Positions 1 to 64,000 of a stretch of DNA of 64,000 nucleotides are shown piece by piece; within the stretch, counting starts at the first letter, position 1, and each line of letters starts with the position of its first letter. The translations under genes were made by a program, and so were the position numbers. The notes beneath the pieces were generated by a model, which was not told the DNA's origin, made no database searches, and saw only the letters and a program-made list of their open reading frames with translations. This DNA is from Nymphaea colorata (taxonomy: Eukaryota > Streptophyta > Magnoliopsida > Nymphaeales > Nymphaeaceae): assembly GCF_008831285.2 (NCBI RefSeq), contig NC_045145.1:17296802-17360801 (forward strand). Reading direction: 5' to 3'.

Positions 1-1416
1 CAAGAATTTGCATATAGAACTCTCTTTGTACTGTTTATAGATGCCATGCCTGGAGTTTCATGAACCGCCATCCGCCACGAAGTATGACAATTGGACAGTT
101 GAAACCAATAGAGGAAAGCAAAAGACCGGACAATCTCCTCAGTGTTACAGTAGCAACATGCAATTGTCAAGGATATGACACAATCTTGATATGCAGGTAC
201 CCGTTGGTCATGATCTACTACCCTGTATGGTTGAAAAAATAAGGTTTTGGTGGCTACCTACAGACATGAGCACCATTCTCCAGCGGTTGCAGAAATCTCC
301 AAGAATAAAGTTAGTGACACTGCTAATCACAGTTGGAAACACATAAAGGCTTCACAATGCCAGCTCAACTTGAACTGAGCGAGCACATGGATGGTACTTG
401 GAATTTCAAATTGAATGTACCAAGCAAATTAGATCTGATATGTCTACTTTATCCTACACAAAATTCAAGTAGGGCCATTTTGTCCAAACTTCTCTAATGT
501 CTTAAGTTAAAGCACCTTTGACATGCTTTAAAGTGTGCATTCACAGAGAAAGCTTCCAGGAAGAAAAGAAAAAGTATTGGCCTTTCCAAAGCGTTCCAGT
601 CTTTTCTAAGCTTTTGGGGCCACTTCTGCAAATGAAGGAAAGATAGAGAATTGTGTAACTGTAAAGAAAAAGGAAAAAAATCAGAGCAACGAACTGAAAA
701 TTCTAGTAGACCTTTCTAAGAAATGAATGTTAATTAAACTTGTAGCCAGCAGCTCGACAGAGCCTCTGCAGGTTCTCTACTACCATCAGTTAGAAATCTT
801 TCTTTTATTTTGCTCTTCTTCTGTGGTTCAGTGCCTTGTTGCTTATCTCATTACTGAGTGATCCCTTGAATTGGTTTTGATTAGCTTGAAGCTATAAAAT
901 GAACACACAAAGCAATGAAATATATTCATTTCTCTGAATTTCCAACTGTAGATAGGAAGGATGACCTGGATCACACCTTGTGGTCAATATAACTAAGCCC
1001 TGAACGTACATGTAAAACTCTTTTGAGTGCACTTCCTTCAGCTGGTGGTTGAACTTTGGCCTGAACAAAAGGGGTGAAGCCCCATGAAAACCAAACCATA
1101 AACGTGCTCCTGACGGCCACAACCTACCCCATTACATTTACACCAAACCCTTTGGCAATATTTTGGAAGCTGATTGAATTATCCCCTTAACGGTGGGTAG
1201 CTGTGGCATTTTAGGTTTATGTAAGATCACTGATGAAATATATGACAAGATATAGACAGGATGCTCTTGATTATCTTTTCACAAATCCAAATTTTGTAGC
1301 CTTTGTAAGCAGTCCATATATATTGATGAAAATTTCGAACCAGTAAATTTTCAAGTTTGAAAAAGCTTACCCCTATGTTTGTCGTGCGGATCACATGTGC
1401 ATCATGGCCGCTGGAA

Positions 1417-1547
<131 letters not shown>

Positions 1548-1653
1548 CACTTTAGAGAAGTTTCTTCAGGCATGCGATAAAATTTGAGATCCAAGGCTCT
1601 CAACTCCGAATTTCTACTTTGTTAGTCTCAAACAGACCTGCATCCTAGTTTAA

Positions 1654-1883
1654 GGCCCCGTTTGATGCACAGAAATTTTACTATACATTCAGGAAACTTA
1701 CCCTTTTTGTATGACTTTTCATACTCAAATCAAACACATGAAAAATTATCCTGCCAAATTCAAGGGATCAGGGTAATTTTACCCTGGAAAAAAGTTGGAC
1801 TTATGGACGTCCGACTTTTTACCACCTACTTTTTTCCACAGTAATTTTACCGCTCAAAATTTCACTCTACCATCAAAGGGACC
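1654..1883. mobile_element. Tourist-like (PIF/Harbinger-type) MITE, 230 bp
   Basis: Terminal inverted repeats are GGCCCCGTTTGATG on the left and CATCAAAGGGACC on the right (reverse complement GGTCCCTTTGATG). The element is flanked by the same 3-bp TAA at 1651-1653 and 1884-1886. A TAA/TTA target duplication and GGCCCCGTTTG-type ends fit the Tourist group of PIF/Harbinger MITEs. The centre holds two further inverted repeats: CAGGGTAA-TT-TTACCCTG at 1769-1786, and a near-perfect 12-bp pair around 1789-1819. There is no coding capacity. Confidence 0.75.
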
Positions 1884-2809
1884 TAAATTAAGCTGTCTTC
1901 TAGTGAAAATGGGTTATCAGATACTTAAATCTAATATATTACAAGGCCATGAGGCAAACATTGCGATTTTTTTGCACCTTATTCATTGATATAGGAGCTA
2001 GAAATAAAAATAATAATAAGTTTTTTTTCCAGTTTGAATTTTTCCATTTGAAATTTGGTTTGTTTTCTTTCATCAAGCGCAAATGCCCTTTTCCCTATCA
2101 TTGTGCATCACCAAGGGAAGGGGACAGCTTGGGTTACAATATAAAATTCATCAAAATTATACAATGGACCCTGCTATGAAAAAAACCTAGCTCTGCTGTA
2201 ATTTAGTTGTTTGTGCGGTTTTCAAAAAGACCAAAATCTTTTAGGCCATTTATACACATTTTAATGGATATTTTTTTAGAAGAATCACTTTGATTTCAAA
2301 ATTTCTGAAAATTAGGTGCCCAAGACACAAGGGCAACATGGTTCTCTTCTTAATTCTCATTTCTTCTCTACATCGTTTGAATTATTGGCCCAACCATTCC
2401 ATTCAAACAGAAAAGGATCGCCTGTCCCTTTCCACTGCTTATCATGTGACAACTCTACCCAGTTTCTCTTGCCCCATTTTGACCAACTCCAACAGCTCAT
2501 CATCCCAACACTCTTCTATCTAAATATATGGTCTTCATTGTCACAGATAACTTGTCACAGATCTCCACCGTTCGTCTCACCGACGACCAGGATACTTTGG
2601 GAGGGAGAATATATCGTTTATATGACGTTAAATTCTGTTACATAATAAAAAGAAGTAGACTTTGTTTATCAGCCTAGGATTCCATGAATGCCATAATTGA
2701 GGGGAACCACCTTTCATTTAAGACAAAAACGCATTTCACATGCGGGCACCACAGATGTAACATGCCTCCTATGCAAACATCACCACCTCCCCATATTTTA
2801 TCCGTACTT

Positions 2810-2814
<5 letters not shown>

Positions 2815-2855
<41 letters not shown>

Positions 2856-2874
2856 TTATTTATTTATTTATTTA
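2815..2874. repeat. (TA)n followed by (TTTA)6
   Basis: About 36 bases of TA repeat pass directly into six TTTA units. A compound AT-rich microsatellite with no gene nearby. Confidence 0.93.
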
Positions 2875-4117
2875 AAAAGACACAATTATAGGTTCTTAGA
2901 ACATGATAATTAATATATATATTTTTTTCGCTACAAAATTTGACTGAGATTTGATTTTTTAACCCATTAGAATAATCGGAGTCCAAATTAAAGCAATTTG
3001 TATTCTGATTGGCAACTTCCACTTTCACCGGGCCCAGGTCGTGGGTCTTCGGACCAAACACTGGGCCCAGATCCAAGATGCAATAAACGATAGTGATATG
3101 ACTAGACTAGTGAGGCATTACTTCAAATGCTTAATGCATGCCTACGCTGGTCCGCCTTGAGTTTCGGGTACGGGCTGATTGGATATAGGTTGATCCACAT
3201 CCATATCCATTGGATTGAAGAAATAGATACGGATGAAACCCAAGTATGTGAGAGCACGATACTGGAATTTCCTTACAAACCCAGATCATGATAAACAAGC
3301 TTTTGCAAGTGAAACTTAGGGAATAATAAACCCAAATCCAAATCATGACTCGGATTTGGAATTGAATGCCAGAGACCCGTAACATATTTTCTTTGCAAAG
3401 CCTGCGCAATAGGATTTGGATTAGCGTCAGCAATCTGATAAACCCGATCCGGCGAGACCGTGGATGTACAGCCAAGCGACCGGACATGGAATCTGGTCTG
3501 TCCTGGGTCTGGCAGATCCTAGCTGATATGGTTGTGGTCCCGACCCATATCCGGCCATATCCTGATATTGTAATATTTTCGAAGATATTGCCATCTTATC
3601 ATGATCTATTAAAAGGCTTTTACGTTTCCCTATGTAACACGACGCTTTTAGACACCTACTTATTTCTATGTACTTAACTAACAAATTATTTGTTTATGTT
3701 TTTTTGTAAAAACGTTATGTTATTTGAACATTCACAATTTAAATATTATCTTCAAAAAAACTTGATATTTATCAGATTTTAGCAATTCAGTTGTTCATAA
3801 AAAATTTTCTCTCAGGTGCACGGGCCGGTGAGAGTTCGGTTGTCTGTTCAATTTTCATGGACGCTACTCTTCTATATTACAAATTTTAACAATTAAAATA
3901 CTTCAATTAACCAATGTACCATACATTCACCCAGATCCTAAAACAATCTTGGACCTTAAGAACAAGGGAAAAGAGGGTCTCTTTCTATCTATTTATCTTA
4001 ATATATATATTTATATAGGATGCTGATGGTGAATGTTGTTAGACAAGCAAAAGTTAAAATTCTATTACTAAGAACACTATAAACTATTGCTAATGCTGCT
4101 GTTGGACACTCTTATTT

Positions 4118-4119
<2 letters not shown>

Positions 4120-4149
<30 letters not shown>
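4120..4149. repeat. Poly(T) run, 30 bases
   Basis: Thirty consecutive T residues. It could be the poly(A) tail of a small retroposon inserted on the minus strand, but I could not identify a SINE body or a target-site duplication beside it. Confidence 0.9.
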
Positions 4150-4152
<3 letters not shown>

Positions 4153-5273
4153 TTCAAGTAGCCAACAACATCTTGCATCAGACATATTAAAACTACCCTG
4201 TCATTGCATTTTTTTGTAATTTTAGGCAAAAGAAATTTTAAATATTTTATTTATCTTATATAAAAATTTTAAAAAATGATATTTTAACCCTTCCCAAATT
4301 TTGAAACTATAATTTTACTGGTCATTTCTAACTCATCACAAGATTTTTACAGCTGCTAACAGTCCCATGTTGAACCCTTTACAACACCTTGAAAGAGGAC
4401 CAGTAGGTAGGTCTCGGGACCAAGCCAAACGAGCTTCAATTCACCACTTTTGAGTACGCCAAATCTCACACAGATGGGCTTGTGTTGGGTGGCCATTTGT
4501 CTAATTCAAATATTATTTTATTGATACCTCATGACTATTTCGTTATTTACATATGGATTCCCTTTTTAAAAAAAAAATTATGCATTAAGAGTACTTCTTA
4601 ACTAGAAATTTCTAACTCTGTTACAGTCCAAGTAATATCCCCAACCTTTTAAGTTCATAAAATTTACTTGCTTAAAATAACTGCAAATTAACGTATATGT
4701 CACTTGATCAACGTTATTAGTAGCTCTTCAAGCCGTATGATGAGGGTTATAAACAATTTGATATTCAGCTCACTTAGGTGGGTCGCGGGAGGGGCACTGA
4801 ATAGTTTAAAACAAATCTCCTAATGACGGTCTCATCCCCTACCAAATTCATCATCTCCGTGAAGAAAGCGATGTATTCGGATCCATTTAGATCCAAACCC
4901 TGGAGATCTGGATTTGTTACAGTGAAGGCAATCGTTGTGATCCGAGTCCAGACTCCAGAGCTTCATTTTGTGGGTATGGACCTTGATCTGGATCCTAACA
5001 TGCCTTTCGGCATGAGTCGTCTTCCCCGGGGTTTGGATCTCGTTCGGGGACAGTGATGGCATTTTGGCGTTTGTGGAGGGGCCGATGCCGCGATTGTTGC
5101 AGCAGAATGGAACACTCAAATTTTACGGAGGTGGCGAGCCTCCATCTCTCACTCTCTCTCCTGGACGATATGATATATGTTAAGGTGCGGTCGTGGCGTA
5201 GAGGCGACGAGAGAGAGAAATAGTGAGCACCGCCACAATTTCTGGCGGGGAGCGAGAGGAGGAGGGGAGAGGG

Positions 5274-8200
5274 ATGGAGATCACTTCGGGTGGTCGATAT
5301 ATGGCCTACTCACCGTCGCCGTCGACGGCGCCTCAATCCCCTAACATCTCCGGCATTCGCTCTGCCGCGGCTCTCGTGGAGCACGACAGGTATGCGGTCA
5401 CGGGAGCCGCCTTCCCCTCTCTCTCTATCTCTCTGTGTCTCCGAGATTCCGGATCAGATGCATCGGATGAGTGATCTTTATTCTGATCTGGATGATTCCG
5501 ACTCCTAGATTTTCTCCAAAAATTTTCTTTTCTTAGCATCCACGTGTACTCGGATTTCTGGAACCCGTTTGAACGGATCCTTGTTCCGTCTTGTTCTTTG
5601 GTTGACATTTTCCGTGGGTTTTTTTGCTCATGTTCAAGTTCGTAGATTCAAGAGGGGCAAGAGCTTATCTCTTCGTTCCTCATGTTCGTGCTAGGCCTAG
5701 CTTTTTCTGTCGGTCGGGTTGGTGTGGTTGCTGTTTCTCTTGGCATCGATTGTATGTCATCTTTCTCTGGTGGATTCATGCCACAAACAGTCTTGAATTT
5801 ACTTGACTCACTAGATCGGAGATCAATTCCTTAATTGATCATTCACGACTACTCTTTATCTCCGACATGATGGTGGAAGATATGCCGATTTTACTTGTCA
5901 GGAGTAGATCTTAATCCTTAAAGCCGCCTTGTTTTATATATGTAAATTTTATTAACGCTTTTTGGAGTATCCCGTTCTTCTTTTATAATTTCATTGCTTC
6001 TGCTTATAGAGCTGACTCAGAAAAAAAGGAGAAAAAATCTTCGCGAATTCGTCTGGTCGTTTTTATTGAATCTTAATATTCTGTTTACCTTGTGCTGTAT
6101 GGAGGTAACCGGTCGGATTTTGTGAATGTAGATTTTGTGAAATTCATAGAGTTACATATTTAATTTCAAAACCCAAAAAAAAAAGAAAAATGCCCTCTTG
6201 ATCAATTGATTCTTAACAAAAAATTGATTCTTAACAAAAAAAGTAATCTTAGGTCCCCCAACGAAGAGAAACTGTTTCGCCCGATCCACCTCTGCTATCT
6301 TATGCACTTGAAAGTTGAAAGCGAGTCATCACCTGGATGGCCCGCATATTATCTCTTTTTTTCTGCTCTTATTTTGAAGCTTTAGAATTTGAGGTTCTCC
6401 TGGTGAAATGTCTCGGAATATTCTTGTTATGTCTAATCATGATCGTTTTCTCTTATCGTGATTTGTCTGATCCACAGTTGTCAAAAAAAGGAAAATGCGT
6501 TGAGAATCTTAGGATGTCATGTAGTGGTATAGCTTTTATAGTTTTCTTGTCTTCTTCTTGAAACACTGAATTCTGGAAAAAAAAAAAAAAAACTGTTTAC
6601 TAAAACCATGGTTGTTCTGTCTTCTCCTGTGCTAATTTGATGGATCATCAAACTGCTGGCAGATACCTTTCTGATTTGCTGGCGGAGCGAGAAAAAATAA
6701 TACCCTTTATGCAAGTTCTTTCCCACAGCTACAGGCTTTTGAATGAGGGTGAGATATTGGGTCCATAAACCATATTACTTCACTTGCTTTCTTGTTGGAT
6801 CTTAAGTGACACTATGTTTCTTCTCTATGTTTTGGTGTTTCTTGAGTTCTCTATGCTGACATGGTTGTTGTGAATCATCATTCGCATACTTATCTGTGTA
6901 CTTTTGAAGTCTGAGAATTTGTAACAAATAAGGGACGTCCAAAATGTCGAGCTTCATTCTTATCTTTAACATGACTTTGCTTGATATGATTTGGGCTCAA
7001 CGAATTATCGATTCAAGAACTTTAGTTTCCTTGCTTGCTAGTTAGTATTGAAATGGGAAGCCACAATATGGTTGGAAGTTTGGATTCTCATCCATACGCA
7101 GGAATGTCAGTTTCAGATATCTCTTGAAATACCAAAAACTGATGGTAATGGAAGTCTTTTTATGGACAAATCCTAGAGAATCTTGGCACTTAAAATAGGT
7201 TTGGATTTTAAAGGATATAAAAAATAAATGAGAAAGGAACCAATCTCGTCAATGGCCTTTGTATAAAAATATAAAATTATAAATAGAAATAAAAGCTGCA
7301 GAATTATTAGAAGATAAAAACACATTCAAATTTTACAAAAGAAATATAAATGTCTGTCCAGTAAAAAATTCCTGATGTTTTACAATGATTTGTTGTTTTG
7401 ATGTTGTAATATTTTGAAAATATTGCTGCTATGGAAATATCTGTGGTTTATGGTCCCATCACATGGATAGTAGTTGGATGCCTCCCGCATTAATGTTGTG
7501 CTTAAGGTGCGATGCATGAATACCGAGCCAAATCTACATGTTGGTGAATATATTATACCTTATATAATCAGCTAAAAATCTACATGTTGGTTGATTTTCC
7601 TTTTATAATAAGCTAAATTTACGTGTTGCTGTTTGGTTTCTAAATACAAAGCATAGGACTTAAACCCTAGAATGCCACGGCTTTTTGTTGGGGTTAGAAC
7701 TGTAAAACTTCATGGCAGGGTTGATATGTTTTGGTATTATATTATGCTATTGTCTTTTGCAATTTAGCAGTAGCATATTAGGGTCTGCTAAGTTCATGAA
7801 AAATAAAGTATCAGGAGGTTATTGATGCACACTTCATAGTTTAATATTTTTGTTAAACACGGATATCCTTTTGTTTGTTCATGTGAAAACTGTCTTAGTA
7901 ATTAGTACTTCTTAGTTCTTACATAATTCACTCAAAGGTTATTGAGATTTTTTTCTTGAGGTCTTACTATCACTTTTTAAGAAATAATAAAGGGAAATTT
8001 TCGTGTCTTTTGGGGATTCCAGTTCAAGAATGAGTTCAGTTTTGCCCTCATTTCAAGTTTCGTACCCAGATCTATCTTATAGTCATGTGGATCTCATGGG
8101 GGAATGGGGGCGACATGGACTTCTGTTGTGACTCAAGAAAAGATTCTGGTGAAGTTTTTCATGTTATTTTGAAACATGAAATTGTCAAAGTTGCAATAAT

Positions 8201-11200
8201 GTCGAACTGGAAGTAGAATGCAGTCTGTGACATGTTTGCAACTGTGCATGCATGGGGAATTTTCCACTTGAGTGCCAGACCGGTGTCAACACAGTTGAAT
8301 ACAGGCTTGGCTCTGGGCATGGCTCCGACGGTCATGTGAGTAGCAGGTGTGGTCAACACACCCATATCTGTTTTGTCCAAATGTGGACATAGTCAAGGTT
8401 GACCAAGTCTAGCTCTGCCTAGGAAGGGACAATAATTTTAATTTTTAGGGTGTTTTGGCTATTCCTTGTTAGTTCATAAATATAATTCTTTTTTAACTTT
8501 TTTTCAGTGAAGCTATAGTTGTATAAATATTTTTTCTTATATACTTGTTTTTTATTGTCTACAAGTGTGTTGGTGGTTGTAAAATGTGAATAATGGTGGT
8601 TTTGATTCATTTTGATGTGCTAATTATGCTACTTTTTTTAAAAAATATATATACTAGATGAAAATGAACAACTTTTGTAATTTGTGAGTATATTTTACTG
8701 TTTCTTCACAATTACTCCTTATATATATATGTGTGTGTGTGTAGCCATGTTCCTGGACCCTAACTTTTTGAAATACTTCTCCCTGTGTCTGAATCCATAC
8801 CTACACCCATGTGACGAGCGTGTTTGTGTAAATCTAATGACCATACACCAAAAATGTAAACTATGTTACATGGATACAAGGTGTCTACGTCCATTGCTTC
8901 TAGCACCAAGATTAGCACTCCTTCGACAATTACTAAGGGTTGTGCCTCTTTCTACAATCCTAGGCTTGAAGGGTAAGGAAGACTCCATTCACTTTCGTCC
9001 TCATCCCAAAAACAGAGTTGGACCATGACAGCAGCTGATGAGGAACAAGGCATGCAGACATGGGAGAGTGTTATCACATGCTTTATGACATAGCAAGTCC
9101 ACAGGATCGAGCACATGCCAATTACACACATGTGTGGCTGGAGAGAGAGAGAGAGAGAGAGAGAGCATGTGAGATTAGATGGCTGAAAGGCTTCATGCAT
9201 GTGGGACCCATGTCACTTGCTATGAACAGTCTGGTTTCTCTGTGGTTTATATGCATACCAGCAGTTGCTCAATTGCTGGTTAATTTTTTGGTCTAGTTGT
9301 TGTGCTTGTTTCTTGTATATTCCCTTATTTTATTCTTTTAAGTTTTTAACTGTCTAGACTTGTCCCTGCAACAGTGAAGGGCTTGAATTTGGATGATAAG
9401 TCATGAATTCCAAGGTCTGGCATGTTCATTCTCCGAAATTATCTTGCAATTGGAGAACAATAGGAAATTATTTTAGATATTGCATGAAAGTGTTTTCTTT
9501 TGCTCATCGTTTTTTATTAAATGATCACAGGTCTAGTTTGGGCGTTTGAGTGAGACCTTTTGTGTTCTGCTTTTGTATTTATCTGTTTTTACTCCAGGCT
9601 CAATTAACTTATACCATTTCGAGACTATCTTTCATTATGTTAACATGGTATTGCTTGAGCTTGCAGTATCCTGATCCCAATAATCATGCTTCAGACTTGT
9701 TTGAATGATTTTGAGAATAACTCAGTTGTTTCACTTTCTTGCTCTTTATAATAGTGGATTATCTGCTGGGTATTGTATTCTCATATGACGCTTATGTAAT
9801 GTAACTTGTGACTGACATATGCAGAAGTTTCTTCTCTGCACTTTCGGTTGAAGTCTCCAACTATATGTTTATCTGACTGATGTTTGGAAAAATAAAAGTT
9901 AGCTTGGATATCTTACTCTGGAAAATTCTCTTCCTCATTTTTTTTTTAGAGAAAGATGGTTTTGAACTTCTGATTAACCTTTGAATGACTTACTTTTTCT
10001 TTACCTGTTTTTCTCAATAATTCAGGATGATGATGTCCTTCTTTATCCATCTTTGCCAGCTAATTCTTCAGTACATGCTAACTGCTGTCTCTTCTTGTTA
10101 TTGAAATTGAAATTGTGAAACAGAAATATTGCGTGTAACTACACTGTTGGGGAATGCATCATTTTTAGATCAGACTGGTATTGAACAGGCTAGTCCACTG
10201 ACTTCTGGAGGATTGTTTTCAAATGGTGGAGCAGATAGGAATGTATGGGCAACAACATTCCAAACAGAAGTACGGATACTAACCATTAACATAACTCCTT
10301 TTTTCTTTCATACATGTAGACTTTAGAGCTAACTTGAGTTCGCTACTAGTTAGGAGTTCTAGATGTTAAGATGGTTGTGTCTGATTGACTACTAGCATTA
10401 ACATTTTTCTGTATATCTATAAAGTGACGTTATCTTGAGATGCAGCTGAGCCCAATAACCAGTGATGGATCAATGGATAGTTATATGTTTAATCAATCAA
10501 GCTATTTTCTTCTGTGACTAAAATAATAGGCTTAAGTTGGTTTTCATGTTCTATCAAATTATCAATCAATGAGAGGTAAGTGAGCTCATGTATCAGGCTA
10601 GATCATCATTCAGGTTCACAGTTGCTCTTCCACTCTTTGTTGTTGGCAATAGGAGAATATTTTAAGGAGGAACAGGATCATGAATTGTAGTATTAAAAAG
10701 GACTGTAAAAGCACTCGCAACTTACTTGAACAGGATCATGAATTGTAGCCTTAAAAGAGACTGTCAAAGCACTCGCAACTGATTTCTCCGTGGAGAATGC
10801 CATCTTGAACCGTACTTTTTGTCTCCATCACTTACTCCCCTTGATTTTAGAAGTTGATGTTCCAGCGCTCTCCAAAAATACCAGTTATATCTTGCAGTTG
10901 CTTCTGTTTGCTTGGGATTTCAGTCTTCATCAGGACAGCTGACCAAGTTGAAACCTACTGCTCAAGTCTGAGGATTCAGTTCATAGGCTGATGAAAACAT
11001 AAGGATCACTCGACAGGGATTGATTTGCCACAACCATCTTTCTGGTAAGAAAGAGAATGAGCTTTTTCAGCACTAAAATAGAAGAGCATCCCTTTCAAAA
11101 AACCCCAAGGAACCCCCACCCATCCTGCCACTTCAGCAGCTTGTGTTGTTCTCAAATATCATATGTACCACTCGGTGGGGTTGTGGGTTGCAGTAGTCCA

Positions 11201-13092
11201 ACCTCTAATGCGGTTGCACTCCTTTCTGGCTATGTAAAGCCATTTTGGCTGGTAATTGAAGCTTTTCTGTACCAATTTTGTTGCTAGGTGCATAGACAAC
11301 AACATTGCAGCTAGTTTTTGGGCTGTTGACATTTCCTTGCTTCTGCTTTGAGGATGGTGACAACTGACAACCTGGTCTCTTGTAGGACGAGCTCATTGAC
11401 ATTTATGGTCTGCATGAACCCCCTCGTTCCTGCAAAAAGAATTAATTTGATAAATGCAACCTCAATGTGTTTCTAATCTACTGGCCTCTTAGACATCCGC
11501 TGCAATGGTTGGGATAGCACCATATCAGAGTGAGGAGCTGTTCTGAAGAGGCCAATTGAAGTTCTGTTCATTTTGAGACTTAAGTAGATTAGGCCATTTA
11601 TGGTGAAATTCCGTCCTATGCTTGAATGTGCACGGGAGTTTCTGTAATGACTTTTCCATAAGAGCTTTTGCTTCGTTGGTGGTTCATGTTCAGTAGTTAC
11701 TGAATAGTTTAAGAGGGAAGACGGCTAACATATGTCGTGTGCTTGCAATTTTTGTGCTTCATGGTTATGGTCACTTAACCATATATACTTCTTTATCTTT
11801 TGCTGGACTGCATTTATCATCCCCTTTTCTTGGGTCAGTTGCAATTGTTGGATGTTTTTGTTACTTTTATCTATGTTATGGGCTATCTTCATTTGCTGAT
11901 CAACTTAGTTGTTTTTTCTATTTTTCTATCCCGTACATAATTTAAATTCATTTCACAGAGACTTGGAGGACTAATGCAATCACCTAACCATGGGTGGCTT
12001 GGTGCACAAGGAGGTCCATCAGGCCTTCTCTGTAAGAAATCATTCAGGATAGAAATTCCTGTGGACAAATTTCCTAATGTAAGCTCTCTTTGTCTCTCTC
12101 TCTCTCTGTCTCTGTCTCTCCCTCTCTCTCTCTCTGATGATTACGTGCGTGATGCAGTACAACTTTGTTGGTCGCCTGTTGGGCCCTAGGGGAAATTCTC
12201 TTAAGCGTGTGGAAGCCACTACAGAGTGCCGAGTTTTGATCAGGGGTCGTGGCAGCATTAAAGATCCAGCTCGGGTAATTAATTTTATTTTGTTGTTGAA
12301 AAAGGTTTCATCTTTCCTGTTCGTACTTGGTATGGTAGTACAATGTCTAGGTATCTCAATGCCCTATGGGCTCCTTGTGGAATGGTCTTAAGTTGGTTAG
12401 CTACAGGGAGCACTATATTAAGTTCGGTTTGCCAATTCCCTCTCGGTTGTGCTATTTTCTTTTTATACATATATGCTCCCAAAGGTGCATATGATATGAG
12501 TTTTTTACGAAAGATAATTTATGGCTCCAATATGGCCAATTATGTGGTTCACTTCACAAATTTACTATCGTGATAAACATTTCATCCTGTAGTGCTTGCT
12601 CATCGTGCTGGGGGCAAGCACATTTTTTTTTTTAATCTGTGGATCTCGCGGGCTGTTATCTGAGTGTGAAAGATGAAGCTATGGTAAGTCCGTCATCTCA
12701 TTGTTTTGGTTTCAAATTTGACAGGAAGAATTGGTGAGAGGGAAGCCAGGTTATGAACATTTGAACGAACCATTGCACATAGTTATAGAGGCTGAATTGC
12801 CGGTTGACATTATCGATGCTCGCCTTATGCAAGCACGTGAAATCCTTGAGGACTTGCTGAAGCCCGTGGTAGGTTTCACCACCTATGCTAACTCCGTTGT
12901 CCTAACTCCTCTCTCCGAGTGAATATAGTTAATCCCTTTCAGGACGAGTCTCAAGATTACTTCAAGAAGCAGCAGCTCCGCGAGCTGGCTATCCTGAACG
13001 GGACGCTCAGAGATGACAGTTCTCAGATGTCGGGATCTGTGTCTCCCTTCCATAACAGCCTAGGGATGAAGAGGGCAAAGACAAGGGGGTGA
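5274..13092 (+). CDS. STAR-family KH-domain RNA-binding protein (quaking-like)
   Basis: Coding exons: 5274-5389, 6663-6748, 10124-10269, 11959-12078, 12158-12274, 12725-12868, 12943-13092 (879 nt, 292 aa). Residues 1-38 carry the plant-specific [19 protein letters not shown] head. Residues 39-80 match the QUA1-type dimerisation segment ([20 protein letters not shown]). The KH domain spans about 142-240, with the RNA-binding GPRG loop at 165-168. The C-terminal part contains [15 protein letters not shown] and ends in the basic KRAKTRG, a likely nuclear signal. Plant relatives include rice SPIN1 and several Arabidopsis QKI-like KH proteins, which bind RNA in nuclear processing and flowering control. 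The upstream in-frame ATG at 5223 and the downstream one at 5301 are alternatives; 5274 was chosen because its N-terminus best fits the family. All junctions are GT-AG. The exact target RNAs cannot be inferred. Confidence 0.93.
7531..7634. repeat. Imperfect about 46-bp tandem repeat, 2.4 copies
   Basis: The phrase AATCTACATGTTGG followed by an AT-rich stretch ending in AGCT recurs at 7531, about 7577 and (diverged, partial) about 7616. It lies within intron 2 of the KH-protein gene. Confidence 0.6.
8720..8742. repeat. (TA)n(TG)n microsatellite
   Basis: Short compound dinucleotide tract in intron 2 of the KH-protein gene. Confidence 0.85.
9141..9165. repeat. (GA)n microsatellite
   Basis: About 12 GA units in intron 2 of the KH-protein gene. 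Confidence 0.9.
10671..10779. repeat. Tandem duplication, 58-bp period
   Basis: The segment AACAGGATCATGAATTGTAG and what follows, ending in AAGCACTCGCAACT, occurs at 10671-10721 and again at 10729-10779 with a few mismatches. It sits in intron 3 of the KH-protein gene. Confidence 0.85.
12092..12135. repeat. (CT)n-rich tract in intron 4
   Basis: An interrupted CT repeat just upstream of the exon 5 acceptor of the KH-protein gene. It acts as an extended polypyrimidine tract in this short 79-base intron. Confidence 0.85.
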
Positions 13093-15847
13093 AGCAAAGG
13101 CAACGTCGTCCTGGGACTTTGGTGTGCTGTGCGCTGGTATGCGGCCTATCTCCGCCATTCACATGGTTGGGTGGAACTTGGAGGATGCTGGTGTATGGCT
13201 TTCTGAATTTCTACTATGCAGTGTTGGTGATGTGCACGAGACCGGTTGGTGCTGAGGTGCCAGTATGCCGTAGCAAGGAAAACTGAATCGTTAGCAGGAG
13301 TGTTATATGGTATCGTCATAATAGTCGTGACGTGTGAGCCCGTTCACGGTTTTGATGTATTTGGTTTGAGTAGTGTTAACTGTTATGGGTAAGTGCATCT
13401 ATGTGTATGGCTGTGTACAAAAAGAGATAGTGAGAAGCATCTATCGGTAATCACAGGAAGTTAAATTGTCAAGTTTTGAGGGTCGGTGCTTATTGGCAAA
13501 TTCTTCCTTGGGGTACCATGGAGGACCTGCAGTATTAATTATTTTATTATATTGTTGTGCGTATTGGTTCATCTTCTGGCATCCTTGACGTTGTGTTAGG
13601 TCTTTCTCCTGGAAACAAGCAGCCCATTACTGAGCTGGAGATGAGGATGGCAGGTGATTTTGGGAGTGACTTGCTTTTGTTTATACAAATCCCGAGCTCT
13701 TTTGGATGTTTTGGACCTGCCAACGAAGAATCGCTCTGTGTAGAACTTGTGGCTACCCTCTTTCCCGCTTGTCAGAACGTTTTCCTGTTGCTTTTTGTGA
13801 TGCCTGTTGGGTGGGTACACCTTTTATTTGGAGGCTCGATTGCCATGCGCCTAGTCATTGGGGACTTCGAGTACATCGTGTACAAGAACCAAAGAATATA
13901 TTCCTTTTTAAGAATCCAAGCCGCTGTTTTCACAATGAGTAGAGTTTTTGTCGGCAAATGAGTTGGATAGCGCTTTCCTTCACCTCCTTTTTTTTTTTTC
14001 CAAATAGTCTCGAGGGGACGTTTAGTTGCTGGGTTTTAAGCCCAGGGTCTGGTTTTGTAAGATTTAGAAATTGTGGATTTAATATCTCTATTACGTTGTA
14101 AATCTATCTCTAAGGGAACGTTGGTTTGACGTGTGTAAGAGAATGGCTCTCCTGGGACTCAAACACTGACAGCCACTTGCCCTGCTGCTGCCTCTCCATG
14201 TTTCTGCATATGGTCACAATTACTCTCCCAAGTTGCTCAAGCAGAAGAAGAGCATTTCAGTTCCACAAACACATCGAGAAGTCATTGTCCCGTGTCTCAG
14301 CTTTTTTTCTTGATGAGGTCAGCAATTCTTGGAATATTAAATTCCCAAGTTGTTTTCAATTTAAGGGGTCTTCATTCTTCACAGCTCTTCTTTCACTTTT
14401 TGTTTCTTGTGATAATGGTGAGAGAAGGATTTAACAAATCAAAAATGGCGAAGGGAAAAGTGCTGGAGTCTCTGTTAGGAAGTTCGTGAGCATATAAATA
14501 AGATCATTACGCCAACCAAGGACTGCATGTGTAATCAAAGTACAACAGTAGAGGACCTGATCTCCACTGCCCAATCCACCGATTAAAGGGAGACACTTCG
14601 GTTCACATGTCTTGCTGCGAAATAGCAAGCGACAAGCCCCAGCTGTGAAGAGAGGGGGAGAGATGGAGAGGCGACTACTACACCAGTGAGGTGGCTTAGC
14701 GACAATGGTTGATGGGTGTCCTAGTCATTTAACTTCTCAGCTATCTTTAGACCGCAGAGGCTTATCACCACGTTGACAATACAGGGATCTTTTCACGAGG
14801 GAGAGGTATGGCCAAGAGTCAAATGTGTGCTGGAAATCGGAGAAATTGCATAACCCAGAAAAGAAAAACACCCCCTTCACTCTACTGTCCCCTCCCCACA
14901 TCACCCGGGCCAAAGAAGGGGGAAGGCAGAAAGCAGGGGAAGGCAGAGTCCTCAAGAACAAGCAAGGAATCTGCAAGACTGTTGTCTTTGGAAAAGAAAG
15001 AACACAAAAACCAAAATCAGCTCCTTGTCTTTTACCTGTAGACCTGAGTGGACAGCAGAAAGGCTTCTGAGAGCAATTATGATGCTGTTTTTTTCCAATG
15101 CCGCAAACATGGCATGGTTGCGTATGGGAGTACATCATTTCTTTGGATGAAAAAGACTTGTTTAAAAAGAACTGAACCATTGATTTTTGTACGAAAATAA
15201 GTTCTTTTAAACTAGTTTGGATTTGATTTCAGGTTTGCTGAAAAGGGCAATCAAGGATTTGTCTGTTCTGAACCTGTAAAAAGGCTTGGTTTTGAATATG
15301 GTCGGGGATGAGGAAAAGCGTGGTGCCCATCTAACCTTCGCGCTCCCAGTCGGTGCTTTTCGTCTCCAAGTGGACGCTTTATCCTCACTCACTAATTATC
15401 TCCTTGACATTCAGTCTTCAGTCCACGTACTTTGATCTCCCTGTGCATTCACTGTAGCAGAGCCTAACTGCCATGAATCATGAAAAACAAAAGCATCAAA
15501 ATTCATTGTGAAATCAGTTTTGTTTCGCAGCATTTGAAGGAACCAATCTACTTGTAGTAGTAGTAACTCGTAAAATTTCATTCCTTGAAGTTGTTTGATG
15601 TCGTCGAAGTATTACTGAGATCCCCATGTTAATGCAAAAGGTTTCTTTTCCCTAAACTTATGGATGTGAATTTGCTTGGGGATGCCAATGTAAATGCTTG
15701 GATGAGAATTATGTGATCCTGGGGTTTTTCGGTCCTCTTGGCTGTGGTGGATCTGATGAAAGTCGGACTTCTCTTGTATTTAACCAATCCAAATTCAAAT
15801 CATCATTTAGAAGACTCACTCGAACAGTGGTGGGTCATAAATGCACA

Positions 15848-15897
15848 TGAACTCTTCGTGCGTCCATCATTGTGAACTCTTCGTGCGTCCATCATTG
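15848..15897. repeat. Perfect 25-bp tandem duplication
   Basis: TGAACTCTTCGTGCGTCCAT plus CATTG occurs twice head to tail with no mismatch (15848-15872, 15873-15897). A recent small duplication. Confidence 0.95.
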
Positions 15898-16385
15898 ATG
15901 AAGCCCTGGCATGGTTTCCCTTTCTTTTTCAGTTCGCAGCTACCTGGCAAACTCACTGACCGGCAAAGAATCCATGTGCAGCTTCAAATAAAGAATGCCA
16001 TTCTGCAAAAAAGGGCAGGAACTTGCCACCTTATGAACATTACAATTTATTTTCAGGCCATCTGAATCTGACTGGTCTGGAAGTTTACAAGTGGTGCTGC
16101 TTGTAAGATGAGAAGTTTCCAATTTGTTGTAGAATGACATAGGATTTACGGGGGAGATTTTGTTGTCTTTTTCCATATTGAGTTTTAGTTTCTACGAAAC
16201 AGGCAGGTTATATGTTAACCAGTGCAGGAGAGAGCATGAAAGCTCACCACCTCCCATACAGGACAGACCAACTCTCAGAAGCTCATCCCCGTTGCAGCCT
16301 TGCAGGTCAGTATGGGCATGTGAAGGCTTTCACACCTAACCTCTTGTGGCTATAACACTCAAAGCGACCTCTTAGTTTTGAGCCC

Positions 16386-16510
16386 TTTGAACGCTTCGAA
16401 AAGCCACGACTAAAAAGATTTAGAAACTTAAAATCATATAATATATGTATATGTATATTTGAACGCTTCGAAAAGCCACGACTAAAAAGATTTAGAAACT
16501 TAAAATCATA
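16386..16510. repeat. 53-bp direct repeat with 72-bp period
   Basis: The segment from TTTGAACGCTTCG to AAAATCATA is identical at 16386-16438 and 16458-16510, separated by an AT-rich 19-base linker. Confidence 0.93.
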
Positions 16511-17726
16511 ATATATATATATAGAGAGTGAATGATAACTCTAGTTAGAGAGCTTCACCAAGTCATGTAAATTTTAGCTATGTAGAATCACCAAGTCATT
16601 TAAATAGAATTGTCTATCATGGTTGAAAAAAGAATAAAAGAAAAGAAAACAGTATAAATATAGTAAGACTCTAGCCAATGCATAGGACTGTTTATCATCG
16701 TTGAAAAACAGGTAAAAATAGAAAACAAAGAAATAAAAAGGTTGCCATCTTTTTTTGTCTTTTATTTTGTCTTAACCGTTCATCATAATAGATCAAACAG
16801 TGTAGGTAGGTGGTTGAGTGAGTATAGTCACTATTCAATATATACATATAATTTTTTTTTTTAACTTAAACCTCTTATGACATAGTAGCTGATGCTGACT
16901 TGATGGTGGGAATATTTCAGCTTATATATATATCAAAAGAGTCCATTCGATTTTGGTGAAATAACAAAAACAGGCCCATTTTGGAAAGGTTCGTTCTCAA
17001 CCTGTTCTCCAATTGAATCTGCTAAAGGTGAAAAAAATAAAACATTTAGGATGTTTCTGCTATTAGTGTTGTTGATTTAAAATATTCGTTGATATTATCT
17101 GCCTCTACTTGCCAGGACCAGTCTGTTACCTGGACTATAGGTCGTACGATAACTTTATTAATTTACTAAAAGAAGTCATTTCGGGTCACCGAGAGAAAGA
17201 AGCAGCAACAAGCAGGCAGGGTCAGACATTTTAAGGGGAAGGGATGGCGCGGCTGTAATTATTGAGGGAGAACAGCGCCAATCTCGTCCGGGCCGGCCTC
17301 TACCGGTGGTGAGGGTGCTCCTGGTGGCCTTCTTCTTCAAATTCAATGGCTTGAAAAGGAGACTGCTCCAAAAGCGATTTCCAGATTGGCCTCCCTCTGA
17401 AAATTTCTCACCATCTGATTGTGTTGTTTATCTTACTTCGAGTCACCGTTCAGAAATGATTTGTCGTTCATCGCCATCGTCATTAAGAACTTGTCCGTTT
17501 CTCTCCCTCTCTCGGCAATCAGAAAACATTGCGGGCTTCCCCAGCTCTGGATTTTAGGGCCTTTTGACTTTTTCACGTCTCCTGCTCCTTCGCTTGTGCA
17601 TACTTCCTGAGAAACCCCCAACTCTTTGTCTCTCCCACGCCTACGCCTAATTCTGCCGTTTAAATCGATTTTCTTTTAGTTTCTCATCTCAACAGGCCAA
17701 CTTCCGCCTCCCCAATTTGTTGAAGG

Positions 17727-18683
17727 GTATGTAGAAGCTGATTCTCTGTATGCATCATCTACAGAGTATGATTTATTTTGAAGTTCTTATTGGAATAAGC
17801 AATTAGTAGTTGTCGGGCTAATTCTGGTTTTGCCTTTTTGGGTTTCTTCGAGTTCTTGGTATTTGTTGTTTCTTCTCCCTACGTACGGAGAAAAGTTGGA
17901 ATCCGTGAATGGTGATGTTCATGGATTCTGTTCTCATTGAAATGGGTTTTGCTGTTTAAGGAAGGGATTGTTGGGATTCGTTAGCTCCTTTATCTTGTTG
18001 TGTAATTTTGTACCCTTGGGTCTGGAAGATTACGGTCTTTGTGCCCCCTAGATGGGCAGGACGCTCTCTGGTGACCTAGTCCGTATTAAAAGTCTATGTT
18101 GTTCTTTTGTTTGTGCTTCTGGTTCTGTACACGCGTGATTTTCTTCGGCCTCAGTTGAGCGGTAAATTTGCGCTTAGTTTTTGGACACAAATCGTGTCTT
18201 GTTTTCTGAAATGTGTTGATTTCACTTTGTTTTTCGAGTGTGTTCTTATTTTGTGTTGGAGAGAAAGGGGATCCTTCTATTTCCATATTCAAGATTCTTA
18301 TGCATTATCTTATCTTGAGATGGTTAATGGGTCTGAAGATTCAGCCCCCAATCTTTAGCTGTCATTTTGCTTCCGTCGATGTCTGTTTCTCTGCACAAAG
18401 AATCTACTGTCTGCTGAACTTGCAATGGTTTAGAAGCAAACCTTCTTTTCTGATCCTCTGCCACTTCTGCCGTTGTTATAATCTGAACTAAATCAATCGA
18501 CATCCTCAGTACTAGGTCACGTTGCCTCGTCTTGATATTGAGAGGTGATGCTGAATTTAGCTGGTATAGAATATACACCATTCTGCTTTAGCTGTTGCTT
18601 AAAAGATTAGTTCGCCACTTGCATTTTTACATGACTGACTGCTTTTCATTCTTACCTCTAGTAGATCTGGTATGTGTTTGCAG
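17727..18683 (+). other. Probable 5' UTR intron of the MYB-CC gene
   Basis: A donor-like AAGG|GTATGT lies at 17727, and a TTTGCAG acceptor at 18681-18683 falls 10 bases before the chosen ATG. The sequence between is T-rich and has no protein similarity. The acceptor is convincing; the exact donor is inferred. Confidence 0.5.
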
Positions 18684-18693
18684 ATAATGAGGA

Positions 18694-21600
18694 ATGTATC
18701 ATCAAAAAAACATTTCTAGCACAAAATTTGTTCACAGTGCCTCAATGACTGGCGAACGGCAGATAGATAGCGGCTCCATGGGACCAAGTGGTGGGAGCAA
18801 TAATCTGAACAACTCGAATCTAGCATCTAGACAGAGATTGAGGTGGACTCATGAACTTCATGAACGTTTTGTGGACGCCGTTCAACAGCTTGGTGGTCCA
18901 GATAGTAAGTGCCGATCCTTCGTCTCTTTAAAACTGAGGACTTATAACATGGGAAAATATGTTCTTCTTCTTCCTGAGGTAGTTCGACATCAGAATAGGG
19001 TACAAAGAAAACAGAAAAAAAAAAATCCTAGCAATTTCGGGAGACCAATTTATGCATTCCGAACTTTTTTAAATGCTTCGTGGCGTATTCATCTTTCTTC
19101 CCTTACCACCTTTCGTCTTTTGCTTCTCTTTCGGGCTGTGAATGATCGAAGAATTTCTGGCATTAGACCTTCTCGATCTCTGTTCTTCCCAGTGTGTGCT
19201 TTGCTGAATTACGCTACAATTTTGTTGCCACTCTTCTACTAATGACGTTGCACTTCGTGTCTTCTTATCAATTTTTTTATTTGGCTAGTGATCTGCATAT
19301 CTTTACCTTTTCTTCTCTTTTTTCTTGGGGTTGTCGTGTTCCTCCGATTGTGAGTTCCATTGTCTATTCCAATTTTCAAAACTACGTGGTTTCTGAGCAA
19401 AGAAGTTTAGGGGAGCTTAATGCACAATATGGTGATTGTGATTCTTAAATTTGAGGAAAGATAATGTTTCATTTACTTAATTTTATTTATAACTTGGTTT
19501 TTCTCTTTCAGGAGCTACTCCCAAAGGGGTATTGAGAGTCATGGGGGTTCCAGGATTGACCATTTATCATGTCAAGAGTCATCTACAGGTATACCTTTTT
19601 TCACCAACTGCAGAAGACTCCTTCGATCTACTCCCTTGTCTTTTTCATCTGGTCATGACTTCATATGAATTTTTCTTGGTAAATCCAGAAATATCGGTTA
19701 GCAAAATTCCTTCCTGAGCCGTCATCTGAAGGTAAACAGATTTGATTTCATAATAGGATCTGAATGCCAAATATTACTAATTTGTTTTCCATAAATGAGT
19801 TGCCATTATACCTTCTGTTGATGTAAATGTTTACCAGGGATGAAAATTGACAAGAGGGACTCAGGTGACATGTTTCCTAGCTTAGATGCTGCATCGTAAG
19901 TGTCACACATGTTAAATACTTTCTGAAACAGGATCTGATGTTGAATTTTCTATTTGAGCAATCAAATCATCATGGTTCGTTCATTGGATGTGTGGTTCTC
20001 TTATAAACATCATTTTGTAATGTTTTGCGTAGTTTCAATCTCTCATAGTCGTCATGATTTCAAAAATCAATACAAGCACTAAAATGAAGAAATAGAGGGG
20101 TACAGCAATGAGGTTTTCTGTTTCTTGCCTTCTCCAGTTTGTTTCTGAAGTTCTAAATGATGTCAGTGCATCCCATACTGACCAGGCATATGTGAAGTGC
20201 TTGTAGTCACTTCCCTTGTCTAATTGACGGATGTTTAATACGAGTTGAATTTGTATTTTATCTTCTGCTGAGTTTTCTCGTGGAAAGATAACCATGACCA
20301 ATTCGTTTTATTGCGAAGACTCTTTTGTTGTTGTGTCTGAAGGTTTCTTGCTATAAAAGCAAGAGTAAAGTTTCATTTGTCGGAAGCCATTTGTCTTGTA
20401 CTTTAACACTTCTTTATTACTTGAACAGCGTAACTTAACCTTTATGACAGTCTCCATTGGTTTCATTCTTTCTCATAGGTTTCATTCGTTTGTGTAGTGG
20501 CATGCAAATAACGGAGGCTTTGAGGTTACAAATGGAGGTGCAAAAGAGACTGCATGAGCAGCTGGAGGTGAGCCGTCTCTGTCTAATCTTCAGCTTATCG
20601 TTGTTTGCCCAGTTTGCCGTTCGTTTTATGATTTTATGCTCCATTTTTTATTAAAAATGCTGTTTTTCACCTTTGCCATTGCTTCACTTGGCTGTGCAAT
20701 AGATGCATTTTTCTGTAAAACTTTCAATTTTAAAAATATTTGTTTTTTTTTTATCTCAAAGTTACTTTTTTGTTCTTTCATAGAGAAAATAGTCTCTCGT
20801 ACAGTTCTCTCGGCCTTCCATCTCTCTGTCTCGGCCTTTTATAGGCATGTGCTTCACTGCGTCTATCGTTTCTCTTTTCCGGTCCTCCATTTGGCTCCGA
20901 ATTAGAGTTTAAAAACTTGCCCAAGTCAAGATATAAGATCCTGGACGAGACAAATAAGGAAGGCGCGTCAAAGTGTAGATCTTGGTTTTCTTTTATCTTC
21001 AACTAATGATGTGCTATTGATATCATCTCCCCCTTGTTGTAATTGAAGATCTTGTCGTTTTTAAATTTGTTGGTAAAAACTTTTTATTTTGCTTGTTAAT
21101 AACTTAATATTTTATTTCCCAATGCATGCATGTGTAGGTGCAAAGGCAGTTGCAACTGCGTATTGAAGCTCAGGGAAAGTATCTGCAGAAAATCATAGAG
21201 GAACAGCAACGCTTGAGTGGTGTACTTGGGGGTGATTTTTCTGCTGCAGGTATTGTATCAGCAACTGGTGATCACTCACCTGAAACTGATGACAAGACAG
21301 ACCCCTCGACTCCAGCAGCAACATCAGAGGCACCACCACTACAAGACAAAGGCACCAACGAGTCCACCAAAGAACTGACAAACTGCACTACCAAGAGTCT
21401 TTCTAGAGACGAATCATTCTCCTCTCGCCATGAGCCCCTCACGCCAGATTCTGGCTGCCATGTCAGCCCTTCAGCAGAGAGTCCAGCAGGAGAGAGGCCT
21501 GTAAAAAAGCAGAGAGTGGCGATGCCACAGTCTACGAATGGAAGTGCAGGACAGAAGCATGCGCAGCCAGCCAACATGGCAAACGTAGGTGCCTCACATT

Positions 21601-21776
21601 CTAAATCAGATTTGATGCTTTCCCATCCTATACTGGAATCAAGCACTGGGCTGACCTTCCAGCAGCAGAACAGTCAGGTTTATCAGGTCGGCAGTATCTC
21701 TGGAAATTTTGATTCGTTGACGTCACTCTGCGAGGAGTATGGATTTGAAAACATGCCTGGTGGTGATAGTATGTAG
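18694..21776 (+). CDS. MYB-CC (GARP) transcription factor, PHL7-like
   Basis: Coding exons: 18694-18904, 19512-19588, 19689-19731, 19838-19895, 20498-20567, 21138-21776 (1098 nt, 365 aa). Residues 46-101 form the single MYB-like DNA-binding repeat, from RQRLRWTHELHERFVDAV to the diagnostic SHLQKYR (93-99). Residues about 131-176 form the MYB-CC coiled coil, with MQITEALRLQMEVQKRLHEQ and its LHEQLE signature. The Ser/Thr/Pro-rich tail contains EPLTPDSGC and HPILES, both features of the Arabidopsis PHL7 (At2g01060) branch as I recall it. The family binds P1BS-like sites and acts with PHR1 in phosphate-starvation signalling, but this branch is less well studied. The start at 18694 follows a 5' UTR acceptor; Met18 is an alternative. 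The gene converges on the EF-hand gene downstream. Confidence 0.92.
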
Positions 21777-23087
21777 GAGTTGGCTCACGCGGTGCTCCTT
21801 TTTTCCCGTTTTATAGATGTCTCTAGCCCTAGTCAAAAGTGTTTACCTGTAAGCATTAGCTGGTTGCTTTTTCTCTCTCCTGTTCTTTTTTCTCTTGTTC
21901 CTTTAGTAATTATCATGTAGAACTTTCCCTGTTCCCTAATCGCTAGGATTTGGTATGTGGAAGCAGTTGCTTTGTCAAATGGAAGCCTTCTGGTAAACGT
22001 GATTTTTCAGGTTACCTTGTTCCTTGAAATTAAGAAAGAACTACTATATTTCACCTTTCTTCCAATGGTTACCAAGATTCCTATTTGGCAGCCAGCACAA
22101 GCCAAACTACAAGTCTAGAAAGACATGTTTTCCTGAGGTTTCTTTGCACTCGCAACTTGTTAGATTCATTTACCCTTTTACAAGAGTAATAAAACCAGGT
22201 TCACCACACTCACGCACTGATCGGGTGCACATAACTGCATGGGAGGTATTCTTCTGGTTTACAGCAAACTGAAAGGAACCTGCTATCTAACTTTTATGGT
22301 AGTTGTTAGAATTTCTAGTAGCCACCAACTTTTTCATGAGTTGAAACGAAATAGCTACCCCTGGAAGGATCATAGGAGGCAGTTCAAATGAAATTGTACT
22401 AAAATCATGGTCCTTCAGACATTTGCTAATATAGGAAATCCTCTTTCTTAGCGATCTAATGCATACCGGCATAGAAGAAAGCTTGTACTTTTATTTATGG
22501 TGACTGGACAAGGATGGTCTGCATCTGCACTCAGCCTTGTTTTGGAACATACAACCATCCGCATGTGCTAATTTAAGAATTCCAATCATGTTTGTCTTCA
22601 ATTGGTTTCACATGCACCTCATGGTTTCTGTGGCTCCTTCAACTTGCCTTTAAGGAGATGCCAAGTAGTTATGGATTCATAAAGCCAACCAACTAGCCTC
22701 TTAACAGGGAATACATAGGTGAACTTTATCATCTAAACAAAAACAACTGTGACACACTTTACACTCAGTGCATGTCAATCGGAGAGGTGATACGAAGCCA
22801 CATGTTCCCGTTGAAGGGTTCAGCGGTCCCTCTATTTATCATAAAGAGGTAGCTAGATGCGCACCACAATATTGTGGAAAAGCCACTAAGTATAGATTGA
22901 CTCTGGAAGAGCTGAACTATCGGCATGTCAAAAAGTAGCTGCATTCCCCAGACTGGATTTCATGGCCACCATGTTCGCGTGCTCATGACCACCATCTTCG
23001 CGTGCACCTTGTTGGCATTTGGTCATCAGTTTCCACATTCTGGTGGGCGATCAGCACTGTTAGTTGAACTTAGTTGTGGACCTGCCA
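21777..23087. other. Convergent 3' spacer
   Basis: 1.3 kb between the stop codons of the MYB-CC gene (+) and the EF-hand gene (-). It should hold both 3' UTRs. I see no further exon or repeat. Confidence 0.6.
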
Positions 23088-25275
23088 CTATTGTAATGCT
23101 GATGAACCTGCAATCTTGCCAAATCCTTGATAACCATGAGGTGAGAATGTGCTTTCGTCTTCATCCTCAGCATCTATACCAATCCATCGAGTGAATGCAA
23201 AGAGAAATTCTTTGAATGACACCATCCCGTTGCGGTCCCAGTCCATCTCTTCTGCAATAGTAAAAAAAACACCATAAGGAACCACTCCAACAATTAAAAA
23301 CTCAAAATTTGTGAGCAAATGATAAGGGACATGGGGATAACATATACAAATTGGGGCCGGTACTGGATGCTCAAGTTCGTAGAAGACACAAGTGTCCTTA
23401 GAAGACTGACCTGGTACAGATTGAGTTGCTCAAATCTTAAGCTGAAGTCTAGACCTTCACAAGTTGTCCCAAACTACACAACTTTGGGGCAAAAGGAAAA
23501 AAAGGTGGAAAATTCCAGACCTCATATACCAGGTAAGTAATACATGCCAAAAAAGGTGTTCAAGAATAGAATAGAAAAGACAACATGAACTTCCATAGGC
23601 ATTGGGAGACAGCAGCCATGTGTTCACCAAATTATACAGGATCTTCTTGATGTGAAACTAAACATGGCTAGCACAGGATTCAAAATTTTAAGCAGGTAAA
23701 TACTTTAGCATAAATTGTAGATTGGCACAGCTGGTTAGTGGTTTTAGATGGTTTGAAAAGTCGATGACAGCCAACTGATACCATTTCCAAGCAATAATCA
23801 AAACGACAGGCCTCAAAACACTAAAAAGGTAAAATGCTGCTGGTTGAGATTCACGTGTATGCGCATATACATGAATGTGTGCATGTGTGTCTATGCCTTT
23901 GTGTGTATGAGGGAGAGAGAAAGAGAGAGAACCAAATCTTTTCATGGCAATACGCCCAGATGAACGGTCGCCAACAGAAGTTTCAGTGATAGCTTGAATC
24001 ATCTCATTCTTGCTGACATAACCATCCTTATTCTTATCCAGGAATACAAATGCATCAACTAATGTCTCAAATGTCGCCTCCAGGTGTGCTAATCCCATCC
24101 GAGATTCCTGATATCTTTTGTCAAGGACAACATTTTCAGTACTCCATTTTATGCATAAGAGAGATAAGTGGCAAAAGACATGTAACACAAACATTCAACA
24201 GATCAGATCTAAGTTAAGAAGAGCAAAAGAAGGCCACAAGAAGACAACTATGAACATAAACCCCAAAAAAATTTGCATCTTTATACACTAAAATTTGATA
24301 GTTACTTGGTATAGTGATTCATATATAATTTTGATATGATACTAAAATCTACCAACCTCCTGTACATGCATACAAAACATGCACATATGTGCACAATGAA
24401 CATCAATAAAAACAGGAAAAATAAAATGTCTAAAGACTTCGTGAAGGATACTGAACGACTGGTAGGAGGCTCCTTTAGAAGAAATACGAGGCAAAGGAGA
24501 ACAATGAACTCATTGAATTTTATACCTCTGCTCTCATCCATATCACATGCCTCAAAAAGGTCACTTATCTCCTCCTCGGTCGAGGAAATTTGGAGCTTTT
24601 GGAAGCAATGATTTAGCTCTTCAGGGTCTATAGCACCACTATCATCTTCATCTGCAAGGGATAGGTCCCTATTAGCTTACATGGATCAGTAAAAAAAGCA
24701 GAGTTTTGTCCTCAATCAAGCATAACGGACAATTGTCTTAACAGACTACAAGCAGAGAGTTACTTTTTCCATATTAGCTGACACTAATTGATACAAATTT
24801 AGGATTCTGTCCTGGACCAAGTATACTAGTCCATCACCTTAAATAGTCGGACTCAAAAAAAGATGAAGTTTTAGATGAAGGCAAGCTTTTCTTCAAGTGA
24901 AAATATTAAATTAGCACATGGTAGTGAATTTTCAGCCATCACCTACAGACTCGAAAGGTTCTACTTGTTGGAATACTAATATGCACTAAGTAACGAATTC
25001 TCATCAAGAGATAGTAAACAGAAGGGTTCCAAAAAGTACTGGTCATGCACGATAGAAAAAGCCTAACTATTATAGAAAAGCTTACCAAATTGCTCGAATA
25101 TGCTCTTAACCTTCCTCAAGCTTTCATCAATTTTAGGGAACTTCAGGACTATACTATCAAATGATCTCATGTTGCTTCCTTCACTTGCCCTCCGGATCAT
25201 TGCCTGCACAATCATCTGGTCCAGTTTTGTTTCTGCTAATTCAGAATATTCACTCTTTCCAATTACACCACCCAT
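23088..25275 (-). CDS. CML21/22-like calmodulin-like protein, four EF-hands
   Basis: Coding exons, 5' to 3' on the minus strand: 25275-25086, 24651-24452, 24107-23933, 23251-23088 (729 nt, 242 aa). The N-terminus MGGVIGK offers a Gly2 for possible N-myristoylation. The MRSFDSIVLKFPKIDESLRK segment is typical of Arabidopsis CML21 (At4g26470) and CML22. EF-hand loops: EF1 64-75 (DEDDSGAIDPEE), EF2 100-111 (DMDESRGIKFNE), EF3 154-165 (DKNKDGYVSKNE), EF4 192-203 (DWDRNGMVSFKE). EF2 has Arg instead of Gly at loop position 6, so it may bind calcium poorly. The tail is acidic. An in-frame ATG six codons upstream (25293) is an alternative start; 25275 fits the family. The exon 3 donor GTTCTC is weak, but no other site keeps the frame. 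Likely role: a calcium sensor without an enzymatic domain. Confidence 0.92.
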
Positions 25276-28200
25276 TATACCCACGAATGGCATACAAGTT
25301 GCTAGGCCTGAGAGAGGAAAAGCAGAAATTAGAATCGGTTGTTGTTGATACACAAAATAGATTAGGCATGATAGAGTACTACAGTTTAACAGGTAAAACT
25401 CAACCAAAATTGACTATTGCGCTCCTTATCTGCAAGAAGAGACAAGCAGGTGGTGTCTAAGGTTTAGCCTTTATATCCTAAAACGGTGAAATAGCCAAAA
25501 GGAAGTAACCAAGCAAAAAAATCACAATAAGTCTGCCAAGTAGGAAGTTGGCAGACATACAACTATGGCTGCCAAGTATATATGTAAAGTTTCCGTTTGT
25601 TCTCCTGAATGACCACCATAAAGGTCACGACATATTGATCCCTTTTGGGTCGTCGATGCTTATTGCTTAACGCTATAAAATATAGCTCCAGAGAGTAGTT
25701 GCCTGAAGAGAAAGTATCGCTTATATTTGTAAGCATAAAAATAAGTTCAGTGCAGAAAGCCGAAGGCTTCATTGAGAACCAGAGACGAGGACCTAAAGAT
25801 GGTCTATCATTCATGATTCGCTACTGCATTTACCTAGTTGGCTGTTTGGAAGCTCTGATAGAGAGAAGGAATACAGATGAGAGTGGAGACAGACTATTTT
25901 CAGTTAATTCCTGAAAGTGACGTGGTTGGGACATCATTGCCATTCTCATCTCCATCCCAGTTCTTGCTCCCAAATACGACCAAGGAATTGGTTGAACAAA
26001 ATATTTTGACACCTTTATAACAAAAAAAAATGATTTGTGTTTCGAGACCCTGTCCGATGACATATTGATGTACGCGTGGATGAAGCGAGTTGTCACAAAT
26101 CCCCCAAAAGAATAGCGCACAAAAATCAGAAGTACCTCCCCCACCTAGAACAAAATTTCCCAACTCAACCTGCAAATCTATTTGAGTAGGCTATCGAGGT
26201 TTAACATTCTTAAACATGCAGCATGTGGTGTAAAAAATCGATATAAAGCAAGGATTTAGCGGAGAACAAAACTGAGAAGAAGAAAGCAGAAGATAAAAAC
26301 CTCTAAACGGGTCAAAGTTTTAAACTGGTAGCAGACGAATCGCCTCTTTAAATATGCAGGAAAACAGGTCTCCCAAACATACTAAGCTATAGAATCCGCA
26401 ACTTATCCAAACAACATTCGTTTGTTGTAAGTTGGATCCCAACCTGTCCATTCAGATGATGGTTCAAAGTTGGTATGTATTAGATGAAGCGGAAAAGCCC
26501 ACTCCAGAACTCAAACTCTCCGGGAAACAACGGGTCACCACCGTGCAAAATCAACCAAAATGAAGAATGGCCAATAAATAAAACAAGGAAGCAGGAGGCT
26601 GGTTTAGGAGAAAGACCATAAACAGAAAACCTGTCATCAAAATCTTCTACAAATGCAAGAACCAATAGCATCGGATAACTCACCTCGTCTTCCTCAAGCA
26701 ACCTCCTCTAGGGACAAACGGTTTACAAAGTGCATGGAACCTACACCAGATGAAAGAAAGAAACCAAACGCCAAGATGGTGATGACCAAACTATGCATAA
26801 AGATCAATAACTATGCTGACCCTTCATGGTGTTCTTTCCAAAATGGGAAAAAGGAAAAAAAGATATGGTATTTGGAAAGATGACACCAAGGTGAAGGATG
26901 AAAAGAGTTGGAATAGATGGTGGGGAGGAAAAAGGTTTGTTGAGGCCTCTGGTTCTGGCGTGTGAATTATTTTTAGGTGCTAGGCTCTCCACAATTGAAG
27001 CTGCACTCACCACGTACGAGAATCTGAGACGCATAAACTGGAAAAAAAATGGAAGCCCTGTCCCACTCAGAATAAGGACCTTTTTCTGGTTTTTCGTTCA
27101 GGATAATCGGGCTGGTTTTTATGCGTCCCACAAACTGCACAGGGGCCCATTTACCTGTTCTGTTCAGACTTCATGCATCAAAGAATAGCAAAACCATCTT
27201 TGGAGATTTATCTCTTGATGATGGTCCCAGTTGCGCTTTACGCTTACATAATGTGAGCACCTTTAACTGCGTCATTCGTTTAGTTACAGATAAATGATGA
27301 GATCGCAAATCCAAAGAACAGTCCACTTGGGATTCTGGTTCATAACCGCTCTGGTTCTTACTACCTCCCTCTCGTTGTATAATTACATAGAAACTATATA
27401 CTAACTAAACAAAAAGATGAACATAGAGTAAATTCTCTTGTTTTTTTAAAGGTTAGGATCTTTCATATATGTGTCGTTATCTTTGTTTTTCGTTTCATTA
27501 ACTACTCAATAATAACCTAACTGTCTCGATGTTAACAACTGGTCAAATAAAAAAGCCATAAAATCGATTGTTGGATTTGTTAATTAAGCATCTAATAAGG
27601 AAAAAGAGAAATAGTTTTCAAGATTGTTAGAATTCTAATTATTGTCGTGTGTGTATATGGCATTAGACAAATGTTCCCTCCCTCCCACTTTTACTATTTA
27701 ACTGTGGCCCGATTGCGTGCCCTTTCTTCTGCTTTCCCACCCCACACCTCCTTAATCCAAATTCATGTGGCGAATCTTGAAATCCATCTTATTTTCGTTG
27801 ATTTTTTTATGTCTACTTTTTAAATGTGGACATCAGGAATTGGTCATCCTGAGAAGGGGATGCACAGCTGGCTGTGTAACGGTGAATCGGCCGATACGCA
27901 TTGGTCGACACGCGCATTGTTCCCATCTTTTTATCAGAAATTGATTAAAATATAATTAAAAATGTTTGTACGGCCATATTGGTAGGAATGTATTAATATA
28001 TTTGACTACTATCTGGGTTCGAGCCGCCTTAGTCGGCCTGGGTAAAGAAGTTCGTAAATGGCTACAACTATAACTTCCTTCTTACTCTAGTACTTTTGAA
28101 CGTCAAAAGGTGTTGCTCCACCTCCAAGAAACACTTTTCATGTACAATAAATGTTATTCAATCAGCTGCCAACTCAAGTTCCCCTACACTTGGCCAAGGT

Positions 28201-28830
28201 CTCCGCTTGAAAGTTGAAACTTTGAGGTGGAGCTACAAAGTTCCATATGTGAATTTATTTAAGAAAACAACTTTTGAAGCACATCAAAAACACAACTGTC
28301 CACTACGGAAATTTGATGGGTAACACATTAGTGCACATCCTGATGTAATGTTGCTGCTAGTATTTAGATAGTACATAGTAAAATAGTAATTAATAATAGT
28401 AACTTGAAGAAGAAGTGCCAGCTTGGACTAGAGACGCAACATGTTCGGATGATACCGCAGCAGTAACGAACATTTTAAGCTTCACAACTTGGAGTAAAAG
28501 AAATCATATTAGAATGTGAAGTTTCCTATCAATACTGTCATTTGGTAGCTATTGATCTGCCACAATGAGGAACATCCTTTTTATACCACTCGACGAAACA
28601 TCCTTTTGTACATAGCAAATTGACAATTGGCAGATGACAAATTAGGACCATGACAATCAGTACTCGAGTTAGCAAAAAACCAACTTTTGTACACTTGAGG
28701 AATTGTTATACAAGACGAAATGGAGTAAGAAACATCACAAACAAATTGCTGCTACATAAAGAAACATTGTTAAAACAACTAGCCAGTATACATCGAGCGC
28801 CGCCTTTGGCCTGGCAAAATGCTTGCTTTC
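25276..28830. other. Promoter/5' leader of EF-hand gene and spacer
   Basis: A minus-strand acceptor (CTCTCAG) places the start of the first coding exon at 25307, so a 5' UTR intron lies upstream. The leader exon is not resolved. The region to 28830 has no recognisable coding exon and should also include the 3' UTR of the hydrolase gene. A short perfect hairpin occurs at 25531-25556. Confidence 0.5.
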
Positions 28831-31800
28831 TCACGAATCCCGTCGACTTTGTTGCCTTCTAATGTTCACACGCTTAAATATGCATGATATCAACCGCTGA
28901 CTAAAAGCCTCCCATTTCTCAAACTTATCGCGCTTGGGCTTCTTAGAAGTGGAAAAGTCCTTTTGTTTAACCGGCTGCAACTCAGATTTGCCATGGAATT
29001 TGCGGAGAGGAGTTGCAAGTACCTTCAAAACAGCCTGCACGCCTTGCCTCGTCTTAGCATTATAAAATGTAGAAGCAAAAATATCCCGAAACACAAGACA
29101 AAAACAGAACCTGGTGTCTACTGGAGGTACTCCTCGGACAATCTGCAGAGGATGGCCCCTCGTCACTCACTCCGCCTAGAGAGGAACATCGCCCCCAGCT
29201 CTCGTGATTTGAACTAGAGTAAGAGCAGCATTCTTCGCTCTGCTCATTTTCCTTGTCCTGAAGGTTTAAGAGATTTCAGAACCTCAGAAAGGCCATTTGA
29301 ATTGAAGCACATCAATACAAGAAAGAACGACTCAAATTAGTAGCCAGAAGTCCAAGTTCCAGCATTCAAAGTACATGGATACATGCGCATATAATACTAG
29401 TTAAACGAAATCACCTGTAACTGCAGATCCTCATTTCCGTCATTTCCATCCATTTCCATGGCCATATTGCCCTGTTCAACCAAAGATGTCATCTAACAGA
29501 TAGAATAGAACCTAAGCTCTTACAAACAATAGTGACACCACTGCAGAAGGGTGGGAAGGGAAAAAAAGAAAGAAAAACTCTGTAGTATCCCTACCCCGTC
29601 ATTTGCTCTAAGTGCGAAAGCCCCAGTATCAGAGAAGAGCTCACTGATTGATTTTGAGCGAATAACTGCAAGTTTTCATTAATCAGGATGTTCAGTTGCA
29701 TAACCAGTCACGATTTGTTTGTAGAGGCAAGCTTGAAGCTACGTTTATTATGTGTCCATCTTACCGTCCAGTAAAGGAGCAGAAGATGAGCTGCCTGCAT
29801 CAGCCTCAACCATCCGCAGTCCAGCAATGATTTCATACAAGAAGCTCTGAAGATGTCACAACATATTCCCTGTTAGGTACAACCATGGGGAAAAAGGCAC
29901 CGCAAGCAGAAGCACATACTAGTCCATCCTTGACTTTGGACCGAGTCCGACCGACACATAACATTCCTATATTCAGGACAGGTGGACAGCTAAGACGCTT
30001 CCATCTCATGGTTAAAAGCACAAGCATACCTCTTTCATTCCAGCATCAATTTTCAAACCCCCAAAATTATGATATTTCTCAAGCTTATTTTGTTCAGGTA
30101 AGGGAATTTGGGGGGGATGAAGAACATGGTAAAAGAATATGGAGACTGAATCATAATAAAACTGTGGTCGAGCAGAGTTGTGGTCACCCTCAAACTTGAT
30201 GATATTTTTATCTCCCTGCAGAACATTCATGTAAACATATCACACACACTGGAAGGTCCACCACTAAGTGGAGTATATTTGCAGGAAAAAAACTTCTGCT
30301 TCAGATTGAAAAGCAAACAATGTAAATCAGTAAATGATCCTGTAAGCAACAGGAATGACTAAACAGGATTGATCATATGGAAGCCTTTAGTAAACTTACT
30401 GCATAGGAATTAAAAATTATGTCAGAATGATGTGGTTGAATAAGTGCATCCTCTCTAGCATGTCCAAACAAAGCAGGTATAAAAGTCTTAGGCGCAACCT
30501 GTATCAAAAGCATAGAAACCTCAATGAAATTTAATTTCAATCTTTTGAAGGAACAAAAATATAAGACAGTTAATGAGAAAAATTGCTACTTCTTAAATAT
30601 AGTAGCGAAAGGACACAAAAAGTTTAAAGGCATTAATTGAAATTGTAAATCAGGAATGGTATTCAATCCACTACCGAAATATAAAATATGCAGCCTGAAT
30701 GGCTTCAACAAACCTTAGCACAATTGAGATTCATGATGTCAAACTTGGCCTTTCTTTGAATGACATGCCTCATGTATTGAACACCCATCTTAACCTGAAT
30801 GTAACAACAAATAAAATTTAAAATCACATCAAAGTACAGATGAGAAACAAAAAAATCTCACTGCAATTATTTATCCAACAAGAAGATAAGGTAAATGGAA
30901 ACGCTAGAGTACTAAAACTACATGGTTTGTACCATCTTATTTGATGGAAGAGCAACCTTTATAAACTAGTTGAACTGTTTAAGTCTCTTATATGTCTATT
31001 GAAATGTGAACGCGAAAAACTCTGCTTTTTTGGCATATGCATATTTTCAAAAATATTAGGTATTTTTGCTACCCATAACCTTTTCTCAAATTCTACATGA
31101 AATGTCTAAAATCCATTTTCAGGTTGTTTATGTGTTTTAGCCAGAAAAGAAAGCCAATTGAAGGAGAGGCTTCAAAAGGCACTAGTTAGGATCAAATCAA
31201 GGACCAGACAAGTAAGAGCCCCAGCTTACCTCTCCCAATGCCCTAGGCCTTCACTTTAATTTAGCCCATCTTATCGTTCAGTCTTTCTGCTTGAGTTCAT
31301 TTTGTCAAATTGAAATTTTCAAAATTCTAGAGAAATGACCAGAAAACTAGAAATAGCAACATTAGCCACTATCATGCCACTGTTCTGGTTAAATATATAT
31401 TAGGTCTCTGGGCCTTTGAGTAAATTTACCAAGTTAATGTCCATCCAACTCTTGCATGGAGGAGATTTTATCACAATTATCAACAGATTCAACACCTCAA
31501 TAATATATATAAAGATGTTATAAAAGCAAGAGCAAAGAACTTCAGAGTGAAAAGTAACAAAGCATGGTTATCTAGGTTATAATATATGTGCATCCATCGC
31601 TTGGAACCAAAATAAGAAAATGAGAAAGTCAGCCTAAGAGGCCTGTAGACCAGAAAAAATAGGTGGGATGCATCTAATACACAAATAAAGATATGCTGTA
31701 ACATAAAATAAGAAGACACATAACCAAGATGTATAACTATATAAACACACCACCGTAACTAGTCACAAAGGTACAGGATGTTCATTTTGCTCATGGTTTC

Positions 31801-34800
31801 ATAATTCATATCATCACAACAATTTATTTGGTAATGGTAGCATCACTTATTCACTTGTTATCCATGTTTCCCAATAAAAATACCGAAAGAACAAATTTGC
31901 ACCCCAAAATATGTCATTCTCAAGAAAGGGAACATAACCAACATTTTTCCTGATATCTAAACATAAACTAGACCGCTAAAGAACAATGAATATTCAAATT
32001 AGCTTAAGCCAACTTGTCAACCAAGCCACAAAGAGAATCATGAGGAAACCTGCAATATCACTTAAAACCCAAGAGGCCACTGGATTTATGGATTCTCCAT
32101 TATTGAAATGAAAAAAGTTTGACCAACTTAGAAAAGACTATGCATTTTGTTTATGATTTTATCATCCTACTACTACCTGTTAAACCCCTTGGAAACCTGA
32201 CTGTTTCCCACCAACAGTGGCATCTAAGAAATGCCTTCTTTAGAAAGTTCATGTTCAATGAAATTGTCTTCTTAGACCTAAACCAAACATGTTACATGTG
32301 TCCATGTACTCCTAAAATGAGCCTTGACAACCTATTCAATATGTGAGGTTTGTGAAGTTTCAGGAAAATTTTTAAATTTAATCAAAATGGAGACCAACCA
32401 TGATGCTATGCCACATAAGTCTTTAGAGATGGCGGGGAGTGGGCGCACCATTTTTCAAGTAAAAAATGGAGATAGGTTTATTAATGACACAATGAACAAG
32501 AAAGCAAATTGTCCACTGCTGCACCCAAGCCATCCCCAGCCACACCAGCACCAAAGGCAACTTTTATGGAGAGTCCGTGTTACATCAACATGGTGTCATA
32601 CACCAAGATAAAATCAAACCCCAAAGCATGGACTTCTGAGCCTGAAAAGAGCTAAAGAAACATGAGATTTTGGTATTTTTACACTTCTCAGAGAAGCCTA
32701 CTTCAGTATTTAAGATTTATGGAATGCCACTTTGCCTTGAAAGATCATACAGCATCTATTTATTGGGACAAATTGGTCAGCCTGCAAAGAAGAAAATGAC
32801 AAAAGATATAGAATGTCATGAAGGGGGAAAAAGATTACCTACCGTGAATTTTGGAAGCCTTATTTTGTAAACATCCACTAGTTCCATCATCAGATCAAAT
32901 AAGTTGGAAAAAGCACTATCCAGCACCATCCCGGCAATAGATGGATCATCTGCTCCATAAAGAAGGCTGCAATAAACTCAAGTGTCAATGACTAATATTG
33001 AAGAATAAGCCACATAAAATATGTTTACGCTCCAAAAAAGTTATCAGAGTTTTGACAAATTGGATGATCAGATGCGTAAGGATTTTGCTTCTATCTGCAT
33101 CAGTTTTTTCCCTAGTTTTAGTTCTTTATTTGCTCCCATGAGCATGATGCGATCATGTAAACAGTGTTTGATTGAACATCCACAAACAAACACATCTTGC
33201 AGACAGCTCCACAACACAAACATTGGATAGGCAGAACATGTGTGCATGGATTCCATCATCCATAGAATGGATCCTCCAGGTTGAGTGGAGTATCTGTTTC
33301 ATCGTTGATGTAAATGTGGCCCCGAGAGAGGCCACATTTGTTTTTCCTATTCTTGACAGATCCTCCTCTTGTTCCTGGTGTCCCAGGAATGGTAAATCAA
33401 ACATCCTCATAGTGTCTGAGATGAACCTGGACATGAACTTGTGACATGAACCTGCATTTTTTGGTACTTTTTGAAATTAACTAGGTTGATAAAAAAACAT
33501 TTTGATGGAGCTGGACTATGCAAAGACAGTCTGATCAAGTCCTACCATTTTGATGGTATTGGCAAGATATTGTCCACAAAGCAATAATAGTAACAACAGG
33601 AACTGTAAGGATCAAATTAAACACATAGAAGAAACTAAAGTTTGAGTAATTTATTACCTCGTAACAGCACCCATTGATCGACCCCACAAGCCTATGCACG
33701 AAACATCTTTCTTGTTTCGTAGATAAGATACTACAACTTTGAGATCATCTTTCTGGAAGACATCACATGTTAAGCAATTAGCAATTAGACGATAAATGAA
33801 ATAGTGAGGTGACCGGCCAACAGGGAAAGATCTTATACCTCATGCCAACCAAGGCTAACATATTGACCATCAGACAGCCCGGAACCAGAAAAATCAAGAG
33901 TAAAAAGCGTGATATTTGAAGGAAGTAAAACTACAGCTGCTTCATTTGCATCTGCTCTACAACCACTGCAGCAAAACAAATACACTCATCAAATCAGTAA
34001 TATATTATCTTTTAAAATTTTAAACACTGTCCCACGAAAATTTTCCAGAACCAAGAAAAAATACTCGATACCAAAAAAAAGAAAGAACCACTGATTTGAT
34101 TGCTTGCAATTTCCTGTCCTTTTCATTATTGCATATCAACATCTAAAATGTAAGAAGTGAAATTTACAAGAATAGAAAGAAACCTGTTTCCATGACAGTA
34201 AATCACACAAGGAAGAGCGACATTTTCTGGAATTGGTGAGGGAACATAATGGCTGCACTTTAATGTATGACCTCTTCCATTTCTGAGCTGTTAAATTGCA
34301 ACATGCATTAGCTAAGGAAATATATGATTATAAAGGCAAATGTATAATAGCAACATTTATTTGTTTGATTTCCATACTTGCCTCAACATCTTCCCTTCTG
34401 AACTTTCTTCCTCCAAGAGTGAATTCTGTCTCCCACAAATATTGATCTGGGTTATATTCAGCCCTGTACATCAGCCATTTCAAAGAGTTCAAAGTTCAAA
34501 GCAAGAACAGACACGTTTCAACCGCATCAAGTCTACAGCATCCCACATGAACCATGAGAGAGCAGTATTTAGTGCTCTTACATCGGTTTATTGCTGCAGT
34601 ATCCACTTGATGACAGAGTCAAAATAATATGCCGGACAAGTTTTCAGAGCATGGTGCTCTAAACTCTAAAGCCATAAAAACTAGAATAAAATTGAAACCC
34701 TGCACCCTAAACTCCTTGCTTCAAATGCATAAAATGTCTGAAAGGAGTTTGGAGTGGATTTTAAAGCTACAAAACCTAGATTTCTTAACTTCAAGGTTTA

Positions 34801-35364
34801 CTTTTCTTCAGTCTATTCAATATTGTTTACGAAACTATAAATATATAGTAGTTTCACTAATGAAAGATTTTTATCCATCTTTTCCTTCTCGCTCAGTAGC
34901 AAAACAGACTGGCTCTGTTAGGACTTGGCTATCGTAATTTTTCCAGTTTGGTCCCAAACCGCTAAACATCTTCTTTTTCTGATGTCTAAATAGAAATCTA
35001 GTAGTAGAACCAACGTTTCCCGTTAAGCGGCTAAAGTCTATAGCAGAAGTAAATTCCTAACCGAACCTACTTCCTTTTTTGCTATCTTACAAGAAAAGAC
35101 GTGTAACGGGGTACTACATATTGAAAACTTGACTAATAGATGCCAAGGTAAACTTAATATTTGAAAGTCCACGTATGCGACTGCAATCTGTAGAATAAGT
35201 AACCCAATCTCGCTTCGGTTGATCATCATTAAAGAATACTAAATGAGGCACTTTCTACATAGCGGTAGAAGCCAATAAACGTTAGAAGAGCCAGTTAGGA
35301 AAGAAAGGCTGCCATATCCATACCTTGGAGGGCGAATTATGAATTTGATGAACTGATCGATCAT
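28831..35364 (-). CDS. Alpha/beta hydrolase superfamily protein (BEM46/S9-like), 14 coding exons
   Basis: Exons 5' to 3': 35364-35324, 34463-34382, 34287-34184, 33965-33839, 33752-33658, 32966-32843, 30794-30714, 30498-30400, 30215-30030, 29846-29765, 29665-29595, 29471-29415, 29257-29111, 29034-28831 (1500 nt, 499 aa). The start MIDQFIKFIIRPPRAEYNPD is strongly conserved in a plant family of uncharacterised hydrolases. YCHGNSG near 70-77 forms the oxyanion region. The nucleophile elbow GRSMG holds Ser144. Asp235 (GHARED) and His263 (EGDHN) complete a plausible triad. After about residue 310 the protein becomes low-complexity and ends in a basic tail. The substrate is unknown. Intron 2 uses a GC donor (GAG|GCAAGT at 34381). 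Intron 6 is the largest (about 2 kb). No signal peptide is visible, so the protein is probably cytosolic. Confidence 0.92.
34376..34382 (-). other. GC splice donor of a GC-AG intron
   Basis: On the minus strand the exon ends in GTTGAG at 34382 and the intron begins GCAAGT. The next exon starts CTCAGAAATGG at 34287 in phase 0 and continues the family sequence (DVE-LRNGRGHTLK). The only nearby GT would break the alignment. Confidence 0.8.
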
Positions 35365-36400
35365 CCTTCTTTTCTTAAACCCAAGATATGCCCTTGCCTG
35401 GGTGGAGATGGAAACTTTTTACTTTTGCAATATCCGCAGAAGTCAAACCTCCACCATTACCGCACCTAATATATAAGACCCGCATAAACAAGGCCGAGCC
35501 ACAGAAGAGACTACAACTTCAAAACATTAGCATCCATACATTTCAAATTCAACAGCTGCCTAGTACATCCACTGGACTTCGAACGGCCTTCCCCTAGCAG
35601 GCTAGACTGCCACTGAAAAACTCCAGAATAAGCAAAAAACTCCACTTCGGTCGCACACAAGTTCAACTTACTCAGGGACACCGAATCCTCGCCAACTGAA
35701 AAAAACAAACCACCACAAATCACCACGCTCCCCAACCCCCAGCTCTATTTGTTGTAAAGCCACGAATTCTACCGAAGCAGCTCGATCTTGGTCCTTTACA
35801 CCATTTCCATGAATGGGACCCTCAAATGCTCCATAAATTCTTGCAAACAGAAAGCAAAATTATCAGCATTCAAGTTCGAGCAGTCGACCTGCCAAGCACC
35901 GAGACATGAAGCTCGGCCGCCAAAAAAATAAATTTTTCCCCATTTGCAAGCACAAATACACCAAACTAAGGCCTACTCGATCTCAGAAAAACATCCATTT
36001 CCCCGCCTTCACATCCCCCAACCGATTACATGCACAATTGAACTAACGAGGACCTCGAATCCTCAGAGTAAAGAACTTCCAGAACCCCAAAACCAAAACC
36101 ATTTCCCGTTTCCCATTTCCTGAGGCTTACCTACTCCACTAGCACAGCTTCCGAAAAAGGCAACAAAAACATCACCGAAACGGCAACTCCGAGCTGTAGA
36201 ACCCTCAATCACTCCACTTCTTCAGATCCACAACTTCAGAAATCAAACACCGCAGAAAGCGCAGCAATGACAAGGCAAGGACGGGATAAGTCCCCACCTG
36301 CCACCACGGGCCAAAGGATCACGAAAACCTTCGCGATTTGCGCATCTTGAGAGAATACGAAGTGGGAACCGTAAAAGCAATAAGAAGAAGAAGAAGAAGA
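35365..36400 (-). other. 5' leader region of the hydrolase gene
   Basis: No coding exon is visible. Upstream of the ATG there is a possible 5' UTR acceptor near 35399 (minus-strand CACCCAG). The region ends near a purine-rich (GAA)n tract, which on the transcribed strand is a CTT/TTC repeat of the kind common in plant leaders. The transcription start cannot be fixed. Confidence 0.4.
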
Positions 36401-36410
36401 GAAGAAGAAG
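36382..36410. repeat. (GAA)n microsatellite
   Basis: About nine AAG/GAA units with one interruption, in the presumed 5' leader or promoter of the minus-strand hydrolase gene. Confidence 0.9.
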
Positions 36411-36993
36411 GGAACAGGAAAAGAAAAGGGGAAAAAGGAAAACCTAGAAAATCTGCGTAGTGGGTCGAGGCAAAGAAAGAAAAGACGAGGAAGAGAACGG
36501 GAATTAAGAAACCACAGAAAAGGAGGGAAAATGAATTTTATATCAGACGGAGGGTACGGATAAAATCAGGAGGGAGACAGAGAGGAGTCAGAATTAAAAA
36601 GAACGAAAAGTTTTCGGCAAACAAAAATATAGAAAGAGAAGCAGACAACGATGCGTAAAATTCCGGATTCCACAACTGAATTCCGAAAATCACAAAAAAC
36701 CACTGAACCAAAAGGCGCAGTGCAGCGGGTGATTTCTCTTTCTTCTTCTTTTTCTTTTTGTCTTTCTTTTGTTTTCCCTTTCTGGTAAACCGCGTCCACT
36801 TTAGGTGGCCACCAAGCCCGATACCAACTTTTCAGATATTCGCTGAAGGGGGTCCGTTTTTCTGTAATTACGACCACCTCATGCCAAGGAACTGCAATTC
36901 AATATAAAAAAAGAAAAACTAAAATAATAAAGGGATTTTATTTCTATAGCATATATTTTTTCTTGACAAAAGATTTTGATAGATGAACAGGAC

Positions 36994-37016
36994 AAAAAAA
37001 AAAAAAAAAAAAAAAA
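36994..37016. repeat. Poly(A) run, 23 bases
   Basis: Homopolymer followed by a few GAA units. No retroposon body recognised beside it. Confidence 0.9.
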
Positions 37017-39537
37017 GAAGAAGATGTTCTTATTCAATCCCGTATTTAGAAAGATAAGTTTCCACTGAGTGTAATACGCAAATATAAGCAAAAACTGATC
37101 AAACTTTTGTAACATTGAATGAGGCTCTGCTCATTTGCTCCCACCTCCTTTGAGGCAAAAGGCTTCGCCAACAGTCGTCTGCCACGTCTTTGTTTTCATC
37201 ATACAATTAAATGCCCGTGGAGTTTAATAAATTTACTGTGGCTTGTCCGTGTCGGATCCAGATTGAGCAATGGGATCCAAATCCTGTTTTATGGATCCAT
37301 CGTACATATTATAATCCAAATATTGGAGTAACTTGATGAGATTGAGTCCCATCCACTTTCTAACAATTGAGTTTGGAGTGGACTAGTATAAGATCTGTCA
37401 ATTATTTGTATCTATCTGGGTTGGATTTTTTATCGGATTTCAGTCAAACATGAAGCTCAGAGTCAGATTCATTTGTGATGTTTACATGCGAATACGAATT
37501 CGATTAATAAAACTTCAGATTTCTCTATGGAATGGAATTATCTGATTCGATGAGTTCAAAGCTTCGGTTTTATTAATGCATTTGCATCCAGACATGTAAT
37601 ATATGTGTACTTAAACAAGCATCCGCTAGAGGACATGAGGTTCGATTTAAGCAAACAAGAGCTGGATGTTTGAAAACGAAATAATTACTTATAATTGGAT
37701 TCGACTGACCATTGTAACCGGATTTTGTGTGGAAAACATATACCAAATCCAAGTATTGGATCAAATTTTCTTGTTAAAATGAATATGGTATCCAAGTCCA
37801 AAGCTGGTTTCCTTTTTTGGATCTGGATATGATCCGGAAGGTTGGTAAAAGTTGCATGGGAAGGAGCGCTGGGACCGCCAGTCGCCGCATGGTGGGGACC
37901 ACGTGATGACAGCCACATGGATGCCAAAATCCACGGCGTCAGCAGCGGTGGAAACGGAGCGTGACGTGCTGGGCCATTGCGAGATCCAGATCCAAAATGC
38001 CCAAATCTGACATGGGATCCAATTTTTTAATATATGGATACGGACCTCCACGGGCAATGCTCCAAATGCATATGACAAAGTACCTGTTCAAGAAACATCG
38101 TATTTTTGTCTCAAGAGGTAGGACATATGGTCGCATTGAATACATATTATCGGTTCAATTTATATGGAAATTATTTTATAGATCATAATGATATAATGAT
38201 AAGATCGCGACACTCTAATTGACCAGTATATCATATCTCACCTAAATTCAAGAATAATGAAGTTTTTATTTTAGAAAAATATGATATGATTATGAATAAT
38301 TTCATCAGATTGAGACAAGCAGAATCAAATATTCAATAATTAAATGTTGGACTTAAACATACGTACTTAAAAAAAAAAAATTTCCAGTAAAACAATGTTT
38401 TTTCTATCGAACACTCTTTGAAATTGGATCTAAGATTTTTCAGGTAGTGTTTCTTCAACTATGTAAATTTAGCTACGCCGGCGAAGAAGAGTAGGATGGA
38501 AGGGCTGTCTCCTTTAATTTATATCGGTCTTCTCAGTGTTTCCTGCACTCCAATTATGTCTCCATTGATTACTAGTGAATGCCGAGTAATTTTCCAGCCT
38601 TGTCTCGCCATTCGACGCGCTTTTTATTGATTCAATGTTAATTAATTTGAATCTAAGAAAAAAAAAACAAGCTTAACTTCTTCATATTGTTCTAAACTCC
38701 TAAGTTCTTACCATTTTCCAAAAATTAAAATACCTCTAGACAAAACATATTTTTGCTTGACGGCTTTTGCATTAAGGTTTTCAAATGCACTCAATAATAT
38801 TAGCACATGATTAAGCTTACTTAAATTAATTAATTGATTGTTAATATATAACTTAACTACCTGAATTATTTGTTTCATCCTTAGGTCTAGAAAGTTATTC
38901 TTTGACTTACATGTGTTCAAAAAGTATTTCTTTTGGGGTAAAATGATGCATTTTATCATTTGACAGTTAATGTCACATGAAGAACTGATGAACCATGCTG
39001 GATAACTGTAAACAACTTTGCCTTGTGTTTCTAACAATCTCAATAAACATATATCCACCAATACATATGCTTTCTATCCGTTGAGATTGTTAAATATGGG
39101 AAAAGAATTCAAATATCTATTGTGTTATGTCAATATTAAGCTGGGAATGAATGCGACTCAAAGCAGCCCATCAGATCTCCGCTCTAATTTTGACTAGAGA
39201 TTCAAAATTTTGGGAATCTTAAGACTATTGTGGTAAAATCATCGATTTGTTAAAATCACTACTTAAATTAAACTCCACCCAAGCTAAAAAATCCTGATAA
39301 CTAATAATTAGAATGATCAATAGGCCCTTAAAAAAATATAGTTTGTTTAGAGAGAAACAAAAGGGGTCATCGATACACAAATTGAAGTGCACTAGGTATA
39401 GCATTTTGAGGAACATAAAATAAGAACTATATCATAAAAAGACAAAGGGTTGAGTAGGAGCTTCGACCTTCAACCAAGCAGCAGCATCTTGCTTGTTCAC
39501 TTGAAAAGGGAAAACATAAAAAGATCAGGACATTTTT

Positions 39538-39927
39538 GTAACGTTTCAAAAATTTAGTTTCGCCTCGAAGGTTGTGAGGGATCTTCAAGGGCTTATAAAA
39601 TGAGGTAATTAATTAGATGATTATCCCGATTTTTAGCCTTTTCGAGGGTTAGAGCAGAAGCGGTATCAGAACAGTTTCAACACTCGGACCTTGGGTCCCA
39701 CACGCACGAACAAGTATGCTTTAAGATGAGTGGATTGTAACACCCCAAAAATTTAATCCCGCCTCTAATATTGTGAAGGATCTTCAAGAGCTTATAAATG
39801 GAGACCATTAATGAGATGATTATCTTGGTTTTTAACCTTTTCGAGGGGTTAGAGCCGCAACTGCTAGGGGCAGGTTGGGATCCGTCGAACCAGGAGCTCG
39901 AATTCAGGAGTGGGTCGGGTTGTTATA
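39538..39927 (+). mobile_element. Degenerate LTR-like tandem pair
   Basis: Two related segments, each starting TGTAAC and sharing the phrases CAAAAATTTA, TTCGCCTC or TCCCGCCTC, GGATCTTCAAG, GCTTATAAA, GAGATGATTATC and CCTTTTCGAGG, begin at 39538 and 39736. The second starts TGTAACACCCC and reaches GGGTTGTTATA at 39927, matching the TGTAACACCC...TGTTACA ends common in small plant LTR elements. After the first copy, GCGGTATCAGAACAG (about 39660) resembles a primer-binding site for initiator tRNA-Met. No coding sequence remains. The family is not identified; I looked for a Cassandra-type 5S segment and did not see one. Confidence 0.5.
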
Positions 39928-40330
39928 ATTTTAAATGATCATGCAATTATAGGTTTAACGTTAAACCAATCAATTAGCAATCAGATCGTAAATACCGCCT
40001 ATTTTTTAGATTACCACATAGACAAGACAACATTATCTTGCATGTTCACCTAATTTTGAACTTACGTACACATCATCCATAGTTTATTCAGCACATGCCA
40101 TGCGTCAAATTTAACGATTTTAATTGGCCAACTTATTGTGAGAAGGATAAAAAACTCAACCACCCACTCTAAACTATTATTTGGTAATTACACTGGTTCA
40201 ATCTGAAGCACCTTTATTAAATAAACGAAGATGATGACAAACCTACCGGTGGTCCAAAAACCACCGATTTACCAATTCCCATTTTCATTTTCAGACAAAT
40301 CTTAGATTCTTAACAAAGATTTTTTTTTAA

Positions 40331-40479
40331 GAGTCGTTTGGCAATATCAACATTTTGTTATTGTTTCATAAATTTGAGTCAAAAGATTAAAACATATCAA
40401 TAATACATTGCAACATAACGTTGTAGGAATCCATCATAATCATTGAGATAGATTCATTATTCCCATCACCAAACGGCCC
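40331..40479. mobile_element. 149-bp MITE
   Basis: Ends are GAGTCGTTTGG on the left and CCAAACGGCCC on the right (reverse complement GGGCCGTTTGG), 9 of 11 matching. The element is flanked by identical TTTAA at 40326-40330 and 40480-40484. GGGCCGTTTGG-type ends occur in both Harbinger and hAT MITEs. The interior is AT-rich and non-coding. It ends about 330 bp upstream of the SixA-like start codon. Confidence 0.65.
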
Positions 40480-40813
40480 TTTAAAATCGTTCACATAATC
40501 GATGCTTATAATTGTGGCGGTCTATATTATCAAATCGGAAGGTTCGGATCTCAGATGTTAGTTCCCTTTCAATGCAAAACCATATTTGATCTGCTCTTAA
40601 TCAATGTTCTGCAAACATCCCATCCTTTTTTGTTTTTCGTGATCGACGGCTCCCCGTAATCTTAGTGCATGCTGTACGGCATCAGAGGCAGCCTGACCCT
40701 CGATCTCAGGATGGACGGTTGGATGCTGTTCTGCTGCAGGAACAACGACGAACATGATATATAAGTATCGGGTGCTGAGGGATGAGGACGCAGATTGCAG
40801 AGGGACGAAGGAT

Positions 40814-43800
40814 ATGGCCTGCGTCTGTAAGCAGCCACCGACCATCCCCTTCTCGAATTTTCTGCATCACCCATCGCCCCCCTCGCCGAGAACCACTCTG
40901 GTACGTTGTGGGTACCCCAGGAAACCTTCCGGCTCCGCGACCACTCGGTCGCTCGTCATCGAACCGGTCGAAGGCGAGGCGGCCGAGGAGAGGAGATCCG
41001 TCACCCGTCGCCTGATCTTGCTTCGGCACGCCGAGAGCTCATGGGAGGATCGGTCTCTGAGAGGTTTGAGCTCTGAAAATGAACACCCATCTCTCGTTTT
41101 TCCCTGATAGTGGTTCTCTTTATGCCTGGAGGAGTTTCTCTTTTGCTTGAATCTCGATAGCTTTATGTACTTTGTTTTGTAATTTTCGAGCTTAAATTGA
41201 TCCACTGGTTCAGGCTGGTAAATGTCGGTATCAATATGAACCGGTCTTTGATGAAATAAAGTTTTGCTGTCTTATTTTGCATATTTAACTGGAAATTGTT
41301 TACCGACTTCAGTCCTGCCGAGAGAAGTGGTTACGACAGTAAGTATTTTAGTTAATGACGAGCCTTAGTCTCTATATTAAATGGAGATTGTACAAGTTTG
41401 TCAACCAATAGTTGGTTTGTTCACTGCCATCAGTAGGAACTCCCTGTTTTTTTCTGAACGAGCAATTAATGTTAAGGACTTTAATGAGGAATTTAAAGAA
41501 GCAGGGGTTTTGTGATTTAACAGTTAACTAATGCACGACTGAATAGTTTCTGGAGAAATGGGGAGCATGACATATTTGTATATTTTACTAGTGACGAACC
41601 ATTCTTACTCAATAAATTTGTCTCTCTTTTAAGTTCATTAAGTTAAGGAAGTACTGAAGAAGTGAATCTGATGCTTAACCTACAGCTTGTTTGACCTCCT
41701 TGTTAACAAGAATGCTGATCTACTGCCCAAACTGGTTGACAAAATCTCTATTCATCTAAATACTAAGTTATTTTTCTCTTGTAAGATGTTGCTTCAAGGA
41801 CTTGGCCACTAAGTTTGCTGACATCCACGAATGAGTATTTTCTATTTTCCTTTCGACGCTACTTTACAACATTATTATTCTTTACATTTAATGGGAAGGA
41901 AATTTGTGTAACTGCCATGGACCAAAACTGATGCTACTCCTGAAAGCTTGCTCATATAAGTATGGATCTTGATGGTCATAAATCGGTGGCGGATGGCTTC
42001 CAAACATATTTGCTGGGTCATGAACCGGAGGTGAAAGTTATGAAAACCTGGTGGTTCCATACAAATGACTAGTTGATCATTTAAGAGCAGACTGACTTAT
42101 CGGGTAGTAGTTAGCTATGTCGTTGCTTTGCTACTACATGTAAGTTTCAGTTTATCATTTCATGGGAGAAAGCCTGTCATTGTCATTGGGCAAGACAGAT
42201 TTATTTGAAGCGTTCTGACAACACTTTTTTTGCGAAGTGCAGATCATGATCGTCCATTGAGTAAAGCTGGACGTGCTGCTGCTATTAGTGTTTCTCAAAA
42301 GCTTCAACAGATAAATTGGGTACCTGAACTTGTTTTATCTAGGTTTGGATTGTGCAGCAATTTTGTACTGTCGCTGTGCATATTTGGTATATTTGTGTTT
42401 GATAACAAACTAGGTTTACCTTCTGACATGGAACCCGTTCAGTTTGTGCTTATTGCTAATTTTCTTGCAGCTTAAATTTTTCTTTTTCAAGTTAAAAGTT
42501 GTGTCCAAAAATCGTGCAGGAGGTGCTGCATATTTAGGAGAGTCCACATCATGCCTGGTTTGCTCATTACGCCTCTTCATATATTATTTCAGTGATGCAG
42601 CTCGGACAAGGGAAACACTCAAAATTATGCAAGAGCATGTGAGGGAATTTTCAGAAGCACAGGTCTATTTTATGTCAAGCTTCTATTCTGTAGCTGCCAT
42701 GGATGGACAAACTGCTGAGCACCTTCAGAAGGCCATCTGCAAATTTTCGCGAAATGATATACTAACGGTCATGTAAGCCGTTTGAACTTGAGATAGTTGA
42801 TTATGTTGACTTTCTTTTCTGGCAAAACACTGTTAACTCTTAGAATCTAATATTGATTCTCATTCCTTATGAGGTGGAAATCAATGAAGTTCTGAATCTG
42901 GTGGACCTTCTAGATCATACATTCATCCGTCTGTCTTTTCTTTCTCTCTCTCTCTGTTTTCTTTTTGGTAGGAGACTTAGCAACATCCGATCCCACTGAA
43001 GCTTGAAGTTGTGGTCATTGCTTTGTCAAGTCTATTGGGCACTGGAAACTATTATTGACTGCTGATTTTAGCTGAATAGAACTGAAAAGAGATGAACAGC
43101 TCTCAGGGAGGGAGTCTTGGTGAACATTTCCAAAATACTTAAAGTCTAACAGAACTTTACAGGTGCATGGGGCATAATAGGGGTTGGGAAGAGGCAGCAT
43201 CGATGTTCTCTGGTGCCTTGGTAGAACTGAAAACATCCAATGCTGCGTTACTGGAAGCTTCTGGGAGATCCTGGGAGGAGGTAATATTTCTGTTACTCTT
43301 ATGTCCAACCAGTTAAACATGACGATGACAATCACAAGCAATAATTTCTACAGGAGTACCATCTTTTGTGAACTAAACTATGCTTGAAGCGTATGTATTG
43401 TATCTTCATTAACGTTAGTCTGTCCAATTCATCTCCATAATTTTTATTCCCTACTGTGCAAGATAGATTGTCTTGATTCTCGATTCTGGGGAAAAAGATG
43501 TTCACGTGTTGTTGTTCTTCTTTCTAATGATTGGTGCTCCTGGACTGCTTTTCCCAAACAAATCATGTGCTTTTAGGACCACTGAGGAAAAAAAAAAAAA
43601 TCATGACCAAGCATCTGCCATATTAAGATGCTGAGATGAACCTGAGAGATTGAAGTTCTGAGAACATGAATGTGAAAAAATATCCCAGTTCTGTAACATC
43701 AGGTTAGGAAGATCCATAAAGTGCTTATGTCGTCAGCCATTAGTTGCTAACACACTAGTTAAGTGGTTCGATTATATGAAGGTTGGAAGATTTACACTCT

Positions 43801-43960
43801 CTGCAAGATGCGTGTCTTCTCTCTCTCTCGCTCTCTCATGCGTGCACTCAGAATCTACGAGCTACATTATTGGTCTCATTTGCTTGTTCAGGCATTTTCT
43901 TCAGCTGGCCTTGGTGGCTGGAATCTCACGGGCATAGTCAAACCAGATGATGATCTGTAA
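40814..43960 (+). CDS. SixA-like histidine phosphatase, probably organellar
   Basis: Exons: 40814-41063, 42243-42342, 42593-42772, 43163-43280, 43892-43960 (717 nt, 238 aa). Residues 1-60 are rich in Ser, Pro, Thr and Arg and look like a chloroplast transit peptide. The catalytic core begins at LILLRHAESSW (His72 is the predicted phosphorylated residue). DHDRPLSKAG follows, then SDAARTRET, and the second histidine in MGHNRGW (His181). This is the compact SixA branch of the histidine phosphatase (phosphoglycerate-mutase-like) superfamily; the Arabidopsis counterpart I recall is At3g52155. Bacterial SixA dephosphorylates phosphohistidine, but the plant substrate is not known to me. An in-frame ATG at 40754 would add 20 residues, so alternative starts are possible. 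All junctions are GT-AG, and the total keeps frame. Confidence 0.9.
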
Positions 43961-45584
43961 GGCCATGGTAAGATTTGCGTCGCAGATTTTATTCTTTCAG
44001 TTCTTCCATTTTGGCCTGTATGTATATTATCGACTTAAAGTCGTTAATTGAAATTTACAATCTTGCAGGAGAAGCATTCATATAATGGTGGCACTGTAAC
44101 AGCACTAAACACCTTCTGCACGGCCACAAGCAAGTTTAGTCAGACAATTTGTAACTTGCTTTCTCTTTGTGAATAACTGAGGGAAATGCCATATTTGAGC
44201 CGTTTGATCAACTAGGCCATCAACATAGCGTTCTGCTGTGGCTGCACATGTACAGAAAAACTGCTTTTTGCCAGCTGTGTGAAATTGGGTCCTTTTTATC
44301 ATCATTTTTTCTGCAAATCTAACTTTTCAAAACACAAGTTCTATGTGTCATTACATGAATAAATAAGTAGATGCACTCACCGCCTCTATTCTTGTTGCAT
44401 CGGATTTTAGGTCAACAGATTTCAAGAAACATTCAACCGTTATGCAAGTGAAATTGATTGTCTATGTAAACCGTCTTTACCTAAAGCATCTATGTGATCA
44501 GCGACGTCGGACTAAATATAAGCTAATGGTGCAGTTATTAATTGCTTCCCTTATGGTAGTAGCATTAGTTGTATCTCGCAAGCCACTTGGACAGAACTTA
44601 GCCTAAAGACTGTTTGCCACCTCTTACAGCAGTTGAATCGTAGCTATTACTTTGTCAAAGTGGCTTTACAACTCTCATGCTTGGAAACGGAAGTGATCTA
44701 TTTTCGGACCATTGTAGCACTGTCCCGAAGTGTCATCTATTTTTGAAACTAAATAACCCTTGAAGATCAACAAAGTAAAAAGAGTCACCAGAACAAATTA
44801 TAACCGCTTTATCCGGCAAAGGGACTATAGTCTATACCTATACAGGAAAGAACCCCCAACGTAGCCAAATAATTGCGAAAGAGTAGCTAATCAAGTGTAC
44901 AGTGAGGTATCAGGCAACCAGCTTCTAACAAATAATTTCTGCCAAGGATGATTGGAGATCTAACGAAGATAATCGACTATGTTGGGGGCCTTCGTAACCT
45001 GAACACTGGCTTTGTCGATTCAGATTCAGGCTCTATAAACCCTCTTCCCATTTTAGGAGCAGAAGAGAAAAGTTCCAACCAGTGTAGAGAAGGCCTGTTC
45101 TGCACAAGCATCTGTTCCACGACCACGTGATAGTTCCTGGTTGGAGGTTCGCATGCTTTTTAACCTATGAACAACCAAAGAAACACCGTACCACGTGTAA
45201 CGAAGCATATGCTAATTGTTCAGTTGTTTAAATTTCGTGATAAAGATTCAACAACAAAGTTAACCGTAAGAACACTTTGGCTAGCCTTGCCCAGGCATCA
45301 ACTAAAATAAGGAGCACCAAGAACACACAGTTCCTTCCATATATTGGGAAAAATCTGAAATCACTTAGAAAATATAGCACTAAAAATGTAGGTTTTCTTT
45401 TCTGCAAAGCACATCTTTCGATGTTGGAGAAATTTGTATGGTCTAGGTACCAACAAGGAATGAACTTGATAGCGAAGGAAGCACCTGGAGAATCCGAACG
45501 CTGAGAAAGTGGTTGATAAAATAGAGCAAAATACACAAAGCGACTTCAATCCGGTACCAAACAAGCAAACACTAAAGAGGGATT
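43961..45584. other. No recognised protein gene
   Basis: This stretch begins with the 3' UTR of the SixA-like gene. The remaining open frames are short, overlap each other and match no family. The right part lies downstream of the telo-box promoter on the minus strand and may belong to a non-coding transcript. Confidence 0.5.
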
Positions 45585-45676
45585 CTGTCGGTGCTCATAT
45601 TCTATGGGTGTAGAAGTAGTCTGTCATGCCCAAGGCATTCAGGACGAGGAATTTCTTATAATCATCGCACCGACAG
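45585..45676 (-). ncRNA. Candidate box C/D snoRNA (18S rRNA guide)
   Basis: On the minus strand a 92-base segment is closed by a perfect 10-bp stem, CTGTCGGTGC with GCACCGACAG. Next to the 5' arm is GATGATTA, giving (G)CGATGA, one change from box C RUGAUGA. Next to the 3' arm is ATGA, one change from box D CUGA. An internal perfect CTGA (45639-45642) can serve as box D'. One base upstream of it, AATTCCTCGT (45644-45653) is exactly complementary to ACGAGGAATT of plant 18S rRNA, a region near the yeast G1572 2'-O-methylation site. Guide position -5 would point to the A after that G. Both outer boxes deviate, so this is a candidate, not a firm call. The telo-box promoter-like block 250-320 bases upstream supports it. 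Confidence 0.4.
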
Positions 45677-45926
45677 GCTAAAAGAAAGCTTCTCAAAACC
45701 CGGCCAAGGAGGGAAGAGAAAAATGATTCGACGACTGAGACATCGATGGCATACATTTTTTTTTTCTTTTATCTCAACAACAAACAAACACAAATGAAAG
45801 AAAGGAACTGGTATAAATCAAACTCGCAAAGATCGGACCAACCTAAACGTGCATCGACAGCGGAAGAGGGAGAGAAGAAAGAGAGACGTGGGCAACAGCA
45901 TACAGCACAAATGGAGGCCGGGGCCT

Positions 45927-46000
45927 CTTATAGTAGGAGCCCGACCGTAACCACTAGTAGGAAAAAAAAAAAAAACCCTAACAAAGCAGAAAAACCCTAA
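45927..46000 (-). promoter_or_regulatory. Telo-box pair and TATA box, minus-strand promoter
   Basis: Two exact telo boxes (AAACCCTAA on +, TTAGGGTTT on -) lie at 45973-45981 and 45992-46000. About 40-70 bases downstream on the minus strand is TATAAG (45927-45932), followed by a GC-rich segment. Telo boxes are known in promoters of plant ribosomal-protein, translation-factor and snoRNA genes. No protein gene starts downstream, so the likely product is a non-coding RNA. Confidence 0.55.
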
Positions 46001-48958
46001 CAAAAAGGTTTTCTTTCTTTTTTTTCACCGTGGACGTGAGATCTGCAGCGATACGTGGTATGAGATCTTAGGATCTTATATTCATACATTATTTTCATCC
46101 AACTTTAAATTCATGGTTTTTAACAATTTTAAATCTATGTTAGTGTTTAAACTGAGGAACTCCAACATACCTTTGCATGCAGCATCGAGTCTTTACACCC
46201 AAGTCTATCAAAAGCAACCTTGTTTCGAGTCTGTCATGCTTTAGTTTGCTGCCGATTCGTCCGGCCATAGTTCGACCCGGTTAGGCAGACGACGGCACTT
46301 TTTCTTGGTCCGACTTGGAAAAGACAATGTTGAAGTAGGACTGAGAAACCACATCTTCCTTTAACAGAAAATCTTTGTAAAAAACATATGAAAGTGTACA
46401 TTTAACCGTCCAAAATTAGGCAGTTGAATAAAAGAACGGAAATTTTGACAAAAAGATGTTCAAACAAATACAGCAATAGAAGTCAAACACAATTTGTACT
46501 AAAAGGATTCAGTGTGCAACATGGAAGAAAAATAGCATTACTTTAAACTTCCAAGAGACTCGAATAATATCTCAAGACTGATAGCTTGGAACCAGTATAA
46601 CGTTGTAAAATGCCTTTCAGCGTAAATTTCGTAATGTCGTGCATCCAAGGTTTTGACTTCCATGGCAGACAACTCGATGTAGCCAAGCTTCCTTTAGGAA
46701 TTTCAATAGCTAAATCACACACGTATGCACATTTTGTTAGTCCAACTGGGACTGCAGAATCTGAATAAGTCAAGAAGCTGGTGGTTTCCGTAGGTTTAGA
46801 AGCACTCATGGCCATGTAAGATAACGGCTAAAGGAGAGGATTGCAGCACAGAGGAAGAAAGAAAGGATAGAAGGGAGGTGGGATTGAATACTTTGGCTGA
46901 GTATTCAGTTACCAAGCTTAAGGCTAGACGAGTGAATCAAGGAAGCGGCATTAGGATACGAACTGCGACTACCCATTTTTCGAAAACATTTTTCACGGAA
47001 GAAAACAGGCAGATGGACAAAGTAGGACATGGGGAACTCTATGTACTACCACCAACTGGTGATTTTACCCGTACAGAGAACCCTGATATTTTTTAGTTAT
47101 CAAATGCGTCTATAGTAAGCACCTAAAGGCGTCTCCGAGTTGACGGGAAATTGTAACTTTGAATTGATTAGCTGAGAAGTGACTAGTGGCTAAAGTTCTG
47201 AGCACTCAATAGTTGAGGGATTTTTAAAGAGTTTTTACCAATGGAAGGTAACCCGACATGCATGCGCAAGGAGAAATTTTTTTCATTTTACCTACCAAAG
47301 AACAACAATTAGAAGCAAAGATTTTTTTCTCAAAAGTGGACGGGCGATCAAACAAGGATGACGCATGGTTCATCAAGAATTGTATGAGGCCGCCACAACG
47401 ACCAGTCCTACAACTAATTTGACATTTATGGACATGAAAAGAAGATTTCCAAATAACTTCAAAGCGTAGATGTGGCCCCTGATCAAGTCCAGAAGCTGAT
47501 CTGGCCAGTGACAAAAAGTTCTTTCTCAATGGCTTAAGTACAGATAAGACTGTCCAGGGAGTATTTGAATTAACTGAGATCTGATCATTGCCAGATCAGA
47601 TCTCAATCGTGCGAAATCTAGCCCTCACTTTTGTAAAATAGAAGGCGTTCGAATATTTATCACCATAGTGCAATGCCACCAACATGTTATTAGTCTTTAC
47701 CAAACTACTGCATAGAAAGCTCAAAAAAGTAAAAACAGGAGGGTTTGGACAAAAGCGGCGGTGCTTTGTGGAGCATAAGCACAGTGCAAGACAACCACTA
47801 TTCGAGATTGTCCTTCCGCGCAACCTCTGGAAAGAATCCGTGAAGTTTAACAGAAGGCAGATGTTTAGAAACAGGTGAAATTGTGGTTTGCCCTTGCACA
47901 TCCATTTTCCAAGACTTGTGCCAGCAAAATTTATAGCTGGAACTCAACTTCCAAGTCGTTGTTGGCAAAACCAACAATGCAGTGGCGAATTGTGTATAAA
48001 AAATTGAAAGAGCCATCTTGTTTATCGTCTGAACCAGGTTCTATGCATAAAACAGGCTGACTGGATTTTGAAACGATACGCACACGGACCAATGGCCTGA
48101 AGATAAAGAATGATCTATTGTTCTATAGAACCACACAAGGCAGGAACTTATATGATAATATGAAGTTATGAACCAAAGAACATCTCATCTACAACCCACA
48201 CAGCGCCGGGATTACTTATCCACGAAGCATTTTGCACAACCCAAAAAAAAAACCTACCAAATTCATCAACACTCCCATTTTGACTCTAGTCCCTTGTTCG
48301 AATCTCTCTCTCTCTCTCTCTCTATCTCGTGTAGGGGCACTAGAACTTTGCTACTTGGTAGTCACCATCAGACTAGTAAGCACATTACTACAAACACCCC
48401 ATCACCGACAATGATATAAAGAGCAACTATTCGCATCAAATCTACCAACACCCCTAAAAACCAAGCAAGAGAGACGAAAACAGTTTAAATAAAGAAAAAG
48501 AATTAGCCAAATAGCAGCTATACTAAATAACACAAAGTAGACGCAACTCAAAATGTCCCTTGGATTGTAGAACTGAACTAAGCTTCCCACCAAATCCATC
48601 TTAAAGAAGTGGCCCTTCAACATACCATACAAGCAATACAAGTATTTTCATACAAGATTTTGAAAAGTTAAATTGCATGAACTCCACAGACATCCCAACT
48701 GGGACCCTCAAGCCGAACAGGCTAGCAACTGAAAGCTGTACTAGTGCTAAGGATTGCACCCCTTTGAAGGATACCGTGAGGAAAAAAGTTGCAGAGGAAG
48801 AAATGGGACAAAGGAGGAGGACTGCAAGTCAGAAGAAGCTAAGAGAGAAGGGAAAGAGGTAATTGGAAATGAACGCCAAATGTAGAGATTCAGAAAGAAG
48901 GCAAGACGAGTAAATATAAGCAGTAAGAGTAGGGAAGGGACTGGGATTACCTATGTAT
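46001..48958. other. Spacer and 3' flank of TMN copy 1
   Basis: No recognisable gene. A minus-strand frame of 90 codons at 46543-46815 (starting MAMSASKPTETTS) matches nothing I know. From about 47,450 the sequence is the left part of the duplicated TMN block, and 47575-47605 forms a perfect 12-bp hairpin. The last few hundred bases are the probable 3' UTR of TMN copy 1. A (CT)n tract lies at 48303-48323. Confidence 0.5.
48303..48323. repeat. (CT)n microsatellite
   Basis: About ten CT units in the 3' flank of TMN copy 1. The equivalent position in copy 2 has only a short remnant (about 54760-54772). Confidence 0.9.
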
Positions 48959-50944
48959 CTAGTCAATTTTCACTGAAGAGAAGAGGTAATGGACAAAGTA
49001 GAAGGATATAAGGAAGCCGATTGCTCCTGTTGATAGCATGATGGCAAACGCCATAAGCAGAGAATACCCAAGGTAAAGCATAGCAGAGACAGGACCACTA
49101 AGGCTGCTAAGATCAAAAACTAGATAATTGATGGAGTAAAGGAACACGTAAAGTGCAACAGAACCAGATGCAAAGAATGCCTTCCACCACCAGCGCCAGT
49201 CCTCCACACAGAGGTGCATGTAGGTGAGCACCACAGAGACCTCAGCACAGACAATCACAAGCAGAACTAGCACAATGAGCAGGAAACCAAAGACATAGTA
49301 GAACCTGCCAAGCCAGATGCTGGACATGATGAAGAAGAGCTCAATGAAGAGTGTCCCAAAAGGAAGAGTGCCAGCTCCAAGCACAAGAAGCCAAGATGGG
49401 TACTTTCCCGCAGGGATTTCTCTGGGTATTTGGTTTGTCCTCACAGGGAACTCAATCGGCTCAGCACGGGTACCCATGAATCCACCCAAGAGTGTTAAGG
49501 GCACTGAAATGCAAAACCAGAGGAAGAAAAGCATGAAGTATAACGAAATTGGTATAGCACCAGTGCTTTTGCTTCCCCAGAGGAGGAAATTCAATGCTGT
49601 GAGAATGATGAAGGCTACTCCTGGAAAGAAGCATGCCACCGACCACGACACAGACCTCCAACCTATAGAATCACCTTCGATTGTTCTCCAGAGTCGAACA
49701 GCAACATAACCAGCAGCAATGCCAAGGAAAAGATACAGGACTATCATTCCTGTCAATAGCATTCCTCTAGATGCAGGAGACATAAATCCAAGGGCAGCAA
49801 ACACAATAGAGACTACAGCCATTCCACCAATTTGCACTCCATTTCCAACCATCACGCAGAGAAGTTTGGGCTGCTCAGGTTCCCGAAATACATCACCCAC
49901 GACAAGCTTCCAACCAGACAGTTCTTCATTCATCTGAGCTTGTGCTTCCTTGTCCAGTTCCTCGTATCTGGTAAGATCCCTCCTCACAGTTCTCAGAAAT
50001 ATGACAAAAACTATGCCCGCTAGAAAGAATATCACCATCAAAGAGTTCAATATAGAGAACCAGTGCACCTTAGCTCCCTCCATTTTCAGATAAGCATCCC
50101 AACGAGATGGCCACCTGATATCGCTCTTCACAAATTCAACCTCGTATGTGAAAGCCACACGTTCTTGCTCTCTTATAACCTGGAAACCATCACGACCTGC
50201 TGGACAGGTCTCCGTGGGTTCGATCTTATCATACATCTTGAGCTTCAACATGGCATCAGTGTTACGCTTGATGCTGCATGGCTCAACCTCAAAGCCCACA
50301 ATCTCAAATCCAGAACCTTTCTTCTCATTAGATTCAGTAACAATACCCATCCCTTCATCTCCAGTGATAAGCACCGGTGCACCAGCGCCTTCATACTCAT
50401 GCACTAAAACCTTGAGCTTGAGATGGTTAATAATGTAGTCCTCATTTCCAGTTTGAGTTCTGAAACCTACTGGGAAACCAGTCCATTGAATCCGAATGCC
50501 GTTCTGCTCGGCATACCGCAAGGCTGGTAGATTATCCAAGATTACATTCACCTGATACAGGTCTCTGGTTCTCTGCTTCAAAACTTTAACTTCATCCTCA
50601 TTCAGCGGTTTGGTCACACACAGGAATAAAGATTCATTCAAATTCATGTGAAAACGATAAGGTGAGTTGTCGATCTGATCACCCATCAAGAGTTCCCCTA
50701 AATTTTCAGCACTTTTCTTTATCCCATTTGGGGGCTGACAATATGGCAGGCTGTAGTAGCTGAAAGGAAGTTCAGTCTCAATTGAGGTCAGTGAATTAAC
50801 CTTCACAAATATCTCCTCTCCAGTAGAGTACGTGTGCATATAACTTCCAGGCAGATAAAATCCATTGCACAAGTGTGACATCAAAAGCAACACAGAGAAG
50901 GTCAGTGGCACAAAGTAACTAATCCCAAAAGATAAGGAACCCAT
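48959..50944 (-). CDS. Transmembrane 9 superfamily (EMP70/TMN) protein, copy 1
   Basis: A single uninterrupted 661-codon frame. Residues 1-28 form a signal peptide (hydrophobic, ending SHLCNG), followed by FYLPGSYMHTY, the usual mature start of this family. A lumenal domain runs to about 295. The first membrane segment (LNSLMVIFFLAGIVFVIFL) follows, then LRTVRRDLTRYEELDKEAQA on the cytosolic side and eight more membrane segments. The C-terminus is SVKID, fitting the KXD/E motif that binds COPI and retains plant EMPs in the Golgi. It is closest to the Arabidopsis TMN11/12 type, at full family length. The coding region is intronless, unlike the other genes here, with an intron in the 5' UTR (acceptor at 51148). 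TM9SF proteins act in membrane-protein sorting and early secretory traffic; the exact cargo is unknown. Confidence 0.96.
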   Translation of the reverse strand: MGSLSFGISYFVPLTFSVLLLMSHLCNGFYLPGSYMHTYSTGEEIFVKVNSLTSIETELPFSYYSLPYCQPPNGIKKSAENLGELLMGDQIDNSPYRFHMNLNESLFLCVTKPLNEDEVKVLKQRTRDLYQVNVILDNLPALRYAEQNGIRIQWTGFPVGFRTQTGNEDYIINHLKLKVLVHEYEGAGAPVLITGDEGMGIVTESNEKKGSGFEIVGFEVEPCSIKRNTDAMLKLKMYDKIEPTETCPAGRDGFQVIREQERVAFTYEVEFVKSDIRWPSRWDAYLKMEGAKVHWFSILNSLMVIFFLAGIVFVIFLRTVRRDLTRYEELDKEAQAQMNEELSGWKLVVGDVFREPEQPKLLCVMVGNGVQIGGMAVVSIVFAALGFMSPASRGMLLTGMIVLYLFLGIAAGYVAVRLWRTIEGDSIGWRSVSWSVACFFPGVAFIILTALNFLLWGSKSTGAIPISLYFMLFFLWFCISVPLTLLGGFMGTRAEPIEFPVRTNQIPREIPAGKYPSWLLVLGAGTLPFGTLFIELFFIMSSIWLGRFYYVFGFLLIVLVLLVIVCAEVSVVLTYMHLCVEDWRWWWKAFFASGSVALYVFLYSINYLVFDLSSLSGPVSAMLYLGYSLLMAFAIMLSTGAIGFLISFYFVHYLFSSVKID

Positions 50945-52345
50945 GCTTGAGCAGATTACAGAACTCTGATCCCAGAAATCCTACTCTCACAGCAGACTCC
51001 TCTTTGTGAATCGCTCAATTAGACATGAGTTGAACCTATGAAGCCATTGATAAGAAAGGGTGTATGGGCTCTAAACAACCACATAAAAGATGCAGAAACT
51101 TGAATTAAAGTTCAACCCAGCCCCTGCAATCTCCTCTACGTTCAAACCTGCAAAAAAATAAAAAAAACAGGTCATAGCTGAAGCAATTCTATGTCTGGAT
51201 CCCTTAAACTCAGTTCGTGCTTCCTCCAAAATTTCCAAATCAACGTGAAATACTCAAGACTTAAAAAATGGGTCCACAAAAACTGGTGAGTCATTCAATT
51301 AACAAAGTCGAAAAGGTGGCACTTGCCCTGAAAATCTGCACGAAGATACGCTTTCCTAGTACCTTAAATGGCGTGATAATTTGAAAGGTAAACAGCAAAA
51401 GAACCTTAAACGACGCAGCAACGTTCTTTTTTAATCGGATCTAATGCCTACGTATCCAGAACATGCTAATCAGTGTGAAGATAGATCCGCATAATATCTC
51501 CATTCGAAGAGAACTTGGAAAAGGTAAAGAAAAAAAGAATTTCACATCAATTAACTTGGTTGCATTGACAGCAAAAAATGGAAATGAGGCAGACACCCTA
51601 AGCAGCACGAGACACCACAACAAGCGCAAGTCAGCCCCGTCCTGCAGACAGATAGCAGATATAACAAATACTGATCTTTGATCATAAAGCCAACTAAGGA
51701 GAAATTTCACAGGTACCGAAAGGTATTCTTGAAAAGAACTACAGTTATAAAAAAAGTTCTCTGGAATCTCAAAGGAAACACCATAGAACGCGAAGTTAAC
51801 CAGAAGAAGAACATCTTGCTCAGATAGAAGATCCGAGAATTCTTATAAACTTCGGAAGAAAACAATAAATAAAATAGGTGCCACGGCACAGAAGAACCAA
51901 ATAACGGGGAATTGTGCAAGATCTAAAGAAAACCACCCCCGTCGATACAAGAACACATGGTTTACCGGGAAATAATTTGTCAGAACAGCCAAATCATGTT
52001 CATTATCGACCCTTTCTGGCCCTCACTCTTGGGCAGCGATGGTCAGAGCCAGGATTTCTCCAAGTCCGGCCAGATCCCTAGTTTGAGAAATCGACCGAGA
52101 AGGTAATGAATTTAGTCATTCAAGTCAGTCACCTTATGCCCGAAACAGGCAAGAGACAGGGCGGCGCGCACCAGGAAATAGATTTCCGACAAGATTCTCC
52201 GGCAAGCTTCCCGTTCGTTCAGAGGAAATGCAGCAAATGCTCCGAAACTGACGAGCCGAGTGTGGCACTTTATATCTGTATCAGTTGCGCAACGTATCAG
52301 CAGCTGATCGATTCTTTCTGTATCAGACGATACGCTTTTGCCCGT
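50945..52345 (-). other. 5' UTR, 5' UTR intron and promoter of TMN copy 1
   Basis: A minus-strand acceptor (TTTTTTTGCAG) ends a 5' UTR intron at 51148, so the exon carrying the ATG begins at 51147. A TATA-like AGATATAAAG lies at about 52268-52277. The upstream leader exon lies between, at an unresolved position. The region aligns with that of copy 2. Confidence 0.5.
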
Positions 52346-53679
52346 GTTATTGTTACCTACCGGCTTCTATTCATATAAATATTGTTGCTGTATAGATCTG
52401 CATGATCTCCAACCCCCAACGTTAACCATGGTTAGATCTGAGAGGCTATGTTTGACCATGTTTGTGGCTAATTGTAAACTGCCTACTTATACAACAATTT
52501 TAAAAAGAACGTAACTTTTACGGTGTATTAAAGATATTTTATTTTAGGTATAACTATGGATAAGGGTTACTTCAGGTTTATAGTATTCCCGTGGTATATA
52601 TTTTATGTACCCGTAAGTTCGATAAGCTACAGTGACGGTTAAAATTAAGCTTGTAGAAAATTCAATTTTGACAAAACAATGTGTTCAAAATAATTCATGA
52701 ATAATATAACTTTCCCAGGTTTTTGGATTGATAAAAACCTTGTTTTAGTATTGAACGCAGGTTTCAGAATTATTTGCAAAATCTAGTTTTCACAAGAGCC
52801 TCGTTTTTTTTTTTTGGGACTGTCGTTTAAACACAACCTTAATAAATTATTTTTTATCGACATTATGCCTTACCATTGGCCATTGATAACGCTATTCTCT
52901 AAACGTATACCGATTACTTTTTAAGAAAACATGCTCGAGTTTTAGTGGTATAATAAAAAAGACTCTTACGTTAGAAATTTTATCATGTAATTGCCTGTTC
53001 TCGTAATCAAAGTTAGTTGATGAAAGGAATCAGAACTTATGCGTGTTTAGTAATTCTAAAATTTGAACGTCATTTAAAAAAAAATCGCTAATTTATATTA
53101 AAATAATATATATCTGTTTATGTTAAAACAGGATCAGAAGTTTTATCGTCATACAACCTCTTAAAATGGACTGTCTACTTCTAGCAATACCGGAAGAAAG
53201 CTTGTGTGAAGACTGAGGATTACATTAGCAAGTTAAAAAAAAAAAAAAAGAAAAAAATCCCTCCGCCTTGCTGCGGAAGATGCAATAAAAGCCTTCAAGT
53301 AAAACGCCTTCTATAACCCCATAGTTTAGTCTATATCAAACCAAATTTAGCAAAACTCATGTATCTTCGCCGATAGCTATAATTTCAACCATAAAGAAAA
53401 AGAAAAACACAATAGCAAAATCACTGTTCATATTAGATTTGGGACAATGGAATGACCTAGATACCATGTCAGAGGTACAAAAAAAAGTAAAGGACAAAAT
53501 CATCAAACAAGATACGAACAACTTTCAACCCTAATTGCTGCCTAACTGATCTAATTGGACTTGGTCTAGTTTGATCAGGGCATTGCCATCTCAGACATAA
53601 CCAAACCCACTAACTACTAGTTGTGCGACTATCACATTAATGAACATGAAAAAGTGATCCCCAGTTGACTTGAACGTAG
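52346..53679. other. Spacer between the two duplicated blocks
   Basis: About 1.3 kb of AT-rich sequence not shared between the duplicates. No exon, MITE ends or LTR recognised. It should contain the far promoter of TMN copy 1. Confidence 0.6.
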
Positions 53680-55396
53680 TAGGCATATGAGCTGGATCCA
53701 GTCCAGAAGCAGATCTGGTCAGTGATATTAAATTCTTTCATCGTCCGCTCAACTACAGATCTGAGTATCTTACTGCCTAGGGAGTATTTGAATAACTAGA
53801 TCTAATCATTAACAAATCATATCACATGTGGAAATAGAAGACTTTCCATCCTGTATCACCATAGTGCATGATTCGCCAACACACTATTAGTCTACCAAAC
53901 GGAGGCATAGACAAGTCAACAAAGGGAGGGTTTTTCACAAAAGCGCCTGTGCTTTGTTGAGCACAAGCACATTGCAAAAGCAATCCCTATCCCATAATTC
54001 TTCATGTGGACAATCTTTGGAAAGGAACTCTTTAAGTTTAACCACCAAGGGCAACGGACGAACGAAATTGTGGTTTGCCCTCGCACAACCATTTTCCAAA
54101 AAGTGACTTGCACCTGGAAAAGTTATAGCTGAACCTCACACGTCCAAATCATTTATCGGCAAAAACCAAAAATGAAGCCGTCATCTTTATATACAAAATT
54201 GCAAGAACCAGCTTGCTCCTCGTCTAAATCACGTGCTGAGGATAGAAACAGTCCGACTGTCAATTTTATTACAAACGTGATTTATGCAATATTTCTTGAA
54301 CTCTTGAATATGGAGACCTTCATATATATTGTTTACTAGAAAACAACCTGCAAAAATTTTAAAACATAACCTGAAAATGTGATAATGATTTCCAGATGGT
54401 GATTTCCAAACATGGGTTGCAAATAATTTTTTTTTGAGAATCAGGGGCAGTATATTTTTCCTGTAGTCATGATAAAAGCCTGACTATAATTACCTTTTAA
54501 CAAGAACACCAATCGTCTGAACATAAAGACTAACCTATAGGACCACACAAGGCAGGGAACCGATACGAACCAAACAATGTAAAAGAGGAAAAGACTAATC
54601 TATACCCCACACAGTGCAGGGACTATTTATCCATGAAGCAGTCTGCAAATCATAACAAAGGAACTACAATTCATGAAGAAAGTAGTGATCTGAAGATTCT
54701 GAACAATCCCACTTTGACTCAGATCGTACAATGGCCTCCCGTAATCACCAACGCTCCCTCTCTCTCCCTCCTGTAGGGGCATCACCACTTTACCGTCCGT
54801 ACTATCAAGCACATTACTAAAACCCTCTGCTTCCGACAATCCCAACAAATAAAGAGCAACCATTCACATCAATTCTACCGGTGCCTCCAAAAACCAAGCA
54901 AGAGAGACAAAAACAGTTCAAATATAGAAAAAGAATCAGGTCAATACCAGCTACACTAACTAGAACAACGTAAATGCAACACAAAAAGAGCTCCCATTGA
55001 AGAGCTGAACTGACAGCTTCCCACCAAATTCATACTAAAGAGCGGCCTTCAACATACCGTACAAGACAGGCTAACATTTCCATACAAGATTTTCAGAAGT
55101 CAATTTGTGTGAACTCCACAGACATCCTAACTGGACCTGCAAATCTACAACGAACATGATATCATCCAAAAGTTGTCACAATGCCAGAGGGTTGCACCCC
55201 ATTGATGGCTAATAAAGAAGAAGTTGAAGAGAAGGAAATGGACAGGAAACAAACTGCAAGCCAACAGAATCTAAGAGGAAAAAGGGGAAGAGGCAAATTG
55301 GAAATGAAGGCTGAATGTAGAGATATGGAAAGTAGGCTAGACGAGTAAACAGATGCTCTAAGAAAGAGTAGGAAATGGACTGGATTACCTTTTTGT
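53680..55396. other. 3' flank of TMN copy 2
   Basis: Homologous to the 3' flank of copy 1 but with many indels. Open frames here are not conserved between the copies, so I see no coding gene. A short inverted repeat, TGTGCTT...AAGCACA on the minus strand near 53,950, is kept in partial form in both copies. Confidence 0.5.
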
Positions 55397-57382
55397 CTAG
55401 TCAATTTTTACTGATGAGAAGAGGTAATGGACAAAGTAGAAGGATATAAGGAAGCCAATGGCTCCTGTCGATAGCATGATGGCAAATGCCATAAGTAGAG
55501 AATACCCAAGGTAAAGCATGGCAGATACAGGACCGCTAAGGCTGCTCAGATCAAAAACTAGATAATTGATGGAGTAGAGGAACACGTAGAGCGCAACAGA
55601 ACCAGATGCAAAGAATGCCTTCCACCACCACCTCCAATCCTCCACACAGAGGTGCATGTAGGTGAGCACCACGGAGACCTCAGCACAGACAATCACGAGC
55701 AGAACTAGCACAATGAGCAGGAAACCAAAGACATAGTAGAACCTGCCAAGCCAGATGCTGGACATGATGAAGAAGAGCTCAATGAAGAGCGTCCCAAATG
55801 GAAGAGTGCCAGCTCCAAGCACAAGAAGCCAAGACGGGTACTTCCTCGCAGGGATTTCTCTGGGGATCTGGTTTGTCCTCACAGGGAACTCAATTTGCGC
55901 AGCACGGGTACCCATGAATCCACCCAAGAGTGTTAAGGGCACTGAAATGCAGAACCAAAGGAAAAATAGCATGAAGTATAGTGAAATTGGTATAGCACCA
56001 GTACTTTTGCTTCCCCAGAGGAGGAAATTCAATGCTGTGAGAATGATGAAGGCTACTCCTGGAAAGAAACAAGCTGCCGACCATGACACAGACCTCCAAC
56101 CTAAAGGATCGCCCTTGATTGTTCTCCAGAGTCGAACAGCAACATAACCAGAAGCTATTCCAAGGAAAAGATACAGGACTATCATTCCTGTCAATAGCAT
56201 TCCCCTAGATGCAGGAGACATAAATCCAAGAGCAGCAAACACGATAGACACTACGGCCATTCCACCAATTTGCACTCCATTTCCAACCATCATGCAGAAA
56301 AGTTTGGAGTGTTCAGGCTCCCGAAATACATCACCCACGACAAGCTTCCAACCAGATAGCTCTTCATTCATCTGAGCTTGTGCTTCTTTGTCCAGTTCCT
56401 CGTATCTGGTAAGATCCCTCCTTACAGTTCTTAAAAATATAACAAAAACTATGCCCGCTAGAAAGAAGATCACCATCAGAGAGTTCAATATAGAGAACCA
56501 GTGTACCCTAGCTCCCTCCATTTTCAGATAGGCATCCCAACGAGATGGCCACCTGATATCGCTCTTCACAAATTTAACCTCGTATGTGAAAGCCACACGT
56601 TCCTGCTCTCTTATAACCTGGAAACCATCACCACCTGCTGGACAGGTCTCCGTGGGTTCGATCTTATCATACATCTTGAGCTTCAACATGGCATCAATGT
56701 TACGCTTGATGCTGCATGGCTCAACCTCAAAGCCAACAATCTCAAACCCAGAACCTTTCTTCTCATTAGATTCAGTAATGACACCCATCCCTTCATCTCC
56801 AGTGATAAGCACCGGTGCACCAGCGCCTTCATACTCATGCACTAAAACCTTGAACTTCAGATGGTTAATAATGTAGTCTTCATTTCCAGATTGAGTTTTG
56901 AAACCTACTGGGAAACCAGTCCATTGAATCTGAACACCATTCTGCTCAGCAAACCGCATGACTGGTAGATTGTCCAAGATCACATTCACCTGATACAAGT
57001 CCCTGGTTCTTTGCTTCAAAACTTTAACTTCATCCTCATTCAGCGGTTTTGTCACGCACAGGAACAAAGACTCGTTCAAATTCATGTGGAAACGATAAGG
57101 TGAGTTATCAATCTGATCACCCATCAAGAGTTCACCTAAATTTTCAGCACTCTTCTTTATCCCATTTGGGGGCTGACAATATGGCAGGCTGTAGTAGCTG
57201 AAAGGAAGTTCAGTCTCAATTGAGGTCAGTGAATTAACCTTCACAAATATCTCCTCCCCAGTAGAGTACGTGTGCATATAACTTCCAGGAAGATAAAATC
57301 CATTGCACAAGTGTGACGTCAAAAGCAACACAAAGAACGTCAGTGCCACGATGGAACTAATCCCAAAAGATAACTGACCCAT
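55397..57382 (-). CDS. Transmembrane 9 superfamily (EMP70/TMN) protein, copy 2
   Basis: A second intronless 661-codon frame with the same plan as copy 1: signal peptide 1-28, FYLPGSYMHTY, lumenal domain, nine membrane segments and C-terminal SVKID for Golgi retention. By eye it differs from copy 1 at about 32 residues (roughly 95% identical). Differences cluster in the signal peptide, around 144-190, around 352-362 and 425-445. Residues of about 29-140 and the last 150 or so are identical. Silent changes are frequent even in the identical parts, so both copies appear to be under purifying selection and functional. The 5' UTR intron is shared (acceptor at 57595). Its promoter faces the EF-Ts gene. 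Confidence 0.96.
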   Translation of the reverse strand: MGQLSFGISSIVALTFFVLLLTSHLCNGFYLPGSYMHTYSTGEEIFVKVNSLTSIETELPFSYYSLPYCQPPNGIKKSAENLGELLMGDQIDNSPYRFHMNLNESLFLCVTKPLNEDEVKVLKQRTRDLYQVNVILDNLPVMRFAEQNGVQIQWTGFPVGFKTQSGNEDYIINHLKFKVLVHEYEGAGAPVLITGDEGMGVITESNEKKGSGFEIVGFEVEPCSIKRNIDAMLKLKMYDKIEPTETCPAGGDGFQVIREQERVAFTYEVKFVKSDIRWPSRWDAYLKMEGARVHWFSILNSLMVIFFLAGIVFVIFLRTVRRDLTRYEELDKEAQAQMNEELSGWKLVVGDVFREPEHSKLFCMMVGNGVQIGGMAVVSIVFAALGFMSPASRGMLLTGMIVLYLFLGIASGYVAVRLWRTIKGDPLGWRSVSWSAACFFPGVAFIILTALNFLLWGSKSTGAIPISLYFMLFFLWFCISVPLTLLGGFMGTRAAQIEFPVRTNQIPREIPARKYPSWLLVLGAGTLPFGTLFIELFFIMSSIWLGRFYYVFGFLLIVLVLLVIVCAEVSVVLTYMHLCVEDWRWWWKAFFASGSVALYVFLYSINYLVFDLSSLSGPVSAMLYLGYSLLMAFAIMLSTGAIGFLISFYFVHYLFSSVKID

Positions 57383-59250
57383 GCTTTAGCAGATTACAGA
57401 TCCCCTATCTGTCCAGAAATCCTCCTCTCACAGGATGCTCCTCTTTGTCAATTGCTCAATTAGACATGAACAGAATCGATGAAGCCGCTGATAAGAAAGG
57501 GTATATAGACTGTAAACTGTAACAACCTTATAAAGCATGCACAATCTTGATTTGAAATTCAAAACAACCCCTCCAATCTCCTCTACGGTCAGAACTGCAG
57601 AACATTAAAAAAAGGGATCAGGTGATAGCTGAAGCAGTTCTATATGTCCGAATCACTTAAACTCAGTTCGTACTTCAGTTGAAATTTCTAAATCGATATC
57701 AAAAACTTAAAGACTTAAACGGTAAGTTCAAAAGAACTCGATGACTTATTCAATTAACAAAGTAAAAAAAAAAAAAAAGATGGACACATGCCACAAAAAA
57801 AAACTGCCAAGAGATATGCCTCCCGAGTAGCTCAGATGGCGTGATAATTTGAAAGAAACAGCAAATGCATCTTAAACGACACAGCAACATTCTTTTGCAA
57901 TCGGATCTAACGCCTACAAACCTATGACATGCTAACAAGTGTAAAAATATATCGGCATAACAGAAGAACTTGGACGATGTAAAGAAAAAGAGAAGTAAAA
58001 AAAATGAAAAAGAGATAGACACCCTAGAAGCACGAGACACTCCAAAAAAGAGCAAGTCAGCCTACCCCGCAGACGGATAACAGATCTAAACAAATACTGA
58101 TCCTCGCCCACAAAGGCGGCTAAGGAGAAGCTTCACGGGCACCGTCACATATCCTTGAAAATAATTCCAGTCATAAAAAGTTCGTTCGGATCTCAAAGGA
58201 ATGACCATGAAACGCGAAGTTAACCAGAACAAGGAACGTTCACTTGCTCGGATAGAAGATCCCCGCATTCTTACGAACTTGGGAAATAAACAATAAAGAA
58301 CGTAGGTGCCACAGTACAGAAGAACCAAAAGAGGCGGAATTGTGCAAGATCTAGAGAAAACCACCCATTTCGATACCGTAACATATGGTTGACCGGGAAA
58401 TAACCTATCAGAACAGCCAAATTAGATGCATTTTCGACCGTTTCTGGCCCTCACTCCAGCGTCAACGACACTCAGAGCCAGGATTTCTCCGAGTTAGGCC
58501 GGAACCCTAGTTTGATAACAACCAATAAGAAAAAGATAATGAGTCTAGTCGTTCAATCAACTCACCCCGACGTCGAAAACAAGCAGGAGACAGGGCGTCG
58601 CTCGCCAGAAATCGATTTCCAATAAGACTCTCCGGCAAACTTCCCGTTCGGTTAGTGGAAAAACTCCGAAAGTGACACTCGAGCGCCTACGGACGGACGA
58701 GCGAAGGATGGCTCTCTCTCTCTCACACTGCAATATATATATGCCGCAACGTGTCATCCGTCATCCATCCGACGATACGCTTTGGCGCTCGTAAGCGGCC
58801 ATTTATTTTTGGAAATTAAAAAAATAATTGAGAAAAAAAAATCTTAGGTCTGCATCTGGACAATCTCCTAGATCAGATCTGTATCAGGATAAAATATATT
58901 TTTAGAATTTTCTTTTTAATGACAGTGTTCTCTAAACAAAGATTGTTCGATGAAAAGCAAATTTTAAGTAATATTGAATTAGATTTATTAAAATGAAGTT
59001 GGCAACAATTGGATTTGATTTATTGTCACTAAGTATACGTAATTTTATATTGTCTTCAAATATATTCACTATGACATATGGACATAAGAGAGATCCACGC
59101 TGCTACTGAGTTTGGCGAGATCTCTGCTCGGGTCGAACCGAGTTTGACACATCTGAGATTTGCTCGACGAGTGGCCGACTCGGACTGCCAAAGAGAACGA
59201 GTTACTCTCGAACCGAGTTGAGCATAAACCCAAAACCACGAAGGCCAGTC
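57383..59250. promoter_or_regulatory. Divergent promoter region, TMN copy 2 / EF-Ts
   Basis: The left part is the 5' UTR and 5' UTR intron of TMN copy 2, ending near a minus-strand TATATATA at about 58734-58741 with a GA/CT repeat beside it. The right part (58,800-59,250) is unduplicated and serves the EF-Ts gene. It carries two exact copies of TCGAACCGAGTT (59133-59144 and 59208-59219) and other CGAG words just before the EF-Ts leader. Confidence 0.45.
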
Positions 59251-59316
59251 CCTCAGCGAACAAAGAAGAACGGTGGAGTCATTTCCTCCTTCTTCTTCCT
59301 CTTCTTTTTACCGAAG

Positions 59317-60214
59317 GTAAGCTTCCTCCCTTTCTGGGCTTGTAAATCTTTTTGGGTCTTTTCTGCTGTTTGATGCTTAATTCGTTTCCCGAAACTTGAA
59401 CCGTATATTTTTTCTATTCACTTGGTGGATCTGCCCTCATTTTCACACATCATCTTCTGATGCTGACGATAATCATCATCATTTCTAAACCGAGTAATTT
59501 ATAGCTGGTATGCTCATATATGTGGTTTTTTTCTTCGTTTTTTTTTTTCTGGGTGTCTAGTTAGCGCACGGAACATTTTTATGGCTTCTGCATGATTTTA
59601 TTTTATGTGATTTTGTGAAATAACAAGGCCATCACAACCACCACCCCCTCATTGTCGTCGTGTTTCTTGCTTATCGACATTCGTTTTAGAATAGTTTGAA
59701 GATTACGTAGTTTTCTTATCAGGTAACCTTTGCCTTGGTTTTTCTCTTTTCCTAGTAGAAGTTGTTCCGAAGTATGGTCGCCTTGATCACTACCATTCTG
59801 ATGTTTGTTGTCATTTTTTTTGTTTACACACTTCTGTAACTGCTTCGTGCTCTCTAAATCATGTTAGCTTTTGTTACTCGAGAAACCTTTTCATTTAACT
59901 CGCTTTTTTTTTTTTTTTTTCTGAAAGGTTCCAATTCATCTTGTTGTTTTTTTCTCTAGCTTCCGTATATATATTATGCCTTACAAGTCTTGTCAGTTCA
60001 TCGAACATTTGTTTCCTTCATTTTAGTTTTGTGGACCTGATATCATCAATGTGGAAGTTCAAGCTTTTTGCTAGCCATTGCTTGTAACTATAAAAAATCT
60101 TATGTTTTTTTCACATATGACATTCAGAACTGAAATTAGGATAAAATATTACTGTTTATGTTTTAATCAATTTCATTTTTTTCCCACTCGCTGGGTTGAT
60201 CGATTATGTTGTAG
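59317..60214 (+). other. 5' UTR intron of the EF-Ts gene
   Basis: The donor GAAG|GTAAGC at 59316/59317 is strong. The acceptor TTGTAG ends at 60214, directly before the ATG at 60215, so the coding exon would begin exactly with the start codon. The intron is T-rich, typical of plant leader introns. Confidence 0.7.
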
Positions 60215-63127
60215 ATGGCTTGCTTAAAACGTACAAAAGACTCCATCAAGTACATTTTTGGTACATTTGGCACTTTGAGAAAGAGCAGAAATAATTATTC
60301 TTCATGGACACATAATATTCAACAAATAGCTGGAGTTACAGAGGGACATAGCAGTTCTCCTATACTTCATGGCCGTGTTCACCGAGGTCCTTGCAATCTT
60401 ATGCTGGTCAGAACGTTCTCTGTTGAAACGTCTCCTTCAGAACAGATGAACCTTATAAAGCAGCTGAGGGAGAGCACAAGTGCTCCCATAAAGGATGTGA
60501 AAGCAGCTCTTGTTGATTGTAGCTGGGACATCGGTAAGGTGTTTAATGACATGTTGTTGTGAGTTCATTCTGGTAAATGTGAGATGTGAACCAATATTTG
60601 TGAGTATGCCTAGAAAACCAGCAGAGTGAAAATAACATTTGAGGTTCCCACCATTTTATGAACTTTTCTGCCAGAGAGGGATATGCTGGCATACATTGCC
60701 ATCCAAAGTACTAGAGCTGTTTTGCCTCCCTGGGAATCTGAACAAGCATCACTCTCTGCACTATTAAATGCAGAAAATGTGGTATTTGTCAGTATTTTTA
60801 CCTTAGTATCAGAGGTAGCACTTCATTTATCTGAAAGTATAGCTGTCTTGTAGGCTCTTCACAAATGTTATTGTGTTGCTTTTGAAATGGAATATGTTAA
60901 TTTTTGCAGATGCTGCACAGAAAGAGTTAAGAAAGAGAGGGGTATATCTAGCTTCAAAGAAATCTTTGCGAACTGCAGCAGAAGGTTTAATTGCATTAGC
61001 TCAAAATGACAAAACGGCTGCTGTAATTGAACTGAACTGCGAGACAGATTTTGTTGCAAGGAATGACATATTTCAGTATTTAGTAAGTAATATTTTGGCT
61101 TTGAAAGTTGCTTTATTTCAGCTCTTCTCTAAATTCTTGTCTGTCTCATCATTCTGACATTAATGTTGTGCCTGCAGGCCTTAGCTTTGGCAAAGAAAGC
61201 TTTGTCAATTGAAAGTTCTCATCAAGCCCTTTCATCTCTTCCTCTGAACCTGGAAAGCTTTGAGGTACATTTGCTTTTGCTAATTTTCAGAATTTCCTAT
61301 CTATTTTCGTTTCAAATAACTGGATGATTTGGATACAACTTTCTGCTTTTATCAATGGATTTTCTTAATTATCATGTTATTGGGTATTCCTGCACCATGT
61401 TTCAATTTTACTGTTGACTTCATTGGCTCAGTAAAATCTATAGAGCATATGCTATCTATTTGCAGTTTATTTGTGTACCCATTGTGGGAACGATGCTTTG
61501 ATTAATATGAATTGATTCACTGACCTTGGAAATTTAATTTCATAGAATTATACTTTTGGTCCTAGTTTCCAAATTGTAATTTTGAAGTTTGAACACATCC
61601 ACGTCATGATGCAGGATATGAATATCATTCTAGATCATCCTAAACTAAAAGGTGAAACAACAGTACAGAGTGCAATAACTGAAGTGGCTGCTATGGTTGG
61701 TGAGAATGTGAAGTTTGGAAGAGGATTGTCCTTGTCAGTTTCATCACATGGTGTTGTTTCATCATATTTACATACAAGTCCTAAACCAGGTACTTGCCTT
61801 CAGGTCTTTCATTAGAAATATTTGCCTTGAGGGGAATTGCTTTCACCTCACAGATTTGATGCAATAATCAAATGCTGAATTCAATATCAAGGGGTTCTAG
61901 TTTTTCTTGACTGCATGATATTTTTGGCTTTTTTGAATAATCTGAAGCCTCTTACGACATGTATTGCTGAATGTTAGCTTTCTTGGGAAATGGTAGGATG
62001 ATTAGCCAATCCCCTTTTTAGGTCCACAACATTTTCAAATTCAAAAGGCACTTTAAGATATTCAACTCATTTAACATGATCAAGTCCCTAGCAAGCCTCA
62101 GAGGTGAAGGGCTGTTAAGTGAAAGGCAAACACATACCTACACATCTTTCTTTGCTTTATCTTGGTATTTTATGCTGAATAGCTGTAGATTCCTGTAAAA
62201 GGTTTAGGATATGACTTTCAAACATTGTCATAATAATGTGAAAGATTTTCTAAAAAAACTTAAAATGGGGCGCTCAGAATGTTGAACTGCAATTTGCCAA
62301 ATGGATTGCCTTATGTAAATCCATGTGTAAGGATTAGAAATGTACAACTTCTACTAGTAGGAAAATAAAAAGAAAATCCTTTCTCCCCCCCCCCCCCCCC
62401 CCCCTTCAATATACTACCACAGGGTTGGAGCTTGCAGTTTATAAGACCAAAGTTTGGATTGACATGGAGATATTTCACCTGCTGTGTTCAGACCTTGAGG
62501 CTGCATGTGATAGTTGATCTAGTCCTGCTACACCAATGTCTTCGAGCCTAAGTTCCTTGATTTTTTAAAATGTTTTTCTTTGTCTGTTTTGAGAAGGGAA
62601 AACTTCAAAACTCATTGTTCTTCTGAATCTTCTACAGAAGTCAACAATGTCAGTGATTTTATCCTGCAAAGGCTCATTTCAATTTGCAAGTAAATAGCCT
62701 GGAAGGAACTTCTTGTTTTATATTCCAGAATTTTGACTATTATGTCATGCAGACAATCAATGAATAAAAGGGGTACTCAGAAACAAAATTATATCCTCAG
62801 TTTTTAGGTTTGATAGACCTTTGTTTGAACTATTGTCAGCAACTTTATGAGCTTCTGGCTATTAATGTTATCCCAGGCATGTACTGTCTGCAATGTTAAG
62901 CAAATATACTGATCAACTTTCTTCTTTGACTCCCTTGTCTAGGTTTGGGTCGAATTGCAGGATTATTGACGCTAGAAGTAGAAAATGATGCAGTTCAACC
63001 AGATGCACTTCATAGGGTTGGTTCTACATTAGCAATGCATATTGTGGCGGCAAAACCATTGTTCTTATCGAAGGATATGGTTTCTTCAGAAGCACTAGAG
63101 AGTGAAAAGGACATTCTCAAGTCACAG
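60215..63127 (+). CDS. Elongation factor Ts, mitochondrial type (partial, continues past the window)
   Basis: Exons: 60215-60533, 60910-61082, 61178-61264, 61615-61789, 62943-63127 (939 nt, 313 codons seen). Residues 1-70 form a basic, Ser-rich presequence fitting mitochondrial import. The UBA-like N-terminal domain ([20 protein letters not shown] to [10 protein letters not shown]) spans 78-117. The diagnostic TDFVARN lies at 152-158 within the core that catalyses GDP release from EF-Tu. The second core subdomain starts near [12 protein letters not shown]. The sequence stops after SEKDILKSQ; the conserved tail expected next (KSQMAIEKMVEGR-like) is not in the window. The last exon appears to end with a GC donor, because reading on meets a stop three codons later and no suitable GT is present. 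The 3' exons must lie beyond 64000. Confidence 0.9.
62385..62404. repeat. Poly(C) run, 20 bases
   Basis: Twenty consecutive C residues in intron 4 of the EF-Ts gene. C homopolymers this long are rare in plant DNA. The opposite strand is a G20 run that could form a quadruplex. The exact length may be uncertain for sequencing reasons. Confidence 0.85.
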
Positions 63128-63687
63128 GCAATATAAATATTTTTTGGTGTATTGTTTGTTCATTTTTGCTTCATTTCTGTTACATGCATAATGCATTTCA
63201 TTCTTTTACATGCTTTTTGTGATGGCTCATGTTTTTGACTGTTTCATGAATTTAGCAATCTTATATTTGAATTTAATATTTCTGGAGATGGCTTGTACAA
63301 GTTCACAGTTATTTCTACATAAAATGCTTGGAAAAAAGATTTCATGCCATATTGCCAGGATTTGATGTCCTATGAAGGTCAATGTCAATCATGTATATAC
63401 ACCTTTTGCTGTATTCTCTGGAGTTTGATAAATTCTGTTGTACCTGCCTAAGCTGTCAAAATTTCAACTCGATCACAAGTCGGTTAAGACTCTGAAAAGA
63501 CTATTTGGGATGAGATGATCTATGTTGGTTGGCTCAAAATAAACAAATATATGTTTATATATTTATACAAACACATATATATCTGTACAATGTATGCACC
63601 AACACAAATTATATTTATATATATCTGTACTGAGACTGGTCTTTTCTCTTCCTTTTTCCCTTCTCACTCTCTTACAGTCTTACCTAT

Positions 63688-63757
<70 letters not shown>

Positions 63758-64000
63758 CATATACATATATGGAGCCTCGAGGAAAGTCGATTCGATTTGC
63801 TCGTTTCGAGCTACAGGCCTTGCCAGGCCACTACATGATGCTTTGCTAGCATTGGCAACTTTCAAGGGTGCGTTAGGGAACGTCACGTCACTTCACGAGC
63901 AAAGCCCTACGCTTTGCGAGTGCTTTGTCGATTTGCTTTGCGACTTGTACAAGTCTATCTTCCGTGGTTTTAGTTTTGTTTTCGTATGGTCTAGATCGTC
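63128..64000 (+). other. Intron of EF-Ts, truncated by the window
   Basis: Begins at the GC donor (CAG|GCAATA) and runs to the window end without a recognisable next exon. It holds a (CT)n(TA)n tract and, from about 63,770, GC-richer sequence with several TTTGCGA/TTCACGA words and a 7-bp hairpin (GCAAAGC...GCTTTGC). This last part may be the edge of an inserted element. Confidence 0.5.
63689..63754. repeat. (CT)n(TA)n compound microsatellite
   Basis: About 22 bases of CT repeat followed by about 44 bases of TA repeat in the last visible EF-Ts intron. Confidence 0.95.

Follow-up and report, generated by a model that had tools for sequence, protein, structure and literature searches.

A probable snoR8a gene behind telo boxes in Nymphaea colorata, with predicted guides to 18S rRNA A1579 and U1264

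Box C/D RNAs assemble with fibrillarin, NOP56, NOP58 and an L7Ae-type protein, and by the fifth-nucleotide (D+5) rule methylation is placed opposite the fifth base before box D or D'. For the snoR8 family, the closest described system, the Arabidopsis RiboMeth-seq data in Table 1 of Wu et al. 2021 (PMC8053127) assign SnoR8 as the sole guide to 18S A1579, and both SnoR8 and SnoR67 to U1264. In the table of PMC11542601, Am1579 is entered for Arabidopsis, tomato and tobacco, and there is no human, yeast, algal, archaeal or bacterial entry. Um1264 is entered there for Arabidopsis, tomato and alga (the algal sites being predictions, according to the paper's text) and is not mapped in tobacco. A 2016 survey (PMC5122169) lists snoR8 without a target, terms it an orphan and counts it among at least eight families taken for recent innovations; in our reading the later RiboMeth-seq assignment of SnoR8 outweighs this label. 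As for promoters, Gaspin et al. 2010 (PMC3022908) examined 40 non-intronic snoRNA loci of Arabidopsis and found telo boxes ahead of 37 and site II or TEF motifs at 34. Their Table 3 covers 23 intergenic orphan Arabidopsis snoRNAs, 21 with a telo box, 17 with telo box plus site II and one with TEF. In rice telo boxes are a weaker mark (15/35 non-intronic orphan snoRNA genes, same source).

Here we describe a minus-strand locus in Nymphaea colorata, found in a stretch of 64,000 nucleotides that was analysed as a whole (the window). With a probability of roughly 0.95, the locus is a snoR8a gene with a telo-box/TATA promoter whose RNA is predicted to guide 2'-O-methylation of 18S A1579 and U1264. 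This adds to the annotation a non-coding gene that would escape methods based on proteins, and links it to two mapped 18S methylations; for one of them, Am1579, the PMC11542601 table has plant entries only.

Family membership and box architecture

When the complete window was scanned with Rfam 15, RF01284 (snoR8a, box C/D snoRNA) was the sole match at the gathering threshold, with 77.6 bits against a gathering score of 37 and E = 5.6e-13. The covariance model is matched end to end (positions 1-92 of 92). Such a scan against the Rfam C/D families had been proposed in the initial annotation, whose reading of a telo-box promoter plus a box C/D snoRNA was correct in kind. Its suggestion of a divergent, degenerate or new guide does not hold: the family is a known one, RF01284 has the same outer-box letters in its consensus, and methylation of the target has been published. 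The features of the locus are collected in Table 1.

Table 1. Features of the snoR8a locus and its upstream region (positions within the window)
Feature	Position	Strand	Basis
Distal telo box (AAACCCTAA on +)	45992..46000	-	exact match
Proximal telo box (AAACCCTAA on +)	45973..45981	-	exact match
TATA-like box CTATAAGAGG	45924..45933	-	script; function inferred from position
Putative transcribed leader, partly pyrimidine-rich	45677..45900	-	inferred from TATA position
snoR8a box C/D snoRNA with 10-bp terminal stem	45585..45676	-	Rfam RF01284 45589-45674; stem by script
Terminal stem, 5' arm CTGTCGGTGC	45667..45676	-	script
Box C GCGATGA, one change from RUGAUGA, letters as in Rfam consensus	45662..45668	-	alignment, script
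D' guide AATTCCTCGT, pairs 18S ACGAGGAATT, predicted target A1579	45644..45653	-	pairing and published sites
Box D' CTGA	45639..45642	-	script
C'-like CATGACA, same as family consensus	45622..45628	-	alignment, script
D guide CACCCATAGAAT, pairs 18S ATTCTATGGGTG, predicted target U1264	45599..45610	-	pairing, primers, register
Box D ATGA, letters as in Rfam consensus	45595..45598	-	alignment, script
Terminal stem, 3' arm GCACCGACAG	45585..45594	-	script

The 92-base segment and the C-, D- and D'-like motifs reported earlier were all recovered by script, the segment being closed by a perfect 10-bp stem (CTGTCGGTGC / GCACCGACAG) that joins boxes C and D. Measured against the general RUGAUGA and CUGA (consensus and tandem GA pairs in PMC8053127), the outer boxes GCGAUGA and AUGA are each one letter off, and box D' is the canonical CUGA. 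The outer boxes (CGATGA, ATGA) had been called imperfect, which holds with respect to the general consensus but does not signify decay; as RF01284 carries the same letters, they do not count against snoR8a membership.

Conservation was assessed by comparing the locus solely with the RF01284 consensus, to which 71 of 93 columns are identical. Box C through D' with its flank agrees in 32/35 columns, the C' region in 10/10, and the D guide together with box D in 19/19. The two spacers diverge (3/11 and 3/9 identical) and hold 14 of the 22 differing columns; the remaining end columns agree in 4/9, and five model positions are absent from the D'-C' spacer. Conservation is thus concentrated in boxes and guides, with variable spacers and ends, which is the pattern expected of a working guide. 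Judged by its sequence, the copy is probably a functional, routine member of a known family; it looks intact but ordinary, and no general picture is altered.

The usual kink-turn contains a three-base bulge. At this locus the pairing of the closing stem can continue across the first two letters of box C as far as box D (45662-45676 with 45585-45598), and the paired form leaves no obvious bulge of this kind. The letters of the RF01284 consensus permit the same pairing, so it seems to be a family trait and not specific to this copy. That snoR8 uses a non-canonical C/D kink-turn, yet guides two methylations, strikes us as a long shot.

Two guides and their predicted 18S targets

The D' guide AATTCCTCGT forms 10 perfect base pairs with 18S ACGAGGAATT and ends one base before CTGA, as the initial annotation had noticed. 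ACGAGGAATT is present in both eukaryotic 18S sequences compared, which lie on contigs L001 and L002 and were identified as rRNA by Rfam. By the D+5 rule the guide faces the second A of ACGAGGAATT, the bracketed A of ACG[A]GGAAUU; of the target given earlier as A/G, the A therefore stands and the G does not. In both 18S sequences this A precedes the conserved C of ...ACACCGC by 66 bases. The same distance separates A1579 from C1645 in Arabidopsis, so that the target fits A1579; PMC11542601 equates C1645 with yeast C1639 and E. coli C1402. The L001 18S also has a 10-base complement to snoRNA positions 63-72, which is absent from L002 and was taken as chance, as were 7-base complements found in both.

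The contigs themselves call for a remark. L001 (1-3362) and L002 (2182-8000) carry eukaryotic 18S and 28S rRNA and are filed as bacterial (Borreliella garinii MAG and Caedibacter MAG); they are probably mis-binned host or protist DNA. Eukaryotic 18S rRNA also stands at the ends of two contigs filed as viral in IMG/VR (L003, 3632-4543; L004, 4059-4305).

A second guide had been overlooked, so that the copy carries two guides and not one. Directly before the ATGA box, CACCCATAGAAT forms 12 perfect base pairs with ATTCTATGGGTG, a pairing judged against plant 18S primers and the 18S of L003. ATTCTATGGGTG is contained in 18S primers for Populus, maize and rose (PMC3479007, PMC4120688, PMC11010427), the Populus primer starting GATTCTATGGGTGG. 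It also occurs in the eukaryotic 18S of L003, some 460 bases before the D' site; an exact match is absent from the two non-plant 18S sequences of L001 and L002, which differ at that stretch. The fifth base of the guide faces the bracketed U of AUUC[U]AUGGGUG (ATTC[T]ATGGGTG in DNA). Numbering this U as 1264 reproduces all four published letters U1264, U1266, U1273 and G1275, which the 26-base 18S stretch does in this register only. The stretch was confirmed by exact match. The assignment of the D guide to U1264 is less secure, because Um1264 is not mapped in tobacco and SnoR67 is also assigned to it in Arabidopsis.

Both sites predicted from the guide sequences thus fit the published SnoR8 positions. 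Because the name is shared and both sites agree, we infer that RF01284 and the published Arabidopsis SnoR8 are the same family. A literature search on the name snoR8a found nothing, and the available text of PMC2780460, PMC4247016, PMC2653536 and PMC8351944 gives only names that start similarly (snoR81, snoR85, snoR88 etc.). HbsnoR8 of the rubber tree was rejected as the same RNA, as it belongs to a separate numbering (PMC8575768).

Promoter, surroundings and alternative readings

Two exact telo boxes and a TATA box on the minus strand had been claimed, and all three were found by script. The telo boxes read TTAGGGTTT on the minus strand, and the 9-mer AAACCCTAA occurs on both strands of the window in these two copies only; the 8-mer AAACCCTA occurs a third time, at 7662. 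In 40 simulated first-order Markov windows, the chance model used throughout, the 9-mer has a mean of 1.03 per window, and two copies within 40 bases were seen in 0/40. Site II (TGGGCY) is missing on either strand between copies at 39165 and 49867, and a TEF box is missing in 44500-47000. The promoter is therefore of the telo-box kind with its usual partner missing.

In the frames examined, nothing contradicts the statement that no protein gene starts at this locus. Six stop-to-stop frames in and around the unit were compared with Pfam (minus strand: 45231-45545, 46546-46827, 47227-47595 and 47599-47943; plus strand: 45665-45997 and 45951-46241), and none has a match above the curated cut-off. 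Four weak matches in frame 45665-45997 (+), the best with E 0.11, lie below it. On the basis of these six frames a host protein gene was rejected. Nearby matches to SNORD19B, MIR1888 and sR14 are far below their gathering scores and were dismissed. The scan for tRNAs found none, and blastn at E 1e-3 detected the snoRNA region only once in the window. A motif scan of the minus strand at 43900-45900 found no further C/D units, with settings (no more than one mismatch in box C, an exact CTGA and a stem of at least 5) that would miss AUGA-box units such as snoR8a. Upstream on the minus strand stand two tandem EMP70-type (TM9SF) genes, identified by Pfam. They belong to a tandem duplication of about 4 kb (48312-52228 and 54754-58661; 84% DNA identity), and their translations share the same residue at 631 of the 663 positions aligned; the snoRNA lies outside the duplication. 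Gene content and telo boxes give the window the look of a seed-plant nuclear genome.

The gap of about 250 bases between the TATA-like box and the snoRNA would also suit another arrangement, in which the telo-box promoter drives a longer host transcript, non-coding or a 5' leader, and the snoRNA is part of one of its introns or exons, from which splicing and trimming set it free. Such promoters can also stand before intronic snoRNAs of plants, and 31 of 109 rice loci were intronic in one survey (PMC3022908). Against a host transcript speak the long downstream minus-strand frame (45231-45545), which has no Pfam match, the lack of a second Rfam snoRNA at threshold within the window, and the splice sites, which on inspection by eye offered a weak donor candidate only. 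We regard this arrangement as rather unlikely, though it is the strongest competitor of an independently transcribed snoR8a gene.

That the locus is a snoR8a pseudogene of recent origin, or a silent copy, is far less probable. The loss of five model positions between D' and C' and the non-canonical letters of boxes C and D could be read in this way; yet both guides, the consensus-type boxes and the perfect 10-bp stem are retained, most differing columns fall within the two spacers, and the promoter-like motifs are in place.

Apart from the pair of telo boxes, single features of the locus are unremarkable by chance, and it is the Rfam match that decides family membership. Perfect 10-bp stems with a loop of 50-120 bases and at least six G/C occur three times in the window, so that such a stem is not rare alone. 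A 10-base complement to an 18S 10-mer common to L001 and L002, located 0-1 base before CTGA, is seen once versus 0.33 expected, counted over the 548 CTGA on both strands of the window; with 10-mers of either 18S the same test gives eight versus 4.4. Accordingly, a GC-rich stem or an 18S complement is not rare in 64 kb, but the reading that the motifs came together by chance, with no RNA gene present, is in our view refuted by the match to the whole RF01284 model, and its probability is negligible.

As a separate observation on the window, perfect 10-bp inverted repeats with a loop of 50-120 bases number 788, versus 7.9 in the simulated windows. The first 60 of the 788 listed all begin at 1418-1420, apparently within a long TA-type repeat at about 1418-1540.

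Proposed biogenesis and comparison with known systems

For the snoR8a gene we propose the following course in Nymphaea colorata. RNA polymerase II would start at the telo-box/TATA promoter, with its TATA-like box about 250 bases upstream of the snoRNA, and the precursor would be trimmed to some 86-92 nt around the closing stem. The RNA would then assemble with the established box C/D proteins named above. In the assembled particle, the D' guide is predicted to direct 2'-O-methylation of 18S A1579 and the D guide that of U1264 (both in Arabidopsis numbering).

Compared with RF01284 and Arabidopsis SnoR8, the Nymphaea colorata copy has the same boxes and guides as the consensus, and its predicted targets are the published SnoR8 positions. 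In contrast, its D'-C' spacer is shorter by the five missing model positions, its second spacer is altered, and its terminal stem comprises 10 perfect pairs where the RF01284 structure marks four. Like the intergenic plant snoRNA promoters of Gaspin et al., the upstream region places telo boxes and a TATA-like box ahead of a non-coding snoRNA unit; it differs from them in lacking a nearby site II (TGGGCY) or TEF motif.
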